DNA from: Oligoflexales bacterium
Lineage (GTDB): Bacteria > Bdellovibrionota_B > Oligoflexia > Oligoflexales > RGVZ01
Direction of reading: 5' to 3'
Length of the DNA stretch: 64,000 nucleotides
NCBI GenBank assembly: GCA_947494335.1
Contig: CANLUT010000001.1
Coordinates: forward strand, 1,248,026 to 1,312,025
The notes beneath the pieces were generated by a model. It saw only the letters and a list, made by a program, of their open reading frames with translations. It made no database searches and was not told the DNA's origin. The position numbers were made by a program, and so were the translations under genes. Below are positions 1 through 64,000 of this stretch, in pieces (position 1 is the stretch's first letter; every line of letters begins with the position of its first letter).

Positions 1-3000
1 CTTTTGATCAAAGTTAGCCACTTTATAACCAACACCGGCAGCCGGACCAGGAATCTCACATACACCGGCGGCAAATGTACAGGTCTTCAAACCATTGGGG
101 AGAAAAGCTTTGATTTTACCCCAGCTTGCTACTGGCGTATTTGAAAAATTGAGAACTTTGATTCCATTATAGCTAACAGCATCAGCGTTGTTTGAATCCT
201 TCGCATGGACAATAATCCTAAATTGCAGACCAGCAGGAATCGGAGACGACAACGCCTCACCCGTCATCTTCTTATACTCAAGAGTGAAATGAGTCGGCAT
301 ACCCGTAAAGTCAAAAATTGGTGAGAGTGCAACTGCGATTGAACTTGTCGTAGGAATCGCAAGCAAACGCCCTGGGCCCTTGTCACCAATCGATACGAAT
401 TCAGCCGAGTCGCCTTCGAAATTAATCAAACTTCGGTGCACACCGCAGAACAACTGATTACTTAGCGGCTGGTTGGTTGGGTTCGAAGCTGAGTCAGGGT
501 CAGGGCATTGAGCCAGAGGGCCATAATATGCAGGACCGTTTGTATTACCACGCAATGACTGTGCAAAAATATTTAAGTTGGATAGCCCTGCGGAGTCGTC
601 ATTGAATGATGGGGCAATACCCCAGAATTTTGCGGGGACATCCGCATTGTAGTTACCTGCAGCGTCAAATCCAGCAACATAGAAACGATAGTTCGTGCTC
701 GGAGAGATCGCTAGTCGATCACTGTTCGCAATCGACTTCAAGATGTTGCCACCATTGCGAGCAGCATTACGCAGAACGGTCTGAGTGATAGGACCTGGTA
801 CAATCGTCACGCGCGTCGGGTTGAGTAGTGTGTAGCCGGCCGTCACATCACCCAACAATATCTGTGGGTGAACTTCGTTCTGAGCTGCATTCGGAACTTT
901 CTTCACAGTGAATTGTCCCCCGGACAATCCATATCCATTGGATATTGTCATCGGTATCGCAGAGTGATCGATGACATCGACGAGTGAGCTGGTATCCGTG
1001 ATTCCAGTGACAGACGTGAGGTTTGGCTGGTAAACTGGGTCTAACTTGAATTTGATCGCAAGACTACCCGAGTATGTCGTTGCAGGGTTATATTTCGCAT
1101 CAAACACATTTACATGAACTTTGAACGGGACTGTGGCTTGCTCTTCAAACTTGCTTCCGACCCTATTCTCCGGTTGAACTTCGATAACCTTGGGCACACC
1201 GTGACCCGCATTTAGATTCAGAGATTTTGTAAAGCTCTGTGGACCCGGGTTGTCATCAAGCTTAAAGTTTAAAGTCAGATTTTCTCCGGCCTTGGCGATT
1301 TTGGTCCAATCGGTAGATAACGTTGGACTAAGAGACAGCTCCATCAATTGACCCGTGGTCAGCACAATATTTCGCGTCACTGGCGAGCTGATGGTGTGCA
1401 CGCCGCCAACCTCGCCAACCAGAACAGGGGTTACACCGCCAGGCGAGTTTTGCGGATTGGTCGTCCAATAAGCCGAAAGTCTGCGATCGACAGAGTAATA
1501 CGTTTTATCACCAGTTACGTTCTCAAACTCGTCGTAAAGCTTGATATCAAATCCCAGAGAGTGATCTGTAGTCAATGTCTCGCCTTGTGGGACACCGGTC
1601 ATGACAGCATCAATGTGATGGCCGGCACCAGCAATACCCTCAAAGTAAAATTTATTTTCTTTAGCACCGAGGGCTGCATTTTTGACTGTCACATCATGCA
1701 GACCTGACTTTCTGGATGCGCCACTATAGATGACCGTCGAGGGTGAACCAAGCACCCCAGGGGCACCCGTAGCCGCTTGTCCTGCGGGGAGACTAGTCGT
1801 TAGATTTAAAGTCCCAGCTGCGGGTCCAATTAAGTTATGGGCCTCGTCGTGACTGTGCCAGTATAGGGTCTGCGATCCGCAAATACCACCAGCTGTTGTA
1901 ATTGACGCAGCACATGACTGATCAACACCAATCTTGACGCGGTGGTTGGTCGCATTGTTGTGACTATCGACCAGCTTTGGATCAGCTACATCGTCCTGGA
2001 AAGCAGCGTGCAGGTGATCTATAGCCTTTCTGAACACCTTGAATGTATCGCCGTTGTTATGCGTGTGGGCCGTCGCAGAACTTCCCATCTGCACATTACC
2101 AGCACCCGTGAAGGTCACACCTGCACCACGAGAAACCAGTTTTGAAAACGCTACCCCGTTAAGCGTCACAGCAGGTAGTTCAACCTGAAGGACCCGTTCG
2201 GTAAATGGAGAAACAGCCCCTGCTGCGTAGCTAGACTGGCCAGAGTACAAACAAACATCTCCCGGCAATTGGAGTTCACCTTCCACCACCTGGGTAGCCC
2301 CAGTCCAGAAGTCTTTTATCGGTAAAGACGTAAATGACGGATGATTGAAGATAAAGTTACCGCCCGACGATGGGTCAGGATCGACGACGCTAAAGGCGCT
2401 ATTGTATGGACCAGGAACCTCAGATTTGTTCTGGTCTGCATATAGATCACGAGCCGCAGAGGTGCTCTGCTTCAGACCGTAAATAAAATCAATGTCTCCA
2501 CCTTTGGTATCAGCAGCACCAACTTTAAAGAGTTTAAACACAACCTTTGACACTGGGGTCGTATAGGTTGTGATGACGTTGTGCTTTTTGTCGTGAAGAA
2601 AGACTTTAACCTTGCTGCATGAGCCAGCCTGGATTGCACTGTTGTTGGGTGTCGCATCCGATGGACTGGTCATCGCAATCGTCTCAATATGCTCAACATC
2701 ACCAAAGTTGATCGTGATCAGTGGCGACGGCCAGGCAATGAATGTAGGATTCGCCGTCGATTTAATGACTGCAAATCCGCGACCTGTGCGATTTTGTGGA
2801 ATCAAAACTGTTGAGTATAAATTTACATTTTCATAAGCTGAATTTTCGATGATCGCTTGATCGGCTGTGACGGCCGGATCATAAAACTTCTTGGGCGTCG
2901 CAGCGCCTGCCACAAACAAGTCACTTTCTGTAAACTGAGGCACGCTATTATCGTATGCCTTCCAATCGCCTGTCAGATAGTTGAATTGATCGGCATAGGT

Positions 3001-5952
3001 TCCGTTTGTGGTGGCAAATCCAGAGTAGGATAGACCGTCACCGCCATCGGCGTTCCGAAGGAAGTTACCTGCGATATCCGTCACCGCAACGGCAAAAGGC
3101 ATTTCCTCGGTTGTCTTCATAGACAAGCCAGCAGCAGTCGTCTCGGGTGTCAGAGCTTTCGCGCCGGCATCTGGGCCACCTTTTTTATCGGCGAAGAAAT
3201 AGCGGCCAGCCACACCAACTTGCACAGGGACCAAGTCACTGTATGCTCCGCCCGGGGACGGGTTAACTCCAGCATCCCATGATAAAAGCTGAACCGTGAC
3301 TGATGTGTCCGGCGTGGTTGGAAAGGTTGCTGCAGGGTGGCTTGCGGCCGAGAACCAGTAAGGGCCGCCCGGCAAGGTACATTTACCGTTTTCAAAGGTA
3401 CATTCCAAATCACCATTGGGAAGCTTTGGCGCCATACCAGCCCAGCTCTTTGGCAAGGTGCTCACAACTTTAATTTTACGCGCCTTACCGTAGGTCGGAT
3501 GAGCATCGGGATAAGAAGGAACATCGATATTACTTCCGTCTTTTGCGTGAAGCACAATTTGGAATGCTTCACCCGCTGTGATCGGGAATCTGGCTGGTGT
3601 CGCTGTGTCTGGACGCACCGCCTCGCGCAACGTAGAGCTGTCTGAGGCTTTCACAAACTCGATAGCTAATTTCTCAGCGCGACCAGCTGTCGTCGAAAGT
3701 GGACGCGACACGTTCCATGCGACGGTCGGATAAGCAAGCGGCAGGGCGATAACTCGTCCGCTACCCGCTACACCCGCGGAGTTGTAAGTTGAGTTCTTTC
3801 CTGCTTTGACGGCTAGACCAAGGTGAATGGCGCAAGCCATGACATCTGAGTTGACAGTAGCTCCATTGCCCGGACAATTACTGGTCGACGTAAAGGCTGA
3901 AGGGTTGCCAGGAATAAGTTGGGCCACGGCCGACTCGATGGCTCCATCGGGCAGAGTGTCATCGAAGACGTGTGCATCGTTCAAAGCATCGCTGATGCCC
4001 CAAAACTCACTATCCACATCTTCTTTGTAGTTTCCGCCTGCATCATAGCCGGCGTTGAAGAATGTAAATGTCTGATCGTTTGGCAGAGGCTTTACGTCGG
4101 CACCACGCCAAGTTTCGCCCTTACCATCTGTCGCCGTTCTCAAGACGGTCTGCGTTACAGGACCAGGAGACAATGAGATCGTTAGGGGATCCCGAACTTG
4201 GACTTCAGATACTGGAGCTGACGTATTCGCTAATATGAACGAATTGTTGACAAGGTTGATCTTCGGACCTTGCTGAGGCGTTCCGAGAACTGAATCATTC
4301 ACGGCGGGATCAGGAACTCTTAACACGTTGAATTTCTCAACAGTCTGTGCCCTACCCGCAACAATGACTAATGGATTTGTATCGTGATCGATGATGCTAT
4401 TGGCCTCTGCCATTACGCGCAAGCCTGCAAGAGTCATAACCTCCTTAGCGGGAGGAGCGTAAACTGGAGATAACTGCAACTTCAACTTGATATCGCCATT
4501 AAAGTTGTCGCAAAGGTTACCATTTTTATCGTACAGCACCACGTTTGCTGCAAAGGGGACGGTCGCCTTTTCAGCGGCAACGCTTCCAACGGTATTCTCC
4601 GAGGTGATATTAATCGCTGCGGGTGAACCAGGGTAGACCATGTAAGTGATGGTCCGTTCAATAATCGGGATGGACGTGGTTTTGATAATCACTGTTCCTG
4701 GCCCAGACAAGATAGGATCGATTGTTTGCATACTTTGACGCAAATTCACCGCGCCGAGACGACCGCTTAAGCGACCGCTGTCAACCCAGTCTGTATCCAT
4801 CGTGCTGACAAAGTTGCCACCCGCATCCACCAAAACAGGATAGTATTTGTAAGAGTCGCCGGAAACCATAGAGAGACACTCGCGCGACGCGTCGTTGATC
4901 TCGTTACAAACGTCTTGGATCGGCTGATCTGGTGGATTTTTAGATAAGACAATTCGCGATGCGTCACCAGTAACGACCGGAATTCTGATAGAGGCCGTCT
5001 TGACCGGCAGTTTCGGATTTGTCGGCTTGGCGGTAATCGTGATGATCGTTGGCTTTAGAACTTTGAACGGCGCACCCGGAACGAGACACTGATCGTTGAA
5101 GAAGTCACAGGAGATATCACTGCCTGTCGCTCCGCCGGGCACGATGACTAATTTGCCATCGACAACGTCGTTGACATTCTCCGTCTTGAAGTTAAAAGAA
5201 AATCCTTTTCCAACTTCTGTGTTCGGGATGCCAGGTGCCGTTAACACCACACTGAAAGGTGTGCCGGCTTTGATGACTTGTTTGCCGTCTTTGTCGTAAA
5301 GAGCAGGCAGGATCATAATGGCAGAATCGAGAGGATCGATACCGCTATTGATGAACTCTTCATTAGAGGTGATATCAATTTTGTAATACTGGATAAGATC
5401 TGAAGCGAGCGATCCCTGAGGAACCCGCATCGCAACCGCAATTTTTGCCGCTGGCATGTTCGGAGTTGTGAAACCCACGTGGGCCTGGCCGAACTGGTTG
5501 GAAATCGCTGAGCCACCAACGAGAATACCAACACAGTTTTCGCGGTAAGCTCCCGCCATGCAGGTTGTTCCAGCTAAGGTGCCATCTGCTTGCATGACAA
5601 AATCACCGCCGTTCCAGCCGGCAAGAATTTTCTCTTTAATCACATTCTCCGGAAGACCTGCGTTGACTGCGTCTGTAATTAAGAAAGCTTTAAACTCAGC
5701 CTGTACGCCTGGAATCGCCTGTCCTGATTTACTTTTGACTGTGTAGTAAAGATTTTTCGTGAGTTTAAAATTCGGCGGATACGGATTTTGTAATTCCGTT
5801 GTCTCAGCTTTAAATTCAGAACCTGATTTTGCCTGATTTGCCGTCTTTGTTCCTTTGGAGCAGGCAGCAGATACAAACATGACCCCAGCCAACGCCGCCA
5901 CAAAGGACACGCGAAGTCCTAACATGCTAAAGATGTTAAGTTTTTGCCCCAT
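1..5952 (-). CDS. Giant repetitive surface lipoprotein, 3' end outside the window
   Basis: One open frame runs from ATG at 5952 to the window edge (1984 codons, no stop). AGAAGG lies 5 bases upstream. The N-terminus has a basic start, a hydrophobic stretch and a lipobox ending S-A-A-Cys31, so it should be a secreted lipoprotein; an alternative start is Met10. The rest is beta-rich, Ig-like sequence without transmembrane segments. It contains long-period repeats: PGPVTQTVLR near residue 598 recurs as PGPITQTVLR near 1719; an AGYDAGGNY...FWGI block near 640 recurs near 1757; SENTVGS near 447 recurs as PENRVGS near 1591; CTFENGKC near 850 recurs as CTFAAGVC near 1957. The period is therefore about 1,110-1,140 residues. 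A role as a cell-surface or adhesive protein is inferred; I recognise no enzyme motif. Confidence 0.85.
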   Translation of the reverse strand, partial: MGQKLNIFSMLGLRVSFVAALAGVMFVSAACSKGTKTANQAKSGSEFKAETTELQNPYPPNFKLTKNLYYTVKSKSGQAIPGVQAEFKAFLITDAVNAGLPENVIKEKILAGWNGGDFVMQADGTLAGTTCMAGAYRENCVGILVGGSAISNQFGQAHVGFTTPNMPAAKIAVAMRVPQGSLASDLIQYYKIDITSNEEFINSGIDPLDSAIMILPALYDKDGKQVIKAGTPFSVVLTAPGIPNTEVGKGFSFNFKTENVNDVVDGKLVIVPGGATGSDISCDFFNDQCLVPGAPFKVLKPTIITITAKPTNPKLPVKTASIRIPVVTGDASRIVLSKNPPDQPIQDVCNEINDASRECLSMVSGDSYKYYPVLVDAGGNFVSTMDTDWVDSGRLSGRLGAVNLRQSMQTIDPILSGPGTVIIKTTSIPIIERTITYMVYPGSPAAINITSENTVGSVAAEKATVPFAANVVLYDKNGNLCDNFNGDIKLKLQLSPVYAPPAKEVMTLAGLRVMAEANSIIDHDTNPLVIVAGRAQTVEKFNVLRVPDPAVNDSVLGTPQQGPKINLVNNSFILANTSAPVSEVQVRDPLTISLSPGPVTQTVLRTATDGKGETWRGADVKPLPNDQTFTFFNAGYDAGGNYKEDVDSEFWGISDALNDAHVFDDTLPDGAIESAVAQLIPGNPSAFTSTSNCPGNGATVNSDVMACAIHLGLAVKAGKNSTYNSAGVAGSGRVIALPLAYPTVAWNVSRPLSTTAGRAEKLAIEFVKASDSSTLREAVRPDTATPARFPITAGEAFQIVLHAKDGSNIDVPSYPDAHPTYGKARKIKVVSTLPKSWAGMAPKLPNGDLECTFENGKCTLPGGPYWFSAASHPAATFPTTPDTSVTVQLLSWDAGVNPSPGGAYSDLVPVQVGVAGRYFFADKKGGPDAGAKALTPETTAAGLSMKTTEEMPFAVAVTDIAGNFLRNADGGDGLSYSGFATTNGTYADQFNYLTGDWKAYDNSVPQFTESDLFVAGAATPKKFYDPAVTADQAIIENSAYENVNLYSTVLIPQNRTGRGFAVIKSTANPTFIAWPSPLITINFGDVEHIETIAMTSPSDATPNNSAIQAGSCSKVKVFLHDKKHNVITTYTTPVSKVVFKLFKVGAADTKGGDIDFIYGLKQSTSAARDLYADQNKSEVPGPYNSAFSVVDPDPSSGGNFIFNHPSFTSLPIKDFWTGATQVVEGELQLPGDVCLYSGQSSYAAGAVSPFTERVLQVELPAVTLNGVAFSKLVSRGAGVTFTGAGNVQMGSSATAHTHNNGDTFKVFRKAIDHLHAAFQDDVADPKLVDSHNNATNHRVKIGVDQSCAASITTAGGICGSQTLYWHSHDEAHNLIGPAAGTLNLTTSLPAGQAATGAPGVLGSPSTVIYSGASRKSGLHDVTVKNAALGAKENKFYFEGIAGAGHHIDAVMTGVPQGETLTTDHSLGFDIKLYDEFENVTGDKTYYSVDRRLSAYWTTNPQNSPGGVTPVLVGEVGGVHTISSPVTRNIVLTTGQLMELSLSPTLSTDWTKIAKAGENLTLNFKLDDNPGPQSFTKSLNLNAGHGVPKVIEVQPENRVGSKFEEQATVPFKVHVNVFDAKYNPATTYSGSLAIKFKLDPVYQPNLTSVTGITDTSSLVDVIDHSAIPMTISNGYGLSGGQFTVKKVPNAAQNEVHPQILLGDVTAGYTLLNPTRVTIVPGPITQTVLRNAARNGGNILKSIANSDRLAISPSTNYRFYVAGFDAAGNYNADVPAKFWGIAPSFNDDSAGLSNLNIFAQSLRGNTNGPAYYGPLAQCPDPDSASNPTNQPLSNQLFCGVHRSLINFEGDSAEFVSIGDKGPGRLLAIPTTSSIAVALSPIFDFTGMPTHFTLEYKKMTGEALSSPIPAGLQFRIIVHAKDSNNADAVSYNGIKVLNFSNTPVASWGKIKAFLPNGLKTCTFAAGVCEIPGPAAGVGYKVANFDQK

Positions 5953-6170
5953 TCTTACCTTCTGCGAGCTCCAAAACTCCTTTGACACCAGCGACTTAGA
6001 GCCTTTTCGGGCACTAATCCGCCATGTAATGATGCTCGGTTCAGCTTTAAAGTAACTTTAGCCCGGGGGTTGAATTAGGGCGTAACCATGTGTTAGTATT
6101 ATAAAAGTTAGCAAAAAAATTTTTGGTGATTTCTAAAGTTTTTGCGGGGTTACCCGAGGGGGCGCAACCG

Positions 6171-6767
6171 ATGGCTAAGGGGTTAGTCTCAAAGTTACTT
6201 TTGCCGGCCTTTATTATTTTTGCCAACGCCTGTGCGGGCACTCTCAATGTCCGAACAAACCCGAGTGAGGCGGAACTTGTACTGGTCCAACCGGGAAAAG
6301 TCGACTCCAAGCCGCTTGGTAAAACTCCCTACACTGCCAAAATCAGTGACCTGGGTTCTGCGGCTAATGGCGGACCCATCGTGCTGCAGGTCTCAAAAAA
6401 GGGCTTTATGCCGCAGAGCCTTTACATACCGAATGCCGCGGGCTCAAAACTTGATTTCGATGTGAATCTTAAACCAGTCAGCCCGGGTAGCTTTGATGAG
6501 ATGAATCGTATCATTAAACTGGTTTTGGCTGCCGAGCGACAAATCATGCTCAAACAAGTCGATGAAGCCATCAAGACAGCCGACGCGATCAAAGCGATCA
6601 ACGACAACATTGCCATGGCCTACGAAATTGAGGCGGCTGCTCAATTTGTCAAAGGTGATTTGCAAAAAGCACGTGTTGCTTGGAATCGGTCACTAGCGAT
6701 CGACCCGGAAAATCCCGATGCAGCGCGCATGATTAAAACTATCGACGAAAAGCTTGGAACTAAATAA
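6171..6767 (+). CDS. Secreted PEGA-domain / TPR protein
   Basis: 198-residue exported protein. I chose ATG 6171 because GAGGGGG lies just upstream and it gives a clean signal sequence ending at A-N-A-Cys; an earlier TTG at 6123 adds a non-hydrophobic extension. The Cys could be lipidated, but Asn at -2 makes the lipobox weak. After the signal comes a PEGA-like beta domain (GTLNVRTNPSEAELVL..., then GKTPY). The C-terminal half is helical, with one or two TPR-like units ending in a W-R/SLAIDPENP type motif. PEGA domains are usually found in envelope proteins that contact other surface components. It is followed 18 bases later by an outer-membrane protein gene, so the two are probably co-transcribed. 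Confidence 0.75.
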   Translation: MAKGLVSKLLLPAFIIFANACAGTLNVRTNPSEAELVLVQPGKVDSKPLGKTPYTAKISDLGSAANGGPIVLQVSKKGFMPQSLYIPNAAGSKLDFDVNLKPVSPGSFDEMNRIIKLVLAAERQIMLKQVDEAIKTADAIKAINDNIAMAYEIEAAAQFVKGDLQKARVAWNRSLAIDPENPDAARMIKTIDEKLGTK

Positions 6768-6785
6768 TTCAGCTAAGGTCATGAC

Positions 6786-7436
6786 GTGAGTTATACCCAT
6801 AAAAACTGCCGAAAGATTGCGATTCGTGCTCTTGTGAGCTTTTCGGTCGCAACGGCGCTTATCACAGCTCGCCCCTCTATGGCTGCAAGTTTGGTGGGAG
6901 AATTCCACGACTCCCATGGGACACTCCGCTTTGGAACAATGAGCTACACTGTCACAGACGGCGCAACTCCCAAAGCCGGTGGGGGTATGGCCCTGAACTA
7001 TGAATACTCCAGACAGCTCAATATGAGTTCAGCACTCATCGTTGGATGGCGTCAGGTCACTGACTCTGCTAGTCAGCGCGACGGGCATCACGCGGCCTAC
7101 GCTGGCATGCGGATATTCCCGCTGGGACTAGGAATACCGCTCACGTCGTCAATTGGTGACGCAACAATCAGTATGGACAGCAGTTACAAATATTACGGAG
7201 AAGCCTCTCTGGGGCTTGGTCGCCTGCTCTATGAGCCCCAGGGCTCAGCTGATTTGTCGGGTGAAAGCCTTTCAATCACTTTTGGCGGCGGAGTATTAAT
7301 GCACTTCTTCTCGCGGTGGGGTGTGGATTTACAAGTTTTATACCACATAATTCAGGGCCGCGGAGGAACCGCAGAATCGATAGCTGTTTCCGGTAGTGGC
7401 ATATCGATTTTGATCGGAAACAGTTATTTGTTTTAG
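6786..7436 (+). CDS. Predicted outer-membrane beta-barrel protein
   Basis: 216-residue protein starting at GTG 6786, preceded by AAGG. The N-terminus is a Sec signal peptide with a likely cut after S-M-A-A. The mature part is made of alternating short amphipathic strands rich in Gly, Ser and aromatic residues (for example YYGEASLGLGRLLYEP) and ends in Y-L-F, the C-terminal aromatic expected of outer-membrane barrels. About 190 mature residues would suit a small 8-stranded barrel. No family was recognised. It sits between the PEGA/TPR gene and the carbonic-anhydrase-like gene (15-base gap), suggesting one envelope operon. Confidence 0.65.
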   Translation: MSYTHKNCRKIAIRALVSFSVATALITARPSMAASLVGEFHDSHGTLRFGTMSYTVTDGATPKAGGGMALNYEYSRQLNMSSALIVGWRQVTDSASQRDGHHAAYAGMRIFPLGLGIPLTSSIGDATISMDSSYKYYGEASLGLGRLLYEPQGSADLSGESLSITFGGGVLMHFFSRWGVDLQVLYHIIQGRGGTAESIAVSGSGISILIGNSYLF

Positions 7437-7451
7437 GAGAGTAGGTTTCCC

Positions 7452-8405
7452 GTGGATATTAAGTTTAAAGGCTTCGATCAAATCACAGCCTGGGTGGGCG
7501 GAATCGGTATTTCCGCACTAATTTTCACGGGGATTTGGTACACCGGAAAAAATATTGCAAAGAACATCACCGCATCCGAAGAGAAACGACTTGAAAACGT
7601 GCAGAAAGATCTCGAGAAGCTTTCACTTGAACAGCAAAAGGCTGATACAGAAAAGTTAGAAACATCCGAGGCCAATTCTGAGAATAAATCAACGTCACAC
7701 CTCACCCCCGGTCAACCCATTGCTACCGAGGATAGGTGGGGATACAGCGGCAACCTAGCGCCATGGTACTGGGCCTCGATAAATCCCGAGTGGTCCAATT
7801 GTGGCTCAAAAGTAAACCAGTCACCAATTGATATCAGCGGCTCAAGGCTGGACGAAAAGCTCAAGACACTGAAGTTCAATTACAATCATGGTGAGGCCAG
7901 CCTCACATTACGTAACGCTACAGTTCAAGGCGACATTCAATCTGGAAGCTTCATAGAGTGGGATGGTGAGCGATTTGATCTCACGAGAGTCTTTTTCCGA
8001 ACTCCCTCTGAACACAGGGTTAATGGACTCCCATGGGAAATGGAAATTCAGCTTGAGCACAAATCAGCGCGCGATCAATTGCTCATGGTTTCCGTGCTCG
8101 TCACAACCGGCAAGTCCTCTTCGATAATTGCAAACGTTGCGGGCAACCTCCCCCGCTTTCGAGATGACATCAAGGACTTTTCCCAACTAAATTGGCATGA
8201 TTTGCTACCCGGAAAAAAAACCTACTGGAAATACCTCGGAACCTCGACAACGCCTCCTTGCGACCCCAATGTCACATGGGTGGTCATGACCGAACCTGTC
8301 ACCACAAAAGCCAGCGACATCGACCGATTCGTTAAAATACAGAAGTCAAATGTTCGTCCTGTTTTCTCTCTCGGTAAGCGCGCGCTCGGGCGAAGTAACC
8401 GCTGA
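7452..8405 (+). CDS. Alpha-carbonic-anhydrase-like protein lacking the zinc-binding histidines
   Basis: 317 residues from GTG 7452 with AGGAGAG upstream. Residues 14-30 form one membrane anchor, 40-70 a charged coiled coil, and 92-315 a full alpha-carbonic anhydrase fold: WGY, QSPIDI, TPSEH and TSTTPPC are all present. The three zinc ligands are not. Aligned on the FHFHTPSE and MExHxVH motifs of bacterial enzymes, His94 is Phe181, His96 is Arg183 and His119 is Gln200. The proton-shuttle His region is also changed. The fold and substrate-side Thr-Thr-Pro-Pro-Cys loop are kept, so this resembles the acatalytic carbonic-anhydrase-related proteins of animals. A binding or structural role in the periplasm is inferred. 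Its stop overlaps the start of the next gene (TGATG). Confidence 0.88.
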   Translation: MDIKFKGFDQITAWVGGIGISALIFTGIWYTGKNIAKNITASEEKRLENVQKDLEKLSLEQQKADTEKLETSEANSENKSTSHLTPGQPIATEDRWGYSGNLAPWYWASINPEWSNCGSKVNQSPIDISGSRLDEKLKTLKFNYNHGEASLTLRNATVQGDIQSGSFIEWDGERFDLTRVFFRTPSEHRVNGLPWEMEIQLEHKSARDQLLMVSVLVTTGKSSSIIANVAGNLPRFRDDIKDFSQLNWHDLLPGKKTYWKYLGTSTTPPCDPNVTWVVMTEPVTTKASDIDRFVKIQKSNVRPVFSLGKRALGRSNR

Positions 8406-9268
8406 TGGGAATCGCCTACCTTCTCTGCGCAGCCTGCCTTTGGGGCATGATCGGCCCCATCAGTAAAGTCGTTTTTGCCGCTGGGTTTACACCCCTTGAG
8501 ACAGCATTTTGGCGCGGAGTGATCGCTGGAATTGCATTCATCGTTCATTGGTTGTTTAAGCGTTATGACGTACCAACGGATCGTAAGCAAATTTTTGGTA
8601 TCACCGTCTTTGGGATCTTCGGCGTGGCGTTGCTCGAGGGCAGCTATGTTTATGCTGTACACTACGGCGGCGCTGCTTTGGCGTCGGTGCTGCTCTACAG
8701 TGCCCCCATCTGGGTGAATTTAGCGTCATGGCTCATCTTCAAAGAATCAATCCCCGCCAGGCGATGGATGGCACTCTCGATTACAATGCTCGGGGTGATT
8801 GGAGTTTGCTTTTGGGGCGCGACCGCAAAATTTTCAAGCGAGGCCATTTTTTGGGGGCTGATGTCTGGACTTAGTTACGCAGGTTTTTATCTAGCGGGAA
8901 AAATATACTTTGACCGCACCAATCCAGTTGTCGTTTATATGATTGCCTTTCCAGTAGGATCCATTGCTATTTGGCCATTTATGACGTCCGTTGCTGGATT
9001 ATCAACAGCAGGTCTTCTTGGTAATGTTGCTAACGCCGAACCTAGCACCGTCGGCGCACTAACCGCGATCGGACTTCTCTGTACCTATGTGGCGTACTGG
9101 CTTTACAGTAAAGGCCTACAGTTGGTTGACGCCGGTAAAGCCGCCATTATCACCATGATTGAACCGCTGGTTTCTGTGACTTTAGCTGCCATTATGTTCG
9201 GCGAAATGTTTTCGATTGCAGGCTACTTTTTTGCTGCGATGGTCATCTTGGGCGTCACCCTGGCGTGA
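8405..9268 (+). CDS. EamA/DMT-family transporter
   Basis: 287-residue, very hydrophobic protein with about ten transmembrane helices in two EamA repeats (N-terminal AACLWGMIGPISKVVF; second half around LMSGLSYAGFYLAGK and the late MIEPLVSVTLAAIMFGE motif). This is the drug/metabolite exporter superfamily; the substrate cannot be read from sequence. ATG 8405 overlaps the stop of the carbonic-anhydrase-like gene, so translation is probably coupled and this is the last gene of the 6.1-9.3 kb operon. The next gene is convergent. Confidence 0.9.
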   Translation: MGIAYLLCAACLWGMIGPISKVVFAAGFTPLETAFWRGVIAGIAFIVHWLFKRYDVPTDRKQIFGITVFGIFGVALLEGSYVYAVHYGGAALASVLLYSAPIWVNLASWLIFKESIPARRWMALSITMLGVIGVCFWGATAKFSSEAIFWGLMSGLSYAGFYLAGKIYFDRTNPVVVYMIAFPVGSIAIWPFMTSVAGLSTAGLLGNVANAEPSTVGALTAIGLLCTYVAYWLYSKGLQLVDAGKAAIITMIEPLVSVTLAAIMFGEMFSIAGYFFAAMVILGVTLA

Positions 9269-9271
9269 CAA

Positions 9272-9877
9272 CTATTTAAACCAGCCTGTAAAACTTCTAC
9301 GCTCAGCATGCGCCAATAAAACTTCATGCTCGAAATCCCGGGAACGAAAAAGCACGATCGTCCCCCCTAATGGCTCCAAGTCGACTCGACTCGATGTGGT
9401 CGTATATAACCGCAGGGCACCTCCATCTGCCGAAGACCACGATGGATTTAAATATAGTATCAGCGACATACTACGAGCATCGTCATCGCGAAATGTATCA
9501 ATATGCCGGTGATAAAAACCGCCAGGAGGATAGACTGCAAAATGCCCCTCAAACTCTGATACTGCGGCAAAAAGCTCACGATTCAGGGTGACACGAATGT
9601 GATCCACGAGCTCACTTACAAAGGGAGGGCCGCTGTTCGACTCTTCTCCTTCAAGCCATAAAATCTTGTCACCGCGAATCTCGATATTCGTTTGCTGACG
9701 CCCACCCCGACCGATCCCAGCTTGATGAAAATCACCTTGCCGCTGATCAATCCAACTATTTATTTGGTCAATAATCTCGGCGTCGATGACCTGTTGGCCG
9801 CAGTACCAGCCTTGTTCGGCCAAGGCATGGGCCGCGTCTTTGAGCCATTTCCACCGCTGTGCGGGAAGAGATCCCAA
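9272..9877 (-). CDS. 2-oxoglutarate/Fe(II)-dependent oxygenase, SM-20/prolyl-hydroxylase-like
   Basis: 201-residue cytosolic protein. The iron-binding triad of the double-stranded beta-helix fold is visible: H125-I-D127 in YHRHID and H184 in DFEHEV, followed by an Arg near 193 that would bind 2-oxoglutarate. FAVYPPGGFYHRHID matches bacterial SM-20/EGL-9-like hydroxylases, which hydroxylate protein side chains such as proline. The start is probably TTG 9877, five bases after the stop of the msrAB gene, which makes it translationally linked to that gene. Pairing with methionine sulfoxide reductase suggests an oxygen or oxidant theme, an inference. Confidence 0.82.
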   Translation of the reverse strand: MGSLPAQRWKWLKDAAHALAEQGWYCGQQVIDAEIIDQINSWIDQRQGDFHQAGIGRGGRQQTNIEIRGDKILWLEGEESNSGPPFVSELVDHIRVTLNRELFAAVSEFEGHFAVYPPGGFYHRHIDTFRDDDARSMSLILYLNPSWSSADGGALRLYTTTSSRVDLEPLGGTIVLFRSRDFEHEVLLAHAERRSFTGWFK

Positions 9878-9881
9878 TTAT

Positions 9882-10943
9882 TTAGTCTCTCAAAAAATGG
9901 CAGGTATAACCGTTCGGATTTTTCTGCAGATAGTCTTGGTGATAGTCTTCCGCAGGCCAAAAGGTACCGGCCTTTTCAATCGCGGTCACGACAGGCTTTT
10001 TCCATTTACCGCTTTTATCTGTGAGCTCGATACGACGTTCGGCAACTTTTTTCTGAACGTCATCATAAAAGAAAACAGCAGAGCGATACTGGGTGCCTAT
10101 ATCATTACCTTGGCGATTCATGGTCGTTGGATCGTGCATGCGGAAAAAGAAGATCAGCAGATCGTCGTAACTGGTTTTTTGGGGATCAAATAAAATTTGC
10201 ACAGCCTCAGCGTGACCGGTGCGGCCAGTTTTTACGTCTTCGTAACGAGGAGATGTACCAGAGCCCCCGGTGTATCCCACCTGAGTCTGAACAACCCCCT
10301 TAATGCCGCGAATTATTTCTTCCATGCCCCAGAAGCAGCCACCTGCAAGCGTTGCCACCTCCAGTCCCGCGGGAATTTTTTTAGCAAAATCACCGATGAC
10401 GTTGTTTGACACTTCAGACCTCTCTTTCTTAATCGGTTCCACCGACATAAACAGCTTTTTATAGTCTCCGTAACCTTCCGCGTCTAGTTTTTCAGTCGGG
10501 ATGAAGCGGAGTGATGCCGAGTTCACACAGTAACGCCTGCCCGTGGGCTTCGGTCCATCATCAAAAAGGTGTCCTAAGTGCGACTCACCATGCTTGCTGC
10601 GAATCTCGGTTCTAACCATGCCGTGGGAGCGATCCGGTCGGGTCACAATGTTGTTATCAACCAAAGGCCTGGTAAAGCTTGGCCACCCCGATCCTGAATC
10701 AAATTTATCGAGGCTAGAAAATAACGGTTCACCGGAAACTATGTCGACATAAATTCCTGGTCGTTTGTTGTTCCAATATTCATTTTCAAAGGGGCGCTCT
10801 GTAGCACCGTCCTGGGTCACCTGACACTGTAAGGGGGAAAGCTTTTTTTCGATTTCTGCGCGCGACGGCTTTTTCCATGCAGATCCACCAGCGAACGCAA
10901 CCGAGCCCATAATTGCCCACAAGATTATGCCTAAATGAATCAC
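9882..10943 (-). CDS. msrAB: Exported MsrB-MsrA fusion, peptide methionine sulfoxide reductase
   Basis: About 353 residues. I chose GTG 10943 because a perfect AAGGAGGT lies seven bases upstream and it places a Sec signal peptide (ending near V-A-F-A) at the very N-terminus; the longer frame from TTG 11003 would bury that signal. The MsrB domain comes first, with its catalytic Cys in [11 protein letters not shown]; the zinc CxxC pairs of many MsrB proteins are absent. The MsrA domain follows, with GGCFWGMEE and GTQYRSAVF. Together they repair both R- and S-methionine sulfoxide in secreted or envelope proteins. It is followed four bases later by the 2OG-Fe(II) oxygenase gene. Confidence 0.93.
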
Positions 10944-11015
10944 GGCCAGACCTCCTTGATGTCCCATCAAAGATTTCATGGCCGAGATCAGTTTGCAAAC
11001 CAAAATAAGGCCTAA

Positions 11016-11465
11016 TTAATATAGAACTCGACTGGTTTCGCAAGTCACGGGGGTAAACTTGTTTCCCTCAACAACCCGCGGCATCTCTGCATTTGGGGGA
11101 ATAAACCCTGCCACCATGCTGCGGACTAGCATACCGGTAGCCGAAAGCATGGGCTTGTTATCGTTCAAAACAACATGGGGCACGATTAAGGTGTATTTCA
11201 ATGTGGCATCAGCAATTTCAACAAATTCACCGGTCACCTGGTAGCCCATGGCTGTCTCAATAACATCAATCTTTTCAAGTCGACCACCGGGAGTGTTTTC
11301 AGACTCTGTGGTGGTCGCGTCAACCTTAAGTGCTGGCTGACCAGAAAAGCTTGAAAGGGTCAGCCGCACGGAAACCCCTTCGCCTTTGCACTTGTAAATG
11401 TTGGCTTCAGCCGCCATGAGAGCGGGGGCGATGAGAAACATTGCTACTGATATAAATTTAATCAT
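11016..11465 (-). CDS. Small secreted protein of unknown function
   Basis: 149 residues from ATG 11465, preceded by AAGGAG. There is a clear Sec signal peptide (M-I-K-F-I-S-V-A-M-F-L-I then A-L-M-A-A). The mature chain is beta-rich with two cysteines, one near the N-terminus (YKCKGEG) and one near the C-terminus (PVTCETS), that could form a disulfide. No family recognised. It lies upstream of msrAB on the same strand (about 70 bases to GTG 10943) and might be expressed with it. Confidence 0.7.
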   Translation of the reverse strand: MIKFISVAMFLIAPALMAAEANIYKCKGEGVSVRLTLSSFSGQPALKVDATTTESENTPGGRLEKIDVIETAMGYQVTGEFVEIADATLKYTLIVPHVVLNDNKPMLSATGMLVRSMVAGFIPPNAEMPRVVEGNKFTPVTCETSRVLY

Positions 11466-11623
11466 GATCGGTTCTCCTTACTGTAGAATATTATTAGAAC
11501 CTTAAGAAACGAGGCTTAGTATCAAAAATAGTTAATAGATTCCATAGGTCTTTTCTTTAAATAAGCTCCCCCAACCATGTATGGATCGACAAGGGGAAAA
11601 TAAGGTGTAATATACTGAAATTA

Positions 11624-12493
11624 ATGAATTTATCTCAAAGGATGGCTGCGCCTATGTCCTCGTCCCTCGTCCCAGGACCCCGCTTTATGTACGGAACAGC
11701 CTGGAAAGATCAGCAAACAAAAGACCTGACACTGATGGCTTTAAAGGCTGGGTGCCGCGCCATAGATACGGCAAATCAAAGAAAACACTACTTTGAAGCT
11801 GGTGTTGGGGAAGCATTATGCGAGGCATACGAAACAAATCTTGTGCGTCGTGAGGACCTGTTTCTGCAGACCAAGTTTACATACCAACGTGGACAGGATC
11901 ATCGACTTCCCTATGACCCAACAAAACCAATCGACGTTCAGGTTGAACAATCATTTGCAAGCTCTCTGGAGCATTTGCGCACAGATCTGATTGACTCCTA
12001 CGTTCTCCATGGACCAGCATCAGGCTATGGCTTAAGTGCAGATGATCACATCGTTTGGCGCACGATGGAATCTCTCCACAAGAGGAACTGCGTGCGTTTT
12101 ATTGGACTCAGCAACGTCAGCCTTGCTCAGCTAAAAGGGTTTTACGAGTTCGCGAGCGTCAAGCCATCGTTTGTTCAAAACCGTTGCTACGCCAGCACCA
12201 AGTGGGACTATGACATCCGTCAATTCTGCCGCGACAATAACATCACATATCAGGGATTTTCTCTTCTAACCGCAAATATAGAATACTTGGGCCACCCTGC
12301 CGTCAAAGCTTTAGCCGAAGCAAAACACTGCACAATTGCGCAGCTTGTGTTTCGCTTCTCTCAACTTGTAGGCATGCTACCATTGACAGGGACCACAAAT
12401 GCGAAACATCTCGCCAGTGATCTGAACGCAGCCACGATTGACCTTGAAGAGGGCGACCTTCACTTAATGGAAAACATCGCTTGGCTAGCGTAA
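11624..12493 (+). CDS. Aldo/keto reductase
   Basis: 289-residue NAD(P)H-dependent oxidoreductase. The catalytic tetrad of the AKR (beta/alpha)8 barrel is complete: D48 and Y56 in AIDTANQRKHYFEAGVG, K84 in FLQTKF, and H129 in YVLHGP. RFIGLSNV and the late MLPLTGTT segment, which contacts the cofactor phosphate, are also present. Substrate not predictable. The start is ATG 11624 with only a weak ribosome site, so Met7 or Met11 are possible alternatives. The pyrophosphatase gene follows 45 bases downstream. Confidence 0.9.
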   Translation: MNLSQRMAAPMSSSLVPGPRFMYGTAWKDQQTKDLTLMALKAGCRAIDTANQRKHYFEAGVGEALCEAYETNLVRREDLFLQTKFTYQRGQDHRLPYDPTKPIDVQVEQSFASSLEHLRTDLIDSYVLHGPASGYGLSADDHIVWRTMESLHKRNCVRFIGLSNVSLAQLKGFYEFASVKPSFVQNRCYASTKWDYDIRQFCRDNNITYQGFSLLTANIEYLGHPAVKALAEAKHCTIAQLVFRFSQLVGMLPLTGTTNAKHLASDLNAATIDLEEGDLHLMENIAWLA

Positions 12494-12538
12494 TTTCTTC
12501 GTAAATGACCAGTAGAACAAGACAACTAGGAGTAACCG

Positions 12539-13084
12539 ATGAATCCATGGCATGACGTGACAATTGGGGACAAAGCACCAGAAGAATTCTCCGCCATTAT
12601 CGAAATCCCAAAGGGCTCAAAAGTAAAATATGAACTCGACAAGGCCAGCGGGTTAATCAAAGTTGACCGCATCCTCTACTCCAGCGTCCATTATCCTGCA
12701 AATTATGGCTTTATTCCCCAAACCTACTGCGAAGATAAGGACCCATTGGATGTTTTAGTCCTTGGCCAGGAGATCTTTGTGCCCCTCTGCATTGCGCAAG
12801 CCAAACCAATTGGGGTTATGCGTATGCTTGATCAGGGCGAAGCCGATGATAAAATCATCGCCGTTCACGCCAATGATCCAGAATTTAGCCATTTAAATTC
12901 TATCAAGGAACTGCCACCTCACCGCATGCGGGAGATTAAGCGCTTCTTCGAAGATTACAAAACCCTTGAAAACAAAAAGGTCACGATCGAAGACTTTCAC
13001 GATCGTGACCTGGCCTTAAAAATAATTTCTGAGGCCATAGATTTTTACAAAAAGAATAAAAGCACGCTCATCAGCAAAAAATAG
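12539..13084 (+). CDS. ppa: Inorganic pyrophosphatase, family I
   Basis: 181 residues, the usual length of a bacterial family I soluble pyrophosphatase, which hydrolyses pyrophosphate to two phosphates and drives biosynthesis. The signature metal site is seen as [11 protein letters not shown], with upstream KVKYELDK and [10 protein letters not shown] and the later FFEDYK motif. TAGGAG lies before ATG 12539. The next gene is convergent, ending 20 bases after this stop. Confidence 0.96.
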
Positions 13085-13104
13085 TTCCTCTAAGTAACGC
13101 TAAA

Positions 13105-15084
13105 TCACTCAACAGTAAACGGAACTGATCCCAAAGCTACATCCTTAAGACACGCATCGAACTTTCCAGCTTTAGCTGCTGCCTTGGAAAAGCAGCAATT
13201 GGATACCATAATCTGTGCTGGACCCGCTTCCAGTGCGGCATATTGGTCATCCGACAACGTTTTAGCAATCACCTGAGACTGACCAGACTCGAGAAGGCGA
13301 AAGCTACCCGCGTAGTCGCTCAAGTTGTGTGTAAACATTTCTGACCCATCGACAGTCAATGTGGCCTTGGTATTCAAACAAGCAAGTTCAATATCAGGAT
13401 TGACGCGCTCCAGCATCGCAACCACATCATTGACCAAATTTTTATTGGCAAATGGCCACGCAATAAGGCCTCCGCGGGCCGCTACAGTCGATTCTGCTTG
13501 TAAGACCTTAGACAACAATGTTGACATCTGTATGGATCCATTCGCAAACCCACTACACGGTGAACCCGTTGTCGGTGTTGAATAGAACAACTTGAACGTC
13601 TTTTGTTCCTCATTTGTTAAGACTGAAAACTGGCCGACAATTGAGTCCAAAGCACAATCAGTCGTGCTACCACCATTGTGTCCCGGTTGATCCGTCACCA
13701 ACATAATGATTTTGATCGCGTCAGGTCTCTGGTCGCCGTTGCGCAGAGCTGTCATTGCAGATCGAATCGCACCTAAAGACGCTTCGTTAGCATCACCACC
13801 ACCACTGGCTCTGAGCGTTCCGACAAATCTTTTAACATCCTCTACGTTGTCGGTCAGTTCAAGTCGTCCTTCTGGCACATCGCCAAGGGCGCTGCCCTCA
13901 GGCACTTTGTCCCTGAATGGTATAACTCCAATTTTTGGCGCAAATCCCCTGGTGTGAAGCTGGGTAACAAAATCTTGAACGCCATCTTTTACGGTCTGAA
14001 TTTGACCAGCCATACTACCGGTTACGTCCAGGGCAAACATGATAGACACGGGGCGAATTGTTTTATTACCAGCAATCTTGTCATAGTACCCAGCACCAAA
14101 GCTAAACCTCGTCTGGTACTGAAGCGCAATATTTACTGCTGAGGCGGCATTATTTCCAATGGCATCTTTACAGATGGCTTCCAGCCGTTGTGACTTGAGG
14201 ACAGTGTGGTTTAAGGCGCCAGACAATCCAGCCGCAAGTTTAACCCCATTGGTTAACAACTCGCACTGCTCTGCATTCTCACTGGTCCACCTTACATCGA
14301 TAGATGTATGGCCATTAAGAGTTAAATTATCACGTGATGAGTTAGCGACAAGATCCACCCGAGGCCGTGTCACGGTCACTCGCACATCATCACGTATGTC
14401 GTCAACACCATCTGCAACGCAAATTGCCGAGATCTGTTGATTTTCCGTCACTCTTACATCAATAGTGCCGCTAATTCGTCGATCAAGTTCACGATTATTA
14501 ATAATAAGCCTGCAACTCTCAACATCCTGTGAATCCCAGGTGACTTGCAGATTCTTACCAGCCGGAGATTTTAGTGAGCCATCCAACACACCATCAATCT
14601 TAAGTGTCACTTTCGGATCTTTCGCAACAAATGGTGCGTTGATCTTGACATCTGCTAAGCCAGACGCCTTGTAATAAACTGCTTTTACACCAATCGTTCC
14701 TGACGCGACCGCTTTTAAATAACCACTTTTACTAACCTCTGCTTTGCTTACATCATTCACACTCCACACTGCTTGTGACGTCACATCAAAGGAACGACCA
14801 TCCGAAAGCAGCAAGACGGCCTTTAGGGTCCTTGCGTCACCGACTGTAAGTTCGCTGACAGATGGCTCAACTGATAACTGAGCCTTGAAGATCATGCACT
14901 GGGTTGGCAAAGCCTCCGCAGAGGCACTCGCCAATGCATCACAGGATTCAGCAGTTAAATCGTCTGAACCCATGAGCGCGGACGTTAAATCCTTCTCAAC
15001 AAACTGTGGATCTTGCGAACAGGCCGACAGTGACACCACAACCGTGGCGACCCATGTCGGCATTCCTCTAAATGTGCCGAGCAT
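13105..15084 (-). CDS. Lipoprotein with Big2-like and von Willebrand factor A domains
   Basis: 659 residues from ATG 15084 with AGGAGG upstream. The signal ends in a lipobox S-L-S-A-Cys22. Residues about 70-150 look like a bacterial Ig-like (Big2) domain (SVEPSVSELTVGDARTLKA...VWSVNDVSKAEVS), followed by two similar beta domains each with a Cys and an SENAEQC/SQDVESC motif. Residues about 345-560 form a VWA domain with a good metal-binding DVTGSMAG (MIDAS) motif. A Cys-rich tail (SNCCFSKAA) closes the protein. VWA lipoproteins bind partner proteins or surfaces in a metal-dependent way; the ligand is unknown. Confidence 0.85.
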   Translation of the reverse strand: MLGTFRGMPTWVATVVVSLSACSQDPQFVEKDLTSALMGSDDLTAESCDALASASAEALPTQCMIFKAQLSVEPSVSELTVGDARTLKAVLLLSDGRSFDVTSQAVWSVNDVSKAEVSKSGYLKAVASGTIGVKAVYYKASGLADVKINAPFVAKDPKVTLKIDGVLDGSLKSPAGKNLQVTWDSQDVESCRLIINNRELDRRISGTIDVRVTENQQISAICVADGVDDIRDDVRVTVTRPRVDLVANSSRDNLTLNGHTSIDVRWTSENAEQCELLTNGVKLAAGLSGALNHTVLKSQRLEAICKDAIGNNAASAVNIALQYQTRFSFGAGYYDKIAGNKTIRPVSIMFALDVTGSMAGQIQTVKDGVQDFVTQLHTRGFAPKIGVIPFRDKVPEGSALGDVPEGRLELTDNVEDVKRFVGTLRASGGGDANEASLGAIRSAMTALRNGDQRPDAIKIIMLVTDQPGHNGGSTTDCALDSIVGQFSVLTNEEQKTFKLFYSTPTTGSPCSGFANGSIQMSTLLSKVLQAESTVAARGGLIAWPFANKNLVNDVVAMLERVNPDIELACLNTKATLTVDGSEMFTHNLSDYAGSFRLLESGQSQVIAKTLSDDQYAALEAGPAQIMVSNCCFSKAAAKAGKFDACLKDVALGSVPFTVE

Positions 15085-15224
15085 AAAAACCTCCTGATGC
15101 TGGATTTCTCCCCAGCTGGTTCAAGAAGTCTCGTCGACAACGTGGCTGGCCACTTTTAGAGATTTTAATCTATCAACACAAGTAATTGGAATATCATAGA
15201 AATATCGATGAGACGCGTAGATGA

Positions 15225-16772
15225 TTAAGATGCTGCCTTGTCCGCCTCATGCCCCTGGCGAATGATTGCGCGGAATGTGTCAACCAACTCGTCCTTCTGT
15301 TGTGAACTAAGGTTGGTGATCATTAAACCATGCAGATAACCTTGAGCAACAGCACGCCCCCAGCGGACCTCAGCATGGATGACCAGAGTAGGACCAATGG
15401 AAGGGCTCTGCAAAGTGGCTGGAATCATTAGCACCAGATCGAGACCAACACCGTTGCCAATGTACATGGGCAATAAAGCGCTTAGACCGGAGACACTAAA
15501 ATCATTTAATCGCGCTCGCCCATAACGCGAATCAAGATAAATCGCAACATCGACGGGTACTGGCCAGCGAGAGTCTTTTCGTTCGATACCCAAAGACTTC
15601 CTGAATGCTTCTGTCACTGCACGAACATCACTCTGACGATCTTCAAAGGGCTCACACTCATAGGCTTCGTACGGAGCTTCGCTGTGCTTTATTGGAATCA
15701 GCTTGCGCGTCAGTTTTGCATGCAATCCCTCTCGCGCGACGAGAAGATCATACGTACTTGCACCTATCATGACAGAGTAGTGCTGACAAGAAGCCTCAAA
15801 TCTCTTGGCAAGATTCACACCATTACCAATGACTGTAAAATCAAAATAGTCATGGTCACCGACGTTACCAATAAACACTGCAGATGTGTTAATTCCTATT
15901 CGTAACGGATAGATCGCCTTGCCCTCTTTGGCGGAGACCAGATTGCGCTCGAGAATTCCTTTCTGAATACTAATGCCGCACATCAGGGCAGCATCTGCGT
16001 GAGCGCGCGATGACTCGATCCCGTCAATACCATATCCAAAATAGGCCAGCATCCCGTCTCCGAGAGTCTTATCGACCATACCGCCGTACTTAATGACCTC
16101 AGAGCGCATCAGATCAAATAATGATTTCAAATCCATAAACGCTTGGTGAGGAGTTAGGCGCTCGGATATCTGAGAAAAGCCGACAATGTCTAAAAACATG
16201 ATCGATACGACCTTACCTGAAGGCACGGCGTCAAGAACACGGGGATTCTGAACAATCCAATCAATTCTTTTTCTTTCCATACGACCGGACAACGCAACGC
16301 GCAACGCCAGTAACCGTTCCCGATCGACACTGAGTCGATACCAAAACGTCAAAAGACCGCCAAACAGTATGTTACAGCCCAAAACAGTCCATGGGCCATT
16401 CCAAGTAAAGATTAGGCCGACGCATTGCATAAAAACTACGGCGAAAATCGCTGCGGCGATTAAGCTAACGGGAACTACGCTCATCGCGATAAACGACGCA
16501 AATATCGCACCGATCAGGCCACCCAGAAAGCCAAGGATTCCTAGAAATCCAGCAGACGCTGTATGGTCAATCGACCCCATCACGTCTCGATATCCAGAAA
16601 TATCTCCGACCCAGTTCAAAACTGAACTTCGCAACCCGTGATCCAGCGGTGTTAGAGCACCACTCATAGCGAAATATGCGCCACACGCAGATAAGAAAAC
16701 CCCGACCGCCATGGTACGTTTCCACGTCGGATCAAAAGCTCTTTTGACACTCATTTCACTGGTCGGACCCAT
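15225..16772 (-). CDS. Membrane adenylyl cyclase (class III) with C-terminal PilZ domain
   Basis: 515 residues from ATG 16772 (GGAG upstream). Residues 20-145 hold about four to five membrane helices. The class III cyclase domain (185-375) has both metal aspartates, D195 in FLDIVGFS and D239 in LGDG, the purine-selecting Lys235 with Thr313 (a Lys/Thr pair as in some cyanobacterial adenylyl cyclases), and the transition-state pair N320/R324. Residues 395-510 are a PilZ domain with RxxxR (R398-R402) and DFSVSG (424-429), the canonical c-di-GMP-binding motifs. The likely role is making cAMP under c-di-GMP control, linking two second messengers; the direction of control is inferred. It is monocistronic. 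Confidence 0.9.
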   Translation of the reverse strand: MGPTSEMSVKRAFDPTWKRTMAVGVFLSACGAYFAMSGALTPLDHGLRSSVLNWVGDISGYRDVMGSIDHTASAGFLGILGFLGGLIGAIFASFIAMSVVPVSLIAAAIFAVVFMQCVGLIFTWNGPWTVLGCNILFGGLLTFWYRLSVDRERLLALRVALSGRMERKRIDWIVQNPRVLDAVPSGKVVSIMFLDIVGFSQISERLTPHQAFMDLKSLFDLMRSEVIKYGGMVDKTLGDGMLAYFGYGIDGIESSRAHADAALMCGISIQKGILERNLVSAKEGKAIYPLRIGINTSAVFIGNVGDHDYFDFTVIGNGVNLAKRFEASCQHYSVMIGASTYDLLVAREGLHAKLTRKLIPIKHSEAPYEAYECEPFEDRQSDVRAVTEAFRKSLGIERKDSRWPVPVDVAIYLDSRYGRARLNDFSVSGLSALLPMYIGNGVGLDLVLMIPATLQSPSIGPTLVIHAEVRWGRAVAQGYLHGLMITNLSSQQKDELVDTFRAIIRQGHEADKAAS

Positions 16773-17052
16773 GAAGCTCCGTGTGCTAGTAAGACAACCT
16801 TTAGCATCACAATAGTTTCGGCAATTCTGCGGTTTCTATGAGTCCCCGCTCTCAGGAGCGTCAAGCTGAAAATAGCCGTTGGAAAGATGGAGGATGCATA
16901 TATTTCACAATAAAAATAATTTTTTTGTCAAAGATCCCAATAGACTATGAGAGCAATCATCAATCGAATGACTCTCAGGGCAAAACTTAAATCTCACTGG
17001 ATTGACTCGTTAAATGTTCACTTTTTTGAGTAACCGAGAAATAATTACAAAA
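16773..17052. other. A/T-rich intergenic region
   Basis: No convincing ORF. It separates two minus-strand genes, so it contains the 5' region of the cyclase gene's downstream neighbour boundary rather than a shared promoter: the upstream gene is the cyclase and the next start on this strand is at 19809. A short hairpin CGCTC-tcag-GAGCG lies near 16848. No T-tract follows it on the minus strand, so I do not call a terminator. Confidence 0.4.
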
Positions 17053-19809
17053 TCAGGCTAGCTGCAAATGGCTATCCAGGTCATTGAGCACCGCAGCGCA
17101 AAGAGCGCGCATTTCACCCATGTTTCGCATCTCTAAAATTGTGCCTCTGTGAGCTGCCCTGTTTCTAACATCCTGCAAATCATTCATAGCTCGTGCAATT
17201 CTTGCAATGGAATCGCTATGTGGTTTGCTGATTGGAAAAAGAGGTTCCATAAGCTGTCCTCTAAACTTAAATGATCTCCCGAAAATCAGAAGCAAGAGCG
17301 CCCATGCACGGAGACCGTCGACAACTTTGTACTGGTCTTTCATGATCATCCCTGTCATCACGGATCGACAAACTAAAGCCAGTTTATGCGCAGGGAACGA
17401 GTCGCGCGAAAAATAAAGACTACAGTCAAGATCGGTCACTAAATCGGGACCGAATCCCGAGTCCTCATCAAGCTCGAGGCGGACAACGCGTGACTGCATC
17501 TTCTGTAAAAAGTCAGCGCCCTGCCCTAAGAACATTTGTGAACCAATTTTCTCCTGCAACAGAAGGTCAATTGATTTGACGTACTGAACCAATACGGTGC
17601 TCTTATCAACTCTCGCGTCAAACAGCTCCGGATGCCGCCATGTCACCTCACCGCTGCGCAATACAGACTTGATGACTTCCGAATATCGACCATACCCTTT
17701 TAGGTCGCGTATCAAAGTCTCATCAATCGCATGATTTTCGGGAATCTGTATACCACCTTTGCGCGAGCTGATTCCTGTGCCTACACCCGTCACAACAAAC
17801 ACCATCAGATTATCACGTAAATTAATTGCCGACTGCAGGACCTCCGGATGCTTCATTGCCCCTGGTTTATCTGCAATAAGCTTATCCACCAAGGCCGTCA
17901 CCGCTTCGTATGAATCACCCAGCCTTGGCGTCAGGCTACGGAACACTTTCCGACAGAAAGCTTCATCTGAAATCCTGCCGCTGATATCTTTGAATAAACG
18001 GATATGCTCGTCGAGTCCACCGCTGGTCGTTATCGTGTCCAAAGCTCGACCAGATATGCTGGCATTCGGATGATCCAGTAATCCAAACAATTGATTCCAC
18101 ACATCCTGAGTGGCATGAGTTTTAGCGGCAACAATAGCCAGAATGCGAGTCTGGAAGTCCTGCTCCGAAATTGATTGCGATATGAACGCTCGCCATTCCG
18201 GAACTGTCGAACCACAGAGAATCTTCAACAGCGCTGGTTTTAGCTCTATCTTCATGTCGTCTGGTAACTGATTAAGACAGGATGCATCGCTAACAACGTC
18301 ACACTTAGCCAAGGCCCGAATAGCACTGGCGACTTCAAGACGATGCTCGGGTAGCGTGATGATCTGTCGCAAACGTTTACAGATGATTTTCGTCCCTTCA
18401 TCTGAATTGCAAAGAGCCAAAGCCGCATAAGCAGCGTCCGTGACTGCACTTGGCGCCTTCAAACACTCACGTAAAAAATTAGCAGCATCAGGACCCAGGT
18501 AGCGAATTTGGCCCAAAGCACGCACCATCCGAGCTTTAACAGGCTCATGGCTCTCAGCCTCGATCAGCCGTACCAGTCGCTTGCCATATGACGTGCGAAC
18601 GTCAGGTGCCATTGGCTGAATGGCAATGAAACTGACACCCTGCATCAGTGATTGCGCCACTAGAGCATTTACAGCTGCAAAGCGAATGTCATTAGTAACA
18701 CCTTTATCCGCCAGCATTGGGAATAAAATCTCATCTGCCTTTTCTAAACGCACACAGCTCAAAACACGAACCAGAAATTGTGCGCCTTGTGCGGAAACGG
18801 TTTTAACAAACTCATCACGAGGATGACTCATTGAATATTCTCGAAGAACACCTGCAAATATTTCTAGGGGAATATTTGCAAAGTGCTTGGCAAGAAACGC
18901 AATGTCGTCTTGAAAAGCTTCCTTTCTGAAACAAACGAGACGTTCCATCGCATAAAATGCAGGTGTTGCATCCGTAGCGAGAACCTGAATCGCCTCTTTG
19001 CGGGAATCCTCGGAGAATGAAGAAAGAATCTGCCACGCCTGACGCATCGCATGTGGACTAGCCGCATTGAGTGCTGCACCTACGGCGTCTTCAATCGTGA
19101 ATCCTAGTCGCAATCTGATGTGTTCGATAGCCGACAGCTTGAGTTGGTGTGCAAACGCTCTATAACGTGTATCAAGTCTTTCAAGTGCACTGAGAGTATC
19201 GGCGTTTCCCAATCGACCCAAGGCCATCACCGCGGTATTGAACATCGGTCCGGATGGCTCTGTAAACGCGGTTTCTGTGATCATCTTAAGGCAGCGTCGA
19301 TACCCTCGAAGACCTGCAGCGATCACAGCACTTTGAATGACAGAAACCGGAATGTTCTGGCGCTTACCGGTGAGAAAACTTGCCACTTCTGCTTCGCATG
19401 GAAAAAAATTCATATTACCAAGGGCTGCCAACGCTTCACGCAAAAGTGGATGGTCAGGTGTTCTGATGATGGCGCACAAAAACTCGCCTGCAACCGGGTC
19501 ATCAGACTGGCCCATTGCGAGAACAGCTTCGGCAGCCATCGCAAAATCATCGATAGCCATCGCTGTCTGGCATAAAAACTCGGTTGCGCGATCGTGACGG
19601 ACTTTTCCGAGGGCCTGAATGATCGAAATCTTCGTTGTTCGCCACATTGTCCGATCAAATGTTTCAATCAGGATTCTAGCCGCGTTCATACCTCCACGGT
19701 CGGCGAGATCAAAAATAGCAACCCTACGGCGTTCCTCTTCATCGCAAGACTCCAGAATGTTCAGGAGCTTCAACGTTTCTTGGTCGAGTTGATATCGCTT
19801 GATCGCCAT
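17053..19809 (-). CDS. Large HEAT-repeat protein with HEPN-like C-terminal motif
   Basis: 918 residues, cytosolic, no signal. Residues about 1-640 are continuous paired helices of HEAT/Armadillo type (repeated patterns such as R-ALGQIRYLGPDAANFL and ...ALGKVRHDRATEFL). Residues about 690-918 are different: helical, ending with an R882-N-R-A-A-H887 motif inside LQDVRNRAAHRG. An R-x4-H motif in a late helix, preceded by a DxxN/D-VRN, is typical of HEPN-superfamily domains, many of which are RNases or nucleotide-transfer partners. The family match is tentative. ATG 19809 has no strong ribosome site. The gene stands alone, divergent from the CAP lipoprotein gene. Confidence 0.75.
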   Translation of the reverse strand: MAIKRYQLDQETLKLLNILESCDEEERRRVAIFDLADRGGMNAARILIETFDRTMWRTTKISIIQALGKVRHDRATEFLCQTAMAIDDFAMAAEAVLAMGQSDDPVAGEFLCAIIRTPDHPLLREALAALGNMNFFPCEAEVASFLTGKRQNIPVSVIQSAVIAAGLRGYRRCLKMITETAFTEPSGPMFNTAVMALGRLGNADTLSALERLDTRYRAFAHQLKLSAIEHIRLRLGFTIEDAVGAALNAASPHAMRQAWQILSSFSEDSRKEAIQVLATDATPAFYAMERLVCFRKEAFQDDIAFLAKHFANIPLEIFAGVLREYSMSHPRDEFVKTVSAQGAQFLVRVLSCVRLEKADEILFPMLADKGVTNDIRFAAVNALVAQSLMQGVSFIAIQPMAPDVRTSYGKRLVRLIEAESHEPVKARMVRALGQIRYLGPDAANFLRECLKAPSAVTDAAYAALALCNSDEGTKIICKRLRQIITLPEHRLEVASAIRALAKCDVVSDASCLNQLPDDMKIELKPALLKILCGSTVPEWRAFISQSISEQDFQTRILAIVAAKTHATQDVWNQLFGLLDHPNASISGRALDTITTSGGLDEHIRLFKDISGRISDEAFCRKVFRSLTPRLGDSYEAVTALVDKLIADKPGAMKHPEVLQSAINLRDNLMVFVVTGVGTGISSRKGGIQIPENHAIDETLIRDLKGYGRYSEVIKSVLRSGEVTWRHPELFDARVDKSTVLVQYVKSIDLLLQEKIGSQMFLGQGADFLQKMQSRVVRLELDEDSGFGPDLVTDLDCSLYFSRDSFPAHKLALVCRSVMTGMIMKDQYKVVDGLRAWALLLLIFGRSFKFRGQLMEPLFPISKPHSDSIARIARAMNDLQDVRNRAAHRGTILEMRNMGEMRALCAAVLNDLDSHLQLA

Positions 19810-20093
19810 GGGAGCCTGTGATGGTTGGGGTGTGTGGTCCTAATATCCTATCATGACAGGCAAATTCTGGTGAAAGCTCGACGGTTATGGTTAGTTTCAC
19901 TGACCTCAGCTAGAGGGAACAATCAGCAAAACATCCGAACGGCTAGAGATTTGATTTACAAATGCTGCACGAGGGGGCATGCCAAGCCTCGAATATGACG
20001 ATTTTTTTTCGGTGGTTTGTAACGTCCTTCGAAATAATTCAAGAATTTGCTCAAAAACTCCGATACCCGAGTACTTATGTGGAGAACGAGTCC

Positions 20094-21794
20094 ATGCACA
20101 ACGATTCATTGAGACTGATCGTAGGTTTACTCATTGGTCTGAGCATCTCCGGATGCCGCGAGCCTGGACCAAACTCATCGCTCAGAACTCTCGATAACAT
20201 CGCTACTGCAAGGCCACAATTTGAGGCCTGCACTGGCTCCGGCGACGTGCATCGCAAAGTCGACCCGACAATACCATCCCATCTGCGCCTAGCACTTGCA
20301 GCCGTTCCCATACAGATTCAAAACGCCTTTTTCGATGACCTTGGAGGAAAAATCCGCGTCGTTGATGATCCATCACTCAAGGACTGTGGCCCTTTAGGCG
20401 CGCGCACTGACGATCGACTTTCATGTTGGCGCAGACTACCGAACCAAACATCATCAATCGAAATCATCGTCAAAAAAAGCAACGCAACCATAGAACAATA
20501 TGCTCTGGTCCGCACATTTGGTTTTGTTTATGGAGATATCCTCATTCATCGAGTGATGCCTGCTAGTCTCAATGCTCCTGTGCTTATCAGCGAACGTCCA
20601 CAGGGCCATTTAAAGGACTATAAGGCACATTTAGCCTCAGTGTTTTTAGGTGACCTCATAGCGACGGCTAGTGGTCAGCAGGAGAAAGAAGCGATTGAAA
20701 CGCTTGCTGAGCTCGGGATTCCTAAATCCGTAGCATCTGAGCCAAACTTTGAAAAACGCTGGCTGGAGTTTTCAAGGTTACCTGTATCAACTCAAGACAG
20801 CTTTTCATCCAGAGTCTTTGCCGAGGCATTTCATAGTCAGTTCTGTTCTGAAAAATCTGCGGAGCGAGCCTGCAAACTCTTTGGACAAACCATGCGCGCG
20901 TTTGCTCCTTTTGCAGAAGATGTAACCTCCAAGTCTTGGATGCAAAAACATGCCACCTGCGCTGTCAACAGTACAAGTCTTGCTGCGCCGACGGCATCAG
21001 CGTCTTCCAGTCGCAAAGAATGGTTTGCCAGCCATAGAGGCACTATAAACGAAAGGCAAAACCGAGGACTTGAAAATGGAACTCTCGTGAATGCAAAAAT
21101 TGCCGAATACGCACTGAGTGCAACGAATCAAGCAAGACAAGGGACCCAAACATCAGCATTTAATTTATCTGGCGACCTTCTCTCTATGCTCCAAAATCTT
21201 TTATCTGGCGGACTGTCTCTAGGGGGCGGTGGCGGTGGTCTCGGAGGAGTTTTGAATCAAATCCTCGGCGGCATCGGTGGCGGCGGCGGCGGACTTGGAG
21301 GTCTATCGGGTCTTCTATCAAACTTGGGTCTTGGTGGACCCATGGGAAACAACCTTGGCGGTGGTGCTGGAGGGGGAGAGCCGATCAATAACACGCCTCC
21401 TCAAACGACACCGATCGACGCTGGCGGAAATAATGCGCCTGGGCCCTCAGGAGGCTCTGGAAGTGGGATCGCATCCGCAGAGGAAAAGGCCGGCATGGAC
21501 GCCACAAATCGCTATCGCCAAAGCCAGGGCAAAGAACCGCTACAGATTGACGACCAGATGATCGCCGACTGCCGCAAGCAAGCACAGGCACAGGTAGCAC
21601 AAGGACTGCAGCACTGGCTGGTTCCCGCGGGCATCGCTCGGGGAGAGAACATCGCGTATGGGTCCAAGTCGGGGGAATACACCGTGATGCAGCAATGGGT
21701 AAAATCACCAGGCCACCACGCAAACATCATGGGAAATTATCGCTATATCGGCATTGGAAACGTAGGAAATCAGTGGTGTCAACGCTTTCGTTAA
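20094..21794 (+). CDS. CAP/SCP-domain lipoprotein with a Gly-rich linker
   Basis: 566 residues. I chose ATG 20094 (GGAGA upstream) because it places the signal and lipobox S-I-S-G-Cys21 at the start. Residues 22-330 form a domain also seen in the lipoprotein at 52766-55207 (see findings). About residues 360-470 are a Gly/Leu-rich linker with long Gly runs. Residues about 455-566 are a CAP (cysteine-rich secretory/SCP) domain, with KSPGHHANIMGNYRYIGIG, GENIAYGS and a late Cys. Bacterial CAP proteins are secreted and often act near peptidoglycan or lipids. The patatin gene follows 90 bases later. Confidence 0.85.
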   Translation: MHNDSLRLIVGLLIGLSISGCREPGPNSSLRTLDNIATARPQFEACTGSGDVHRKVDPTIPSHLRLALAAVPIQIQNAFFDDLGGKIRVVDDPSLKDCGPLGARTDDRLSCWRRLPNQTSSIEIIVKKSNATIEQYALVRTFGFVYGDILIHRVMPASLNAPVLISERPQGHLKDYKAHLASVFLGDLIATASGQQEKEAIETLAELGIPKSVASEPNFEKRWLEFSRLPVSTQDSFSSRVFAEAFHSQFCSEKSAERACKLFGQTMRAFAPFAEDVTSKSWMQKHATCAVNSTSLAAPTASASSSRKEWFASHRGTINERQNRGLENGTLVNAKIAEYALSATNQARQGTQTSAFNLSGDLLSMLQNLLSGGLSLGGGGGGLGGVLNQILGGIGGGGGGLGGLSGLLSNLGLGGPMGNNLGGGAGGGEPINNTPPQTTPIDAGGNNAPGPSGGSGSGIASAEEKAGMDATNRYRQSQGKEPLQIDDQMIADCRKQAQAQVAQGLQHWLVPAGIARGENIAYGSKSGEYTVMQQWVKSPGHHANIMGNYRYIGIGNVGNQWCQRFR

Positions 21795-21884
21795 TATCCG
21801 TAGCCTGCAACTAACCCGCAAATAAATTATTTTTAGTTTCTAGTAAAACAGAGTATCACTCACCTCGTCGTGAGGAGACTCATC

Positions 21885-23018
21885 ATGCCAAGCACATCAT
21901 CCAGTCCTACATCAGCCATCGGACTGGTTTTGTCAGGTGGCGGTGCGCGCGGAGCTTACCAGGCGGGAGTTCTAAAGGCTGTCGGTGAAATCTGTCAAAT
22001 CAGAAACATTAGCTGGCCATTTACAGTGATGACTGGACTCAGCGCAGGCGCAATCAACATCACGTATCTTGCTAGCAGTCGAACAGACCTCTATAAAACT
22101 ACAAATTTACTTGCAGAAATATGGTCTGCCATCTGCTCTAGTGATGTATTTCGAACTGATCCAGCATCGTTATCCGCAATAGGTTCACGATGGATTGCAT
22201 CGATGATGAGCGGCGGGTGGACGCTTTCAAGTAAGCCACAATCTTTGGTTGATACTTCACCGTTGCGCAAGCTCATTACACGCTATTTGGACACAAGTGG
22301 CATTACAGAAAACATTAAAAAAGGTAAGTTTCGCGCGGTTTCCGTTTCTGCGACCGACTATGCAACATCACGCGGGGTTTCTTTTGTTCAATCTGGTCAT
22401 GATCAAACATCTTGGAACAAACCTCGAAACTACTCTGTAGCAAGCTCCTTAGGACCAGACCATGTTCTGGCGTCTTCCGCAATCCCAGTGTTATTTCCGG
22501 CGGTAAAAATCCACGGTAAATTTTATGGCGATGGTTGCCTACGTAATCTCAATCCACTCAGTCCAGCGATCCGGCTGGGAGCACAAAAACTCTTCATTAT
22601 TGGTGTTAGACAAGCGCCGAGTGAACATGATGGGCTCGCGAAAGATGGTGCTACAGCCGGCCGCATTCTCAGCGTTCTGTTAAATGCTGTTTTGATGGAC
22701 GGCCTTGAGTCAGACGTGGATCATCTCCAAACTATTAATCAAATCGTTGGGAGTAGCGACCAAAAGCAAGGGCAACCAAGATTTATCCCCACTTTTGTAA
22801 TGACCCCATCGAAGAACATCGCCGATCTTGCAGTCACGTTTAGCGACTCGATTTCGCCGTTTATTCATTTTCTGACTAGAGGACTCGGCCCATTCGAACA
22901 AACCGCTGAAATGATCAGTTACTTGCTGTTCGAGCCGCTATTCTGTTCAGCCCTGATTCAGCTTGGACATCAGGACGCCATGATCCGTGCCCGGGAGATT
23001 GCCGACTTTTTGACCTGA
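21885..23018 (+). CDS. Patatin-like phospholipase
   Basis: 377 residues. ATG 21885 is preferred over GTG 21870 because GAGGAG sits seven bases before it. All patatin features are present: the oxyanion loop SGGGARGAYQAGVL, the nucleophile elbow G-L-S-A-G, and the catalytic Asp in YGDGCLRNLNPLSPAIRLGA. This is a serine-aspartate dyad lipid acyl hydrolase. No signal peptide is seen, so it is cytosolic or exported by another route, as for secreted patatins of other bacteria. It is convergent with the transporter gene, seven bases apart. Confidence 0.92.
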   Translation: MPSTSSSPTSAIGLVLSGGGARGAYQAGVLKAVGEICQIRNISWPFTVMTGLSAGAINITYLASSRTDLYKTTNLLAEIWSAICSSDVFRTDPASLSAIGSRWIASMMSGGWTLSSKPQSLVDTSPLRKLITRYLDTSGITENIKKGKFRAVSVSATDYATSRGVSFVQSGHDQTSWNKPRNYSVASSLGPDHVLASSAIPVLFPAVKIHGKFYGDGCLRNLNPLSPAIRLGAQKLFIIGVRQAPSEHDGLAKDGATAGRILSVLLNAVLMDGLESDVDHLQTINQIVGSSDQKQGQPRFIPTFVMTPSKNIADLAVTFSDSISPFIHFLTRGLGPFEQTAEMISYLLFEPLFCSALIQLGHQDAMIRAREIADFLT

Positions 23019-23025
23019 GTACCGC

Positions 23026-24336
23026 TTAACTGCGCTGATTTTTACGGTCAGCTGTCAATGGGCTAAGATCTAGTGGCGCCACAAGCAACGCGCCCACCGC
23101 AAAAAACAGTACCAACAAAAGTATGCTGCCGCGTCCACTTCCAGTACCCTGGGCCATCAGACCAAAGATAAGCGGGCCTAAGACTCCAGCAAACTTGGAA
23201 CTAACGCTGAAGAATGAGAAAAACTCTGCCGAACGTCCCTTTGGAATCATACCGGAAAAAATTGAGCGGCTCAGTGCCTGAGATCCCCCTTGAACGAAGG
23301 CAATCATGATTGCCAGCCCCCAAAAATGAGCTGCTGATGTCATAAAAAACGCAAGCACAGAGATTAGACTGTAGATCGCTAGTGATATTAAAAGGCCCGT
23401 TTTTGCCGAAAACCTTGATACGATAGGACTATAGAGAAACGTAAAAGGCAAACCCAGTAGCTGCGTTGCCAGCATTGCGGCAATTAAACTTGATTGATCA
23501 ATACCGATCTCACGACCATACGTGGTCGCCATTTTGATGATGGTACCAATCCCATCAGAATAAACCCAAAAAGCGATTAGAAATAACAATACACGCCTAT
23601 ATGACCGGATTTCACGAAACGTGATCCTCAAGCTTTTAAATGCCGCACTGAAAGCTTCCGACCAGGTTTTAGATGCTGCATCTCCCACACTTGGCTCATC
23701 CACCCAAATGAGTAATGGCATCGTAAATACAAACCACCACACTCCTACACTGACAAATGAAGCCCTGACTGCGTCGCCTTTTCCGGCAAAGCCCCAAAAC
23801 TCAGGATTCGAGATCCATGCGAGATTTAAAGCAAGCAGGATCCCACCTCCCAAGTAACCAAGGGCATAACCCGCAAGCGACACATGATCGGACTGATCGT
23901 GATGAGTAATGTGCGGCAGTAAGCTGTCATAAAAAATCAATGCGCCTGAAAATCCAATGTTACCAAAAATATAGGCCGTCATAGCCAAAGGCCAATCACC
24001 TTCACCCACAAACCACAGTGCCGCACTCGATACACAGCCCAAAACTGTGAAGGCAAGGATAAAAAATTTCTTCTTTCCGAATGAGTCTGCAGCCGCTCCC
24101 AATAACGGAGACATTAAAGCTACAAACAGAAGTGAGATCCCAGCGCCGTATCCCCAATAGGCCGTGCGAATATTTTCAGGAAGGTGCTTGGCCGCGACGT
24201 CAAAGAAATAAATCGGCAGCAGTACTGCCATGATTGTTGTTGCAAAACCTGAGTTTCCAAAATCATAGAGGGCCCAAGACCAATGCTTTCTGTCACCTAA
24301 GCCAATGCGTCTCAATAATCCGGAAATTCCACTCAT
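23026..24336 (-). CDS. UMF1-family MFS transporter
   Basis: 436 residues with about twelve membrane helices. The N-terminus (WSWALYDFGNSGFATTIMAV) is the hallmark of the UMF1 / Atg22-like major facilitator group, and the GGSQALSRSIFSGMIP motif near residue 330 is also characteristic. The substrate of bacterial members is not established. GGGAGGG precedes ATG 24336. The upstream region (24337-24568) is shared with the divergent CHAP-like lipoprotein gene and should hold both promoters. Confidence 0.9.
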   Translation of the reverse strand: MSGISGLLRRIGLGDRKHWSWALYDFGNSGFATTIMAVLLPIYFFDVAAKHLPENIRTAYWGYGAGISLLFVALMSPLLGAAADSFGKKKFFILAFTVLGCVSSAALWFVGEGDWPLAMTAYIFGNIGFSGALIFYDSLLPHITHHDQSDHVSLAGYALGYLGGGILLALNLAWISNPEFWGFAGKGDAVRASFVSVGVWWFVFTMPLLIWVDEPSVGDAASKTWSEAFSAAFKSLRITFREIRSYRRVLLFLIAFWVYSDGIGTIIKMATTYGREIGIDQSSLIAAMLATQLLGLPFTFLYSPIVSRFSAKTGLLISLAIYSLISVLAFFMTSAAHFWGLAIMIAFVQGGSQALSRSIFSGMIPKGRSAEFFSFFSVSSKFAGVLGPLIFGLMAQGTGSGRGSILLLVLFFAVGALLVAPLDLSPLTADRKNQRS

Positions 24337-24568
24337 TCATCCCTCCCTGAGCGCCGAAACAAAGCTACAAGCCATTCGTCGTCGCAAGCATAGAATCTTC
24401 ATACGACCGTTTAACCCATAAACAGTGTCCAAAGTGGCAACAGGCGAACCGCTATGGAGCACCTCTATTATACTGTAATGACAGGATAAAAATAAGCTGT
24501 CCGATTGGCAAATTTCTTGCTGCACCAAAAGGGTTACCGCCAAAAAAACCGGTCCGATCAGGTGCAGC

Positions 24569-25624
24569 ATGAATAGCCTTGGAATCTTTAGTCAGATCCA
24601 ATACGCCCTTCCGGCAGTCCTAGCTCTCCTTTGGGCAACAGCGTGTGGCAGTCAAGGCACGATCCCTGACTCCGTGCGCGCACGCAAGCCTGCACAATCC
24701 CAAAATGATGGTCCACGTACTGGATCAAGCAACTCCCAAGCAGGCGAGACGCAGACGACCAGTGCGGATCCTACGATCAAGCGCTTCGCTTATGATGCAA
24801 ATCAATTACGATCTACGACGCAAAGAGTGAGTGGAATTGACTTTGATTACGCGTTCGGTATTGCCTCGATTCATCCAACCAGTCCAAACATACGAGTTAA
24901 ACTAACAAACCCTGAACTCACAAAACTTGGATCTAATTTAGGCGTTGTGATTGGTGGTTACCCCATGAGCGAGTCCTCTAGTTTCATTTCATCTAATACG
25001 GCTGTTTCTCTGGATAACAATGGGCTCGCCACGATTAAAGGTGAAAACTTTAAGCCTGCTACAGTCTATAAATTGCGCATGCACTTTTTTGATTTGACCG
25101 TAATGGACCAGACTCAAAATCAACCGAGATATCTGGGTGCGTCGACGCAGTCATACCAAATGGTCACAGACGGCGAAAATGATCCCTTAGCTTCGTCAAG
25201 AGCGCGAATGGTCATGCGCGGTTTTGGTGAAGTCCATGACTGGTCTCTTGGCCGTTATGATCGCCAGAAGGGCTATACGCAGCATTCCGGGGGTGGTTGG
25301 TGTCATATCTTTTACAATTGGGTTATCAAAAACGATTTAAAAACGAGGTCTGGTAGTCAGAATACCCACTACGACTCCAACTATTGGAGCAGCTTAAAAG
25401 CGAGAATTTCAGGAAATGAGCTGCTAAGCCTCAGCCAAAAAGAAATGATTCACGGTGACTATTTCCATGTCGGCAGTCACGCGGCTATGATTATTGCCTA
25501 CGACAAATCAAGGAGCGAATTTGTAACTCTCGAGGGGAATTTTAACAATAGTGTTCAGATGTATAGGCGCCGTGCAAACGACATGTCATGGGTCGGTCAT
25601 ATTACAAAGGATATGCTGCGGTGA
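24569..25624 (+). CDS. Lipoprotein with C-terminal CHAP/NlpC-like amidase domain
   Basis: 351 residues. The signal ends W-A-T-A-Cys, a plausible lipobox. A Ser/Gln/Thr-rich linker (to about residue 75) precedes a middle beta domain (100-205). The last 140 residues resemble a papain-like cell-wall amidase: the nucleophile region GGGWCHIFYNW, the His in HVGSHAAMIIAYD and the polar third residue in LEGNFNN match the Cys-His-Asn/Glu arrangement of CHAP and NlpC/P60 enzymes. A peptidoglycan-cutting or related role at the outer membrane is inferred. Family assignment is by motif only. Confidence 0.7.
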   Translation: MNSLGIFSQIQYALPAVLALLWATACGSQGTIPDSVRARKPAQSQNDGPRTGSSNSQAGETQTTSADPTIKRFAYDANQLRSTTQRVSGIDFDYAFGIASIHPTSPNIRVKLTNPELTKLGSNLGVVIGGYPMSESSSFISSNTAVSLDNNGLATIKGENFKPATVYKLRMHFFDLTVMDQTQNQPRYLGASTQSYQMVTDGENDPLASSRARMVMRGFGEVHDWSLGRYDRQKGYTQHSGGGWCHIFYNWVIKNDLKTRSGSQNTHYDSNYWSSLKARISGNELLSLSQKEMIHGDYFHVGSHAAMIIAYDKSRSEFVTLEGNFNNSVQMYRRRANDMSWVGHITKDMLR

Positions 25625-25666
25625 TCCATTCGCGTATATGACCGCACATCAATCAATTGACATGTA

Positions 25667-26383
25667 CTAGTTCTTAATCAGCTTGAGCGAATGCTTACAA
25701 CCTTCTTGAAGAGACTTGTAAGTTCCTGACACGGTAAACCACATCGACCAATAAGTGTGCTTATTAAAGGACTCGACGTAGAGTTCGTTAGTTCCCGCCT
25801 TCAGATGCTGACCTAGATCAAAATTGAACTTACTTACCCTAGGGCCAGGTCCACCAGCTGTACAGTCTTTTTTCTCATTCCGATTACAGCCAATCACTTT
25901 ACCATTCAGTTTCGTACATGGATTCCAATCATCTACCCCGTACTGGGTAATCTTAACATCTATTTCTGTTGCATCACCAGGAAGGACAATCGCGTCGGGG
26001 ATCGTCATCGTTTCGAGTTTGCATCGCCAGTTTGATCCCATCAGTTTCGCGCTGACACCAACATTCGTTGGCGGGATGGTACAAACTCCATCTGTTGAGG
26101 GAGCTATCGTTGGTGTGCTCGACGGACCGATCGATATATTGACTTTGGCTTTGCCTGCGTCATTGGTCAAAGTTCCATTTGGATCTGAGCCTTTGGTCTC
26201 ACCTGTGGTCTCCGGCAAACTTTCTACAGGTTCTCCGAGCTCGAGACCTTTTTTGCAGCCCTCGTCTCCGGGTTTGCAGTCTTGTTTCTTGAAGGCACGC
26301 TGGTTGCCGGAAAAATCACCGTCGGCGCAAGCGGCGACCATCAAAACCATAACCAACGAATTGAATTTGATTGAACGCATCAT
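25667..26383 (-). CDS. Lipoprotein of unknown function, Cys-rich C-terminus
   Basis: 238 residues from ATG 26383 (GGAGGG upstream), with lipobox V-A-A-Cys. The mature start CADGDFSGNQRAFKKQ resembles those of the lipoproteins at 41277 and 59330 (see findings). A Pro/Ser/Thr-rich linker follows, then a beta-rich domain with about eight cysteines (WRCKLETM, NPCTKLNGKVIGC, KKDCTAGG, EGCKHS) that may form disulfides. No family recognised. Confidence 0.72.
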   Translation of the reverse strand: MMRSIKFNSLVMVLMVAACADGDFSGNQRAFKKQDCKPGDEGCKKGLELGEPVESLPETTGETKGSDPNGTLTNDAGKAKVNISIGPSSTPTIAPSTDGVCTIPPTNVGVSAKLMGSNWRCKLETMTIPDAIVLPGDATEIDVKITQYGVDDWNPCTKLNGKVIGCNRNEKKDCTAGGPGPRVSKFNFDLGQHLKAGTNELYVESFNKHTYWSMWFTVSGTYKSLQEGCKHSLKLIKN

Positions 26384-26607
26384 AGGACCCTCCGAGCCTG
26401 TCCCAAAGGAGAGCGGAAGAAAGAAGAGGAACCTTGAGGAAAACGTATATTATTCAATAAAATTAGATCTTTAAAGATGCGTCTTGGCATCCTGTCGAAA
26501 CCATAAATATTCAAATCCGCCATGTGTCGCGAGGGGGTGGTTTTTACCCAATGTAACAGCCACGATATAATCATAAATATAATAACAATGCGTTAAGGAG
26601 CTCCCAG

Positions 26608-27840
26608 ATGCGTTTGATCAGTCTCGGCATTGCGTTGGGTCTTCTGGAAGTCACCTTGGCCTGCAAACCTCGTAGTGACGCCGGCACAAAGTTGAAACAC
26701 ACCTTTGGACATACGTCTGTATCACGCACCAAGGCCCCCGAACCTTGCAAGAATTCAGGCGAGGATACACCAGAGTTTCGTTACGCGAGTGCTTTGATTG
26801 ACTACATTACGTCAAAAAATCCGAACACATTTACCGGCAACCTGTCTCGCAAATATCTTTGTGTTCAAATCATGAAGACTGACGGACTGAACGCTTCAAT
26901 GGAGGCCGCGACCGGTACGATGCGATTTTTCAAAAAAATCCTGCATCCACTACCTGGACTTGAAAGTGACGCTGCTAAAGCAGCCACGATCGCCCATGAG
27001 CTAGCACACTTCAGCATGAGCCACCACGAGTCCAGTCGTGACAATGCACCTCCTGGATATGATCGTGCGAAGGAGGCGAAACTGAAAACCAAGGTCGATC
27101 AAGTTCGAAAAAGATTGGACGACGCAAACTTCAAGGCCATTCAAAGCTTCGTCAAAGCAAATAACAATGAAGTATCTAGAACTATCGATCAGGTGGTCAC
27201 AAACCAAGGTATGATCGACAAATTCAAGATGTCCTTTCCCAAGTACTTAATGGAAGCTCATCAACAATTTAGACAAGGACCAAGTCTCGAAAGCGGTGAA
27301 TCCCTGTTGTTGGAGATTGATACCTGGATTGTAGAGGCCGATAAACTTACTGCAAAAAAAGGAGGACTCATATCAGCCGACCTGGCAAAACAGATTAAGT
27401 CGGTATTGTCACGCCGAGAGTTGATCAGAGACCCCGACTCTGGAATCAGTAATGATTTGGCTAAAGCCCAGCTGGAGTTAGAAAGACATAGACTTCCAAT
27501 TCTGCAATTTGAAGAGCAGGAGGCCGATGAAGTTGGCTTTGAATTGTACCTGCGGGCTGGGTTTGACCCAGATATTTTCCCACAGTCATTTATTCACTTA
27601 GCCAAGGCCGTACGAGCCGACTACGAGTGTGATCCAATGAACCCGTTATCGCCGGAGCCATCCAGATACCGCGAAGGAATTAGTTTTAACAAAGTGCATC
27701 CTGATATTTGCTGGCGCTATTGGGATACAAAATATATCGAACGCAGAAAACACGCTGCGGACTATAAACCGTTAATCAGCAAAAACCCGATCGTTAATCT
27801 TCCCGAACTGGATAAGCTCAGGGCAGCATTAGCTAACTGA
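26608..27840 (+). CDS. M48-type metalloprotease lipoprotein
   Basis: 410 residues from ATG 26608 with AAGGAG upstream; the signal ends T-L-A-Cys19. The zinc motif is H130-E-L-A-H134 in ATIAHELAHFSMSHH, and the third ligand is the Glu in EEQEADEVGFELYLRAGF, both typical of M48 (BepA/Oma1-like) peptidases. Between them is a 160-residue, charged helical insertion that is longer than usual. M48 lipoproteins in other Gram-negatives degrade or chaperone misassembled outer-membrane proteins; the same quality-control role is plausible here. Confidence 0.86.
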   Translation: MRLISLGIALGLLEVTLACKPRSDAGTKLKHTFGHTSVSRTKAPEPCKNSGEDTPEFRYASALIDYITSKNPNTFTGNLSRKYLCVQIMKTDGLNASMEAATGTMRFFKKILHPLPGLESDAAKAATIAHELAHFSMSHHESSRDNAPPGYDRAKEAKLKTKVDQVRKRLDDANFKAIQSFVKANNNEVSRTIDQVVTNQGMIDKFKMSFPKYLMEAHQQFRQGPSLESGESLLLEIDTWIVEADKLTAKKGGLISADLAKQIKSVLSRRELIRDPDSGISNDLAKAQLELERHRLPILQFEEQEADEVGFELYLRAGFDPDIFPQSFIHLAKAVRADYECDPMNPLSPEPSRYREGISFNKVHPDICWRYWDTKYIERRKHAADYKPLISKNPIVNLPELDKLRAALAN

Positions 27841-27848
27841 AGATTGCA

Positions 27849-28826
27849 TCACCAGAAGACCCACCAAGGCTTTTGAGAGTCTTCGTGGGCTTCGACACGT
27901 TTCTTGAGTTCGTTTTCAGACAGGTTATAGATTCGAATTAAACGCGTGACGAGGCTCTCTCTGTTATCGACATTGCTGTACTCAATGACACGCTTTTGGT
28001 CCGGGCTGTGATTCCGTAGATCACGCATTTTTTCTTCGTATCTGATCGCAGCTGCCTCGTCACCGATCGTCATGGCTCTAATCCATGCGTTGCGTACAGA
28101 AATAGCCTCACCCACAAGACGGATCGCCGAGTTTTCGATGGGGAGAGTCGAAAGTTTGTTCTTACTCCAGGCGTACACCTCGTCCGCAGATTTACCCTCC
28201 CAGACTTTGCCAATTTTGTCGAAGTCCACAAGTTCCTTGTAAACAACGCGGGCCTTGATGGATGCCATGATGTTGGGGTCTTTGAAAAACGCGCCCGACT
28301 TCACCGCGGCGAAAATTTCCGCAGCAATGCGTGTCACATCAATACAGGTTCGCTCAATGTCCCAGTTGTTGGCTGCCAATTCATAAACGCAAAAAATCGG
28401 CTTATTTTCTTTTACGAACTTAACGAGGTCGACATTTTCCTTAAACTTGGTGTCTGCCAAAATATTGGAGATAAACTGAAGTTCTTTGTCAGCTGCCTCA
28501 AAGTCCATAACAAAATCGATATTGATGTCACCACGAGCAGCTGCCCCACGCAACGCTTGTATCTTCTGTAAAAGAAGTTTTTTTACTTCCTGCCCCATCG
28601 TGTCATCTGTCTGAATGGCTTTTACTGCGGCCGATAGATCCCCTTTGTGCTCTGCATAGATTGCCGCAAACGTTTGTGCGAGGGCATTACCGATAGCATC
28701 TTGGTTTTCTGGGGCTGGCGCCGTCGTGTCGTCCATCAGACGCGATGAACTTTGAGGGTCCCTGTGTTTACAACTGGCAAAAGTGCACAGAGTTAAGATC
28801 AAAAGACCTGCAACCTTTGAACGCAT
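27849..28826 (-). CDS. Helical lipoprotein of unknown function
   Basis: 325 residues from ATG 28826. The signal ends F-A-S-Cys19; the mature N-terminus (CKHRDPQSSSRL) resembles several other lipoproteins in the window. The rest is charged and mostly helical, with two cysteines near residues 145-160 (FCVYEL...ERTC) and a Trp-rich end (KPWWVFW). No known domain recognised. It ends convergently eight bases from the M48 protease gene. Confidence 0.7.
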   Translation of the reverse strand: MRSKVAGLLILTLCTFASCKHRDPQSSSRLMDDTTAPAPENQDAIGNALAQTFAAIYAEHKGDLSAAVKAIQTDDTMGQEVKKLLLQKIQALRGAAARGDINIDFVMDFEAADKELQFISNILADTKFKENVDLVKFVKENKPIFCVYELAANNWDIERTCIDVTRIAAEIFAAVKSGAFFKDPNIMASIKARVVYKELVDFDKIGKVWEGKSADEVYAWSKNKLSTLPIENSAIRLVGEAISVRNAWIRAMTIGDEAAAIRYEEKMRDLRNHSPDQKRVIEYSNVDNRESLVTRLIRIYNLSENELKKRVEAHEDSQKPWWVFW

Positions 28827-28931
28827 AAGAGCCCCCTATCAACAGATTGAGTACTCTTAATAGATTAGCAGGAGACGTGGATGATTGCCAAAATCGCAGG
28901 ACGCGTCAGGAAAATCCTGGTGAACGAGGAG

Positions 28932-29014
28932 TGCTCCCGGCCAGACTTGAACTGGCACAGCTTGTGGCCGGGGGATTTTAAATCCCCTGTGTCTACCGAT
29001 TCCACCACGGGAGC
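28932..29014 (-). tRNA. tRNA-Leu (anticodon UAA)
   Basis: Read on the minus strand, the acceptor GCTCCCG pairs with CGGGAGC, followed by discriminator A. The D-loop GGAATCGGTAGAC, an anticodon arm with loop TTTAAAA (anticodon TAA), a long class II variable arm (CGGC/GCTG) and a T-arm with loop TTCAAGT are all present. CCA is not encoded; the next bases are CTC, so CCA must be added enzymatically. It lies close upstream of a plus-strand gene. Confidence 0.95.
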
Positions 29015-29039
29015 GTCCGAATGTTGTATAGTATTTTCT

Positions 29040-29429
29040 ATGGAAATGTCAAAAAACACTCATGATGATCAAGCGATGCAGAATTATGCAGCCGCCAGCA
29101 CCAGGCCGGCGGTGGTTCGTTATGATGCCGACTGCTCACTGTGCCGTTCGTTGGCTGACTTTATGGCAAAACGCGTACCGTCAGAGCAAATTGTCTTCGC
29201 TGCGAGTGTTGAAAATAGGCCTGCAAATCTCGAAGTCGAGGTTTCTGAAGGGGGCGCCCGCAAGACTTTGCTCGGTGCTGAGGCGTGGCAATGGCTATTA
29301 GAGCATCATCCAACCTTAGAGGAGATGAACTGGATTGCTCAAAAACTGGGCATAGCAGTTGTCGCCAGTCGATCCATGATGCGCGGAGCCGATGTTCTGA
29401 GACGGCTCTGTTTTCGCTGCCGCCGATGA
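29040..29429 (+). CDS. DCC-family thiol-disulfide oxidoreductase-like protein (DUF393)
   Basis: 129 residues. The YDADCSLCRSLADFMAKR segment is the DxxCxxC signature of DUF393 (DCC) proteins, which have a thioredoxin-like fold; their function is mostly unknown. I start it at ATG 29040, with ATG 29046 an alternative. Upstream extension in the same frame would run through the tRNA gene and is rejected. There is no good ribosome site; TATAGT lies about 10 bases upstream, so a leaderless mRNA is possible. The 3' end overlaps the convergent rlmJ-like gene by 114 bases. Confidence 0.75.
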   Translation: MEMSKNTHDDQAMQNYAAASTRPAVVRYDADCSLCRSLADFMAKRVPSEQIVFAASVENRPANLEVEVSEGGARKTLLGAEAWQWLLEHHPTLEEMNWIAQKLGIAVVASRSMMRGADVLRRLCFRCRR

Positions 29430-30236
29430 CCTCAAATCAAATCGACCGCCTAGCCGTTCAGCAAGACTCGCAAGCCAGCCAGATCGTTGTTGCAGAATCT
29501 TGGCAGACGCTGGATCCATCAATAAACCGCAGCCTTTCATGACCCAGCCCGGAGCGTCCTCGGCCCACGATAGTTCAAATGATGCACCACCTGACATGGC
29601 GATTAAGGCATCGGGCTCTTGTCTGCGAAATAGCGGATACCAAACCATCCAGTGCCGAGCCATGGACTTGACCCGCGCCAGGGCGTTCATGACTTTGTCC
29701 CAGTCATCTGCTGTGCCGTCACTGCTGCGATACGGTGGATCAACTAAGACTAGATCTGCTTTTTCAACCTTCTGTAGTGCGTCATAGCCACTTTTGGGCT
29801 CGAGCGTGACCCATTGAGATAACTGCCCCTTACGGATTGCACTTCCTGCCATCTTGAGGGTATCGGCGTTCACCTCGTGAACAGTCAGCTTGAAATTCGG
29901 ATGTCCCACATTTCGTAAAAACTCTGCTGCAAGAACCCAAGAACCTTTATAGAGGAAATTGGCATTCATTGCTGGAAGCACAAGATTAAAATAATAATGA
30001 TCGAGTAGCTCAGCAGTCCCATCCATAAACCTACCAATGCCGCGCCGCCAATCGCCGTTCTCGCCCAATCGAGCGTATCCAGGTCCAGCATGGGTTTCTA
30101 CATAATGAAAAGACTTCGGGGACTCAGACGACAACGTCCTGAGAGCGTCAATGAGAAGAATATGTTTCCATACATCGCCGATATTTCCGGCGTAGCGGCA
30201 GTGGTTGTAAGGTCTTCGGGCAGTGTTCTGCTGCAT
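29316..30236 (-). CDS. rlmJ: 23S rRNA (adenine-2030-N6)-methyltransferase RlmJ-like
   Basis: 306 residues from ATG 30236 (GGAGAGGAGG lies further upstream; longer starts at TTG or up to 30290 are possible). The N-terminus RYAGNIGDVWKHILLIDAL matches the RlmJ start (HAGNFADVLKH), then VETHAGPG and the catalytic N6-methyltransferase motif DPPY in VLVDPPYRSS. RlmJ modifies A2030 of 23S rRNA. E. coli RlmJ is about 280 residues; here a 20-30 residue C-terminal tail overlaps the convergent DCC gene, an unusual arrangement. Confidence 0.85.
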   Translation of the reverse strand: MQQNTARRPYNHCRYAGNIGDVWKHILLIDALRTLSSESPKSFHYVETHAGPGYARLGENGDWRRGIGRFMDGTAELLDHYYFNLVLPAMNANFLYKGSWVLAAEFLRNVGHPNFKLTVHEVNADTLKMAGSAIRKGQLSQWVTLEPKSGYDALQKVEKADLVLVDPPYRSSDGTADDWDKVMNALARVKSMARHWMVWYPLFRRQEPDALIAMSGGASFELSWAEDAPGWVMKGCGLLMDPASAKILQQRSGWLASLAERLGGRFDLRSSAAAKTEPSQNIGSAHHGSTGDNCYAQFLSNPVHLL

Positions 30237-30397
30237 AGGACTTCGCAAGCCCTCCTCTCCAGTGAACTGCCCGTTTAGCACAGGTCCCACCCCGTCTCAA
30301 GTCACAAAATCTTACATCTTATAGGCATAATTAACCCATTGTTATTAGCGTGTTAGAGCCGGATAATCGGAGATGAGCCTGCAGCTCGGAGGTTATT

Positions 30398-31294
30398 GTG
30401 AAACTAGCCATTTTGTCCCAAGACGCCAGCCTTTATTCCACTTCGAGATTGAAGGCGGCTGCCGATGCGCGCGGTCACCATGTCAAGGTGGTCGACTACA
30501 TGCGCTGCTACATCAACGTCTCATCTGATGATCCGTGTGTGATGTATGCGGGTAAGCACCTCGAACACTACGATGCCATCATTCCGCGCGTCGGCGCCTC
30601 CAATACATTTTACGGCACTGCTATAGTTCGGCAGTTTGAACTAACCAACACACTCACAGCCAATGGTTCTCAAGCCATCGCTCGGTCACGCGATAAACTG
30701 CGCTGCATGCAAATCCTGGCCAAGGAAAAAGTCGGTCTTCCCGTCACCGGATTTGCCCACAGCACACAAGATACTGACGGACTGATTAACATGGTCGGTG
30801 GCCCCCCAGTTGTCATCAAGCTAATTGAAGGGACTCAAGGTATTGGTGTGGTTCTCGCAGAAACATATGCATCCGCCAAATCCATGATTGAGGCTTTCCG
30901 CGGTCTATCGGCGCATATTCTTGTTCAAGAATATATTCAAGAAGCTCAGGGCGAAGATATCCGCGCATTTGTCGTCGGCGACAAGGTGATTGCGGCCATG
31001 CGAAGAAAAGCAGCCAAGGGTGAATTTAGGGCCAACATTCACCGCGGCGCAAAATCAGAAAGCGTCGAACTAACAGACGAAGAAATTCAAACCGCACTGA
31101 TGGCTTGTCGCGCAGTGGGCTTGAAAGTCGCAGGCGTGGACATGCTTCGCTCTAAAAGCGGACCCAAGGTCCTTGAAATTAACTCATCACCCGGTTTGCA
31201 GGGCATCGAATCCGCGACAGGAATCGACGTTGCAGGAGCCATCATTCATTATCTGGAGGAAAATCTTGATTCCGTCCGGGCATTTGAGGGATAG
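30398..31294 (+). CDS. rimK: RimK-type alpha-L-glutamate ligase
   Basis: 298 residues, the length of E. coli RimK, with near-continuous similarity to it: MKLAILS start, [48 protein letters not shown] and [13 protein letters not shown]. This ATP-grasp enzyme adds glutamates to the C-terminus of ribosomal protein S6. The start is GTG 30398 with GGAGG before it. It is four bases from the aspartoacylase-like gene, a common pairing in many Proteobacteria. Confidence 0.95.
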
Positions 31295-31297
31295 AGC

Positions 31298-32290
31298 ATG
31301 AGCCGGTTCAAAAGACCTTCTGAAGATAAGCCAATCAAAATCGGCTCGGAACTCATTGACCGTGGGGAACAGATACGGGTTGAAATCCCCATCACCATGC
31401 TTGCGACGCAAGGCGCCCTGAGCATGCCGATTGAAGTTATTGCAGGAGACGAAGACGGACCCGTACTAGCCGTGACAAGCACGATTCACGGTGACGAGTT
31501 AAACGGGATTGAAATTATTCGACAGCTTTTGCCGCTTTTATCTCCGTCAATACTTGCTGGAACTCTAATTGCAATTCCTATCGTCAACGTACCGGCATTC
31601 ATGACGCAGAGCCGCTATCTTCCGGATCGTCGAGACCTCAATCGTTCCTTTCCTGGTAAAAAATCTGGGAGCCAAGCGTCACGCATTGCGTTCACTGTCA
31701 TGGAAGATGTCATTAAACATTGCACGCATCTGGTGGACATTCACTCTGCCAGTGCTCATCGCAGCAACGCACCGCAGGTACGCGCCAGTCTTAACAAACC
31801 AGAGGCTGCTGCCTGTGCGAAGTCATTTGGAGCACCATTCATTATCCACTCCGCAGAACGCGATGGGTCTCTACGCTGGGCTGCGTCAAACATCGGACTT
31901 ACCAGCATCGTCTATGAAGCTGGCGATGCAGGGCGATTTGATCGTGATGCTATTGACACGGGTTTGTGGGGGTTACTCGGGGTGATGGATCATCTCGGCA
32001 TGATTTCAGCGCGCGACCTCCACATCAAAAAACTACGTCGCCATAAACCAGAACCATCCAAGATCTATGAATCGACTAAGTGGATCCGCGCTACCAAGGG
32101 TGGACTATTTCGCAGCCAGGTGGAGACAGGTCAAACTGTTGAGCGGGATCAATTTCTGGGATTTATAGCCGACGCTTTTGGCGAGGGCATGACTGTGCTC
32201 AAAGCTCCCAGGGCTGGCTCTGTTATCGGCATTACCCGTAACCCAGTGGTCGGGCATGGAGACGCACTGGTTCATATTGCTTACAATTAA
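31298..32290 (+). CDS. Succinylglutamate desuccinylase/aspartoacylase-family zinc hydrolase
   Basis: 330 residues. The M14-like zinc site is visible: H-G-D-E in TSTIHGDELNG, the DLNRSFPG motif, and the second His in LVDIHSAS; YEAGD near residue 210 supplies the usual Glu. The C-terminal 90 residues form the beta-barrel-like domain of the family (GGLFRSQVETG). Genes of this type often sit directly after rimK, as here, and may remove or process glutamyl or related amide groups; the substrate is unproven. Confidence 0.9.
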   Translation: MSRFKRPSEDKPIKIGSELIDRGEQIRVEIPITMLATQGALSMPIEVIAGDEDGPVLAVTSTIHGDELNGIEIIRQLLPLLSPSILAGTLIAIPIVNVPAFMTQSRYLPDRRDLNRSFPGKKSGSQASRIAFTVMEDVIKHCTHLVDIHSASAHRSNAPQVRASLNKPEAAACAKSFGAPFIIHSAERDGSLRWAASNIGLTSIVYEAGDAGRFDRDAIDTGLWGLLGVMDHLGMISARDLHIKKLRRHKPEPSKIYESTKWIRATKGGLFRSQVETGQTVERDQFLGFIADAFGEGMTVLKAPRAGSVIGITRNPVVGHGDALVHIAYN

Positions 32291-32350
32291 GGTCGCAAGA
32301 CTAGACGTCAGACCTAAACAAACACAAATTTAAAAAGAGCGAAACCTTCA

Positions 32351-33181
32351 CTACGTTTTTGCGACTTCAACGCGCACGGTCTGATTGGGTTGAAAACTAA
32401 GTGTCCTCTGTGGAAACGGTAACTCGATCTTAGCTTGCTCCAGCGCCTTCTTTACAGCATCGGCTGCCGTATTTTGAGCCTCTAGCAAACGCTCACGATC
32501 AACCCAAAACTCAGCTCCTAGTACGACAGCATTATCACCAAACGACTTAAAATGAACGATGGACGCAGGATCTTTACGCGTCAAAGGTAGAGAGCTTAGC
32601 ACGTTCATGACCAATGCACGCACACTAGCGATATCAGCCGTATAGGGAATTCCAATTAACAACTCAACACGACGATGAGCAAACCTCGTGGTGTTCACGA
32701 TTTCCGACTTCATCAAAGTCTCGTTGGGAATCCGTACCATCGTGTTCTCTGGAGTTCTCAAAATTGTTGAAAGAAGGCCTAACGATGAAACCTCACCAGT
32801 GGTGGAGCCAATCTTTATCACGTCACCAATGGTAAACGGACGCTCGAGCAGCATAAAAAGACCGCTAATCACATTGGACATGGTCGTTTGACTTGCAAAG
32901 CCGATGGCAACCGATGCGATACCAGCCGCTCCCACCAGAACGCTGAGGTTGATGCCAGCCTCATCCAGTCCCGTCAAAACACAGAGGACAAAAACTCCAT
33001 AAAAAATCAGTCGCCTGGCAACACCAATCTGATGCTGTGCCAGAGCTCTGGAGAGAGCTCGCCCGAGAGCCCTACTCGCAACATTACCCAGGAGATACCC
33101 AAACATCACACCAAGTAAGACGATGAGAAGTTTCGTAACTGGCCCTTCTTTAACCAAGTCTGATAACATATCCATGTTCAT
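32351..33181 (-). CDS. mscS: MscS-family mechanosensitive channel
   Basis: 276 residues, close to E. coli MscS. Three membrane helices are followed by the pore-lining TM3 (SVLVGAAGIASVAIGFASQTTMSNVISGLFM, quoted here in part) and the ERPFTIGDVI start of the cytoplasmic beta domain. It gates under membrane tension to release solutes on hypo-osmotic shock. ATG 33181 lies within 17 bases of the start of a divergent small gene at 33198. Confidence 0.93.
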   Translation of the reverse strand: MNMDMLSDLVKEGPVTKLLIVLLGVMFGYLLGNVASRALGRALSRALAQHQIGVARRLIFYGVFVLCVLTGLDEAGINLSVLVGAAGIASVAIGFASQTTMSNVISGLFMLLERPFTIGDVIKIGSTTGEVSSLGLLSTILRTPENTMVRIPNETLMKSEIVNTTRFAHRRVELLIGIPYTADIASVRALVMNVLSSLPLTRKDPASIVHFKSFGDNAVVLGAEFWVDRERLLEAQNTAADAVKKALEQAKIELPFPQRTLSFQPNQTVRVEVAKT

Positions 33182-33197
33182 GAACAGGATTCACCTC

Positions 33198-33533
33198 ATG
33201 CAAAAAAGCCGCTATCTGAAATTGAGAGTTTTTACTGTGGCAACAGGCGTCATGATGATGCTTGCTCAAAGCGGCATTGGTGAACTTTATGCACAGAACC
33301 AGAACGTTACAACACCAAAAGATTGCACTGCGGAGAACCAACTTGGTAGCGCTTGCTTGAATGGCACAAAAAGCGGCAAATCAACGCGAAAAAAGCCCAA
33401 AAATAAGAACAGTAGAAAAAAGAAGATACCGAATTCGGAGTCCCAATCTCCACCGCCAGGGTCAAAACGTGAAAGCTCTACCCCTGGTGTACCAGTGGAT
33501 GACTTACCGGTCCGACCTGATGATAAGTTTTAG
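33198..33533 (+). CDS. Small basic secreted protein of unknown function
   Basis: 111 residues. ATG 33198 is chosen because AGGA lies eight bases upstream; an ATG at 33180 is possible but overlaps the divergent mscS start. A signal peptide (VFTVATGVMMMLAQ...ELYAQ) precedes a short mature chain with two cysteines (KDCTAENQLGSAC), then a Lys/Arg/Asn/Ser-rich, Pro-rich disordered tail. No family recognised. Confidence 0.6.
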   Translation: MQKSRYLKLRVFTVATGVMMMLAQSGIGELYAQNQNVTTPKDCTAENQLGSACLNGTKSGKSTRKKPKNKNSRKKKIPNSESQSPPPGSKRESSTPGVPVDDLPVRPDDKF

Positions 33534-33558
33534 CAAGCAAACAAATAAATTTTTTTGA

Positions 33559-34095
33559 TTAGTGGCCTTCGAATTCCATGAGCCAGCTGAGATCGTAGCG
33601 TGACAAGCGGGAAGCCCCTTGGAGCTCCGGAAGGTTCACCACAAAATGACAACCCACAACCTGACCACCCATCTTTTCGACAAGAGCCGCCACAGCGCCG
33701 GCTGTACCGCCAGTCGCCAGCAGGTCATCAATCACGAGACACCGCTCGGTAGGCTCGATGGCGTCATTATGAATCTGAATGCAGTCCTTACCATACTCAA
33801 GATCATATTCGATCTCTACGGTTGCTCCCGGCAGTTTGCCTTTTTTGCGGGCTAAAACCATTCCGCAACCAAGGCGCTCCGCAACAGCAGCACCGAAAAT
33901 AAATCCCCGCGACTCAATCGCAACGATCTTCTGGGGTTTGAGTTTGAAGGCACGTTCAGCTAGCAATTCAACAGACTTTTTTAGGCCCCAAGGATCAAGG
34001 ATTAAACTGCTGACATCCCGAAACATGATTCCTTGCTTCGGAAAATGTGGAATCGTTCGGACCAGAGATTTTAAACGAACGAGATCCTGAGTCAT
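33559..34095 (-). CDS. apt: Adenine phosphoribosyltransferase
   Basis: 178 residues, standard length. N-terminal FPKQGIMFRDVSSLI, then VAIESRGFIFGAAVA, the KKGKLPG loop and the PRPP-binding motif V-I-D-D-L-L-A-T-G-G-T are all as in Apt. It salvages adenine to AMP in one step. AGGAGAGAG precedes ATG 34095. It may be expressed on its own or with the PBP gene upstream on the same strand. Confidence 0.96.
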   Translation of the reverse strand: MTQDLVRLKSLVRTIPHFPKQGIMFRDVSSLILDPWGLKKSVELLAERAFKLKPQKIVAIESRGFIFGAAVAERLGCGMVLARKKGKLPGATVEIEYDLEYGKDCIQIHNDAIEPTERCLVIDDLLATGGTAGAVAALVEKMGGQVVGCHFVVNLPELQGASRLSRYDLSWLMEFEGH

Positions 34096-34174
34096 GGGCT
34101 CTCTCCTAGCTGAAGTTTAGAGCCCCGTTTTTGTCAGAAAAACATCTTTAGCACAAGAGTTTTGACGGCATCAC

Positions 34175-37100
34175 CTACCACAAGTCGCCGTTATCAGGCT
34201 TTCCTTGGCCATCAGTATCTGTTTTCATTTGGCCACCGCCATCGCGTGCGCCCTCATCGGGAGCCCCGTTGGCCGCCCGACCTGTTTTTGATTCATTATC
34301 TTCACCTTTAATAACGCGCCCTTCATCGTCGAGAACATCGTCTGACTGTTTGGAAAGCTCGTTAGGCTTAAGCCCAGGAAGAAGCTGCGCATTAGCTGGT
34401 CCTTCGCCCTGATCCTGCGAAACGTTGGCCTTATCGGAGACCTCAACTTTCGTGGGTGCTGCGGGCAAAGCAGAATCCTTCAACTCAGCCTTGAAGTTAA
34501 ATGGGCTATAGAGACGCGCAACTCCGCCCTTGCCATCTCCCGGAACCCTGATGATGCCGCGCACCGTGTTGCCCACCGCAAATTCATTTTCAAAAGACTC
34601 TCCAGTCTTATCGATGTTGGTGGTGGCGAACACTTCATCGCCGTTCTCATTACCAGAGAAGACAATTCCCCGCGGTAAATCGACGTTGAGGGCTGCTGCT
34701 TTGTTGTCATATTTAATTGGCCACTCGCCTCGCTTGACGACATTGATATCCAATTCATCAAGTTGATCACGATACTTCATGATATCAATCATGCCCTTGG
34801 CGTACTCAATCCAAGCCGGCAGCGCCCCTATGGCACCTGACACCTTGATTGCCCCGCGGCGCATCATCTTGTTCAAATCGTAGCCGACATACGACGCGAT
34901 CGAATGGTAATGGCTGAAATCAAGGGGAGCGCCCTTGGCGGGAGGCACCGGAAAGAACCCCGCGAAATAAGCATTTGTATAATCGTTTGTGGTCCCTGTT
35001 TTCCCAAAGGCCTGAACGCGAACTTTGGCAGATTCCGAAGACTTCACAGGACCTTTAGCTTGAGGATCCGCTGGAGCTGCCAAATCCACGTAAAGTTCAC
35101 CGCGGGCACGACGACCGGTACCGTGAGTGACAACACGCTTCAAAATTTCCCGCATTTGATCCGAATACTCTGGAATGGAAACCATAGCTTCGCGACGCTT
35201 TGGTTCAAAGACCACCTCACCGAGACGATCTTCTATACGGCGAATGAAATTGATCTGATTCGGTGGGCCATTCTCGTAGAAACGGTAAATTTTACCCTCA
35301 ACAAACGTCTGATAGATCTTTGCAACTTCAGCCGCAGTAACGTCATTGGTCCCAAGAGGAAATGACTGGACGGGATCCACTTTGCTTGTGACGCCCATCG
35401 CTTTGACCATCTCCGTTAAGTAGTTTAGGCCAAGGGCTATACGGAAGTCATGATGTTCGAAATATCGATTGAGATCATATGGTGTCGCTGCGTTCATGAC
35501 AGACTGAAAATGATCCTCGACACTCTTCTCAAGTCTCGTAAAATCCGCGGCCGGGAGAGTCCCATTCAGGCGAATTTCGCCCTTCTGAACCATTTCGTTG
35601 AGCCAAATCGCCTCCACATCAAGGGCATTGAGAGCCCGACCTTGAATGGTGGCTAATTTCTCAATGTAATCAAATCGCTCGGTGACAATCTTGGGACGTT
35701 CACCCTCCAGAACTGGCAGGTATCCCAAAGCTGGCTTACTACCTTGAGTTGGCAAAACCCGGAAATTGGACCATGCTGCTTTCAGAGTCGGATCTGCCAG
35801 CGCACCCTCAGCTCCTTTTGACTGCACCCTAGCAGCGATCGCGTCAAAATCCGCCTCTGCCATTGAAGACAGAGTTTTCATACGTAAAAAATTGTTTTTC
35901 ACGAGATTGATGCGAAGCGCATTCTCTAAAGGCGGCATATCTGCAGTGCCCTGCCGTGAATGCAATGCTTGCAGCTCGCCAATGTAGCCTTTACCCCACC
36001 ACATTTTTTCGAGGGCGCGGATCACATCGTTACCGCCTTTGAAGACGAGATCAGGCGTGACGTCTTCAATGGCTCGCTTGAGTTGGAACTCCTTCACGCC
36101 ATCGTTGTCCAGCTGAACTCCAGTAGCCTTGGCAACACGAAAGTGAAAATCGGGGGCGCTTTCTCCAGGCTTCGGAGCAAGGTCCATCTGCGCCATCAAG
36201 TCTTTGAATTGCTCCAAATTCAGCTTATCGACAAGGCGATTGGCCAAGGCAACAGATGCCAAGTTTTCCGACGTCGTGCCGGACCATACCATACTGGCAC
36301 TTCGGTAGGGGCTGATATGATCAGGACGAGGGAAATAAAATCTAGCCTGATAAGGGAAAATTTGACGTTCGTTGTCGACGATATCCAATATGTTCCAACC
36401 AAGCTGCATCGCTGCATAGTAAACAACTGACTTAAATACGGATCCCGGCTGACGACGAGCAAATACGGCTCGGTTAAATCCAATAGTGTCAAACCCGCTA
36501 ACGGCGACCCGAACTTCTCCTTTGTCCAAAGCAACTAATCCACCATTGACCTTTGGTGTTTTCTGCAGCTCAAGGATCGCTTCGTGCTTGTCCTTGTCGT
36601 ATTCTTTGACCTCAACAAAGATCACATCGTCGCGCTTGATAGTTTGAAGTAATTTTTTGAGCTGAACTTCATGTCCTTGCTGCAATGGCAAATCCAACAA
36701 CTTGGCATAACGAACCAGAGCCTCGTAAGGCACAATACCGGAGCTCAATCCGAAGGACACTTTCAGATGCGCATCCTTCTTTTCGTTTCCTTTGATCTCC
36801 TCGACCTTCCCGTAGTAGAACTGGTTGACCTCGAGATCACGCAGACGCCTGAAGTTCTCTGCCTTTTCCGGCTGAAAACCAGCTAGAATTGTCTCCAGTC
36901 GGCTCAGGTTACGCCGCATGCCAAGCTGAGCGCGCTCCTGCAATTTGCAATCGATGGTTGTGAAAATTTTTAGACCCGCATTATTAAGTTCATCCACCGT
37001 TTCAATGCCCAGGATGTCCATCACTTCCTTCTGGCTCACCTGATTGCGAATCAAACTAACCAGCGCCACCTCACTTGAGCGAAAGCTTCCGCGATTAAAC

Positions 37101-37909
37101 GGAACGGGCCGCTCAAAGGCCTCTTTGAACTCTTCTTGAGATAACCAGCCTTGTTCATACATGCGCTTTAACACGTAGTTTTTTCGATCAAAAGCGTCGC
37201 GAACCGCTTGTTCACGGCGCTCTTTCGTATACTTCAAGTACGGGTCGTACTTGGATGGGCCCTTCACGCTACCCGCAATAAAGGCCGACTCGACGACATC
37301 CAAATCTGCAACTTCCTTGTTGAAGTAGTACTTCGCCGCAATTCCGATTCCGGAGCCGTTGCCTGAGACGTGAAATTGGTTCAAATAAAACTCAAGAATT
37401 TGCTGTTTGCTGTAAAGCTTTTCTAGCTGTAGCGCTGCAATCGCCTCGTTAATTTTACGACGCAGAGAGTATTCCCAGTCATCCATAATGTTTTTAACAG
37501 TCTGCTGGGTCAGTGTTGACCCTCCGCGGAACTTTCCAGTCTTTAAGCCTTCAGCAATGGCTTTGAAAATTGCCTGTGGATCAACTCCTCCGTGGGAGAA
37601 AAAGTTTTTATCCTCTGCGGCCACAAGAGCGTTCACCATGTGCTTAGGAATTTCTTCGATACTGACATAGCGCCGGTGCTCGTTACTGAAAAAGCTACCG
37701 ATGGGTGTTGACTCATCGAGACAGTAAACTGTCGTTTCCTCATTGATGCGCGCCATAATAGTGGTCTTCTTCAGGTGCGAATCATCGCCAAACCAAACAC
37801 TGAACAAAATGACTGACGTAACGCCCAGACCACCACCAATGGCCCCCACCACACCCGTGATGGCCGTCCACGCAGAAACATTTAAGAATTTGTTTTCAAA
37901 AATGCGCAT
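34175..37909 (-). CDS. Class A penicillin-binding protein (PBP1A-like), unusually large
   Basis: 1244 residues from ATG 37909 (GGAG upstream); ordinary PBP1A proteins have about 650-850. One N-terminal membrane helix is followed by a GT51 glycosyltransferase domain with catalytic Glu99 in AAEDKNFFSHGG and RGGSTLTQQ. The transpeptidase has S490-V-F-K493, S547-E-N549 and K970-T-G. SxN and KTG are about 420 residues apart, because a helical, low-similarity insertion fills roughly residues 565-815. After the transpeptidase comes a disordered acidic/Gly-rich tail of about 120 residues. It polymerises and crosslinks peptidoglycan; the insertion may bind a partner. Confidence 0.93.
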   Translation of the reverse strand: MRIFENKFLNVSAWTAITGVVGAIGGGLGVTSVILFSVWFGDDSHLKKTTIMARINEETTVYCLDESTPIGSFFSNEHRRYVSIEEIPKHMVNALVAAEDKNFFSHGGVDPQAIFKAIAEGLKTGKFRGGSTLTQQTVKNIMDDWEYSLRRKINEAIAALQLEKLYSKQQILEFYLNQFHVSGNGSGIGIAAKYYFNKEVADLDVVESAFIAGSVKGPSKYDPYLKYTKERREQAVRDAFDRKNYVLKRMYEQGWLSQEEFKEAFERPVPFNRGSFRSSEVALVSLIRNQVSQKEVMDILGIETVDELNNAGLKIFTTIDCKLQERAQLGMRRNLSRLETILAGFQPEKAENFRRLRDLEVNQFYYGKVEEIKGNEKKDAHLKVSFGLSSGIVPYEALVRYAKLLDLPLQQGHEVQLKKLLQTIKRDDVIFVEVKEYDKDKHEAILELQKTPKVNGGLVALDKGEVRVAVSGFDTIGFNRAVFARRQPGSVFKSVVYYAAMQLGWNILDIVDNERQIFPYQARFYFPRPDHISPYRSASMVWSGTTSENLASVALANRLVDKLNLEQFKDLMAQMDLAPKPGESAPDFHFRVAKATGVQLDNDGVKEFQLKRAIEDVTPDLVFKGGNDVIRALEKMWWGKGYIGELQALHSRQGTADMPPLENALRINLVKNNFLRMKTLSSMAEADFDAIAARVQSKGAEGALADPTLKAAWSNFRVLPTQGSKPALGYLPVLEGERPKIVTERFDYIEKLATIQGRALNALDVEAIWLNEMVQKGEIRLNGTLPAADFTRLEKSVEDHFQSVMNAATPYDLNRYFEHHDFRIALGLNYLTEMVKAMGVTSKVDPVQSFPLGTNDVTAAEVAKIYQTFVEGKIYRFYENGPPNQINFIRRIEDRLGEVVFEPKRREAMVSIPEYSDQMREILKRVVTHGTGRRARGELYVDLAAPADPQAKGPVKSSESAKVRVQAFGKTGTTNDYTNAYFAGFFPVPPAKGAPLDFSHYHSIASYVGYDLNKMMRRGAIKVSGAIGALPAWIEYAKGMIDIMKYRDQLDELDINVVKRGEWPIKYDNKAAALNVDLPRGIVFSGNENGDEVFATTNIDKTGESFENEFAVGNTVRGIIRVPGDGKGGVARLYSPFNFKAELKDSALPAAPTKVEVSDKANVSQDQGEGPANAQLLPGLKPNELSKQSDDVLDDEGRVIKGEDNESKTGRAANGAPDEGARDGGGQMKTDTDGQGKPDNGDLW

Positions 37910-38093
37910 AGCCACTCCAAACATGTACCCAACATTGCTCTTACATTCTATCACCACCCGCCGTGGAACTACTAGTTTCCCATCAAGAATTTCAGGGTGT
38001 TAGACCTCTTAACAAGGGCACTCCTGCCTTGATTTTGCCCTTTACGGGTGCGGCTGGTCATCGTATAAGAAGCACCTCTTTGAGGTGACTCCA

Positions 38094-38804
38094 ATGCTAT
38101 TTCCAAGCCTTACAAACCGTGAGGGACGCCCATTTGATCAGGTACAGCTGACAGGCATGCTGATGAGCTGTGTGATTGGCATTTACCCATCGGAGCGAAC
38201 CCGCAAGCAACCGGTAACCGTCGATATGTGCCTATATCTCGACACCAGGCGGGCTGCCGAGAGCGCCAACATTCATGACACCATTGATTACGGCGGCGCC
38301 GTCAAAGAAATTGCTTTTATCCTTGAGTACTGCGAGTTTCAGCTTATTGAGACCGCCGTAGAGGCGGTTTGCCGGCATTTTTTGAGGACTTATCAAGCGG
38401 ATCACTGCCTGCCCACGGTTGACGCCGTAATGGTTCGAATCAGTAAGCCCAGCGCCCTGACTCACGGCATCGTCCCATCCGTACAAGTCTTGCGCCGTCG
38501 TGATGATTACCCCATGCAATCCGAGAAAGTCTCATGCGGCAGCATTTACAAGATTCACAGCGCTTCCGACTCCAGTCTGCACATGCTTTTAGCGAGTGGC
38601 GACGCCCCAATTATTGTGAGGGATCTGCTTCCAAATGCCGAGACCATCCTGCCCTTTGGCCGATGGACCTTGGATGGCACACCCATCAAAAGCAGAACCC
38701 CTGTCACCTTAGCTGACGCTACATCCAAAGTATTGCAAGACACCTCGGCTGGCGCCAATCAGCCACGGTTGCTACTCATTCAAGGTCGCCCCCCCGTTAG
38801 GTAG
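38094..38804 (+). CDS. folB: Dihydroneopterin aldolase (FolB) with C-terminal extension
   Basis: 236 residues. ATG 38094 follows GAGGTGA and is preferred over GTG 38085. The first ~130 residues are FolB: VTVDMCLYLDTRRA, HDTIDYGGAVKEI and FQLIETAVEAVCRHF carry the conserved Glu/Tyr/Lys region of the folate-pathway aldolase. The last ~100 residues are an extra segment, beta-rich, that ordinary FolB (about 120 residues) lacks; I recognise no family in it. The protein is cytosolic. Confidence 0.85.
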   Translation: MLFPSLTNREGRPFDQVQLTGMLMSCVIGIYPSERTRKQPVTVDMCLYLDTRRAAESANIHDTIDYGGAVKEIAFILEYCEFQLIETAVEAVCRHFLRTYQADHCLPTVDAVMVRISKPSALTHGIVPSVQVLRRRDDYPMQSEKVSCGSIYKIHSASDSSLHMLLASGDAPIIVRDLLPNAETILPFGRWTLDGTPIKSRTPVTLADATSKVLQDTSAGANQPRLLLIQGRPPVR

Positions 38805-38888
38805 ACTGTGCCCATTTCTGCGAAGTTTCCGGCCTTTTAAAATTTAAGAGTGAGTCACCACACTCTTGTGCAAGGCAGGACAGTCATC

Positions 38889-39980
38889 ATGCGGCAAGTT
38901 CGAACAACTTGGTTATTAGCCATTACGGCCATCATCAATCTATTTTCCCATTCAAACATTTCTTACGCGCGAAGCTTGATCTCAGTAGCTGATATCGCAG
39001 AGCAATCCATACCAGGTGTTGTTAACATTCGGACTACGCAGTATGTCCCAAACAAGGATCCCGCTCTGGATCTCTATCAATTTTTTTTGAACGGAAGGCC
39101 GCCACAGAATCAGTCAACGCACGCCGTTGGTAGTGGTGTCATCATCAACAAGCAAGGACACGTTCTTACCAACGCACACGTTATTGAAAACGCCAGTGTC
39201 ATTGAAATATTGCTGGCAAAGAACAAGCAAAAACTTCGCGCCAAAGTGCTGGGCGTGGACCCAAAGACAGACCTAGCCCTGCTAAAAATGGACGGTAATG
39301 TCCCCGTGACGCCCCTTGATCTTGGCGATAGTGATGCCTTGCGCGTGGGTGATGCCGTAATCGCCATTGGAAATCCTTTTGGTTACTCCCACACAGTGAC
39401 CTCCGGAATTATCTCGGCCAAAGGACGAGTCATTGGAACAGGCCCCTACGACAACTTTTTGCAAACGGACGCCTCTATTCACCCCGGCAATAGCGGCGGC
39501 CCACTACTGGATATTCGCGGACGCGTGATCGGTATCAATACCGCTGTCAGCAGCGAGGGATCAGGAATTGGGTTTGCCATTCCCATCAACATTGCAAAAC
39601 AAATCTCGAAGGACCTTGTAGCCTATGGAAAGCCAAAGCGCCCCTGGCTTGGTATGGTCGGAAAAAATATATTATCTGCGGACGAAATCGAATCAGGTCG
39701 AGCTGGTGATGGAGGCGTCCACGGCATCATCGTCTCAAATCTTGTGGTTGATGCACCAGCTCACCGCGCAGGCCTCAGAATTGGCGATATCGTACTCAAT
39801 GCAGACGACAGAAAGATTACTGACCTCAACCAATTCCAAAGACTACTAGGCACCAAGCAACCCAACGGCAAGGTAAAGCTAAAGATTTACCGCCGTGGTA
39901 AAGGCTACCTGCATGCCACCGTCGCCCTGGAAGAAACCCCGAAGGCAGATGAGCTACCACAGGAGCGAGATTTATTTTAA
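38889..39980 (+). CDS. HtrA/DegP-type periplasmic serine protease with one PDZ domain
   Basis: 363 residues. ATG 38889 gives a signal peptide ending near S-Y-A-R; a longer frame to 38850 is possible. The trypsin-like triad is H97 (TNAHV), D128 (TDLALLK) and S202 (GNSGGP). A single PDZ domain covers about residues 255-345, with HRAGLRIGDIVL. One PDZ makes it DegS- or DegQ-short-like. It probably degrades misfolded periplasmic proteins or senses envelope stress; which of these cannot be told from sequence. Confidence 0.93.
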   Translation: MRQVRTTWLLAITAIINLFSHSNISYARSLISVADIAEQSIPGVVNIRTTQYVPNKDPALDLYQFFLNGRPPQNQSTHAVGSGVIINKQGHVLTNAHVIENASVIEILLAKNKQKLRAKVLGVDPKTDLALLKMDGNVPVTPLDLGDSDALRVGDAVIAIGNPFGYSHTVTSGIISAKGRVIGTGPYDNFLQTDASIHPGNSGGPLLDIRGRVIGINTAVSSEGSGIGFAIPINIAKQISKDLVAYGKPKRPWLGMVGKNILSADEIESGRAGDGGVHGIIVSNLVVDAPAHRAGLRIGDIVLNADDRKITDLNQFQRLLGTKQPNGKVKLKIYRRGKGYLHATVALEETPKADELPQERDLF

Positions 39981-40067
39981 CGAGCTGGATAAGCCAGTGC
40001 TTCACCCAAATTTTTGCGCTACACTCCGGCCTTACATAGATGTCTGCGGAGCAAAGAGTCATTTTTC

Positions 40068-41225
40068 ATGGAAAAACCTCGAGTCGATTTTTTGGTTCAA
40101 TGGCAGAGCCTTGTTGCTCCGCCCTATAGAACCATCTGGCGGCAGCTGCAAAATCACGCTGGCTGGCGCGTCACCATGATCGCACCAGAAAAATTTCGCG
40201 AAGGAGGCATGCAGGAACTCTTATGTGCGCCTAATGACCAGCGCAATCCTCCGTTGATCACACTGCCCGTAAAACGCTGGCACACGCAGGTCGTTTGGTT
40301 TCAAGGCCTATCCGCACAGCTAAGTAAGTGGCTAAAGACACCGGCTCAGAAAAAATTATTCCTGTGTTTTGCAGAACCCTATGCTGTCACAGCATTATTT
40401 GGCTGGCTCTCGTTGGTGATGGCACGCTTTTTCTCATTCAGCAGATCTTCGCGTCCATTGTTTTTACTGTTCGCATTTCAGAACATCTACAAACACTTTC
40501 CCTGGCCAATCCGCCTTGTTCAGTCGTTAATGTTTAGAGTCTGTGATGCTATTTTTGTACCGGGCGTAGAGCACGAGGATGTCTTGCGCAAGCACGGCTA
40601 TCGCGGGCGCTGCATTCGCTTTCCGATGTGGGTTGATGAGTCTTTATATTACTCTGCTTCAAAGTCTAATGACGCAAAAATCAGGATTGGCTACGCAGGA
40701 AGTTTTCTTCCAGAAAAAGGAATCACACAGGTTCTAGACGCTTTATTAAAGCATCCAGAAGCAATTCAAGATTGCGCATTCGACATTGCCGGCGGCGGCC
40801 AGCTGCGTGACGAAATTGTTCTAAAAGTTGATCAGCTTAAAAACGTGGGCGTTGATGCAAATTTTCTCGGCTCAGTCGCGATCGAAAAAATGCCTGATTT
40901 TTATCGCTCTCTTGATCTCCTTATTGTCCCGAGTTTGACGGCAAGCCACTGGAAGGAACAATTTGGCCGCGTCATCATTGAAGCGATGGCTTGTGGCTGT
41001 TTAGTCATTGGCTCTAACTCAGGAGAGATACCTTTCGTCATTGCCGATGAGCGGCGGATATTTCCCGAAGGAAACATGAAAGCCATGCTCACAGTTATGC
41101 AGCGGGCTTTGCTAGATATCAAAGGAGAGCGTCATTTAATTCGCGAGCAGGTGTCAGCAATAGCGAGCAAGAAATATGGTGACTACAATGTGGCATCAGC
41201 GTTGGCTGCAAGTCTTGAGACTTAA
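40068..41225 (+). CDS. Glycosyltransferase, GT4-like
   Basis: 385 residues from ATG 40068. The C-terminal half is a GT-B sugar-nucleotide domain: RIGYAGSFLPEKGITQVLDAL, DIAGGGQLRDEI and the donor-binding EQFGRVIIEAMACGCLVIGSNSGEIP (quoted in part) with its E-x7-E. This is typical of GT4 retaining glycosyltransferases acting on cell-surface polysaccharides or lipids. The N-terminal half is less conserved. Acceptor unknown. A terminator-like hairpin follows. Confidence 0.88.
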   Translation: MEKPRVDFLVQWQSLVAPPYRTIWRQLQNHAGWRVTMIAPEKFREGGMQELLCAPNDQRNPPLITLPVKRWHTQVVWFQGLSAQLSKWLKTPAQKKLFLCFAEPYAVTALFGWLSLVMARFFSFSRSSRPLFLLFAFQNIYKHFPWPIRLVQSLMFRVCDAIFVPGVEHEDVLRKHGYRGRCIRFPMWVDESLYYSASKSNDAKIRIGYAGSFLPEKGITQVLDALLKHPEAIQDCAFDIAGGGQLRDEIVLKVDQLKNVGVDANFLGSVAIEKMPDFYRSLDLLIVPSLTASHWKEQFGRVIIEAMACGCLVIGSNSGEIPFVIADERRIFPEGNMKAMLTVMQRALLDIKGERHLIREQVSAIASKKYGDYNVASALAASLET

Positions 41226-41235
41226 AGTAAATTTT

Positions 41236-41272
41236 AAGGGGCTACGATCCCGGATCAGGTGGCCCCTATTTC
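41236..41272. terminator. Hairpin terminator between convergent genes
   Basis: AGGGGC pairs with GCCCCT (6 bp) over a 19-base loop. A run of T lies on the plus side (TATTTCT) and of A/T on the other strand (TTAAAATTT), so it may stop transcription from both the glycosyltransferase gene and the lipoprotein gene. The stem is short. Confidence 0.45.
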
Positions 41273-41276
41273 TGAA

Positions 41277-42008
41277 TCATTTAAACATCTCAATTGCAGA
41301 GCCGTCTGCTTTGCGTAGGGTCATCGCATCCTGATCACTACATTCCCTACCTTTCTGACTAACCGATAAACTTCCCCAGGGGAAGTTCCAACAACCATCC
41401 GACCCCATTATACGTGAGCTAATTGCACTGAATGCCGGGGGGACTTGTCCCTTTGTTGAGCAGCGTGGCGCTGATCCTTGACCACTTGCCCCGTCACCAA
41501 AGTAGCAAACACTGGCAGGCACTAACTTATATTTGGCGACGTTGATTGCACGGCAAGTCAGTTGGCCATTTTTATTACCAATCAAAATTTCGTTAGCTCC
41601 ACAGCTTCCATTACGCTCTACTTCCGCTCCCTGCAAGATGTCGTTAGCTGGAAGCGGACAACACGCCATGGTACCGAAGGTGACCCTGCTGGTGGGATCG
41701 TCGATGCCAAACACGCCATAATTTTCTGGACAATTTTTGGCACCGGAAGCTCCCTCAAGAGTTTGCGCATTACACTTTTTAGGTACAAGTTGACCGGTTC
41801 CGCCACCATCACTAGTCAAGCCCGGTTGATTTGGCGGAGTTTCCCCACCAGTCGGAGGCACCCCAGTGGGAGGTGGGTCTTTTTTAGGTGGAACTTTTTT
41901 TGTGAAGTTGGAGCCCGAGTCGCCACTGAATTCCGAATTTGCACATGAATAAACTCCGGCAGACAAAAGACTTAAAGCAAGAAACATAATGTTAAATGAC
42001 GGCTTCAT
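41277..42008 (-). CDS. Lipoprotein of unknown function with Pro-rich linker
   Basis: 243 residues from ATG 42008 (GGAGGA upstream), with signal ending V-Y-S-Cys. The mature N-terminus CANSEFSGDSGSNFTKK belongs to the recurring pattern described in findings. A Pro/Gly/Thr-rich linker (KKDPPPTGVPPTGGETPP) precedes a C-terminal region with about eight cysteines (CNAQTLEGASGAKNC, MACCPLP, NGSCGANE, VCYFGD...). No family recognised, but the cysteine-rich domain could be a disulfide-bonded surface module. Confidence 0.7.
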   Translation of the reverse strand: MKPSFNIMFLALSLLSAGVYSCANSEFSGDSGSNFTKKVPPKKDPPPTGVPPTGGETPPNQPGLTSDGGGTGQLVPKKCNAQTLEGASGAKNCPENYGVFGIDDPTSRVTFGTMACCPLPANDILQGAEVERNGSCGANEILIGNKNGQLTCRAINVAKYKLVPASVCYFGDGASGQGSAPRCSTKGQVPPAFSAISSRIMGSDGCWNFPWGSLSVSQKGRECSDQDAMTLRKADGSAIEMFK

Positions 42009-42270
42009 ACGGCGTCCTCCAACAAAACGTATCGGCAGCTACCAAGGCGTACTTGAAGAAATGTGAGGAATCCCGAATTTTCCATTAATTTTAGAAGCTT
42101 GTGAACGTATTCTGGCGCTCTTTAGCAATCAAAAGCTATCAAGTGCTTTTTTCAAGGCTGAAAACTGACGCACGCAACCAATGCCGCTTGCGCCCCCGGC
42201 GTGCGAAAGCGCTCCGGCAACCACGCTGCCGCCACTTGCGCATCCTCAACCACCCTAGACTCACTGTAAG

Positions 42271-43038
42271 TCATGAGAACGGCATCTCGACAAACGATGT
42301 CTTTGACCCGAAGAAACCAGCCCAATCCGGCCAACTAAGACCTGAGCGATTTGTCCCATCGATGGATACCGCGGCAAGTAAGGAAAACCATTTGTAGCGC
42401 GCGTAAAGCCAGACTTGGACTGCCATCATTTCAGGGTCTGGGTGCTGAAATAGCGGGTTTGCCAGAAGGCGTCCCTTGCGACGAAAGCGTGCCCGATTAG
42501 TTACTCCGTTATAGCGCGGACTACTGAAGTACCATGATCGTTGCATATTCGTGTCTTGCCCCCAAGCCGCTAGGGAGCCACGCCAGCTGTCATAAACAAT
42601 TTGAGCGTAGGCCGACTTTCTTGCTGACGCCGGTGCTGATGTTCCGCCATTTCTAAACATCGTCGGCAGACGGGCGTTGTCTAAATCCGCAGCTATTCCT
42701 AGTTTACCATCGCATGTTTGGATAATAAAATTCGTCATACCTTCTGGTGATAGATTGTAATCAGCTAGTAGTTGTTGGTGTGTAGCTATGGTCATCCCCA
42801 AAATCCTGGATGAGGCGTTTCCTGAACCAAAATAACTGGGACACATCGGAATATCATAGCCACCATCTGAAACCAGAGAGCCAGGATTTGAAAAATTGAG
42901 AATCCTCCCTGTGAGGGCATCTTTCTGGAATTGGTTATTTTGAAAATGTGCCAGTTTAATCCACAAGTCATTTTGCCCGCAGACCACTTGAGCAAACCAT
43001 TTTTTGCCGATGGGATGTACTCTCACTAACCTGATCAT
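42271..43038 (-). CDS. Protein of unknown function, possibly with a lost N-terminus
   Basis: 255 residues if started at ATG 43038; TTG 43047 also opens the frame, and an in-frame stop lies further upstream. There is no ribosome site of its own. The chain has four cysteines and many aromatic residues (WYFSSPRYNGV, VWLYARYKWFSLLAAV), the look of a secreted or enzyme domain, but no signal peptide. Its start overlaps the stop of a 47-codon ORF at 43035-43178 (ATGA), so it is either translationally coupled to that ORF or is the downstream part of a gene broken by a frameshift. Family unknown. Confidence 0.5.
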   Translation of the reverse strand: MIRLVRVHPIGKKWFAQVVCGQNDLWIKLAHFQNNQFQKDALTGRILNFSNPGSLVSDGGYDIPMCPSYFGSGNASSRILGMTIATHQQLLADYNLSPEGMTNFIIQTCDGKLGIAADLDNARLPTMFRNGGTSAPASARKSAYAQIVYDSWRGSLAAWGQDTNMQRSWYFSSPRYNGVTNRARFRRKGRLLANPLFQHPDPEMMAVQVWLYARYKWFSLLAAVSIDGTNRSGLSWPDWAGFFGSKTSFVEMPFS

Positions 43039-43178
43039 CGTCGACAATGAATATTTTCTTGGGGTTCACCGGGGCTCATCTCCCCTATGAATATCCCTAT
43101 TATCGCATATCTTGGGGCTAGCCCTTCAAAAATCACTTCTGCAAAAAAATCAGACCTTCCATTGATTGCAACTTTCAT
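43035..43178 (-). CDS. Possible 47-codon upstream ORF
   Basis: ATG 43178 follows AAGGGTTGGAG, a good ribosome site. The 47-residue product (start MKVAINGRSDFF) has no clear feature. Its TGA overlaps the ATG at 43038 of the next gene as ATGA, the usual geometry of translational coupling. It is short enough to be chance, so I hold it loosely. Confidence 0.3.
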   Translation of the reverse strand: MKVAINGRSDFFAEVIFEGLAPRYAIIGIFIGEMSPGEPQENIHCRR

Positions 43179-43351
43179 CTCCAACCCTTTGCAATAACAG
43201 ACCATCTAAATTAAATTGATCCTATGCAAATGACGCCCCCAAAAGCCCACCTGTCGCGTAACCCGCCATATTCCCCTTAGATTTCGAGTGCTTTTTCTTA
43301 GTTGTAAAGAAAAAAATTTATTTTCCGATATCTCCTCAGGAGGCACAGGGA

Positions 43352-45067
43352 ATGAACATGCGTATCGCCACTTTCGTTTTTATCGCACTGAGCATTCTTT
43401 CATGCGGCCGCTCGACGGATCTACAACCCGCTTCGCGACTTTTATCGTCACCAATAGATAAGAATGGGAATCACTCTGATAACAAGAAATCTGAGCTGAA
43501 TTTTATTTCGACTAATTTAACAATTGGTGCTGAAGGTGCTGCTCTACCTGGGGACGCGCTTCATGTCGAACTTGATCTCAAGGTGGAAGGCTCCGACACT
43601 GGCTTTGAAAATTCACCTTATTTTTTGATCCACAACCAAGCTGGACAGACCTTAATTTCCGCCGTCGATCTCAAATCGCTGGTCAAAGGTAGACGACTGA
43701 CGATTTCACCTGGGACGAACGATAACGAGAAAGTTGTAACTCCTGACGACACATCCTTATCTCTTTCACTGATAAACAGCGGGCCTTCAAACTTTACAGT
43801 GACCGTATATGCCGTGAAATTATATGCGATTCGCCAGGGTAAACGTGTGGACATAAATTTACCCCCGCTCGCAAAGTGGTCGATGCCAGAAGGCACTGGG
43901 CTCCAAATGGATCCAGACATGGGATATATCTTGCACGGTAAAGATACTCCATCTACCACTCCATCTACCACTCCATCTACCACTTCATCTACCACTTCAT
44001 CTACCACTCCATCTACCACTCCATCTACCACTCCATCTACCACTTCATCTACCACTTCATCTACCACTTCATCTACCACTTCATCTACCACTTCATCTAC
44101 CACTTCATCTACCACTCCATCTACCACTTCATCTACCACTTCATCTACCACTTCATCTACCACTTCATCTACCACTTCATCTACCACTTCATCTACCACT
44201 TCATCTACCACTTCATCTACCACTTCATCTACCGCTCCATCTGGCAATGCTTTGCCAGAATGTGGAAGCATAGGAAATAGTTGTTATGACAATGCATCCG
44301 CTATGGCAGCTGGGCACGCTCGCTTAAAAGATGGTGCAAAGATATCGCTAGTGGCGACCGTCAGTGGATTTAAAGTCTGGAAGGATGATTCTAGCGACAA
44401 AATTATTAAGGCTTCCGGACTTTATTCCACGGCAGGAGACTGGCAGAGAAAATTAAAAAAATACGGTTCAGACTATGACGACTATTTCTTAGGTTACAAT
44501 TCCCTCGCTGGAAGGGCTTGCCCAGAAATGATCTTTCCGGCTGATTGGTCGACAGTGACAGAAAGCAAAGAAGACAAGTGCTTATACTACGATCGCGGGA
44601 CGCGCGGCGTTCGCCTCGGTCTAGACATGCCGAGATTTAAAAACGTTGGCGTTGATAAAGTCGACTTTATGTGGATTTGGGGCTCCCCCTGGGGAGATTT
44701 TTGTCAGTTCAGATGTAGGACGCCTTTGTACTTTCAGGGCAATATCAAGACTTGCAATGTCAAAGGCATGAGGCTACCGACGATATATGAGGCCGAGGTG
44801 CAACTAGATTACGCTCCGTTCTCAAAAAAATATGGTTTACCTAAGAGGCCAGGTTACGTGGATCAATGGTTAACGCAGGGCGGGGCCACATATCCGGCTC
44901 CAGGCAAGGGCGTCCCTGCGGTACCAGGAGGTGGCTATACTTATACCGCAAGCGGTGTGTGGCAGCCTACATTCGCCTCCCAGTACTTTGTGTACGATAA
45001 TCAAAGACGTCCAGAAAAGTCCTCTTTTGATACTTTGCAGAACGTGCGCTGCGTCTTGCCACCTTAA
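43352..45067 (+). CDS. Lipoprotein with Pro/Ser-Thr-Thr tandem repeat stalk and C-terminal globular domain
   Basis: 571 residues from ATG 43352 (AGGAGG upstream), signal ending I-L-S-Cys. Residues 40-198 form a beta domain. Residues 200-295 are 24 tandem copies of the four-residue unit P/S-S-T-T, a mucin-like stalk. The last ~265 residues are Cys-containing and resemble formylglycine-generating-enzyme or DUF1566-type folds: CNVKGMRLPTIYEAE, then YTYTASGVW and RCVLPP near the end. Such folds often bind ligands at the cell surface. The repeat could be glycosylated and act as a spacer. Assignment of the C-domain is by motif resemblance only. Confidence 0.78.
   Translation: MNMRIATFVFIALSILSCGRSTDLQPASRLLSSPIDKNGNHSDNKKSELNFISTNLTIGAEGAALPGDALHVELDLKVEGSDTGFENSPYFLIHNQAGQTLISAVDLKSLVKGRRLTISPGTNDNEKVVTPDDTSLSLSLINSGPSNFTVTVYAVKLYAIRQGKRVDINLPPLAKWSMPEGTGLQMDPDMGYILHGKDTPSTTPSTTPSTTSSTTSSTTPSTTPSTTPSTTSSTTSSTTSSTTSSTTSSTTSSTTPSTTSSTTSSTTSSTTSSTTSSTTSSTTSSTTSSTTSSTAPSGNALPECGSIGNSCYDNASAMAAGHARLKDGAKISLVATVSGFKVWKDDSSDKIIKASGLYSTAGDWQRKLKKYGSDYDDYFLGYNSLAGRACPEMIFPADWSTVTESKEDKCLYYDRGTRGVRLGLDMPRFKNVGVDKVDFMWIWGSPWGDFCQFRCRTPLYFQGNIKTCNVKGMRLPTIYEAEVQLDYAPFSKKYGLPKRPGYVDQWLTQGGATYPAPGKGVPAVPGGGYTYTASGVWQPTFASQYFVYDNQRRPEKSSFDTLQNVRCVLPP
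43949..44236 (+). repeat. 24 x 12-bp tandem repeat within the lipoprotein gene
   Basis: Unit (C/T)CATCTACCACT, exactly 24 contiguous copies (288 bases), differing only at the first base apart from a last copy with ACCGCT. It encodes P/S-S-T-T. Because 12 is a multiple of three, slippage would change stalk length without breaking the frame. Confidence 0.95.
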
Positions 45068-45409
45068 GTTGACAAAAGGCTTACCCGAACGGTTTACCTC
45101 GACTTTATAAAGACCCTCAAGTGAGGTTATCAAATGACTCTCGTTAAGCTGCAAGCAACGATTGGAAAAAAATAACGCCGAAGACACCATGATCGAACAG
45201 CTCATGATTCGGTGACGATTAAGCTTTCCAGCCTGGCACCTATAGTCTTTTGCCTTGGTATTTTCAGGATAGTATCACACCTGCTGCTGAGGTCTGACAG
45301 GAAGACTGCAGGGCAGCATCGGAAACAACCCCTTTCTTTCTAACTCCACATCACAGAGTGAAGACCAAATCCGGCCAAATGAAATTGACTTACCGTTGTT
45401 ATCTCAACA
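45068..45409. other. Intergenic stretch between convergent genes
   Basis: 342 bases between two genes that end facing each other. I see no convincing ORF, RNA gene or strong terminator hairpin. Confidence 0.5.
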
Positions 45410-46552
45410 TTAAAAAAACAGCACAAAATTACCTGAAATCTGCTCGTACATCCACAAGCCCGCCAGTCCGGCTGTGATCGTAGAGCCACCGATTAAGAAT
45501 ACGAAATAGTAAAAATTGGTCCGGCGCAATGCAAACGCCAGAGGTAGAAAAAGACCTATAATCATGATCTGCGCCAATTCAACGCCGAGATTAAAGCCAA
45601 TAAGTGGTTTGGCTAATGACCATCCCGATAGACCCAGGTCATTGAGTACAGATGCATATCCGACGCCATGGATCAGACCGAAGCAAAAACCTACGAGCCA
45701 AAAATTATGACTGACGAGTGGACGCAAGTTGTTGATGGCGGTGAGCAGAATTGTCAGAGCCACCAAGACCTCTACCACCCTCAGCGGAGGCGGTGAAATG
45801 ACGGAAAAAGAGGTTAAACAAAGAGTGATCGTATGCGCGACCGTGAATGCAGTCACCACCTTCAAAGCCGACAAAACCACATCAGTCAATTTCTCCTGCG
45901 GATGATATCTTTTGCCACGACTGACGTACACCGCGGGAAGCACAAGAGCGACTAAAAACAACATATGGTCAATGCCGCGGAATATATGACTGATTCCCTC
46001 AGTAATGAATTGAGTGATTTTAGTCGATGCGTTTCTCGAGGCAAGGTCATACTCAAAGGTCTGACTTGATTTGGAAAAGACCGCGGACTCCGTCTTGTCG
46101 CGAAAAAAAATACTGAGCAACCCTCGATGCTGCGCGTCTTCGTCAAACATGCCAGAGTAACGAACCAATAGCTTTGAGATCGGCTTTGCGTCACATGAGG
46201 TTTCAAAAATTACACTCGCGAATGCGCCTCCAGATAACTCGCTGACTTGCAGGTCAATCGGCATGATCGCGCAGGCTTCGTCTCCGTTACGTAGCTCAAG
46301 ATGTCCGACTAAGTACGAGAAAATTTCAGACTGGTGAGCCGTTAACTCCCCCCAGGTGATTTTTCCATCTTGGTTTTGGTCCAAGCCGATGATCACCTCA
46401 AGATCCTGCAACGCAACGTCATATTGTCCTGATAAGGCCTGCCCTTCGATATCGAGCGCAATAAAGCCGTCACTGGTAGTGTGGGCTAATACTGCTGTAG
46501 AAGTGAGGACTGAGCACAGTGAAAGGACCAAAAAAACTAAAAACTCTTTCAT
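45410..46552 (-). CDS. HupE/UreJ-like membrane protein with EF-hand-like N-terminus
   Basis: 380 residues. The N-terminal half is a periplasmic domain after a signal segment; it contains an EF-hand-like loop D58-Q-N60-Q-D62-G-K-I-T-W-G-E69. The C-terminal half has about six to seven membrane helices of the HupE/UreJ type: GISHIFRGIDHMLFLVAL, TAFTVAHTITL, FGLIHGVGYA. HupE/UreJ proteins are linked to nickel or other metal permease functions; this larger 'HupE/UreJ_2' class is less well understood. It starts five bases after the TPR gene stop, so the two are co-transcribed. Confidence 0.85.
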   Translation of the reverse strand: MKEFLVFLVLSLCSVLTSTAVLAHTTSDGFIALDIEGQALSGQYDVALQDLEVIIGLDQNQDGKITWGELTAHQSEIFSYLVGHLELRNGDEACAIMPIDLQVSELSGGAFASVIFETSCDAKPISKLLVRYSGMFDEDAQHRGLLSIFFRDKTESAVFSKSSQTFEYDLASRNASTKITQFITEGISHIFRGIDHMLFLVALVLPAVYVSRGKRYHPQEKLTDVVLSALKVVTAFTVAHTITLCLTSFSVISPPPLRVVEVLVALTILLTAINNLRPLVSHNFWLVGFCFGLIHGVGYASVLNDLGLSGWSLAKPLIGFNLGVELAQIMIIGLFLPLAFALRRTNFYYFVFLIGGSTITAGLAGLWMYEQISGNFVLFF

Positions 46553-46557
46553 TATTT

Positions 46558-47814
46558 TTATACACCCTGCATTTTGTTTTTAAGCCATACAAACCGGCCG
46601 TGCAAATATCCTGTGGACTTCATCCAATCAAGGGCGGGCTTGGCAGCCTTGAAATCTTTAGCGGCGTATGCAGACTCAAGAAGCAATCTGGCGTCAATGG
46701 GTTCACGTTGAGTGCGGAAATTCTGCTCCGCAGCAACTAAAGCCTCTTGTGGACTATCTTTTAAGTAAAGGAAAAAATACGCAGCTTCTCTTAGATGGAT
46801 ATTTGAGTCCCGACGACTCTCGGATTCTCGGTCGAGTTCAATCAAGTGCATGAGCTCGCTGAATCTTAATGAATCTAGCTGACGCATAGCCCTGGCACAG
46901 CGCAAGACCGCACCTTGAATTTTTTCAAATGGACAGGCGATTTGACTAGCCTCAGTATATCGCCCTGCGTCTAGATGCAAGTCACTCAGATTAATCGCCG
47001 TAAAACGATCCTGAGGATCCCCTGCATAAAGACTCATTAATTCCGACTGACCTGCTTGAAGATCGTTCAATTGAAGCGACATGTCTGACGTCACAGTCTT
47101 GATATACTTATCAAGCTCTGAAATCTTAGTAGAATTTTTCTGACCCGCGCTTTGCTGCGAGGACGCCGGGACGGAGTACATCGTTTTCATGATGGTGAGA
47201 CTGGCTTGAGCCTCACCCAGCATAGACCTCGCCGCGAGTTCGCAAACCGCCCTCACCACCCGCGTCTCATCATTGCTGCGCTGCGGTAGTGCCTGACATG
47301 ATTCCCGTGCATCGGTGTAGCGGCCTAGGACCATAAAAATGGTCGCTTCCATGATCCTTGCGTTACCATCTTCGGGCGTCGCTTTTAAGTAAGCACCCAG
47401 ATCCTGCAACGCTAGTTCAAATTGATGGTTAAACTGGTAAATATCAGCCCTTCGCAGTAGCACAGCCGTAGGCGGCGATTTTTGCGACCACCAAGGCGAT
47501 AATGCCGCCTCAGCTTCGCCGTAAAATCGAGGTGCACCGGATAAGCGACCCAATTTCAAAAGTTCATCCGTTAGGGCTAAAACAGCTCGGATGTCGCTAG
47601 GATCTTTGCGCCGCTCAGCTCGAAGTTTTCGTAAATGCGCGGGAACTCTGGGATCCTCGCTGGACGCAGGAAGCGTTGCGATAATCTGGTCAGAAGATTG
47701 CGGCTTAAACGTAACCGCCAATAAGCTAGACAAGGGCGCAAGAAACAGTGCGCTCGCAATCACTAGTCGAGATAGTAAGATTGATACATCCAAAACTGCA
47801 CCTCGGAGCATCAT
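46558..47814 (-). CDS. Exported TPR protein
   Basis: About 410-418 residues. The N-terminus is a signal or anchor (VIASALFLAPLSSLLA). The rest is tetratricopeptide-like helix pairs, for example FELALQDLGAYLKATPEDGNARIMEATIFMVLGRYTDARE (shown in parts) and INLSDLHLDAGRYTEASQ. ATG 47814 has no ribosome site; TTG eight codons downstream sits six bases after GAGGTG and may be the true start. It is directly upstream of the HupE-like gene. TPR-HupE-DUF4331 neighbourhoods occur in other bacteria, so a joint function is likely. Confidence 0.78.
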   Translation of the reverse strand: MMLRGAVLDVSILLSRLVIASALFLAPLSSLLAVTFKPQSSDQIIATLPASSEDPRVPAHLRKLRAERRKDPSDIRAVLALTDELLKLGRLSGAPRFYGEAEAALSPWWSQKSPPTAVLLRRADIYQFNHQFELALQDLGAYLKATPEDGNARIMEATIFMVLGRYTDARESCQALPQRSNDETRVVRAVCELAARSMLGEAQASLTIMKTMYSVPASSQQSAGQKNSTKISELDKYIKTVTSDMSLQLNDLQAGQSELMSLYAGDPQDRFTAINLSDLHLDAGRYTEASQIACPFEKIQGAVLRCARAMRQLDSLRFSELMHLIELDRESESRRDSNIHLREAAYFFLYLKDSPQEALVAAEQNFRTQREPIDARLLLESAYAAKDFKAAKPALDWMKSTGYLHGRFVWLKNKMQGV

Positions 47815-47877
47815 TTGTGGTAGCCTATCTATAAGTTTCGAGTCCCAAATTATTTACATTTTTTTTGGAGGTTGCAA

Positions 47878-48171
47878 ATGAAAATAAACTTTATTGCTGT
47901 AATCGTAGCGTTCATTGGATACGCATCACCATCTTTTGCCCATAAATCAAAAGATACCCATTCGCATTGCATTGTTGACGGCAAGGGCGTCAAGGTTTCC
48001 GGAAAGACCGATGCGGCGCGTAAAAAAGCCTGTGGCAAAATTGCAGGCTCTGCATGGGATGAGCAAAACCCAAAGCCAATTGAAACATCAGCGGCACCAT
48101 CAGCGGCACCGGCAGAGACTAAGTCCCCTGACGCGAGCCAGCCAGCGCCTGCTGCTGGCGAAACTAAATAA
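47878..48171 (+). CDS. Small His-rich secreted protein
   Basis: 97 residues. ATG 47878 lies seven bases after TTTGGAGG, better than the upstream TTG. A signal peptide ends at S-F-A; the mature start is HKSKDTHSHC, a cluster of His and Cys that could bind metal. A short basic domain with a second Cys (KKACGKIAG) and an Ala/Pro-rich tail follow. The YHHSH-type domain resembles small periplasmic proteins annotated as DUF3761/YdcA-like, which is only a resemblance. It is the only plus-strand gene in the HupE-DUF4331 block and has its own terminator. Confidence 0.65.
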   Translation: MKINFIAVIVAFIGYASPSFAHKSKDTHSHCIVDGKGVKVSGKTDAARKKACGKIAGSAWDEQNPKPIETSAAPSAAPAETKSPDASQPAPAAGETK

Positions 48172-48187
48172 AAATACCCGATAAATT

Positions 48188-48228
48188 TAAACCCCCGCAG
48201 TCGTTAAGAACTGCGGGGGTTTTTCTTT
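48188..48228 (+). terminator. Rho-independent terminator
   Basis: CCCCCGCAG pairs perfectly with CTGCGGGGG (9 bp plus A-T extensions) over a 10-base loop, followed by TTTTTCTTT. It lies 17 bases after the stop of the small His-rich gene. A weaker A-run on the other side could make it partly bidirectional. Confidence 0.93.
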
Positions 48229-48253
48229 GGTAACCAGAGCACAAAAACTAACT

Positions 48254-49012
48254 TTAATTAGCCGGCTTCTTTGGTTCTTTTTGCGCCTTGCCACGGGGCT
48301 TTTTGGTGGCTTTTGACGCTGGTTGATCAGTAGTCTTCTTTGGACGGTCACTAGACTTCGTCTCTGGCTCAACAGCAGCCTTGGGAGCAACCCCACTCTC
48401 AGCTGCGGGCGCTGACACAGCAGCAGGAGCTGCACTTGGCGATGGCTGCGTCACGGCCGAGCTTCCGCCCGTATCGTTCTGAAGCTCATCCAAAGTCTCA
48501 GCACTCCAGACCGCATCAAATGCAGGGTCAACATCTCTTGCAATCGAGCGGACTTTAAGTTCTGGATCAATAATAAAGGTCGTGCGACGCGCCACTCCAA
48601 TCACAGGCACTTTCACGCCGTATTTCTCCAGTGCCTCACCCTTTGGATCAGCAAGAAGATCGAATGATAAGCGATGCTTCGCGTGAAATTCTTTTTGAGT
48701 CGACTGTGTATCGGACGAAATACCAACCAACACAGCGTTTCGCTCCTCGATCTTGCGGATCGCATCGCGAAACGCACACGCTTGCTCCGTGCATCCTGGC
48801 GAACCAGCCTTGGGGTAGAAATACACAACTGTCCACTTGCCTTTGCGGTCAGACAGTTTGAATACCTTACCATCCTGGTTGGGAAGCTCGATGTTCGGTG
48901 CGTCCTGATTTAAAGCCACCTCAGCCGCACTGACGCTGCTGACCACAGCCTTTGGAGCGGCGCCAAGGATCAGCGCCAGCCCTGTGGTTATACCTATCAC
49001 TAATTTTTTCAT
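48254..49012 (-). CDS. Exported Bcp-type peroxiredoxin with low-complexity tail
   Basis: 252 residues. A signal peptide (to about residue 30) precedes a peroxiredoxin domain: NIELPNQDGKVFKLSD and peroxidatic Cys74 in FYPKAGSPGCTEQAC, with the resolving Cys five residues later (Cys79), the Bcp/PrxQ arrangement. After residue 185 the chain is Ala/Pro/Ser- and then Lys/Pro-rich, not part of the family. It reduces hydroperoxides, here probably in the periplasm. It lies in the same strand direction as the DUF4331 gene upstream, 59 bases away. Confidence 0.9.
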   Translation of the reverse strand: MKKLVIGITTGLALILGAAPKAVVSSVSAAEVALNQDAPNIELPNQDGKVFKLSDRKGKWTVVYFYPKAGSPGCTEQACAFRDAIRKIEERNAVLVGISSDTQSTQKEFHAKHRLSFDLLADPKGEALEKYGVKVPVIGVARRTTFIIDPELKVRSIARDVDPAFDAVWSAETLDELQNDTGGSSAVTQPSPSAAPAAVSAPAAESGVAPKAAVEPETKSSDRPKKTTDQPASKATKKPRGKAQKEPKKPAN

Positions 49013-49071
49013 GGAGTCCTCTCTTAGACTTTTATGCAGTTATGCCATCACCGTCAGCAAGTGGCGTGGAA

Positions 49072-50616
49072 TCAATCCCACGCACTCCATGGAACATCGA
49101 CATAGGGGAACTTGGCTGAATCGTAAACGCCTGCGCCTCCAGTAGTAGCCGTTTCAGCACCAGCAAAACTATCCAACAAACAGTTAATAGGAACTTGTAA
49201 AGCTCTATTAGACACCGTGTGGTTTGTAAATCCAGCTGCAGCAAGGTCAACTTGACCATCTAGCGCGCCCACACCCGTACCTTCGAGAGTTTTACATTCA
49301 GCAAGGAACGTCAGCGCGGTTTTGACGACGTTGTTAGTTAGTGTACGACCATTTAGCGGCCATGCTTCCGCTGCATATCCGCGGTTCACACGCAGCATGT
49401 CGCCAGCGCCTTTTGCATCTGGGTACTGTGAAATACCCTTGATACCTGTCACAAAAACTGTGACAAGATCTGTACGGTTAGTTTTGCCGATGTCGGTAAT
49501 CCCACCCTGCACTGTGAGACCACTGCTGCCGTACAATGCATTTAGAAGAACTGCAAGCTGCGGATCGGTCACATAGGATGCGAAATTCGACACATCGTCT
49601 TTTGGCTCTGTCGCATTGAATTTATCTTTATCTTTGTAGCCAATCACCACTTCGTTAACGAGTGGGTTGCCCAAACGTGAAACCTGAACGTATCCACCGC
49701 CAGCTGTTGGATCTTTGCCTTTTAAGCCACGCACCATGCCTTGAGGGCGACTTGTGGTAGCCCAAACGCCAAAATATGGTTTTGAGGCGTCCGGAACGAT
49801 ATCCCCGACCGGAACTTCAACGACAATAGAAAGAACATTTGAACTCGCCAAAGAATCTTTTGCCCCACTCGGTAGTCCAAGTACCCCTGGACGAACATTT
49901 ATGGCATTAAAGATACCGCCAAGGTCCACATTGAATGGATCATTACGGGGACCAGCAAAGACTTTATAACCACCAGAAGTCGTCACAATCGCGTTGTCTG
50001 CGAGGGATTTGTAAGCAGCATATAGCTGAGCGGCAGTTGCTGACGTACTTGTTCCATCGGTAGTACCCGGCCCAATACGTGGCGGTGCTACCGGAAAGTC
50101 CGCCATATCTGTTGGCGTGATCTTCGTTGCCGCTCCTTTGCGACGTCCACCCGTCACCTTCGTGACTGTGTAGGTCTGACGAAGTGGCAACGCCCCAAGG
50201 GCTCCGCCAAATTGGGTGTACTTTTTGGCAGAGCTATCCCAAGCCACGCCCGGGAGAAATCCAATCACGTTCGCGTTGGTCTTCTCGTCTTTATCATTGT
50301 GAGTTGTGAATTTAAACTGATAGGTCACATCTTCCACAGCGTCGCCGTTGTTATCAATGTGCAATTCATAGAGGACATCATCATCAAAACGGTACCAGTT
50401 TGGACCCGCTGCAGGAACGTAAGCTGGAGACACGTTCATTATAAACGCTTGGTGCGTTGTGCCGCGCTCGCCTTTGAAGGTGTAAAGATCTGTGATATCA
50501 GCCGCAGGGTCATTGGCAAGACCTGGGGCCTCACGGTGACTTGACGCGACCAAAGGGCTGCTCATCACAAGGGCTGCCACCATGGAAAGCTTCAAAACTT
50601 TAAATTCTTTCTTCAT
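49072..50616 (-). CDS. DUF4331 protein
   Basis: 514 residues. A signal peptide is followed by the DUF4331 signature ASSHREAPGLANDPAADITDLY (quoted as its first 20 residues would be seen), then FDDDVLYELHIDNNGDAVEDVTYQF in shorter parts. DUF4331 proteins are secreted, of unknown function, and often neighbour TPR and HupE-like genes, as in this window. No enzyme motif is visible. Confidence 0.9.
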   Translation of the reverse strand: MKKEFKVLKLSMVAALVMSSPLVASSHREAPGLANDPAADITDLYTFKGERGTTHQAFIMNVSPAYVPAAGPNWYRFDDDVLYELHIDNNGDAVEDVTYQFKFTTHNDKDEKTNANVIGFLPGVAWDSSAKKYTQFGGALGALPLRQTYTVTKVTGGRRKGAATKITPTDMADFPVAPPRIGPGTTDGTSTSATAAQLYAAYKSLADNAIVTTSGGYKVFAGPRNDPFNVDLGGIFNAINVRPGVLGLPSGAKDSLASSNVLSIVVEVPVGDIVPDASKPYFGVWATTSRPQGMVRGLKGKDPTAGGGYVQVSRLGNPLVNEVVIGYKDKDKFNATEPKDDVSNFASYVTDPQLAVLLNALYGSSGLTVQGGITDIGKTNRTDLVTVFVTGIKGISQYPDAKGAGDMLRVNRGYAAEAWPLNGRTLTNNVVKTALTFLAECKTLEGTGVGALDGQVDLAAAGFTNHTVSNRALQVPINCLLDSFAGAETATTGGAGVYDSAKFPYVDVPWSAWD

Positions 50617-50666
50617 GTCGATTTACCTTTCTGGAAGTAAGATCCGTCAGTTCTTCAATGTATTTC

Positions 50667-51005
50667 TTAGTTAATGTCTGCTGGCTCTTTGGTCGTCGAC
50701 ACGCCATCCGTAAAACCGGCCTGATTTAGACCGCGACAAACCTTGGATAAATTGTCCAGATTCACTGCTGCCGCCATCCAACCGACAAATTCTGCGATTT
50801 CGCCTGAAGGCAAGTTAAAACAGCTTTCAAAAAACTCTACGGAGGACCGTCCTGGACTAAAAACGGATCCTCGATCCGCAAAATTGGGCTGAGTTTCACG
50901 GCTACCAGAGCCGCTTTTACTGCCACAGTTACTGACTGCAATACTAGTGCCGGCTACAGCTACTAGAATCAGAGCCCGATAAGATTTCAAATTCTTAAAT
51001 TTCAT
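50667..51005 (-). CDS. Small lipoprotein of unknown function
   Basis: 112 residues from ATG 51005 (AGGAGG upstream). The signal ends A-V-S-N-Cys, a plausible lipobox. The mature part has a Ser/Gly start, then a short helical domain with two cysteines (FESCFNLP, KVCRGLN). Unknown family. It sits 50 bases upstream of the DUF4331 gene and 40 after the beta-barrel gene. Confidence 0.65.
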   Translation of the reverse strand: MKFKNLKSYRALILVAVAGTSIAVSNCGSKSGSGSRETQPNFADRGSVFSPGRSSVEFFESCFNLPSGEIAEFVGWMAAAVNLDNLSKVCRGLNQAGFTDGVSTTKEPADIN

Positions 51006-51045
51006 TGTCTGCCTCCTGGGAAGTACGGGTTGCCGTTTGCCACTT

Positions 51046-52419
51046 TCATAGCGCCATACCTGCTTGCACGCCTATACCCATGGCGCTTGTCTTGTAGGTC
51101 GGACTTGTGGACCCACCGGTCTCTTCGCTTGATTTGAAATTAAATTCCAAACCCGCATAGGGAGCATTGCGGTCTCCGAGAATCGTTCTCGCACCTAATG
51201 TCAACAACCCCATTTTGCCACTGCGGCATCCAAATGAAACTCTCTGCATTTCATAAGCAAAACGCGGAAGTAACTTAAGAGCTGACATTCCTAGTTCAGA
51301 CTGCCAGTCAAAATTTGTCACCTTGGTCGTTAGACTGCCAGACGAGTACTTATCTGCAGACGATGCGTAATCAAGCACGATTCGTGAAGGCAATCCTGCA
51401 ACCTTTGTCACAACCGCTGCGCCAAAGGCGCTTTTCTTGTGATCTACATCCTTTTTGGACTTCTCAGTGATTTTGCCACCAAGCACCATCTGAACGTAAA
51501 CGCTTGCTTTCACAGCGTCCGTCGAACCACTGACTTCAAGACGCGGACCATTTTCTTTAGTGACGACTGGTGAGTGTTCACCCTCGACCCCAGCAATTTT
51601 TACGGAGCGGTCATTTTCTTTGTTTTCAATATTGTAGCCAAGAGCGACACCTAAACCGCCAGAGGACTTGAAAGCCACGTACGGCAGCATGCTGAAGCTT
51701 TTAGTTTTTTCAGAAATGGAATCTGAGTCTTTCGTCCCTGATGACGACGTCGTAATATCAGCTTTTGCCTGAGACGTACCATTGAGGTAGTCAACTTGCA
51801 AACCACCGCCGAAAGCTCCCTGCAGGTAGCCGACCCTCGCATTGAGGCCCATTTCACGCTCAGAAAGCTCAAACGTTGCGCTTTCCTTGGCGCTTCCGCC
51901 CGAAGATTTGAGAGTTCCATTTGTCATACCTAAACTGAGCTGACCTAATCCATTTAAGCCCTCACGATTCAGGTCATCCAGCATCAGATCGCTCTGCCAT
52001 AATGTAGCGCCACTTGTTGAGGACACCTTGACGTCCTCGCCTTCGCTTCCTTGCTCAAGAATGGTAAACGTCAAGGCATTGGCCGTGGTCTCAGGAATTG
52101 GTGCGGCGGTCCTGATAATCGCACTGCCTTTAGACGATACTTTGCGGAATGCGCCGTTGATGGTTTTATCCCCGATTTTCATCGCAATCCGGGCGCCCGA
52201 TCGCAGCGTTACGCCGTCATCTAGCTCCAGGAATAATACAGTTCTTTTGGGCGAAACTCGCCGGATGGTAGCCCCATACTCAGCTGCCTTAGCTTGTGAG
52301 GTATCAGCGGCATAGACCGCACATTCGCCCAGAGGCGACAACACCCACACAGATGCCAAGGCGAAGGCTGCCAACACGCGTCGAAAAAAGCGCCGTTGAC
52401 TCTGCTCGGTCACAATCAT
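51046..52419 (-). CDS. Predicted outer-membrane beta-barrel protein with N-terminal soluble domain
   Basis: 457 residues from ATG 52419 (AAGGAG upstream) with a signal ending near V-Y-A-A. Residues 45-130 look like a small beta domain (RTVLFLELDDGVTLRSGARIA in parts). From about 150 to the end, alternating hydrophobic/polar strands (GLGVALGYNIEN, VSFGCRSGKMGLLTLGART, GIGVQAGMAL) suggest a 14-16-strand barrel. No family named. It is the first gene of the minus-strand run that leads into the DUF4331 gene. Confidence 0.65.
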   Translation of the reverse strand: MIVTEQSQRRFFRRVLAAFALASVWVLSPLGECAVYAADTSQAKAAEYGATIRRVSPKRTVLFLELDDGVTLRSGARIAMKIGDKTINGAFRKVSSKGSAIIRTAAPIPETTANALTFTILEQGSEGEDVKVSSTSGATLWQSDLMLDDLNREGLNGLGQLSLGMTNGTLKSSGGSAKESATFELSEREMGLNARVGYLQGAFGGGLQVDYLNGTSQAKADITTSSSGTKDSDSISEKTKSFSMLPYVAFKSSGGLGVALGYNIENKENDRSVKIAGVEGEHSPVVTKENGPRLEVSGSTDAVKASVYVQMVLGGKITEKSKKDVDHKKSAFGAAVVTKVAGLPSRIVLDYASSADKYSSGSLTTKVTNFDWQSELGMSALKLLPRFAYEMQRVSFGCRSGKMGLLTLGARTILGDRNAPYAGLEFNFKSSEETGGSTSPTYKTSAMGIGVQAGMAL

Positions 52420-52617
52420 GGACTCTCCTTGCCTAGATTTGAAAAACTAAATTATTCGAATATGTTTAAGTAGGCTAGATAATGAAAATATTTTTTGCAA
52501 GACCTAGATAGTTTTTTTCTAAACCTTTAAATGTCACAGCCAGCGTGGCTTCGACACCCCATTGACTTGGAGGATGCTCTAAGACTTCTGGGCGATCGAG
52601 ACCCTTGTAAAATCCTT

Positions 52618-52660
52618 ATTAGTGCCACCCGACTGCTTTCCAATTTAGGGTGGCACTAAT
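52618..52660. repeat. Perfect 13-bp inverted repeat
   Basis: ATTAGTGCCACCC and GGGTGGCACTAAT are exact reverse complements separated by 17 bases. No T-run follows on either strand, so it is not a simple terminator. It lies between the terminator of the 813-residue lipoprotein gene and the barrel gene start at 52419, about 200 bases upstream of it, so it could be an operator or RNA hairpin. Confidence 0.85.
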
Positions 52661-52715
52661 TAAAGCACCAATTAAGAAGCAGGATTGTTTCCCTGAAAGC
52701 TTAATTTCAAACAAA

Positions 52716-52748
52716 TAAAAAGGAGCCTGAAGTCAGCTCCTTTTTTGT
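52716..52748. terminator. Rho-independent terminator
   Basis: AAAAAGGAGC and GCTCCTTTTTT flank a 9-base loop, giving an A-stem-T structure that would work on the minus strand, ending the lipoprotein gene 18 bases upstream; the T-run on the plus strand suggests it can be bidirectional. Confidence 0.85.
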
Positions 52749-52765
52749 TTGCTGGTAATCAGGAA

Positions 52766-55207
52766 TTAGTCGCTACTATCACCGCCAACGCCTTGGTCTC
52801 GACTCTCCCAATACTGGACATGTGCATCCGCATTGCTCGATCCAAAGCTGCTTCCGCTGCTGGAGGGTGCACTCAATGTGCCGCTTGAGGTGGGCTGTGC
52901 GAAGGAAGGAGAATAAGAATACTGTTTGCTCGTGAATGGCGAACTGTCATTAAGATTACCTGAGTCCATCGGAGTGAGTGTTGGTTGCATGGTGGGGGCC
53001 CGCGGCGGTGAGTTTTCGGATTTTCCCCAATTACTAACAGAAGCTGTTGCAGCAGCCAATGCTGACGTTGGGAGTTTGTTGTCATCAATGACATCGATGA
53101 CTTTCTGGGCGCGTTCCCAGCCTTGCTCCGCAAAATTTATCGCTCCAACAGCTTTCTTCATGGCAGAAAAGCTGGAATCACTCTCCGATGAGACAAATGG
53201 CGTAACTCCGTTGACGATCATACCCTTGACTTGGTGATTCAAATATTCTCCCGGCCTGTTCAATTCTTCAATGACTGGCTTAATATAAGAAGATTCTGCC
53301 AGTTCTTTCTTAGCCTGTTTTACCAATGCAGATTGTACATCGCTGATGGACTTACCCGCTGTGTCATATTGAGCCTGGATCGCAGCTTGCTGCGCTTCCG
53401 GAGTTGTAGCCGTTGCGTAATTGTAAACATTTTTTCCGGTATTATAGAGCGTGCCTATGCCTGTGGTGTTGGAGACAAAGCCGTCAGCCCGCTTCGCAAG
53501 CGCGTCAGTGTCTAGGGTCACTAATTCTGTGCCGAATTGTTGGACCGATTCAAGGCGTTTGATGCCGCCGTCAATATATTCTCGGCCCTGCTTGGCCATC
53601 GTGCCAACTGGATCTACGGCGAGATCATTTGCAAATTTCTGTGTATCAGTGATTTTTTGACCAAACCCTGAAATGCCGTCAGTTGTGTTTTTACCAAATG
53701 CGCCTAAGACGCCGCCGATACCGTCCCCCACGCCTTCGCCAAACGCTTTTCCTGTTTCACCGGCGACCGCCCCTCCGACTTTACCTAATACAGCGCCGGA
53801 ATTTTCACCGTATCTTTTCGCGGTGTCTTGGACGCCCTGGGCCAATTCGGCATTGAAATCAAAGGTTCCAACTTTCAGGTCGGGAACCTGGAATTGTCCT
53901 TGACTCGATGTTGCTGCTCCAGAGCCAACGCGTTTTTGTTCGGCCCGGACCTCCTCGAGCTCTTTCAATAGAGCTTGCTCCCGCCCTTGGGCAAATGTCA
54001 AAGAGCTTTTTGCAGCATCCATTTCGCTTTTTTTGGTGCCCCAGACGTCTGACCATGAACTGTCGTAAGCTTGTTTCTTCTGCTGGAATTGTTCGTATGA
54101 CTCTCGGGTGAGTTTTGTGTTCTGGAGGACCATTGCTTCCAATTCTGTAATTCTTGCGCCTACGGATTGGCTGCCATTTTCTGCGAGACTAAAACCACCA
54201 CTACTCTCACCAGCGCTTTTTCCGTTTCTGAATTGAACGGCCGGGAGTTTTGCGGCAAATCCGTTCATGTGCGCTTCAACAAGTTGGAAAACGGAATATG
54301 TTTTTGGGAAGAAATAGCTCATCACGAGTCGAGTATCGGTTAGGTAATTGAATAATGGCGCATCTTTCGGTGTCTTAATCCGTTCAGCAACATCTTTGGG
54401 GAATGCTGACGTGCCACCCACGCGGCAATAGTAAGAGTCAAAAGCTTCGCCAATCACAAGGTTCATGAAGTTATAGACTTTAGCGCTGTCGGTGTTTGCG
54501 CCCTTTAAAATATTGGGCTCCTTATTGGCAATGTTTTTCCGAACCACACCGTCAATTCCCTTGCCTAGTAAGCCCTCATGAGTAGAAAGGGAGAAAACAG
54601 TGGACGATGCCATGTCCGATAAAAATGCTTTGGTCAGCTCAGCTCGCAGCACCGAGAAGCCGGTATCTTTGTCCAGCGCATCAGCTAGCATATATCCCAT
54701 GGTTCTTACAACACCGTGGCGAATGGCAGTTCCATCAGGGACAAGCACCAATGTTGATCCTTCCATTGCCTTTTGGAATTTGCCTGAAGTGGTTCCAAAT
54801 GGAGTGTAAACTAAACACGAGCTCGCTACGGGGCTGACACCATTAAATTTGACAGCGCCGGCAAAGTTGCATATGCGTGCGGCGTCAGGGGTTACTAAAA
54901 CTTTTCCGTTTTTGGCTTGAAAGATGCGAAAAGCTGAATCGGGGACCGCCGATAGCGCGAGAATGAGTTCTGAACTCACTTTTTTGGCAAGGCGTGTATC
55001 CTTGACGTCAATAAATACGGCCACTTTATTTCGCGGATCTTTTGCTTCCAGCTGTTCTGCAGGTGCACTGCAGGCGTTGATTCGGACATCTTTACCAAAG
55101 GCAAAGTTTTCAAGGGACTTCAATCGCGAGGACGGTTTTTTACAGCCAATACTCGAAAGACCGATGACTAAACCTATGATTAAACTGATGCTTTTTTGGC
55201 GATTCAT
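52766..55207 (-). CDS. Lipoprotein sharing its N-terminal domain with the CAP lipoprotein
   Basis: 813 residues from ATG 55207 (GGAGG upstream), signal ending S-S-I-G-Cys22. Residues 23-330 are alignable with residues 22-330 of the protein at 20094: LILALSAVPDS/LRLALAAVPIQ, VVRTMGYMLADAL/LVRTFGFVYGDIL, AFLSDMASS/VFLGDLIAT, then EAFDSYYC/EAFHSQFC. After this come a coiled coil (about 350-440), a Gly-rich glycine-zipper-like segment (about 460-530), more helices, and a Ser/Pro-rich tail. The C-terminus is unrelated to the CAP domain. I recognise no enzyme motif. Confidence 0.8.
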   Translation of the reverse strand: MNRQKSISLIIGLVIGLSSIGCKKPSSRLKSLENFAFGKDVRINACSAPAEQLEAKDPRNKVAVFIDVKDTRLAKKVSSELILALSAVPDSAFRIFQAKNGKVLVTPDAARICNFAGAVKFNGVSPVASSCLVYTPFGTTSGKFQKAMEGSTLVLVPDGTAIRHGVVRTMGYMLADALDKDTGFSVLRAELTKAFLSDMASSTVFSLSTHEGLLGKGIDGVVRKNIANKEPNILKGANTDSAKVYNFMNLVIGEAFDSYYCRVGGTSAFPKDVAERIKTPKDAPLFNYLTDTRLVMSYFFPKTYSVFQLVEAHMNGFAAKLPAVQFRNGKSAGESSGGFSLAENGSQSVGARITELEAMVLQNTKLTRESYEQFQQKKQAYDSSWSDVWGTKKSEMDAAKSSLTFAQGREQALLKELEEVRAEQKRVGSGAATSSQGQFQVPDLKVGTFDFNAELAQGVQDTAKRYGENSGAVLGKVGGAVAGETGKAFGEGVGDGIGGVLGAFGKNTTDGISGFGQKITDTQKFANDLAVDPVGTMAKQGREYIDGGIKRLESVQQFGTELVTLDTDALAKRADGFVSNTTGIGTLYNTGKNVYNYATATTPEAQQAAIQAQYDTAGKSISDVQSALVKQAKKELAESSYIKPVIEELNRPGEYLNHQVKGMIVNGVTPFVSSESDSSFSAMKKAVGAINFAEQGWERAQKVIDVIDDNKLPTSALAAATASVSNWGKSENSPPRAPTMQPTLTPMDSGNLNDSSPFTSKQYSYSPSFAQPTSSGTLSAPSSSGSSFGSSNADAHVQYWESRDQGVGGDSSD

Positions 55208-55324
55208 GATGACCTCCGAAGCCAGACAGAGACGGTAATCGGCAAAAACCAGAAAGAATTAAGATTTTTTTTTAAAATCAATTAAAAACGAATAAATACA
55301 GTTTTTTGCAACGATCCAACCGCA

Positions 55325-55546
55325 TTATTTTGGGCGGTCTGGGTTGCTGTTTTCTCTCTGAGTGAGCTCCCAGGATTCCTTCGCAACCAGCACGTCGTTA
55401 AAGCTAGCAGTATCAGTCGGTGATGACTTACCAAACCCAACCAAAATCACGGGCGAAAACTGCGCTGGGCGACTTAAACTGTAAAGACTAGGAACGATGA
55501 CATCTGTCTGCTTAAAAGTTTGATCATTAAAAATCATGACAACCAA
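55325..55546 (-). CDS. Small ORF, doubtful
   Basis: 73 codons (or fewer from the second ATG at 55537). No clear ribosome site, signal or domain. It follows the PA14/GLEYA-like remnant on the same strand and could be chance or the decayed end of a longer gene. Confidence 0.25.
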   Translation of the reverse strand: MVVMIFNDQTFKQTDVIVPSLYSLSRPAQFSPVILVGFGKSSPTDTASFNDVLVAKESWELTQRENSNPDRPK

Positions 55547-55592
55547 ATCATCAACACAAGTTAAAATTCAAATTTACCGATCTAAATAACAA

Positions 55593-55841
55593 TCAAGGGC
55601 GATCAAATGCCGATGCTGGAATGACTGACATGGATTTGTCTCCTGGTTTTCTCCAATAAAGTTTTGCTCCATATCCACCACAAGGCCCCTGCCAGTAGTT
55701 CAACTTGAAAGGCACCAATCCTTTGTTGAGCGTAACAGTCGCCTGATTAATGTCACTGGTAGGCGGATGATATGCCCAGCATGTGCATCGTCGCCGACGA
55801 TTTAAGCTAGTTCGATCCTCATCCAGCAGTACAAGCCGCGT
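55593..55841 (-). pseudogene. Remnant of a PA14/GLEYA-like domain
   Basis: An open 83-codon frame without its own start. Its C-terminal 60 residues read WAYHPPTSDINQATVTL, NKGLVPFKLNYWQGPCGGYG, AKLYWRKPGDKSM and IPASAFDRP, then stop, which fits the end of PA14/GLEYA carbohydrate-binding domains (beta strand, G-x-Y/V-P-x-x-x-x-Y, GG, W, IP-ASA). Just upstream another frame gives IVGDDAH, the usual preceding strand, so a frameshift is likely. It overlaps and follows the 3' end of the repeat lipoprotein gene and may be its lost C-terminus. Confidence 0.5.
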
Positions 55842-56652
55842 TTAATTGCCCTGCAGACCAGTTTGGGCGTTGACGCGCCGTGCTCACAACGCACTCTGCG
55901 TCTGCTCCGCTACACGCGGCGTTTAGTTGACCGGGGGACCAATTAGGCCTTAGCTCTGCAAGTCGGCCACCACAGTTTCTCCCAAAGTTAGGGTCTTGGG
56001 GGAAGTTCGGCGGCAATGGCGGAGGCAGCTGACCCTCTGCAGTACAAGCCGCGTTTAATTGCCCTGCAGACCAGTTTGGGCGTTGACGCGCCGTGCTCAC
56101 AACACACTCAGCATCAGCTCCTCTACAGGCGGCGTTTAGTTGACCGGGGGACCAATTAGGCCTGAGTGCAGCAAGTCGGCCACCACAGTTTCGCCCGAAA
56201 TTAGGGTCAGTCGGAAAACCAGGCTGGCTGGGTGGTTGTGGTGGTGTATATGGCCCATCGTAGTCAGATCCTGGCCCGTTATAGCAGCCGTTCCCATAAA
56301 GGTCTGAATCATCGCCACTATCATCTGGTAGGCAGTTATCGAGAATATTGGAGGGCCTTGCACTTGGATATTTGCTTGCCCAACACGCAAGACAGCTGAC
56401 GTCTGCTCCCCAGCTACACAAGTGTCGAAGATCTCCGTCATCCCATTCAGGATTGTAGCGAGACATGGTGCTCATGCATCGTGAATCAGCGTTAGTCTCT
56501 CGTATGCCAGTGGGGCTGAATGTGAGCATTGAGCCAAGTGCTTCGCTTTCCTTAATAGTTGAAGGGGTTTCGTCCTTTGGGGAGCTACAATTGGATGTTG
56601 ACATCATAACTAACAGAAATAGAACACCACGGGCGAAAAAAGACCTAATCAT
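55819..56652 (-). CDS. Lipoprotein with repeated Cys motif
   Basis: 277 residues from ATG 56652 (GGAGG upstream), signal ending T-S-N-Cys. The mature chain has a Cys/Asp-rich first part, then a Pro-rich linker and two tandem ~71-residue units, each with two copies of RPNWSxGQLNAAC followed by GADAECV. Residues 60-95 (YNPEWDDGDLRHLC, SWGADVSC) look like a diverged fifth copy. The motif W-S-x-G-x-L-x-x-x-C-x-G-A-x-x-x-C may form small disulfide-bonded modules. It ends with A-C-T-A-G just before the PA14/GLEYA-like remnant, suggesting 3' truncation. Confidence 0.75.
   Translation of the reverse strand: MIRSFFARGVLFLLVMMSTSNCSSPKDETPSTIKESEALGSMLTFSPTGIRETNADSRCMSTMSRYNPEWDDGDLRHLCSWGADVSCLACWASKYPSARPSNILDNCLPDDSGDDSDLYGNGCYNGPGSDYDGPYTPPQPPSQPGFPTDPNFGRNCGGRLAALRPNWSPGQLNAACRGADAECVVSTARQRPNWSAGQLNAACTAEGQLPPPLPPNFPQDPNFGRNCGGRLAELRPNWSPGQLNAACSGADAECVVSTARQRPNWSAGQLNAACTAG
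55828..56208 (-). repeat. Tandem 213-bp duplication
   Basis: The stretch 55828-55995 recurs at 56041-56208 with a constant 213-base shift and high identity over about 170 bases, followed in the first copy by a Pro-rich linker. It encodes the repeated Cys motif units. Confidence 0.9.
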
Positions 56653-57183
56653 CTAAGTGAACCTCCACAGTGCTTTGAAAAATACTTACGCAGATATCGT
56701 CAAAGCATTTAGCGTGCCAAGAGCTTAAATCCCGAAATTATTTGGAATGATGTTATTATGAGCTGGTATCAAAATTAAACTCTGGTCTCAAAATTAAACC
56801 ACAACGCCAGCCTCAGAAATAACACATGAAACGATTTTGACCACCAAAACGTTTCCTACTGCGCGACGTTATTTGCGTTCTTGACCGCTTATATCAGAGC
56901 AGCTTGTAAAGCTTGCGGAGCGCCGCAAAACTTCGCCGGGCCTTTGGCAAAAAAACAACGTCGGTTTCTGTGTATCGCAGCTTGCCTTATCAGCGCGTTT
57001 GCACCGACGACATTACTACTAATTGAAGGTTCATTCTGATATCGGCGGTGGCTACCAGTCGATCATGGTACCAACGCTTTGGACTATAGCCGCGGGTTCT
57101 GCATTAACTTGCGTGAGGCGACTAAGGGGAATTACTCTAGCGATTAAATCAGCGGCTCAGTAACTTAAAGCGAGCGTTATGAA
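56653..57183. other. Gene-poor region
   Basis: 531 bases without a convincing gene. A ~18-base direct repeat (two copies of GGT(A/C)TCAAAATTAAAC) lies near 56763. Short translations recall fragments of an IS3-like transposase (HSD-x-G-x-x-YQS near 57035), but the spacing is wrong and stops interrupt, so I do not call it. Confidence 0.5.
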
Positions 57184-57702
57184 TTAAGGTTTTTTGGTGC
57201 AGGCTACATTGAGGTTTCCAGCATAGCCCTTAACCTGCAGGCGACCAAGCATGGTCGCATTATCAATTGTCAGGAGCGTATTTTGCTTGGATAAATCGTA
57301 CTGCGTGTCAAACGATCCCGACGTCTGGGCTCCCGTCTTGACTTCGACCTTTTCAGCAGTCTCGCTAACCTCAACTCCTGACAGCAAAACTAATTCCTCA
57401 TGCTTGTAACCTGACTTCCCGAGAGCTGAGTAGCTTGCTATCCGCAAAAGTTTTGCCGTGGACGGGGCTTCAGAGTAGATCCAAATGTAGTCACCCGAGC
57501 GCTCCGGATCAGACGGGCGACAGGTGTAATCAGATTCACTTGTGAACTTATTTGTTGCTCTTTTTATTTGCTGTTCGGAAGTTTGATGGCTGCGCTGAGT
57601 TAAGCACCCCGCCACAAAAAAAATCATTAAATAAGACGCCAAGTGACATCTTAATGCTGCCGCAGACAAAAAACGCGAGGTTATGGTCAGTTTGGTGATC
57701 AT
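57184..57702 (-). CDS. Small lipoprotein of unknown function
   Basis: 172 residues from ATG 57702 (GGAGA upstream). The signal is long and ends F-V-A-G-Cys. The mature chain has two cysteines (YTCRPSDP and NVACTKK) and is beta-rich, including DYIWIYSEAPSTAKLL. An upstream start at 57795 would add a hydrophilic stretch before the signal and is rejected. Family unknown. Confidence 0.65.
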   Translation of the reverse strand: MITKLTITSRFLSAAALRCHLASYLMIFFVAGCLTQRSHQTSEQQIKRATNKFTSESDYTCRPSDPERSGDYIWIYSEAPSTAKLLRIASYSALGKSGYKHEELVLLSGVEVSETAEKVEVKTGAQTSGSFDTQYDLSKQNTLLTIDNATMLGRLQVKGYAGNLNVACTKKP

Positions 57703-57840
57703 GAAAATGTCTCCGTTTTGTCTAAAAATCTTGTGGTTCTCGCCTGATTTTAGGTGACTTGGCCGTGTCAAGTCAAGGCGGTTCCTTGGAAGCAAAGGGG
57801 TTTTTAGTTTAGAATTAAGGGCACCGGAGGCATCTTAATT

Positions 57841-58089
57841 ATGAACAAAAATAACGCCTTAGAGATTTCAACACCGTCCTCGTCGATCGAGAAAGTCACA
57901 TCCTCACATAAGCGACGCGTGATCACTGCACGTCGGCGCATGAACCCTTGGCACTGGTTTGGTTGGTTGCGCAAAACCTTAAAAAACAGGCCAAACCGTG
58001 AGTTCTACTCCCAGTCCGAGAAGCGTCAGCACGAGCACGTCAGAATGGCGCAGCGTGCAGCTAACCATCACCATGGGTTTAAGCTCTAA
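57841..58089 (+). CDS. Small basic protein of unknown function
   Basis: 82 residues from ATG 57841, with GGAGG ten bases upstream. Rich in Arg, Lys and His (KRRVITARRRMNPWHWFGWLRK, HVRMAQRAANHHHGF, in parts), so it may bind nucleic acid or membranes. No family recognised. Copy 1 of the 152-bp repeat begins ten bases after its stop. Confidence 0.5.
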   Translation: MNKNNALEISTPSSSIEKVTSSHKRRVITARRRMNPWHWFGWLRKTLKNRPNREFYSQSEKRQHEHVRMAQRAANHHHGFKL

Positions 58090-58098
58090 CAGCAAAAA

Positions 58099-58250
58099 GG
58101 GCCTAGGACAAATAATCAACAACATCAGCCCTTTCCAGACATCTTGTCTACTCATTTAACCCGACAAGATGTCATTCTACTTCACCGGCCCACGCCTAAG
58201 CACCAAAAGCATCTATCCGACCACTTCATTTCCGCTCATAAAATTAGCTC
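58099..58250. repeat. 152-bp repeat element, copy 1
   Basis: 98% identical (three mismatches) to 61529-61680 and weakly similar to 58639-58787. It starts with GGGCCTAGG and ends ATTAGCTC. Inside, GACATCTTGTC and GACAAGATGTC form an 11-base inverted repeat (outermost pair in some copies) around a 14-16-base loop, with GGGCC and GGCCC able to pair outside. See findings for an IS91-related explanation. Confidence 0.9.
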
Positions 58251-58402
58251 GTGATCATCGCGCCCAGTGGGAAGGCCAAAAATGCTGAAAAACCGATGGT
58301 CACACCAGAGAACCGATAGGCGAAACTAGTGATGACGTAAAATATGGCCGCAAAGATTCCAGCGCCAACCACAAGTCCTGCAATCTTTGAAATAACGGTC
58401 AT
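58244..58402 (-). CDS. Possible small membrane protein, 52 residues
   Basis: ATG 58402 opens a 52-residue frame with two hydrophobic stretches (AGLVVGAGIFAAIFYVI and FSAFLAFPLGAMI) and a plausible N-terminal start MTVISK. Its TAA falls in the first bases of repeat copy 1, so the C-terminus may have been replaced when the repeat arrived. No strong ribosome site; TATATA is just upstream. Confidence 0.45.
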   Translation of the reverse strand: MTVISKIAGLVVGAGIFAAIFYVITSFAYRFSGVTIGFSAFLAFPLGAMITS

Positions 58403-58497
58403 ATCTATATAATCCGAAAAATTGAGCTTAAGGTTGATATGATACCACTATCAGTGACGCTTCTAAAAACAGCGGCTCATTGGAGCGTAGAAGCATA

Positions 58498-58528
58498 ACA
58501 AAAAAGCCCCGGAGCTTGAAGCTCCGGG
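58498..58528 (-). terminator. Hairpin terminator on the minus strand
   Basis: CCCGGAGCT and AGCTCCGGG (9 bp, 3-base loop) are followed on the minus strand by GCTTTTTT. There is no annotated gene upstream of it on that strand; the nearest sequence is repeat copy 3. It might end a transcript from the repeat or be left from a lost gene. Confidence 0.7.
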
Positions 58529-58638
58529 TGAAATAACCACCAAAAACGGGTCAAAAACGTCTTGCCTAGCATATCCAGTGGATGTTGACGTTGATCCCCT
58601 CGTGCACTGGTACATGAAATTTTTATAAATAACCGGCG

Positions 58639-58787
58639 GGGCCTAGGAAAATTAAAAAAAACAGCAACATTCGGACATCTTGTCTCCGCACTTCCCCACG
58701 CGACATGTCATTCGACCCTGCCAGCCCTAGCAGCCTCATCAATGATACCGACCCCTTCCCAATCATCTCCCCCTAAAAACTTAGCTC
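58639..58787. repeat. Diverged copy 3 of the repeat element
   Basis: 149 bases. It shares GGGCCTAGG, the GGACATCTTGTC...GACATGTCATTC hairpin core, CCTAAAAACTTAGCTC and overall order with copies 1 and 2, but with many differences. Beyond the repeat's end, the next ~60 bases (to about 58852) also match the sequence after copy 2 (CCAGCATCCTG...CCAGCATT). Confidence 0.75.
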
Positions 58788-58884
58788 TCGTCGCAGGCGG
58801 ACTGCCATTAGGCTGCGCCTCAGCTTAACCAGCATCCTGTAAACCAGCATTCAGACGTCAGGGTGACGCCGTCCGCAAAGGTAG

Positions 58885-58959
58885 AGGTCTGCCGTGCAAG
58901 AAATTAAAGGTTTCCACGATGAGCCTTTGAAGGGCGAGAGATTAGGTAAGCAAATATGA
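58885..58959 (+). pseudogene. Remnant of a RelE/HigB-like toxin
   Basis: A 25-codon frame ending in VQEIKGFHDEPLKGERLGKQ then a stop. G-F-H-D-E-P-L-K-G-x-R-x-G-Q is the middle segment of RelE/HigB-type toxins, which normally continues with S-I-R-L-x-K-x-Y-R. Here the stop overlaps the ATG of the HTH gene (ATATGA). The first half of the toxin and its C-terminus are both gone. Confidence 0.6.
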
Positions 58960-59270
58960 GTATTAAAAAGAAAAGCGAAGCCATTCAATTTCTTGAGAGG
59001 CTCACTGGGGGAGCTTTTACAATTGGCGAGCTTCTTCGCGCGCTCCGGAAAAGCGAAGGGCAAACCCAAGAGGAATTTGCGAAAGTTTTAGAAGTCTCAA
59101 AGCAGCACCTTTGTGACATTGAAAAGGGTAGGATGTCGGTGACACCCGCCAGAGCTGGCGTTTTTGCCATACGGTTAGGCCAACCTCCGGCGTATTTTAT
59201 TCAGCTGACATTGCAAGAAGACCTGAAAAACGTCGGTCTAAAGGTCAAAGTAAAATTGGACGCGACGTGA
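58956..59270 (+). CDS. XRE-family HTH protein, probable orphan antitoxin
   Basis: 104 residues. The HTH reads TIGELLRALRKSEGQTQEEFAKVLEVSKQHLCDIEKGR in parts, followed by MSVTPARAGVFAIRLGQPPAYFIQL, typical of HigA-like antitoxins that sit downstream of a toxin gene. The toxin remnant ends inside its start codon. It probably represses itself by binding DNA upstream. No inverted operator was identified with confidence. Confidence 0.8.
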   Translation: MSIKKKSEAIQFLERLTGGAFTIGELLRALRKSEGQTQEEFAKVLEVSKQHLCDIEKGRMSVTPARAGVFAIRLGQPPAYFIQLTLQEDLKNVGLKVKVKLDAT

Positions 59271-59329
59271 ACCGACGACGACAACTCCTGTTTCCCACGG
59301 CCCTTTTGCGCTCGCGCCTCATGTCACTT

Positions 59330-61138
59330 CTACCTGCTGCACTCGTCAACCACGGACCCCGAAGCCCAGATTGGCCGACCAGAGAAATTGTAGATCACTA
59401 AATTTCCGTCGTCTTGCATCACCAGCTTCTTGCCATTCATGTGCGGGGTATTGGTGGAAAACGGTGCGGAGTTATTTGCACCGAGAACCACGAAATTTCC
59501 ATTCGCACGAAATTCGGCTTTTGCTCCTGGGTTATTTTTCGTTTTCGTTTGCCAGATAGCCTGGTTGCCGCGGTAGATCACAAAATTTCCATCGTTTTGC
59601 ATGATGGCCTTGAAAGAGCAGGATGGTTTTTCTGGGTGTGTCCCAGTCAAAAACTGTCCGGCCTTAAATGACTTGGCTTCTGCGGGTTTCGGTTCTTTTG
59701 CTATTGCACCCTTGGCTGGCACAGCCGGCGCTTGCTTTGGGTTCGCGCCACCGGCGACACAGCCGTTCTTGAAAGTCCAATTGGGAATGATGCTGGTATT
59801 GGTCTTCGCGAAATAAGGCATTCCAATTTCTTCGCCGTCAAATCTGATTTTCGTCGCGTCGGCACTAATTTCATAGGCGTACATTTGACGCATTTCGATG
59901 GTGGATTTCGCGCCGTTGTTGGCGGGACACTTGACGCCACCGGTCGTCTCCGAGGCATAATTATCACCAAAAACGCCTTCCACATCCGATCCGATCATAA
60001 ATCCTGTTTGGGCGTTGGTGGCAGTGTTGTTATAAAACTTGAATCCCTTCGTAGGATTTGCGACATACCAACCCTCTGAACCGAACAAGAAGGCCGCTCC
60101 GCACGTGCGTCCTGGTCCGCAGTCCACGACATTATCTTTTATGATCGCACCCTCGTAGTTGCCAGTTGATGACTTGGCAAACGCATGGATCATGAATCCG
60201 GCGAAGGATCCCCTCGTTTTTTCAACCGTATGGACTACCCGGTTGCCTGATATCGTGCACCCTGCGCATCCGCCCCAAACGACATCGATATCTGCATTGT
60301 CCATGAAAACATTATCGAAAAACCGTGAATTTTTAGCATCATGGATGGTTAAGCCATCCGAGTAAAGCTCGGCGTCGCCGTGGTTTTTAAAGATCGTTCG
60401 TGCGATGGTGACTCCTTGAGTGATTCTTTTTTTGGAGTGAACCATTTCCATTCCCGTGCCACATGGGGTGTCCTGAAATACACTTCCAATGATTTTCGAA
60501 TCAGTCAGGTCAATCGTTTGCGACAAGGGCTGTATCGGTCGTGTGGTGGGCGTTTGGGCCTTGCATGCATCGCGCGCCGTACTGCCTCGTACTGACTTTC
60601 GGCCGTCCACAACGATGTGATCGATGATAATGTTGCTGCGTCTCAGCTGCAGAACCATGTCCAGGGTTCCCGCGGAAGCGCGAAGGATTGCGCAGGCTGG
60701 GGCCGTGTCGGAATTCAAGCACCCCTCCATTTCGGTGGTGACACCTGCGGTCGCAAGTGTCATCGGGCGGTTGATCACGATACGGCTGGCAATCGTGTAG
60801 GCACCGGCCGGGATTTCCAGCTTGCTTCCGACCTTAGTGCGTTTGATGCTGTCGATGCAGGCTTGCAGGACCCGGCTCGCATCCGTTTCCTTGTTGCGAT
60901 GCGCTTCGAGGCCCGGACAGGTTACAACTGGCAAGGTTGCTGCAGATGCATTTGCCGATTTGCCCTGGATTTCGCCCTCATTAGATTCGTCTTCTCCACC
61001 AGCATCGTCGGTTTCCACCACAGCCACGGTTTTCTGAACTCCAAAGGCTTGGCGATTCGAGCTCTCGCCGCTGTCGTCAGCACATGATGCCAGGCACAAT
61101 GCCGCGAAGGTGAGAGTCGCGGATTTGAAAAGTCGCAT
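59330..61138 (-). CDS. Secreted beta-helix + B-lectin lipoprotein
   Basis: 602 residues. ATG 61138 is chosen since it gives a signal with lipobox L-A-S-Cys (GAGGGA upstream); longer starts precede a stretch of basic sequence. The mature start CADDSGESSNRQAFGVQK resembles others in the window. Residues about 75-410 are a right-handed parallel beta-helix of pectate-lyase/polygalacturonase-like type (RVLQACIDSIK, AGAYTIASRIVI, GDAELYSDGLTIHDAKN). Residues about 500-600 are a bulb-type mannose-binding (B-lectin) domain with MQNDGNFVIY and MQDDGNLVIY, two copies of the Q-x-D-x-N-x-V-x-Y site. It is likely a polysaccharide-binding or -cutting surface protein. Confidence 0.85.
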   Translation of the reverse strand: MRLFKSATLTFAALCLASCADDSGESSNRQAFGVQKTVAVVETDDAGGEDESNEGEIQGKSANASAATLPVVTCPGLEAHRNKETDASRVLQACIDSIKRTKVGSKLEIPAGAYTIASRIVINRPMTLATAGVTTEMEGCLNSDTAPACAILRASAGTLDMVLQLRRSNIIIDHIVVDGRKSVRGSTARDACKAQTPTTRPIQPLSQTIDLTDSKIIGSVFQDTPCGTGMEMVHSKKRITQGVTIARTIFKNHGDAELYSDGLTIHDAKNSRFFDNVFMDNADIDVVWGGCAGCTISGNRVVHTVEKTRGSFAGFMIHAFAKSSTGNYEGAIIKDNVVDCGPGRTCGAAFLFGSEGWYVANPTKGFKFYNNTATNAQTGFMIGSDVEGVFGDNYASETTGGVKCPANNGAKSTIEMRQMYAYEISADATKIRFDGEEIGMPYFAKTNTSIIPNWTFKNGCVAGGANPKQAPAVPAKGAIAKEPKPAEAKSFKAGQFLTGTHPEKPSCSFKAIMQNDGNFVIYRGNQAIWQTKTKNNPGAKAEFRANGNFVVLGANNSAPFSTNTPHMNGKKLVMQDDGNLVIYNFSGRPIWASGSVVDECSR

Positions 61139-61528
61139 GGGTGGTCCCTCGACAAACAATGTTGAATGTTCATCGGAGGCCTTTCTGTTTTTCTTGAACG
61201 GTGAGCGCATAGGCCCGTTTTTATTGACTTTTTTAGTCAGAGCCAAGGCCTGCTGTTTAGTCGGAAAACATAAATAAATTAACCTTTGAAGCAGCGAGGG
61301 CATTTTCGAGGAATGGCGGTAAATTCCTCATTCCTCATTCCATTTATTTATTTATGGGAGTTCTTTTTGAGTACTTCATCATGACGCCCGATCTTCCTGT
61401 CGTTACTGATTCCAGTTCTCTTCGCATTCGACACGTTTGCGCAGGACGAAACTAATTGAAGAACGGCTACGGGCTTATGCTCGGAAAGTTTCAACTGGGG
61501 AGCGTGGGCGGGGTTGAATTTTCGCGTC
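61139..61528. other. Gene-poor region before repeat copy 2
   Basis: No convincing gene. A 33-codon ORF (MGVLFEYFIMTP..., about 61355-61456) has no ribosome site. Short direct repeats (ATTCCTCATTCC, ATTTATTTATTTA) lie near 61325-61360. Region ends at the start of repeat copy 2. Confidence 0.5.
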
Positions 61529-61680
61529 GGGCCTAGGACAAATAATCAACTAAATCAGCCCTTTCCAGACATCTTGTCTACTCATTTAACCCGACAAGAT
61601 GTCATTCTACTTCACCGGCCCACGCCTAAGCACCAAAAGTATCTATCCGACCACTTCATTTCCGCTCATAAAATTAGCTC
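61529..61680. repeat. 152-bp repeat element, copy 2
   Basis: Nearly identical to copy 1 (three mismatches in 152). It lies directly downstream, on the minus strand, of a tiny ORF and an IS91-like transposase remnant. This links the repeat to that element. Confidence 0.9.
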
Positions 61681-61760
61681 TTCTTGCTAGAAAACAGCCA
61701 TTTGAACGCACCACACCATGGCCAGCGTCCTGAACACCAGCATTTACCAATCATAGACAT
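61674..61760 (-). CDS. Tiny Cys/Trp-rich ORF
   Basis: 28 codons from ATG 61760; the product (start MSMIGKCWCSGRW) has three Cys and four Trp. Its start overlaps the stop of the transposase remnant and its TAA falls in the repeat. A decayed version (CWFTGCWLS) is seen beside copy 3. May be part of the mobile element or chance. Confidence 0.35.
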   Translation of the reverse strand: MSMIGKCWCSGRWPWCGAFKWLFSSKKS

Positions 61761-62190
61761 AATCGAGTTCTCCCGTTGATTGCCGCCTCTTTGGTGGGTC
61801 CGTTGAAACGAGCGAAGCGTCTTCCTAGTCTTGCCAGTGTCTCGGCAATCTTTTCGCCGCCATTGATCGCATCATCCACCACCATTCTCGCGCCGCACGA
61901 GCAAATCTCCGGATCAACACCCACGGTTTTGCGACGTAGCTCAGCCCACGGTAACCAGTACTCACCAGGCGCGCGACCAGTTGAAGGTTTGCCGTTGGCG
62001 GAGGGTCAGAGAGTCGTTAGGTTCATCATGGGCTGGGCACGTTCACTTCTTTGTAGGACCTGGCACCACAAACTCTCGCCATGCGTGATTTGGAGCAAAA
62101 ACGTCGTGAAATCGAAAATCCGCACTGGAAGCCCGCATTCTCGAACTGGAGGCATCATCCTCGGCCTGTGGCGAAACCACCGCTACATCT
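61751..62190 (-). pseudogene. Broken IS91-family-like transposase, C-terminal part
   Basis: Two separate frames on the minus strand. About 62043-62160 reads FRFHDVFAPNHAWREFVVPG then stop; 61751-62002 reads YWLPWAELRRKTVGVD, PEICSCGARMVVDDAI, then a stop. These match the order and wording of IS91-type transposase C-termini (VFAPNxxWR..VVP, then WAELLxRxFxVD...CPxCGGRM). Frameshifts separate the pieces and the catalytic N-terminal half is not seen, so it is inactive. Confidence 0.65.
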
Positions 62191-62192
62191 AA

Positions 62193-62600
62193 CTGTGTCG
62201 AACGAGCCTACACAGCAAAATTGCGGCAAATTTATCACTATTTCAAAATTTGGAACCTGAGTTTTTAGCAGGTCAAATGAACGAGTAGAAAATACGAATC
62301 ACTTGTCGCACCCCGACTTTCAATATCGATGTTTGATATTGTTGTAATTACGCGCCACCAGACTATTCCAGATTGCAATTTTTTCGCTCAATAAGGATTA
62401 CGTCGGGTGGCACCGGAATTGCCGTAATTGTGATAAAATTTTTGCTGTAGATTTGTCGCTGCAATGACTTTGTAAGAAAATAGGAGCCGGTGTGAGATCC
62501 TAAGCTCGTCTAGTATTAACTTGGATTTTATCGTTCATATTTTTCCTGATGTTTTTTGTCTTGTTCGCATGGTCGTGAATTCCAGTTTTGAAAGGATTTT
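62193..62600. other. A/T-rich intergenic region
   Basis: 408 bases with no convincing gene. It holds the region upstream of the metallo-hydrolase-like gene and presumably its promoter; no clean -35/-10 pair stands out. Confidence 0.5.
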
Positions 62601-63314
62601 ATGCAAAGCAATTGGTCGACGCATGTATTGCCTCATTCTGATTTCACGACATTGGCGGACAATATCTGGCAAGTGACGGGCTCACTTAAGCATGGGCATA
62701 TGCCACGAAATATGGTGGTCCACAAAATGCCTTCTACCGGAGGATTGTGGATTCATAGTTGTATCGCGCTTAACGAGCAACGTATGGCCACGCTCGAAAG
62801 CTTTGGTGAGCCTGAGGTCTTGGTGGTGCCGAATGGAATGCATCGCCTTGATGCGAAAGTTTATAAGGACAGGTATCCAAACCTGAAAGTGGTATGTCCC
62901 AAGGCGGCGGTCCAAAAAGTAGAAGAGAAGCTAAAAGTTGATGGAACCTCGGAGGACGTGTTGCCGCCTTTGGGTGTCAAGGTCCTAAATCCCGATGGCG
63001 TTAAGCCCTTTGAGCTTGTCTATGAATTACCGACAAATAACGGGGCCGCTCTCGTCTTTACTGACCTATTATTTAATTTGGATCACCTTCCTGGATTTGA
63101 CGGGCTTCTGATGCGATTGATCGGCAGTACCGGATTTTTTGGAATGACAAAAATTGGCAGGATGCTTTTATTGCGAGATGCCGCGAAATTTTCGAGTTGG
63201 CTCAGTGCGCTTGCATCGAGAGCGGACTTGTCGTTATTAATGGTTGCTCACGGTAAAGAAATTTCCGTGGACGTTGCGAACCATCTTCGCAATGCGGCAA
63301 GTCGCCTTTATTGA
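62601..63314 (+). CDS. DUF4336-like protein, metallo-beta-lactamase-type fold
   Basis: 237 residues from ATG 62601 with GAAAGGA upstream. The pattern (N-terminal ADNIWQVTGSLKHG, HKMPSTGGLWIHSCIAL, then VLVVPNGMHRLDAKVYKDRYPNLKVVCPKAA) follows the metallo-hydrolase-like DUF4336 proteins. The full H-x-H-x-D-H zinc motif is not seen; only N-G-M-H-R-L-D. The function of the family is unknown. Cytosolic, no signal. Confidence 0.7.
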   Translation: MQSNWSTHVLPHSDFTTLADNIWQVTGSLKHGHMPRNMVVHKMPSTGGLWIHSCIALNEQRMATLESFGEPEVLVVPNGMHRLDAKVYKDRYPNLKVVCPKAAVQKVEEKLKVDGTSEDVLPPLGVKVLNPDGVKPFELVYELPTNNGAALVFTDLLFNLDHLPGFDGLLMRLIGSTGFFGMTKIGRMLLLRDAAKFSSWLSALASRADLSLLMVAHGKEISVDVANHLRNAASRLY

Positions 63315-63479
63315 GATCCTTCGCTGCGCTTAAGATGACGGTATTTAGACCCTCGATCAAGAATAACGATTATCCCAGCAGTAACATCCAACCGTGATGT
63401 CTGTGTTATCACCATCACGTCTAACCCACCCTTCTGCGCTATCAAATGGCAATCAGGTGGGTGCCCCACTTTTAGTTTG

Positions 63480-63848
63480 TCAGTTTTTCTCAATGCAGCC
63501 AGAATTGTCGCAAACCAAGTTGATACTACTATTTTTTGACTCCCCTGACCGGTTATTCACACTATAGGAGATTCGGTGACGCGCGGTTGCGTGACACAAC
63601 ATCCTCGTTTCACCTGAGCCTTTGGATTTCGCCTGGATAGTCGTCGTGGTTTGTTTTTCATGCGCATCGCACTCATCTGCGTCCGATGCTCGAGAAACTT
63701 CTGTCATTACTACAAGTGGAAAATCGCTGTTATTTTCTGCCGTAAAGGATGTAACTTGCGGTTCACGGGGAGACGTTTTCAGGATTCCGCAGCTCAGTGT
63801 AAACAATGCGATGAGTGAAGCACTTAAACTTAGGCTAGTTATAGACAT
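63480..63848 (-). CDS. Small lipoprotein of unknown function
   Basis: 122 residues from ATG 63848 (GGAGATGG upstream), signal ending T-L-S-Cys. The mature domain is beta-rich with several cysteines (DADECDAHE, RMLCHAT, LVCDNSGC). Starts upstream would add a basic stretch before the signal. Family unknown. Confidence 0.65.
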   Translation of the reverse strand: MSITSLSLSASLIALFTLSCGILKTSPREPQVTSFTAENNSDFPLVVMTEVSRASDADECDAHEKQTTTTIQAKSKGSGETRMLCHATARHRISYSVNNRSGESKNSSINLVCDNSGCIEKN

Positions 63849-64000
63849 GAACCATCTCCGACGAAGTTGAATTAAATGGGTCAATTAGCCCCCCTTCGCG
63901 CGGCTAAATTCCTTGGAAAGTTTAGATTGGGCACCGAAATGGCGGAATTTACTGATATAGCAGGGTGTCTTGGTGTTTTGTACCGATCCAACGACTGGTG

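Follow-up and report, generated by a model that had tools for sequence, protein, structure and literature searches.

The window (the whole stretch of 64,000 nucleotides of Oligoflexales DNA analyzed here) carries on its forward strand a gene for a membrane-anchored pseudo-carbonic anhydrase of 317 amino acids (7452..8405, +). Its frame is intact and opens with a GTG start codon preceded by AGGAG. Two genes lie upstream in the same direction. The farther one encodes a PEGA/TPR protein (6123..6767, +) with a weak PEGA match (E=0.0037). It is followed after 18 bases by a gene for a small protein (6786..7436, +), which the first-pass annotation called an outer-membrane protein (OMP) and for which Pfam and NCBIfam give no confirmed family; another 15 bases separate this gene from the pseudo-carbonic anhydrase (pseudo-CA) gene. 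Immediately downstream is a gene for an EamA/DMT-family transporter (8405..9268, +), the start of which overlaps the pseudo-CA stop codon by one base (TGATG). Farther along, an open reading frame on the opposite strand (9882-11003, -) resembles, by eye, a methionine sulfoxide reductase A/B fusion.

The N terminus of the protein contains an FDQITAW motif (from residue 8) and a transmembrane anchor (together 7473..7538, +). In the AlphaFold model, the one hydrophobic segment (residues 11-29) lies inside a single long helix (residues 9-72), a prediction in agreement with the membrane anchoring proposed in the first-pass annotation. Beyond the anchor, the sequence up to the predicted end of the helix at residue 72 forms a charged linker (7539..7724, +) that is poor in histidine (about 2%), whereas the linkers of intact anchored relatives are His rich (12-22% His). 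An alpha-carbonic-anhydrase (alpha-CA) domain follows (residues 95-311; 7734..8384, +), and the protein ends in RSNR (8391..8402, +), a tail common to the four orthologs described below and to proteins of a sister genus with the zinc-site triplet S-H-Q (SHQ proteins) but absent from an intact paralog. Within the CA domain, a run of eight A's (8213-8220, in the codons for GKKT) leaves the frame intact; by likeness to frame-split relatives, it is a possible slippage site.

Profile and fold both place the protein in the alpha-carbonic anhydrase superfamily. PF00194 (Carb_anhydrase) matches residues 113-300 (E=1.4e-24; 87.5 bits versus a cut-off of 27), and bacterial alpha-CAs rank first in a phmmer search of the PDB, with 6eki at the top (E=5.7e-41). 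The AlphaFold model, built on an alignment of 50 homologues, has a mean pLDDT of 90, rising to 96-98 in the domain. The domain superposes on 8w7x and 6im0 with a Z score of 32.8 and an rmsd of 1.3 over 220 residues, and Foldseek concurs, with TM-scores against bacterial CAs of 0.91-0.94 when scaled by target length.

The motifs QSPIDI, TPSEH, and TTPPC are all retained, and yet every zinc ligand has been replaced. Alignment with 6eki pairs QFHFHAPSEH with RVFFRTPSEH and EAHFVH with EIQLEH, so that Phe181 (TTT, 7992..7994, +) stands at the His94 position, Arg183 (CGA, 7998..8000, +) at the His96 position, and Gln200 (CAG, 8049..8051, +) at the His119 position. The proton-shuttle residue His64 is also gone (Ala here; Glu, Glu, and Gln in the orthologs), and the protein thus has neither the three zinc histidines nor the His64 of a catalytic alpha-CA. 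The gatekeepers Glu106 and Thr199 and the second-shell residue Glu117 are retained. Since the domain superposes well on bacterial alpha-CAs, the protein has kept its fold but lost its metal site, and it fits the definition of a CA-related protein (CARP; at least one zinc histidine gone, fold kept). The first-pass annotation had described a zinc-less alpha-CA homologue with exactly these three substitutions, and the alignment with 6eki confirms it. It had also named a sequencing error in the ligand codons as one thing that would overturn the claim. Such an error is excluded because orthologs in three other, congeneric genomes carry F-R-Q, M-R-Q, and Y-R-Q at the same positions. Loss of the zinc site in the window protein is therefore well supported.

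These orthologs, at 40-53% identity, were found in a search of 43 genomes of the order (G038, G037, and G034, in the order of the triplets above). The one from G037 (L001; Oligoflexales MAG CANILH010000023.1) was the sole ortholog recovered by a scan of a public genome collection; matches in phages were weak (22-28% identity). The window protein and its three orthologs form one clade (100/99 support), share the anchor motif (F/L)DQIT(A/G)W, and have 81 invariant domain positions. Across the four, position 96 is invariably Arg, and position 94 holds Phe (twice), Met, or Tyr. Synonymous divergence (dS) within this clade is saturated or nearly so, which makes dN/dS unusable there. Other close pairs of degenerate proteins are under purifying selection, with dN/dS values of 0.055-0.082 among the three SHQ proteins from the sister genus and 0.061 between a DHQ and an NHQ protein.

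Gene order around the orthologs singles out EamA as the only conserved neighbor. An EamA gene lies directly 3' of the pseudo-CA gene at all four ortholog loci, and among ten genomes of the family, an EamA ortholog (E below 1e-30) is confined to those with the pseudo-CA ortholog (4/4 versus 0/6). The first-pass annotation had placed the gene in an operon with the OMP and PEGA genes and had taken these as its functional partners. The adjacency stands, with the short gaps given above, but neither upstream gene is found at any of the three other ortholog loci, and the proposed partnership is not borne out. Of those three loci, one has pstSCAB upstream of the pseudo-CA gene, and the other two have an opposite-strand gene resembling a response regulator. 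The G034 locus reads pstS-pstC-pstA-pstB-pseudoCA-EamA, and 3 bases separate the pseudo-CA gene from each of its neighbors. Upstream pst genes also occur in G037 and G038, where two genes intervene. In the genome of the window, the distance between the pseudo-CA gene and the pstB ortholog is about 32 kb. Because pst is upstream in these three relatives, the pseudo-CA/EamA pair probably arose in a pst operon and then moved, judging from gene order. Other relatives, including the sister genus with its SHQ proteins, have no EamA neighbor at their loci. In that genus, the gene preceding the SHQ pseudo-CA encodes a long subtilase-family protein, a conserved partner in place of EamA; one such gene (L040, 6158-11817, -) encodes 1,568 amino acids with a weak bacterial Ig-like match, and the gene is also present in L039 and L038.

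A survey of 58 genomes of the phylum, together with three reference structures, gave 59 alpha-CA domains in all; a second fragment from G003 was left out. At least one zinc histidine is gone from 27 of the 59. Of these degenerate domains, 24 carry Gln at position 119, where nothing but Gln or His occurs; the remaining three (LHH, DHH, and QHH) have lost only position 94. That position is far more variable (F, M, Y, S, V, L, A, R, T, D, N, or Q), only His and Arg occur at 96, and Glu106, Glu117, and Thr199 are retained in nearly all degenerate members. Degenerate copies make up about half of the order's alpha-CA domains; bacterial acatalytic alpha-CAs, of which the first-pass annotation knew few, are not rare in this lineage. 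As a small control, seven of eight plasmid-borne alpha-CAs were H-H-H, the eighth being a frame-broken copy from S. meliloti. Degenerate copies are the only alpha-CAs in 16 of the 33 alpha-CA-bearing genomes of the order, including the ortholog-bearing G038, and a beta-CA is present in nine of these 16 but absent from the other seven; all surveyed genomes except that of the window are draft assemblies, in which the absence of a gene is weak evidence.

The distribution points to repeated, independent loss. On a maximum-likelihood tree from which the three ligand columns were omitted, and which has long branches and an unresolved backbone, 12 state changes are required, at least 6 of them forced by well-supported branches, so the count of losses is a range. 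The direction from intact to degenerate was assumed, since regaining histidines is implausible. A single origin of the 24 Gln119 proteins was rejected by the AU test (p about 1e-46), a value to be read with the long branches and the post hoc naming of the group in mind. Losses can also be seen locally. In genus g14, G014 and G017 are degenerate versus intact G015, G016, G018, and G019. In the window's own genus, the family of paralog L002 includes DHQ (G036) and NHQ (G038) proteins versus intact ones in G000, G034, G035, and G037, and a family of alpha-CAs with multiple transmembrane (TM) segments includes VHQ (G000), LHQ (G035), and HHQ (G036) versus HHH (G037). The VHQ protein (L003; G000:C4:278571-279251), a second degenerate alpha-CA in the genome of the window, is fused to several such segments. 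Taken together, the sequence data indicate that degenerate alpha-CAs are common in this lineage through repeated independent loss.

Parsimony places nine changes at position 119. A His codon can change by a single base in nine ways, two of which give Gln, and nine independent changes all ending in Gln would have a probability of about 1e-6 if all were equally likely. Human CA II with H119Q as its sole substitution keeps some zinc affinity and activity. A reasonable inference is that H119Q came first, tolerated as Gln partly replaces His, and that drift at position 94 followed. The HHQ protein L046 may be an intermediate on this route.

Anchors and loci of relatives bear on how such proteins arise. 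A (D/S/K)QxxAW motif plus a TM segment, a regular expression picked after inspection of N termini, recurs across the order, including in L002, the intact anchored paralog in the genome of the window (H-H-H, His-rich linker). We considered whether loss of linker histidines is tied to loss of ligands; the raw association is strong (Fisher p=0.00016, 26 proteins), but the tree offers only 2-5 independent contrasts and no support, which leaves the link a correlation. Many anchored CAs adjoin the same genes (HNH protein F1, ABC-2 permease F3, ABC ATPase F2, F4, and F5), with a gene set that varies by locus and an F2 class that lumps all ABC ATPases, PstB included. This HNH/ABC-2 locus is present in genomes with intact CAs (G013, G016, G019, and G022) and with degenerate ones (G007, G020, G027, G033, G039, G040, and G041). 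Since both kinds have the same neighbors, enzymes appear to have been converted to pseudo-enzymes in place. Two further degenerate alpha-CAs of about 505 amino acids, Y-H-Q (L050, 1889-3409) and S-H-Q (L051, 2114-3631) in G027 and G033, have neighbors that look MotA/MotB-like by eye. In four degenerate genes from two families (G027, G033, G014, and G017), the anchor and the CA domain lie in different frames (L090, 5058-6076; L098, 3376-4352; L096, 4197-5424, -; L097, 1-1060). Each has a run of A9-A10 located 13-41 bases 5' of the CA domain, and no other anchored-type gene has a run of at least nine A's at this place. The pattern looks like programmed slippage or frameshifting that would yield anchor-only and anchor-plus-CA products; the rival explanation is homopolymer indels, either real or due to assembly error.

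The first-pass annotation suggested that the protein may be a binding module in the envelope, and we regard a nonenzymatic envelope role as likely. More specifically, we favor, as a plausible but tentative reading, a conserved pseudo-enzyme that is anchored in the inner membrane, faces the periplasm, and serves as a binding or scaffold domain, with the EamA/DMT transporter as the most likely partner. The N-terminal anchor would hold the CA domain in the periplasm, presumably over the outer face of EamA, and the domain, without its catalytic zinc, would be retained for binding or scaffolding. It could stabilize or gate EamA or offer surface protonatable groups as a "proton antenna." We infer physical contact from the coupling of the genes. 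In support of a transporter-helper role, the gene pair in G034 sits in a transport operon, pstSCAB. Against it, the window gene is also only 15 bases from its upstream neighbor, making a joint transcript possible. Moreover, relatives at other loci, such as the SHQ proteins, lack EamA as a neighbor, which rules it out as a partner for the family as a whole.

Because those homologues keep the fold motifs all the same, the main rival to the transporter-helper reading is a stand-alone ligand-binding domain, the emptied cavity of which would bind an anion, a small molecule, or an envelope component, with EamA a mere operon neighbor. The Glu106, Glu117, and Thr199 frame of nearly all degenerate members and the restriction of position 119 to Gln or His suggest a pocket still in use. 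However, EamA has stayed adjacent in four orthologs while other neighbors were rearranged, and we consider this alternative somewhat unlikely. An envelope module formed with the upstream OMP and PEGA proteins would account for three closely spaced codirectional genes, and the long modeled helix could extend into the periplasm, but the absence of both genes from the three ortholog loci makes it improbable. We likewise doubt strongly that the protein, itself acatalytic, serves as a decoy for the cell's intact alpha-CA or regulates it negatively, whether by docking-site competition or by hetero-oligomer formation. The genome of the window does have a candidate target in L002, with the same type of anchor, but the 16 genomes with only degenerate copies, G038 among them, would often leave nothing to regulate.

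Two other explanations are very unlikely. Retention of Glu106, Thr199, and Glu117, together with the residual zinc affinity and activity of H119Q human CA II, could be taken to mean that the protein is still an enzyme, binding metal through other residues or performing different chemistry in the pocket; but all three ligands and His64 are gone, and with Arg at position 96 in every ortholog, the metal site has gained a positive charge. A neutral relic on its way out is similarly disfavored. Some degenerate copies elsewhere in the order are indeed split between frames, but here the frame is open in four genomes at 40-53% identity, the 81 domain positions, the anchor motif, and the RSNR tail are conserved, and dN/dS is 0.05-0.08 in other degenerate pairs.

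A wider proposal than the EamA partnership, and one that we hold more loosely, is that the order repeatedly turns anchored alpha-CAs, often in place, into pseudo-enzymes (H119Q, then free drift at 94) kept as transport or envelope accessory subunits. These would be an independent bacterial counterpart of the CARPs, with the window copy as a dedicated pseudo-CA/EamA pair of phosphate-operon origin.

Acatalytic alpha-CAs are on record from animals, and what they do there is still under debate. We found no bacterial ones in the literature searched, and a review of bacterial CAs makes no mention of them (PMC5746736). Intact and dead versions in close relatives, even within one genus, amount to a natural replicate experiment on noncatalytic CA roles, and the tight pseudo-CA/EamA pair offers a simple genetic system for testing the idea of a CA as a noncatalytic transporter helper. 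A caution also follows for annotation: in genomes of this kind, a carbonic anhydrase label based on a PF00194 match often belongs to a protein that is no enzyme.

Compared with known systems, the window protein is nearest to bacterial alpha-CAs (6eki from a hydrothermal vent, 8w7x, 6im0 from Persephonella, 4xz5 from Thiomicrospira, and 1kop from Neisseria), with which it shares the fold, the QSPIDI/PSEH/TTPPC motifs, and the gatekeepers (26-34% identity, rmsd 1.3-1.7). It differs from them in lacking the zinc ligands and His64 and in having an anchor with a long helix and an EamA partner gene. The intact anchored alpha-CAs of the order (L002 and those of G013, G016, G019, and G022) have the same QxxAW-plus-TM anchor and domain, some of them at the HNH/ABC-2 locus, but they keep the H-H-H triad and His-rich linkers. 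Dioscorin, a plant alpha-CA-like storage protein, shares the fold (Z 30.0; sequence E=1.1e-24) but is soluble. Finally, animal CA VIII, X, and XI and the cnidarian CARPs have likewise lost zinc histidines while keeping the fold, with recurrent loss and the same preference for Gln at 119; an R-H-Q triplet recurs in cnidarians (PMC4981384). Work cited in that paper reportedly revived human CARPs by putting the missing histidines back. CARP VIII, X, and XI reportedly boost transport by the lactate transporter MCT1 without catalysis (PMC6609565), and the kind of help suggested above for EamA follows what is proposed for them. In contrast to these, the window protein is membrane anchored and predicted to be periplasmic, with F-R at positions 94 and 96. 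The bacterial proteins likely arose independently of the animal CARPs; the nearest relatives found, in the PDB search and in the tree of domains from the phylum with three reference structures, are bacterial.
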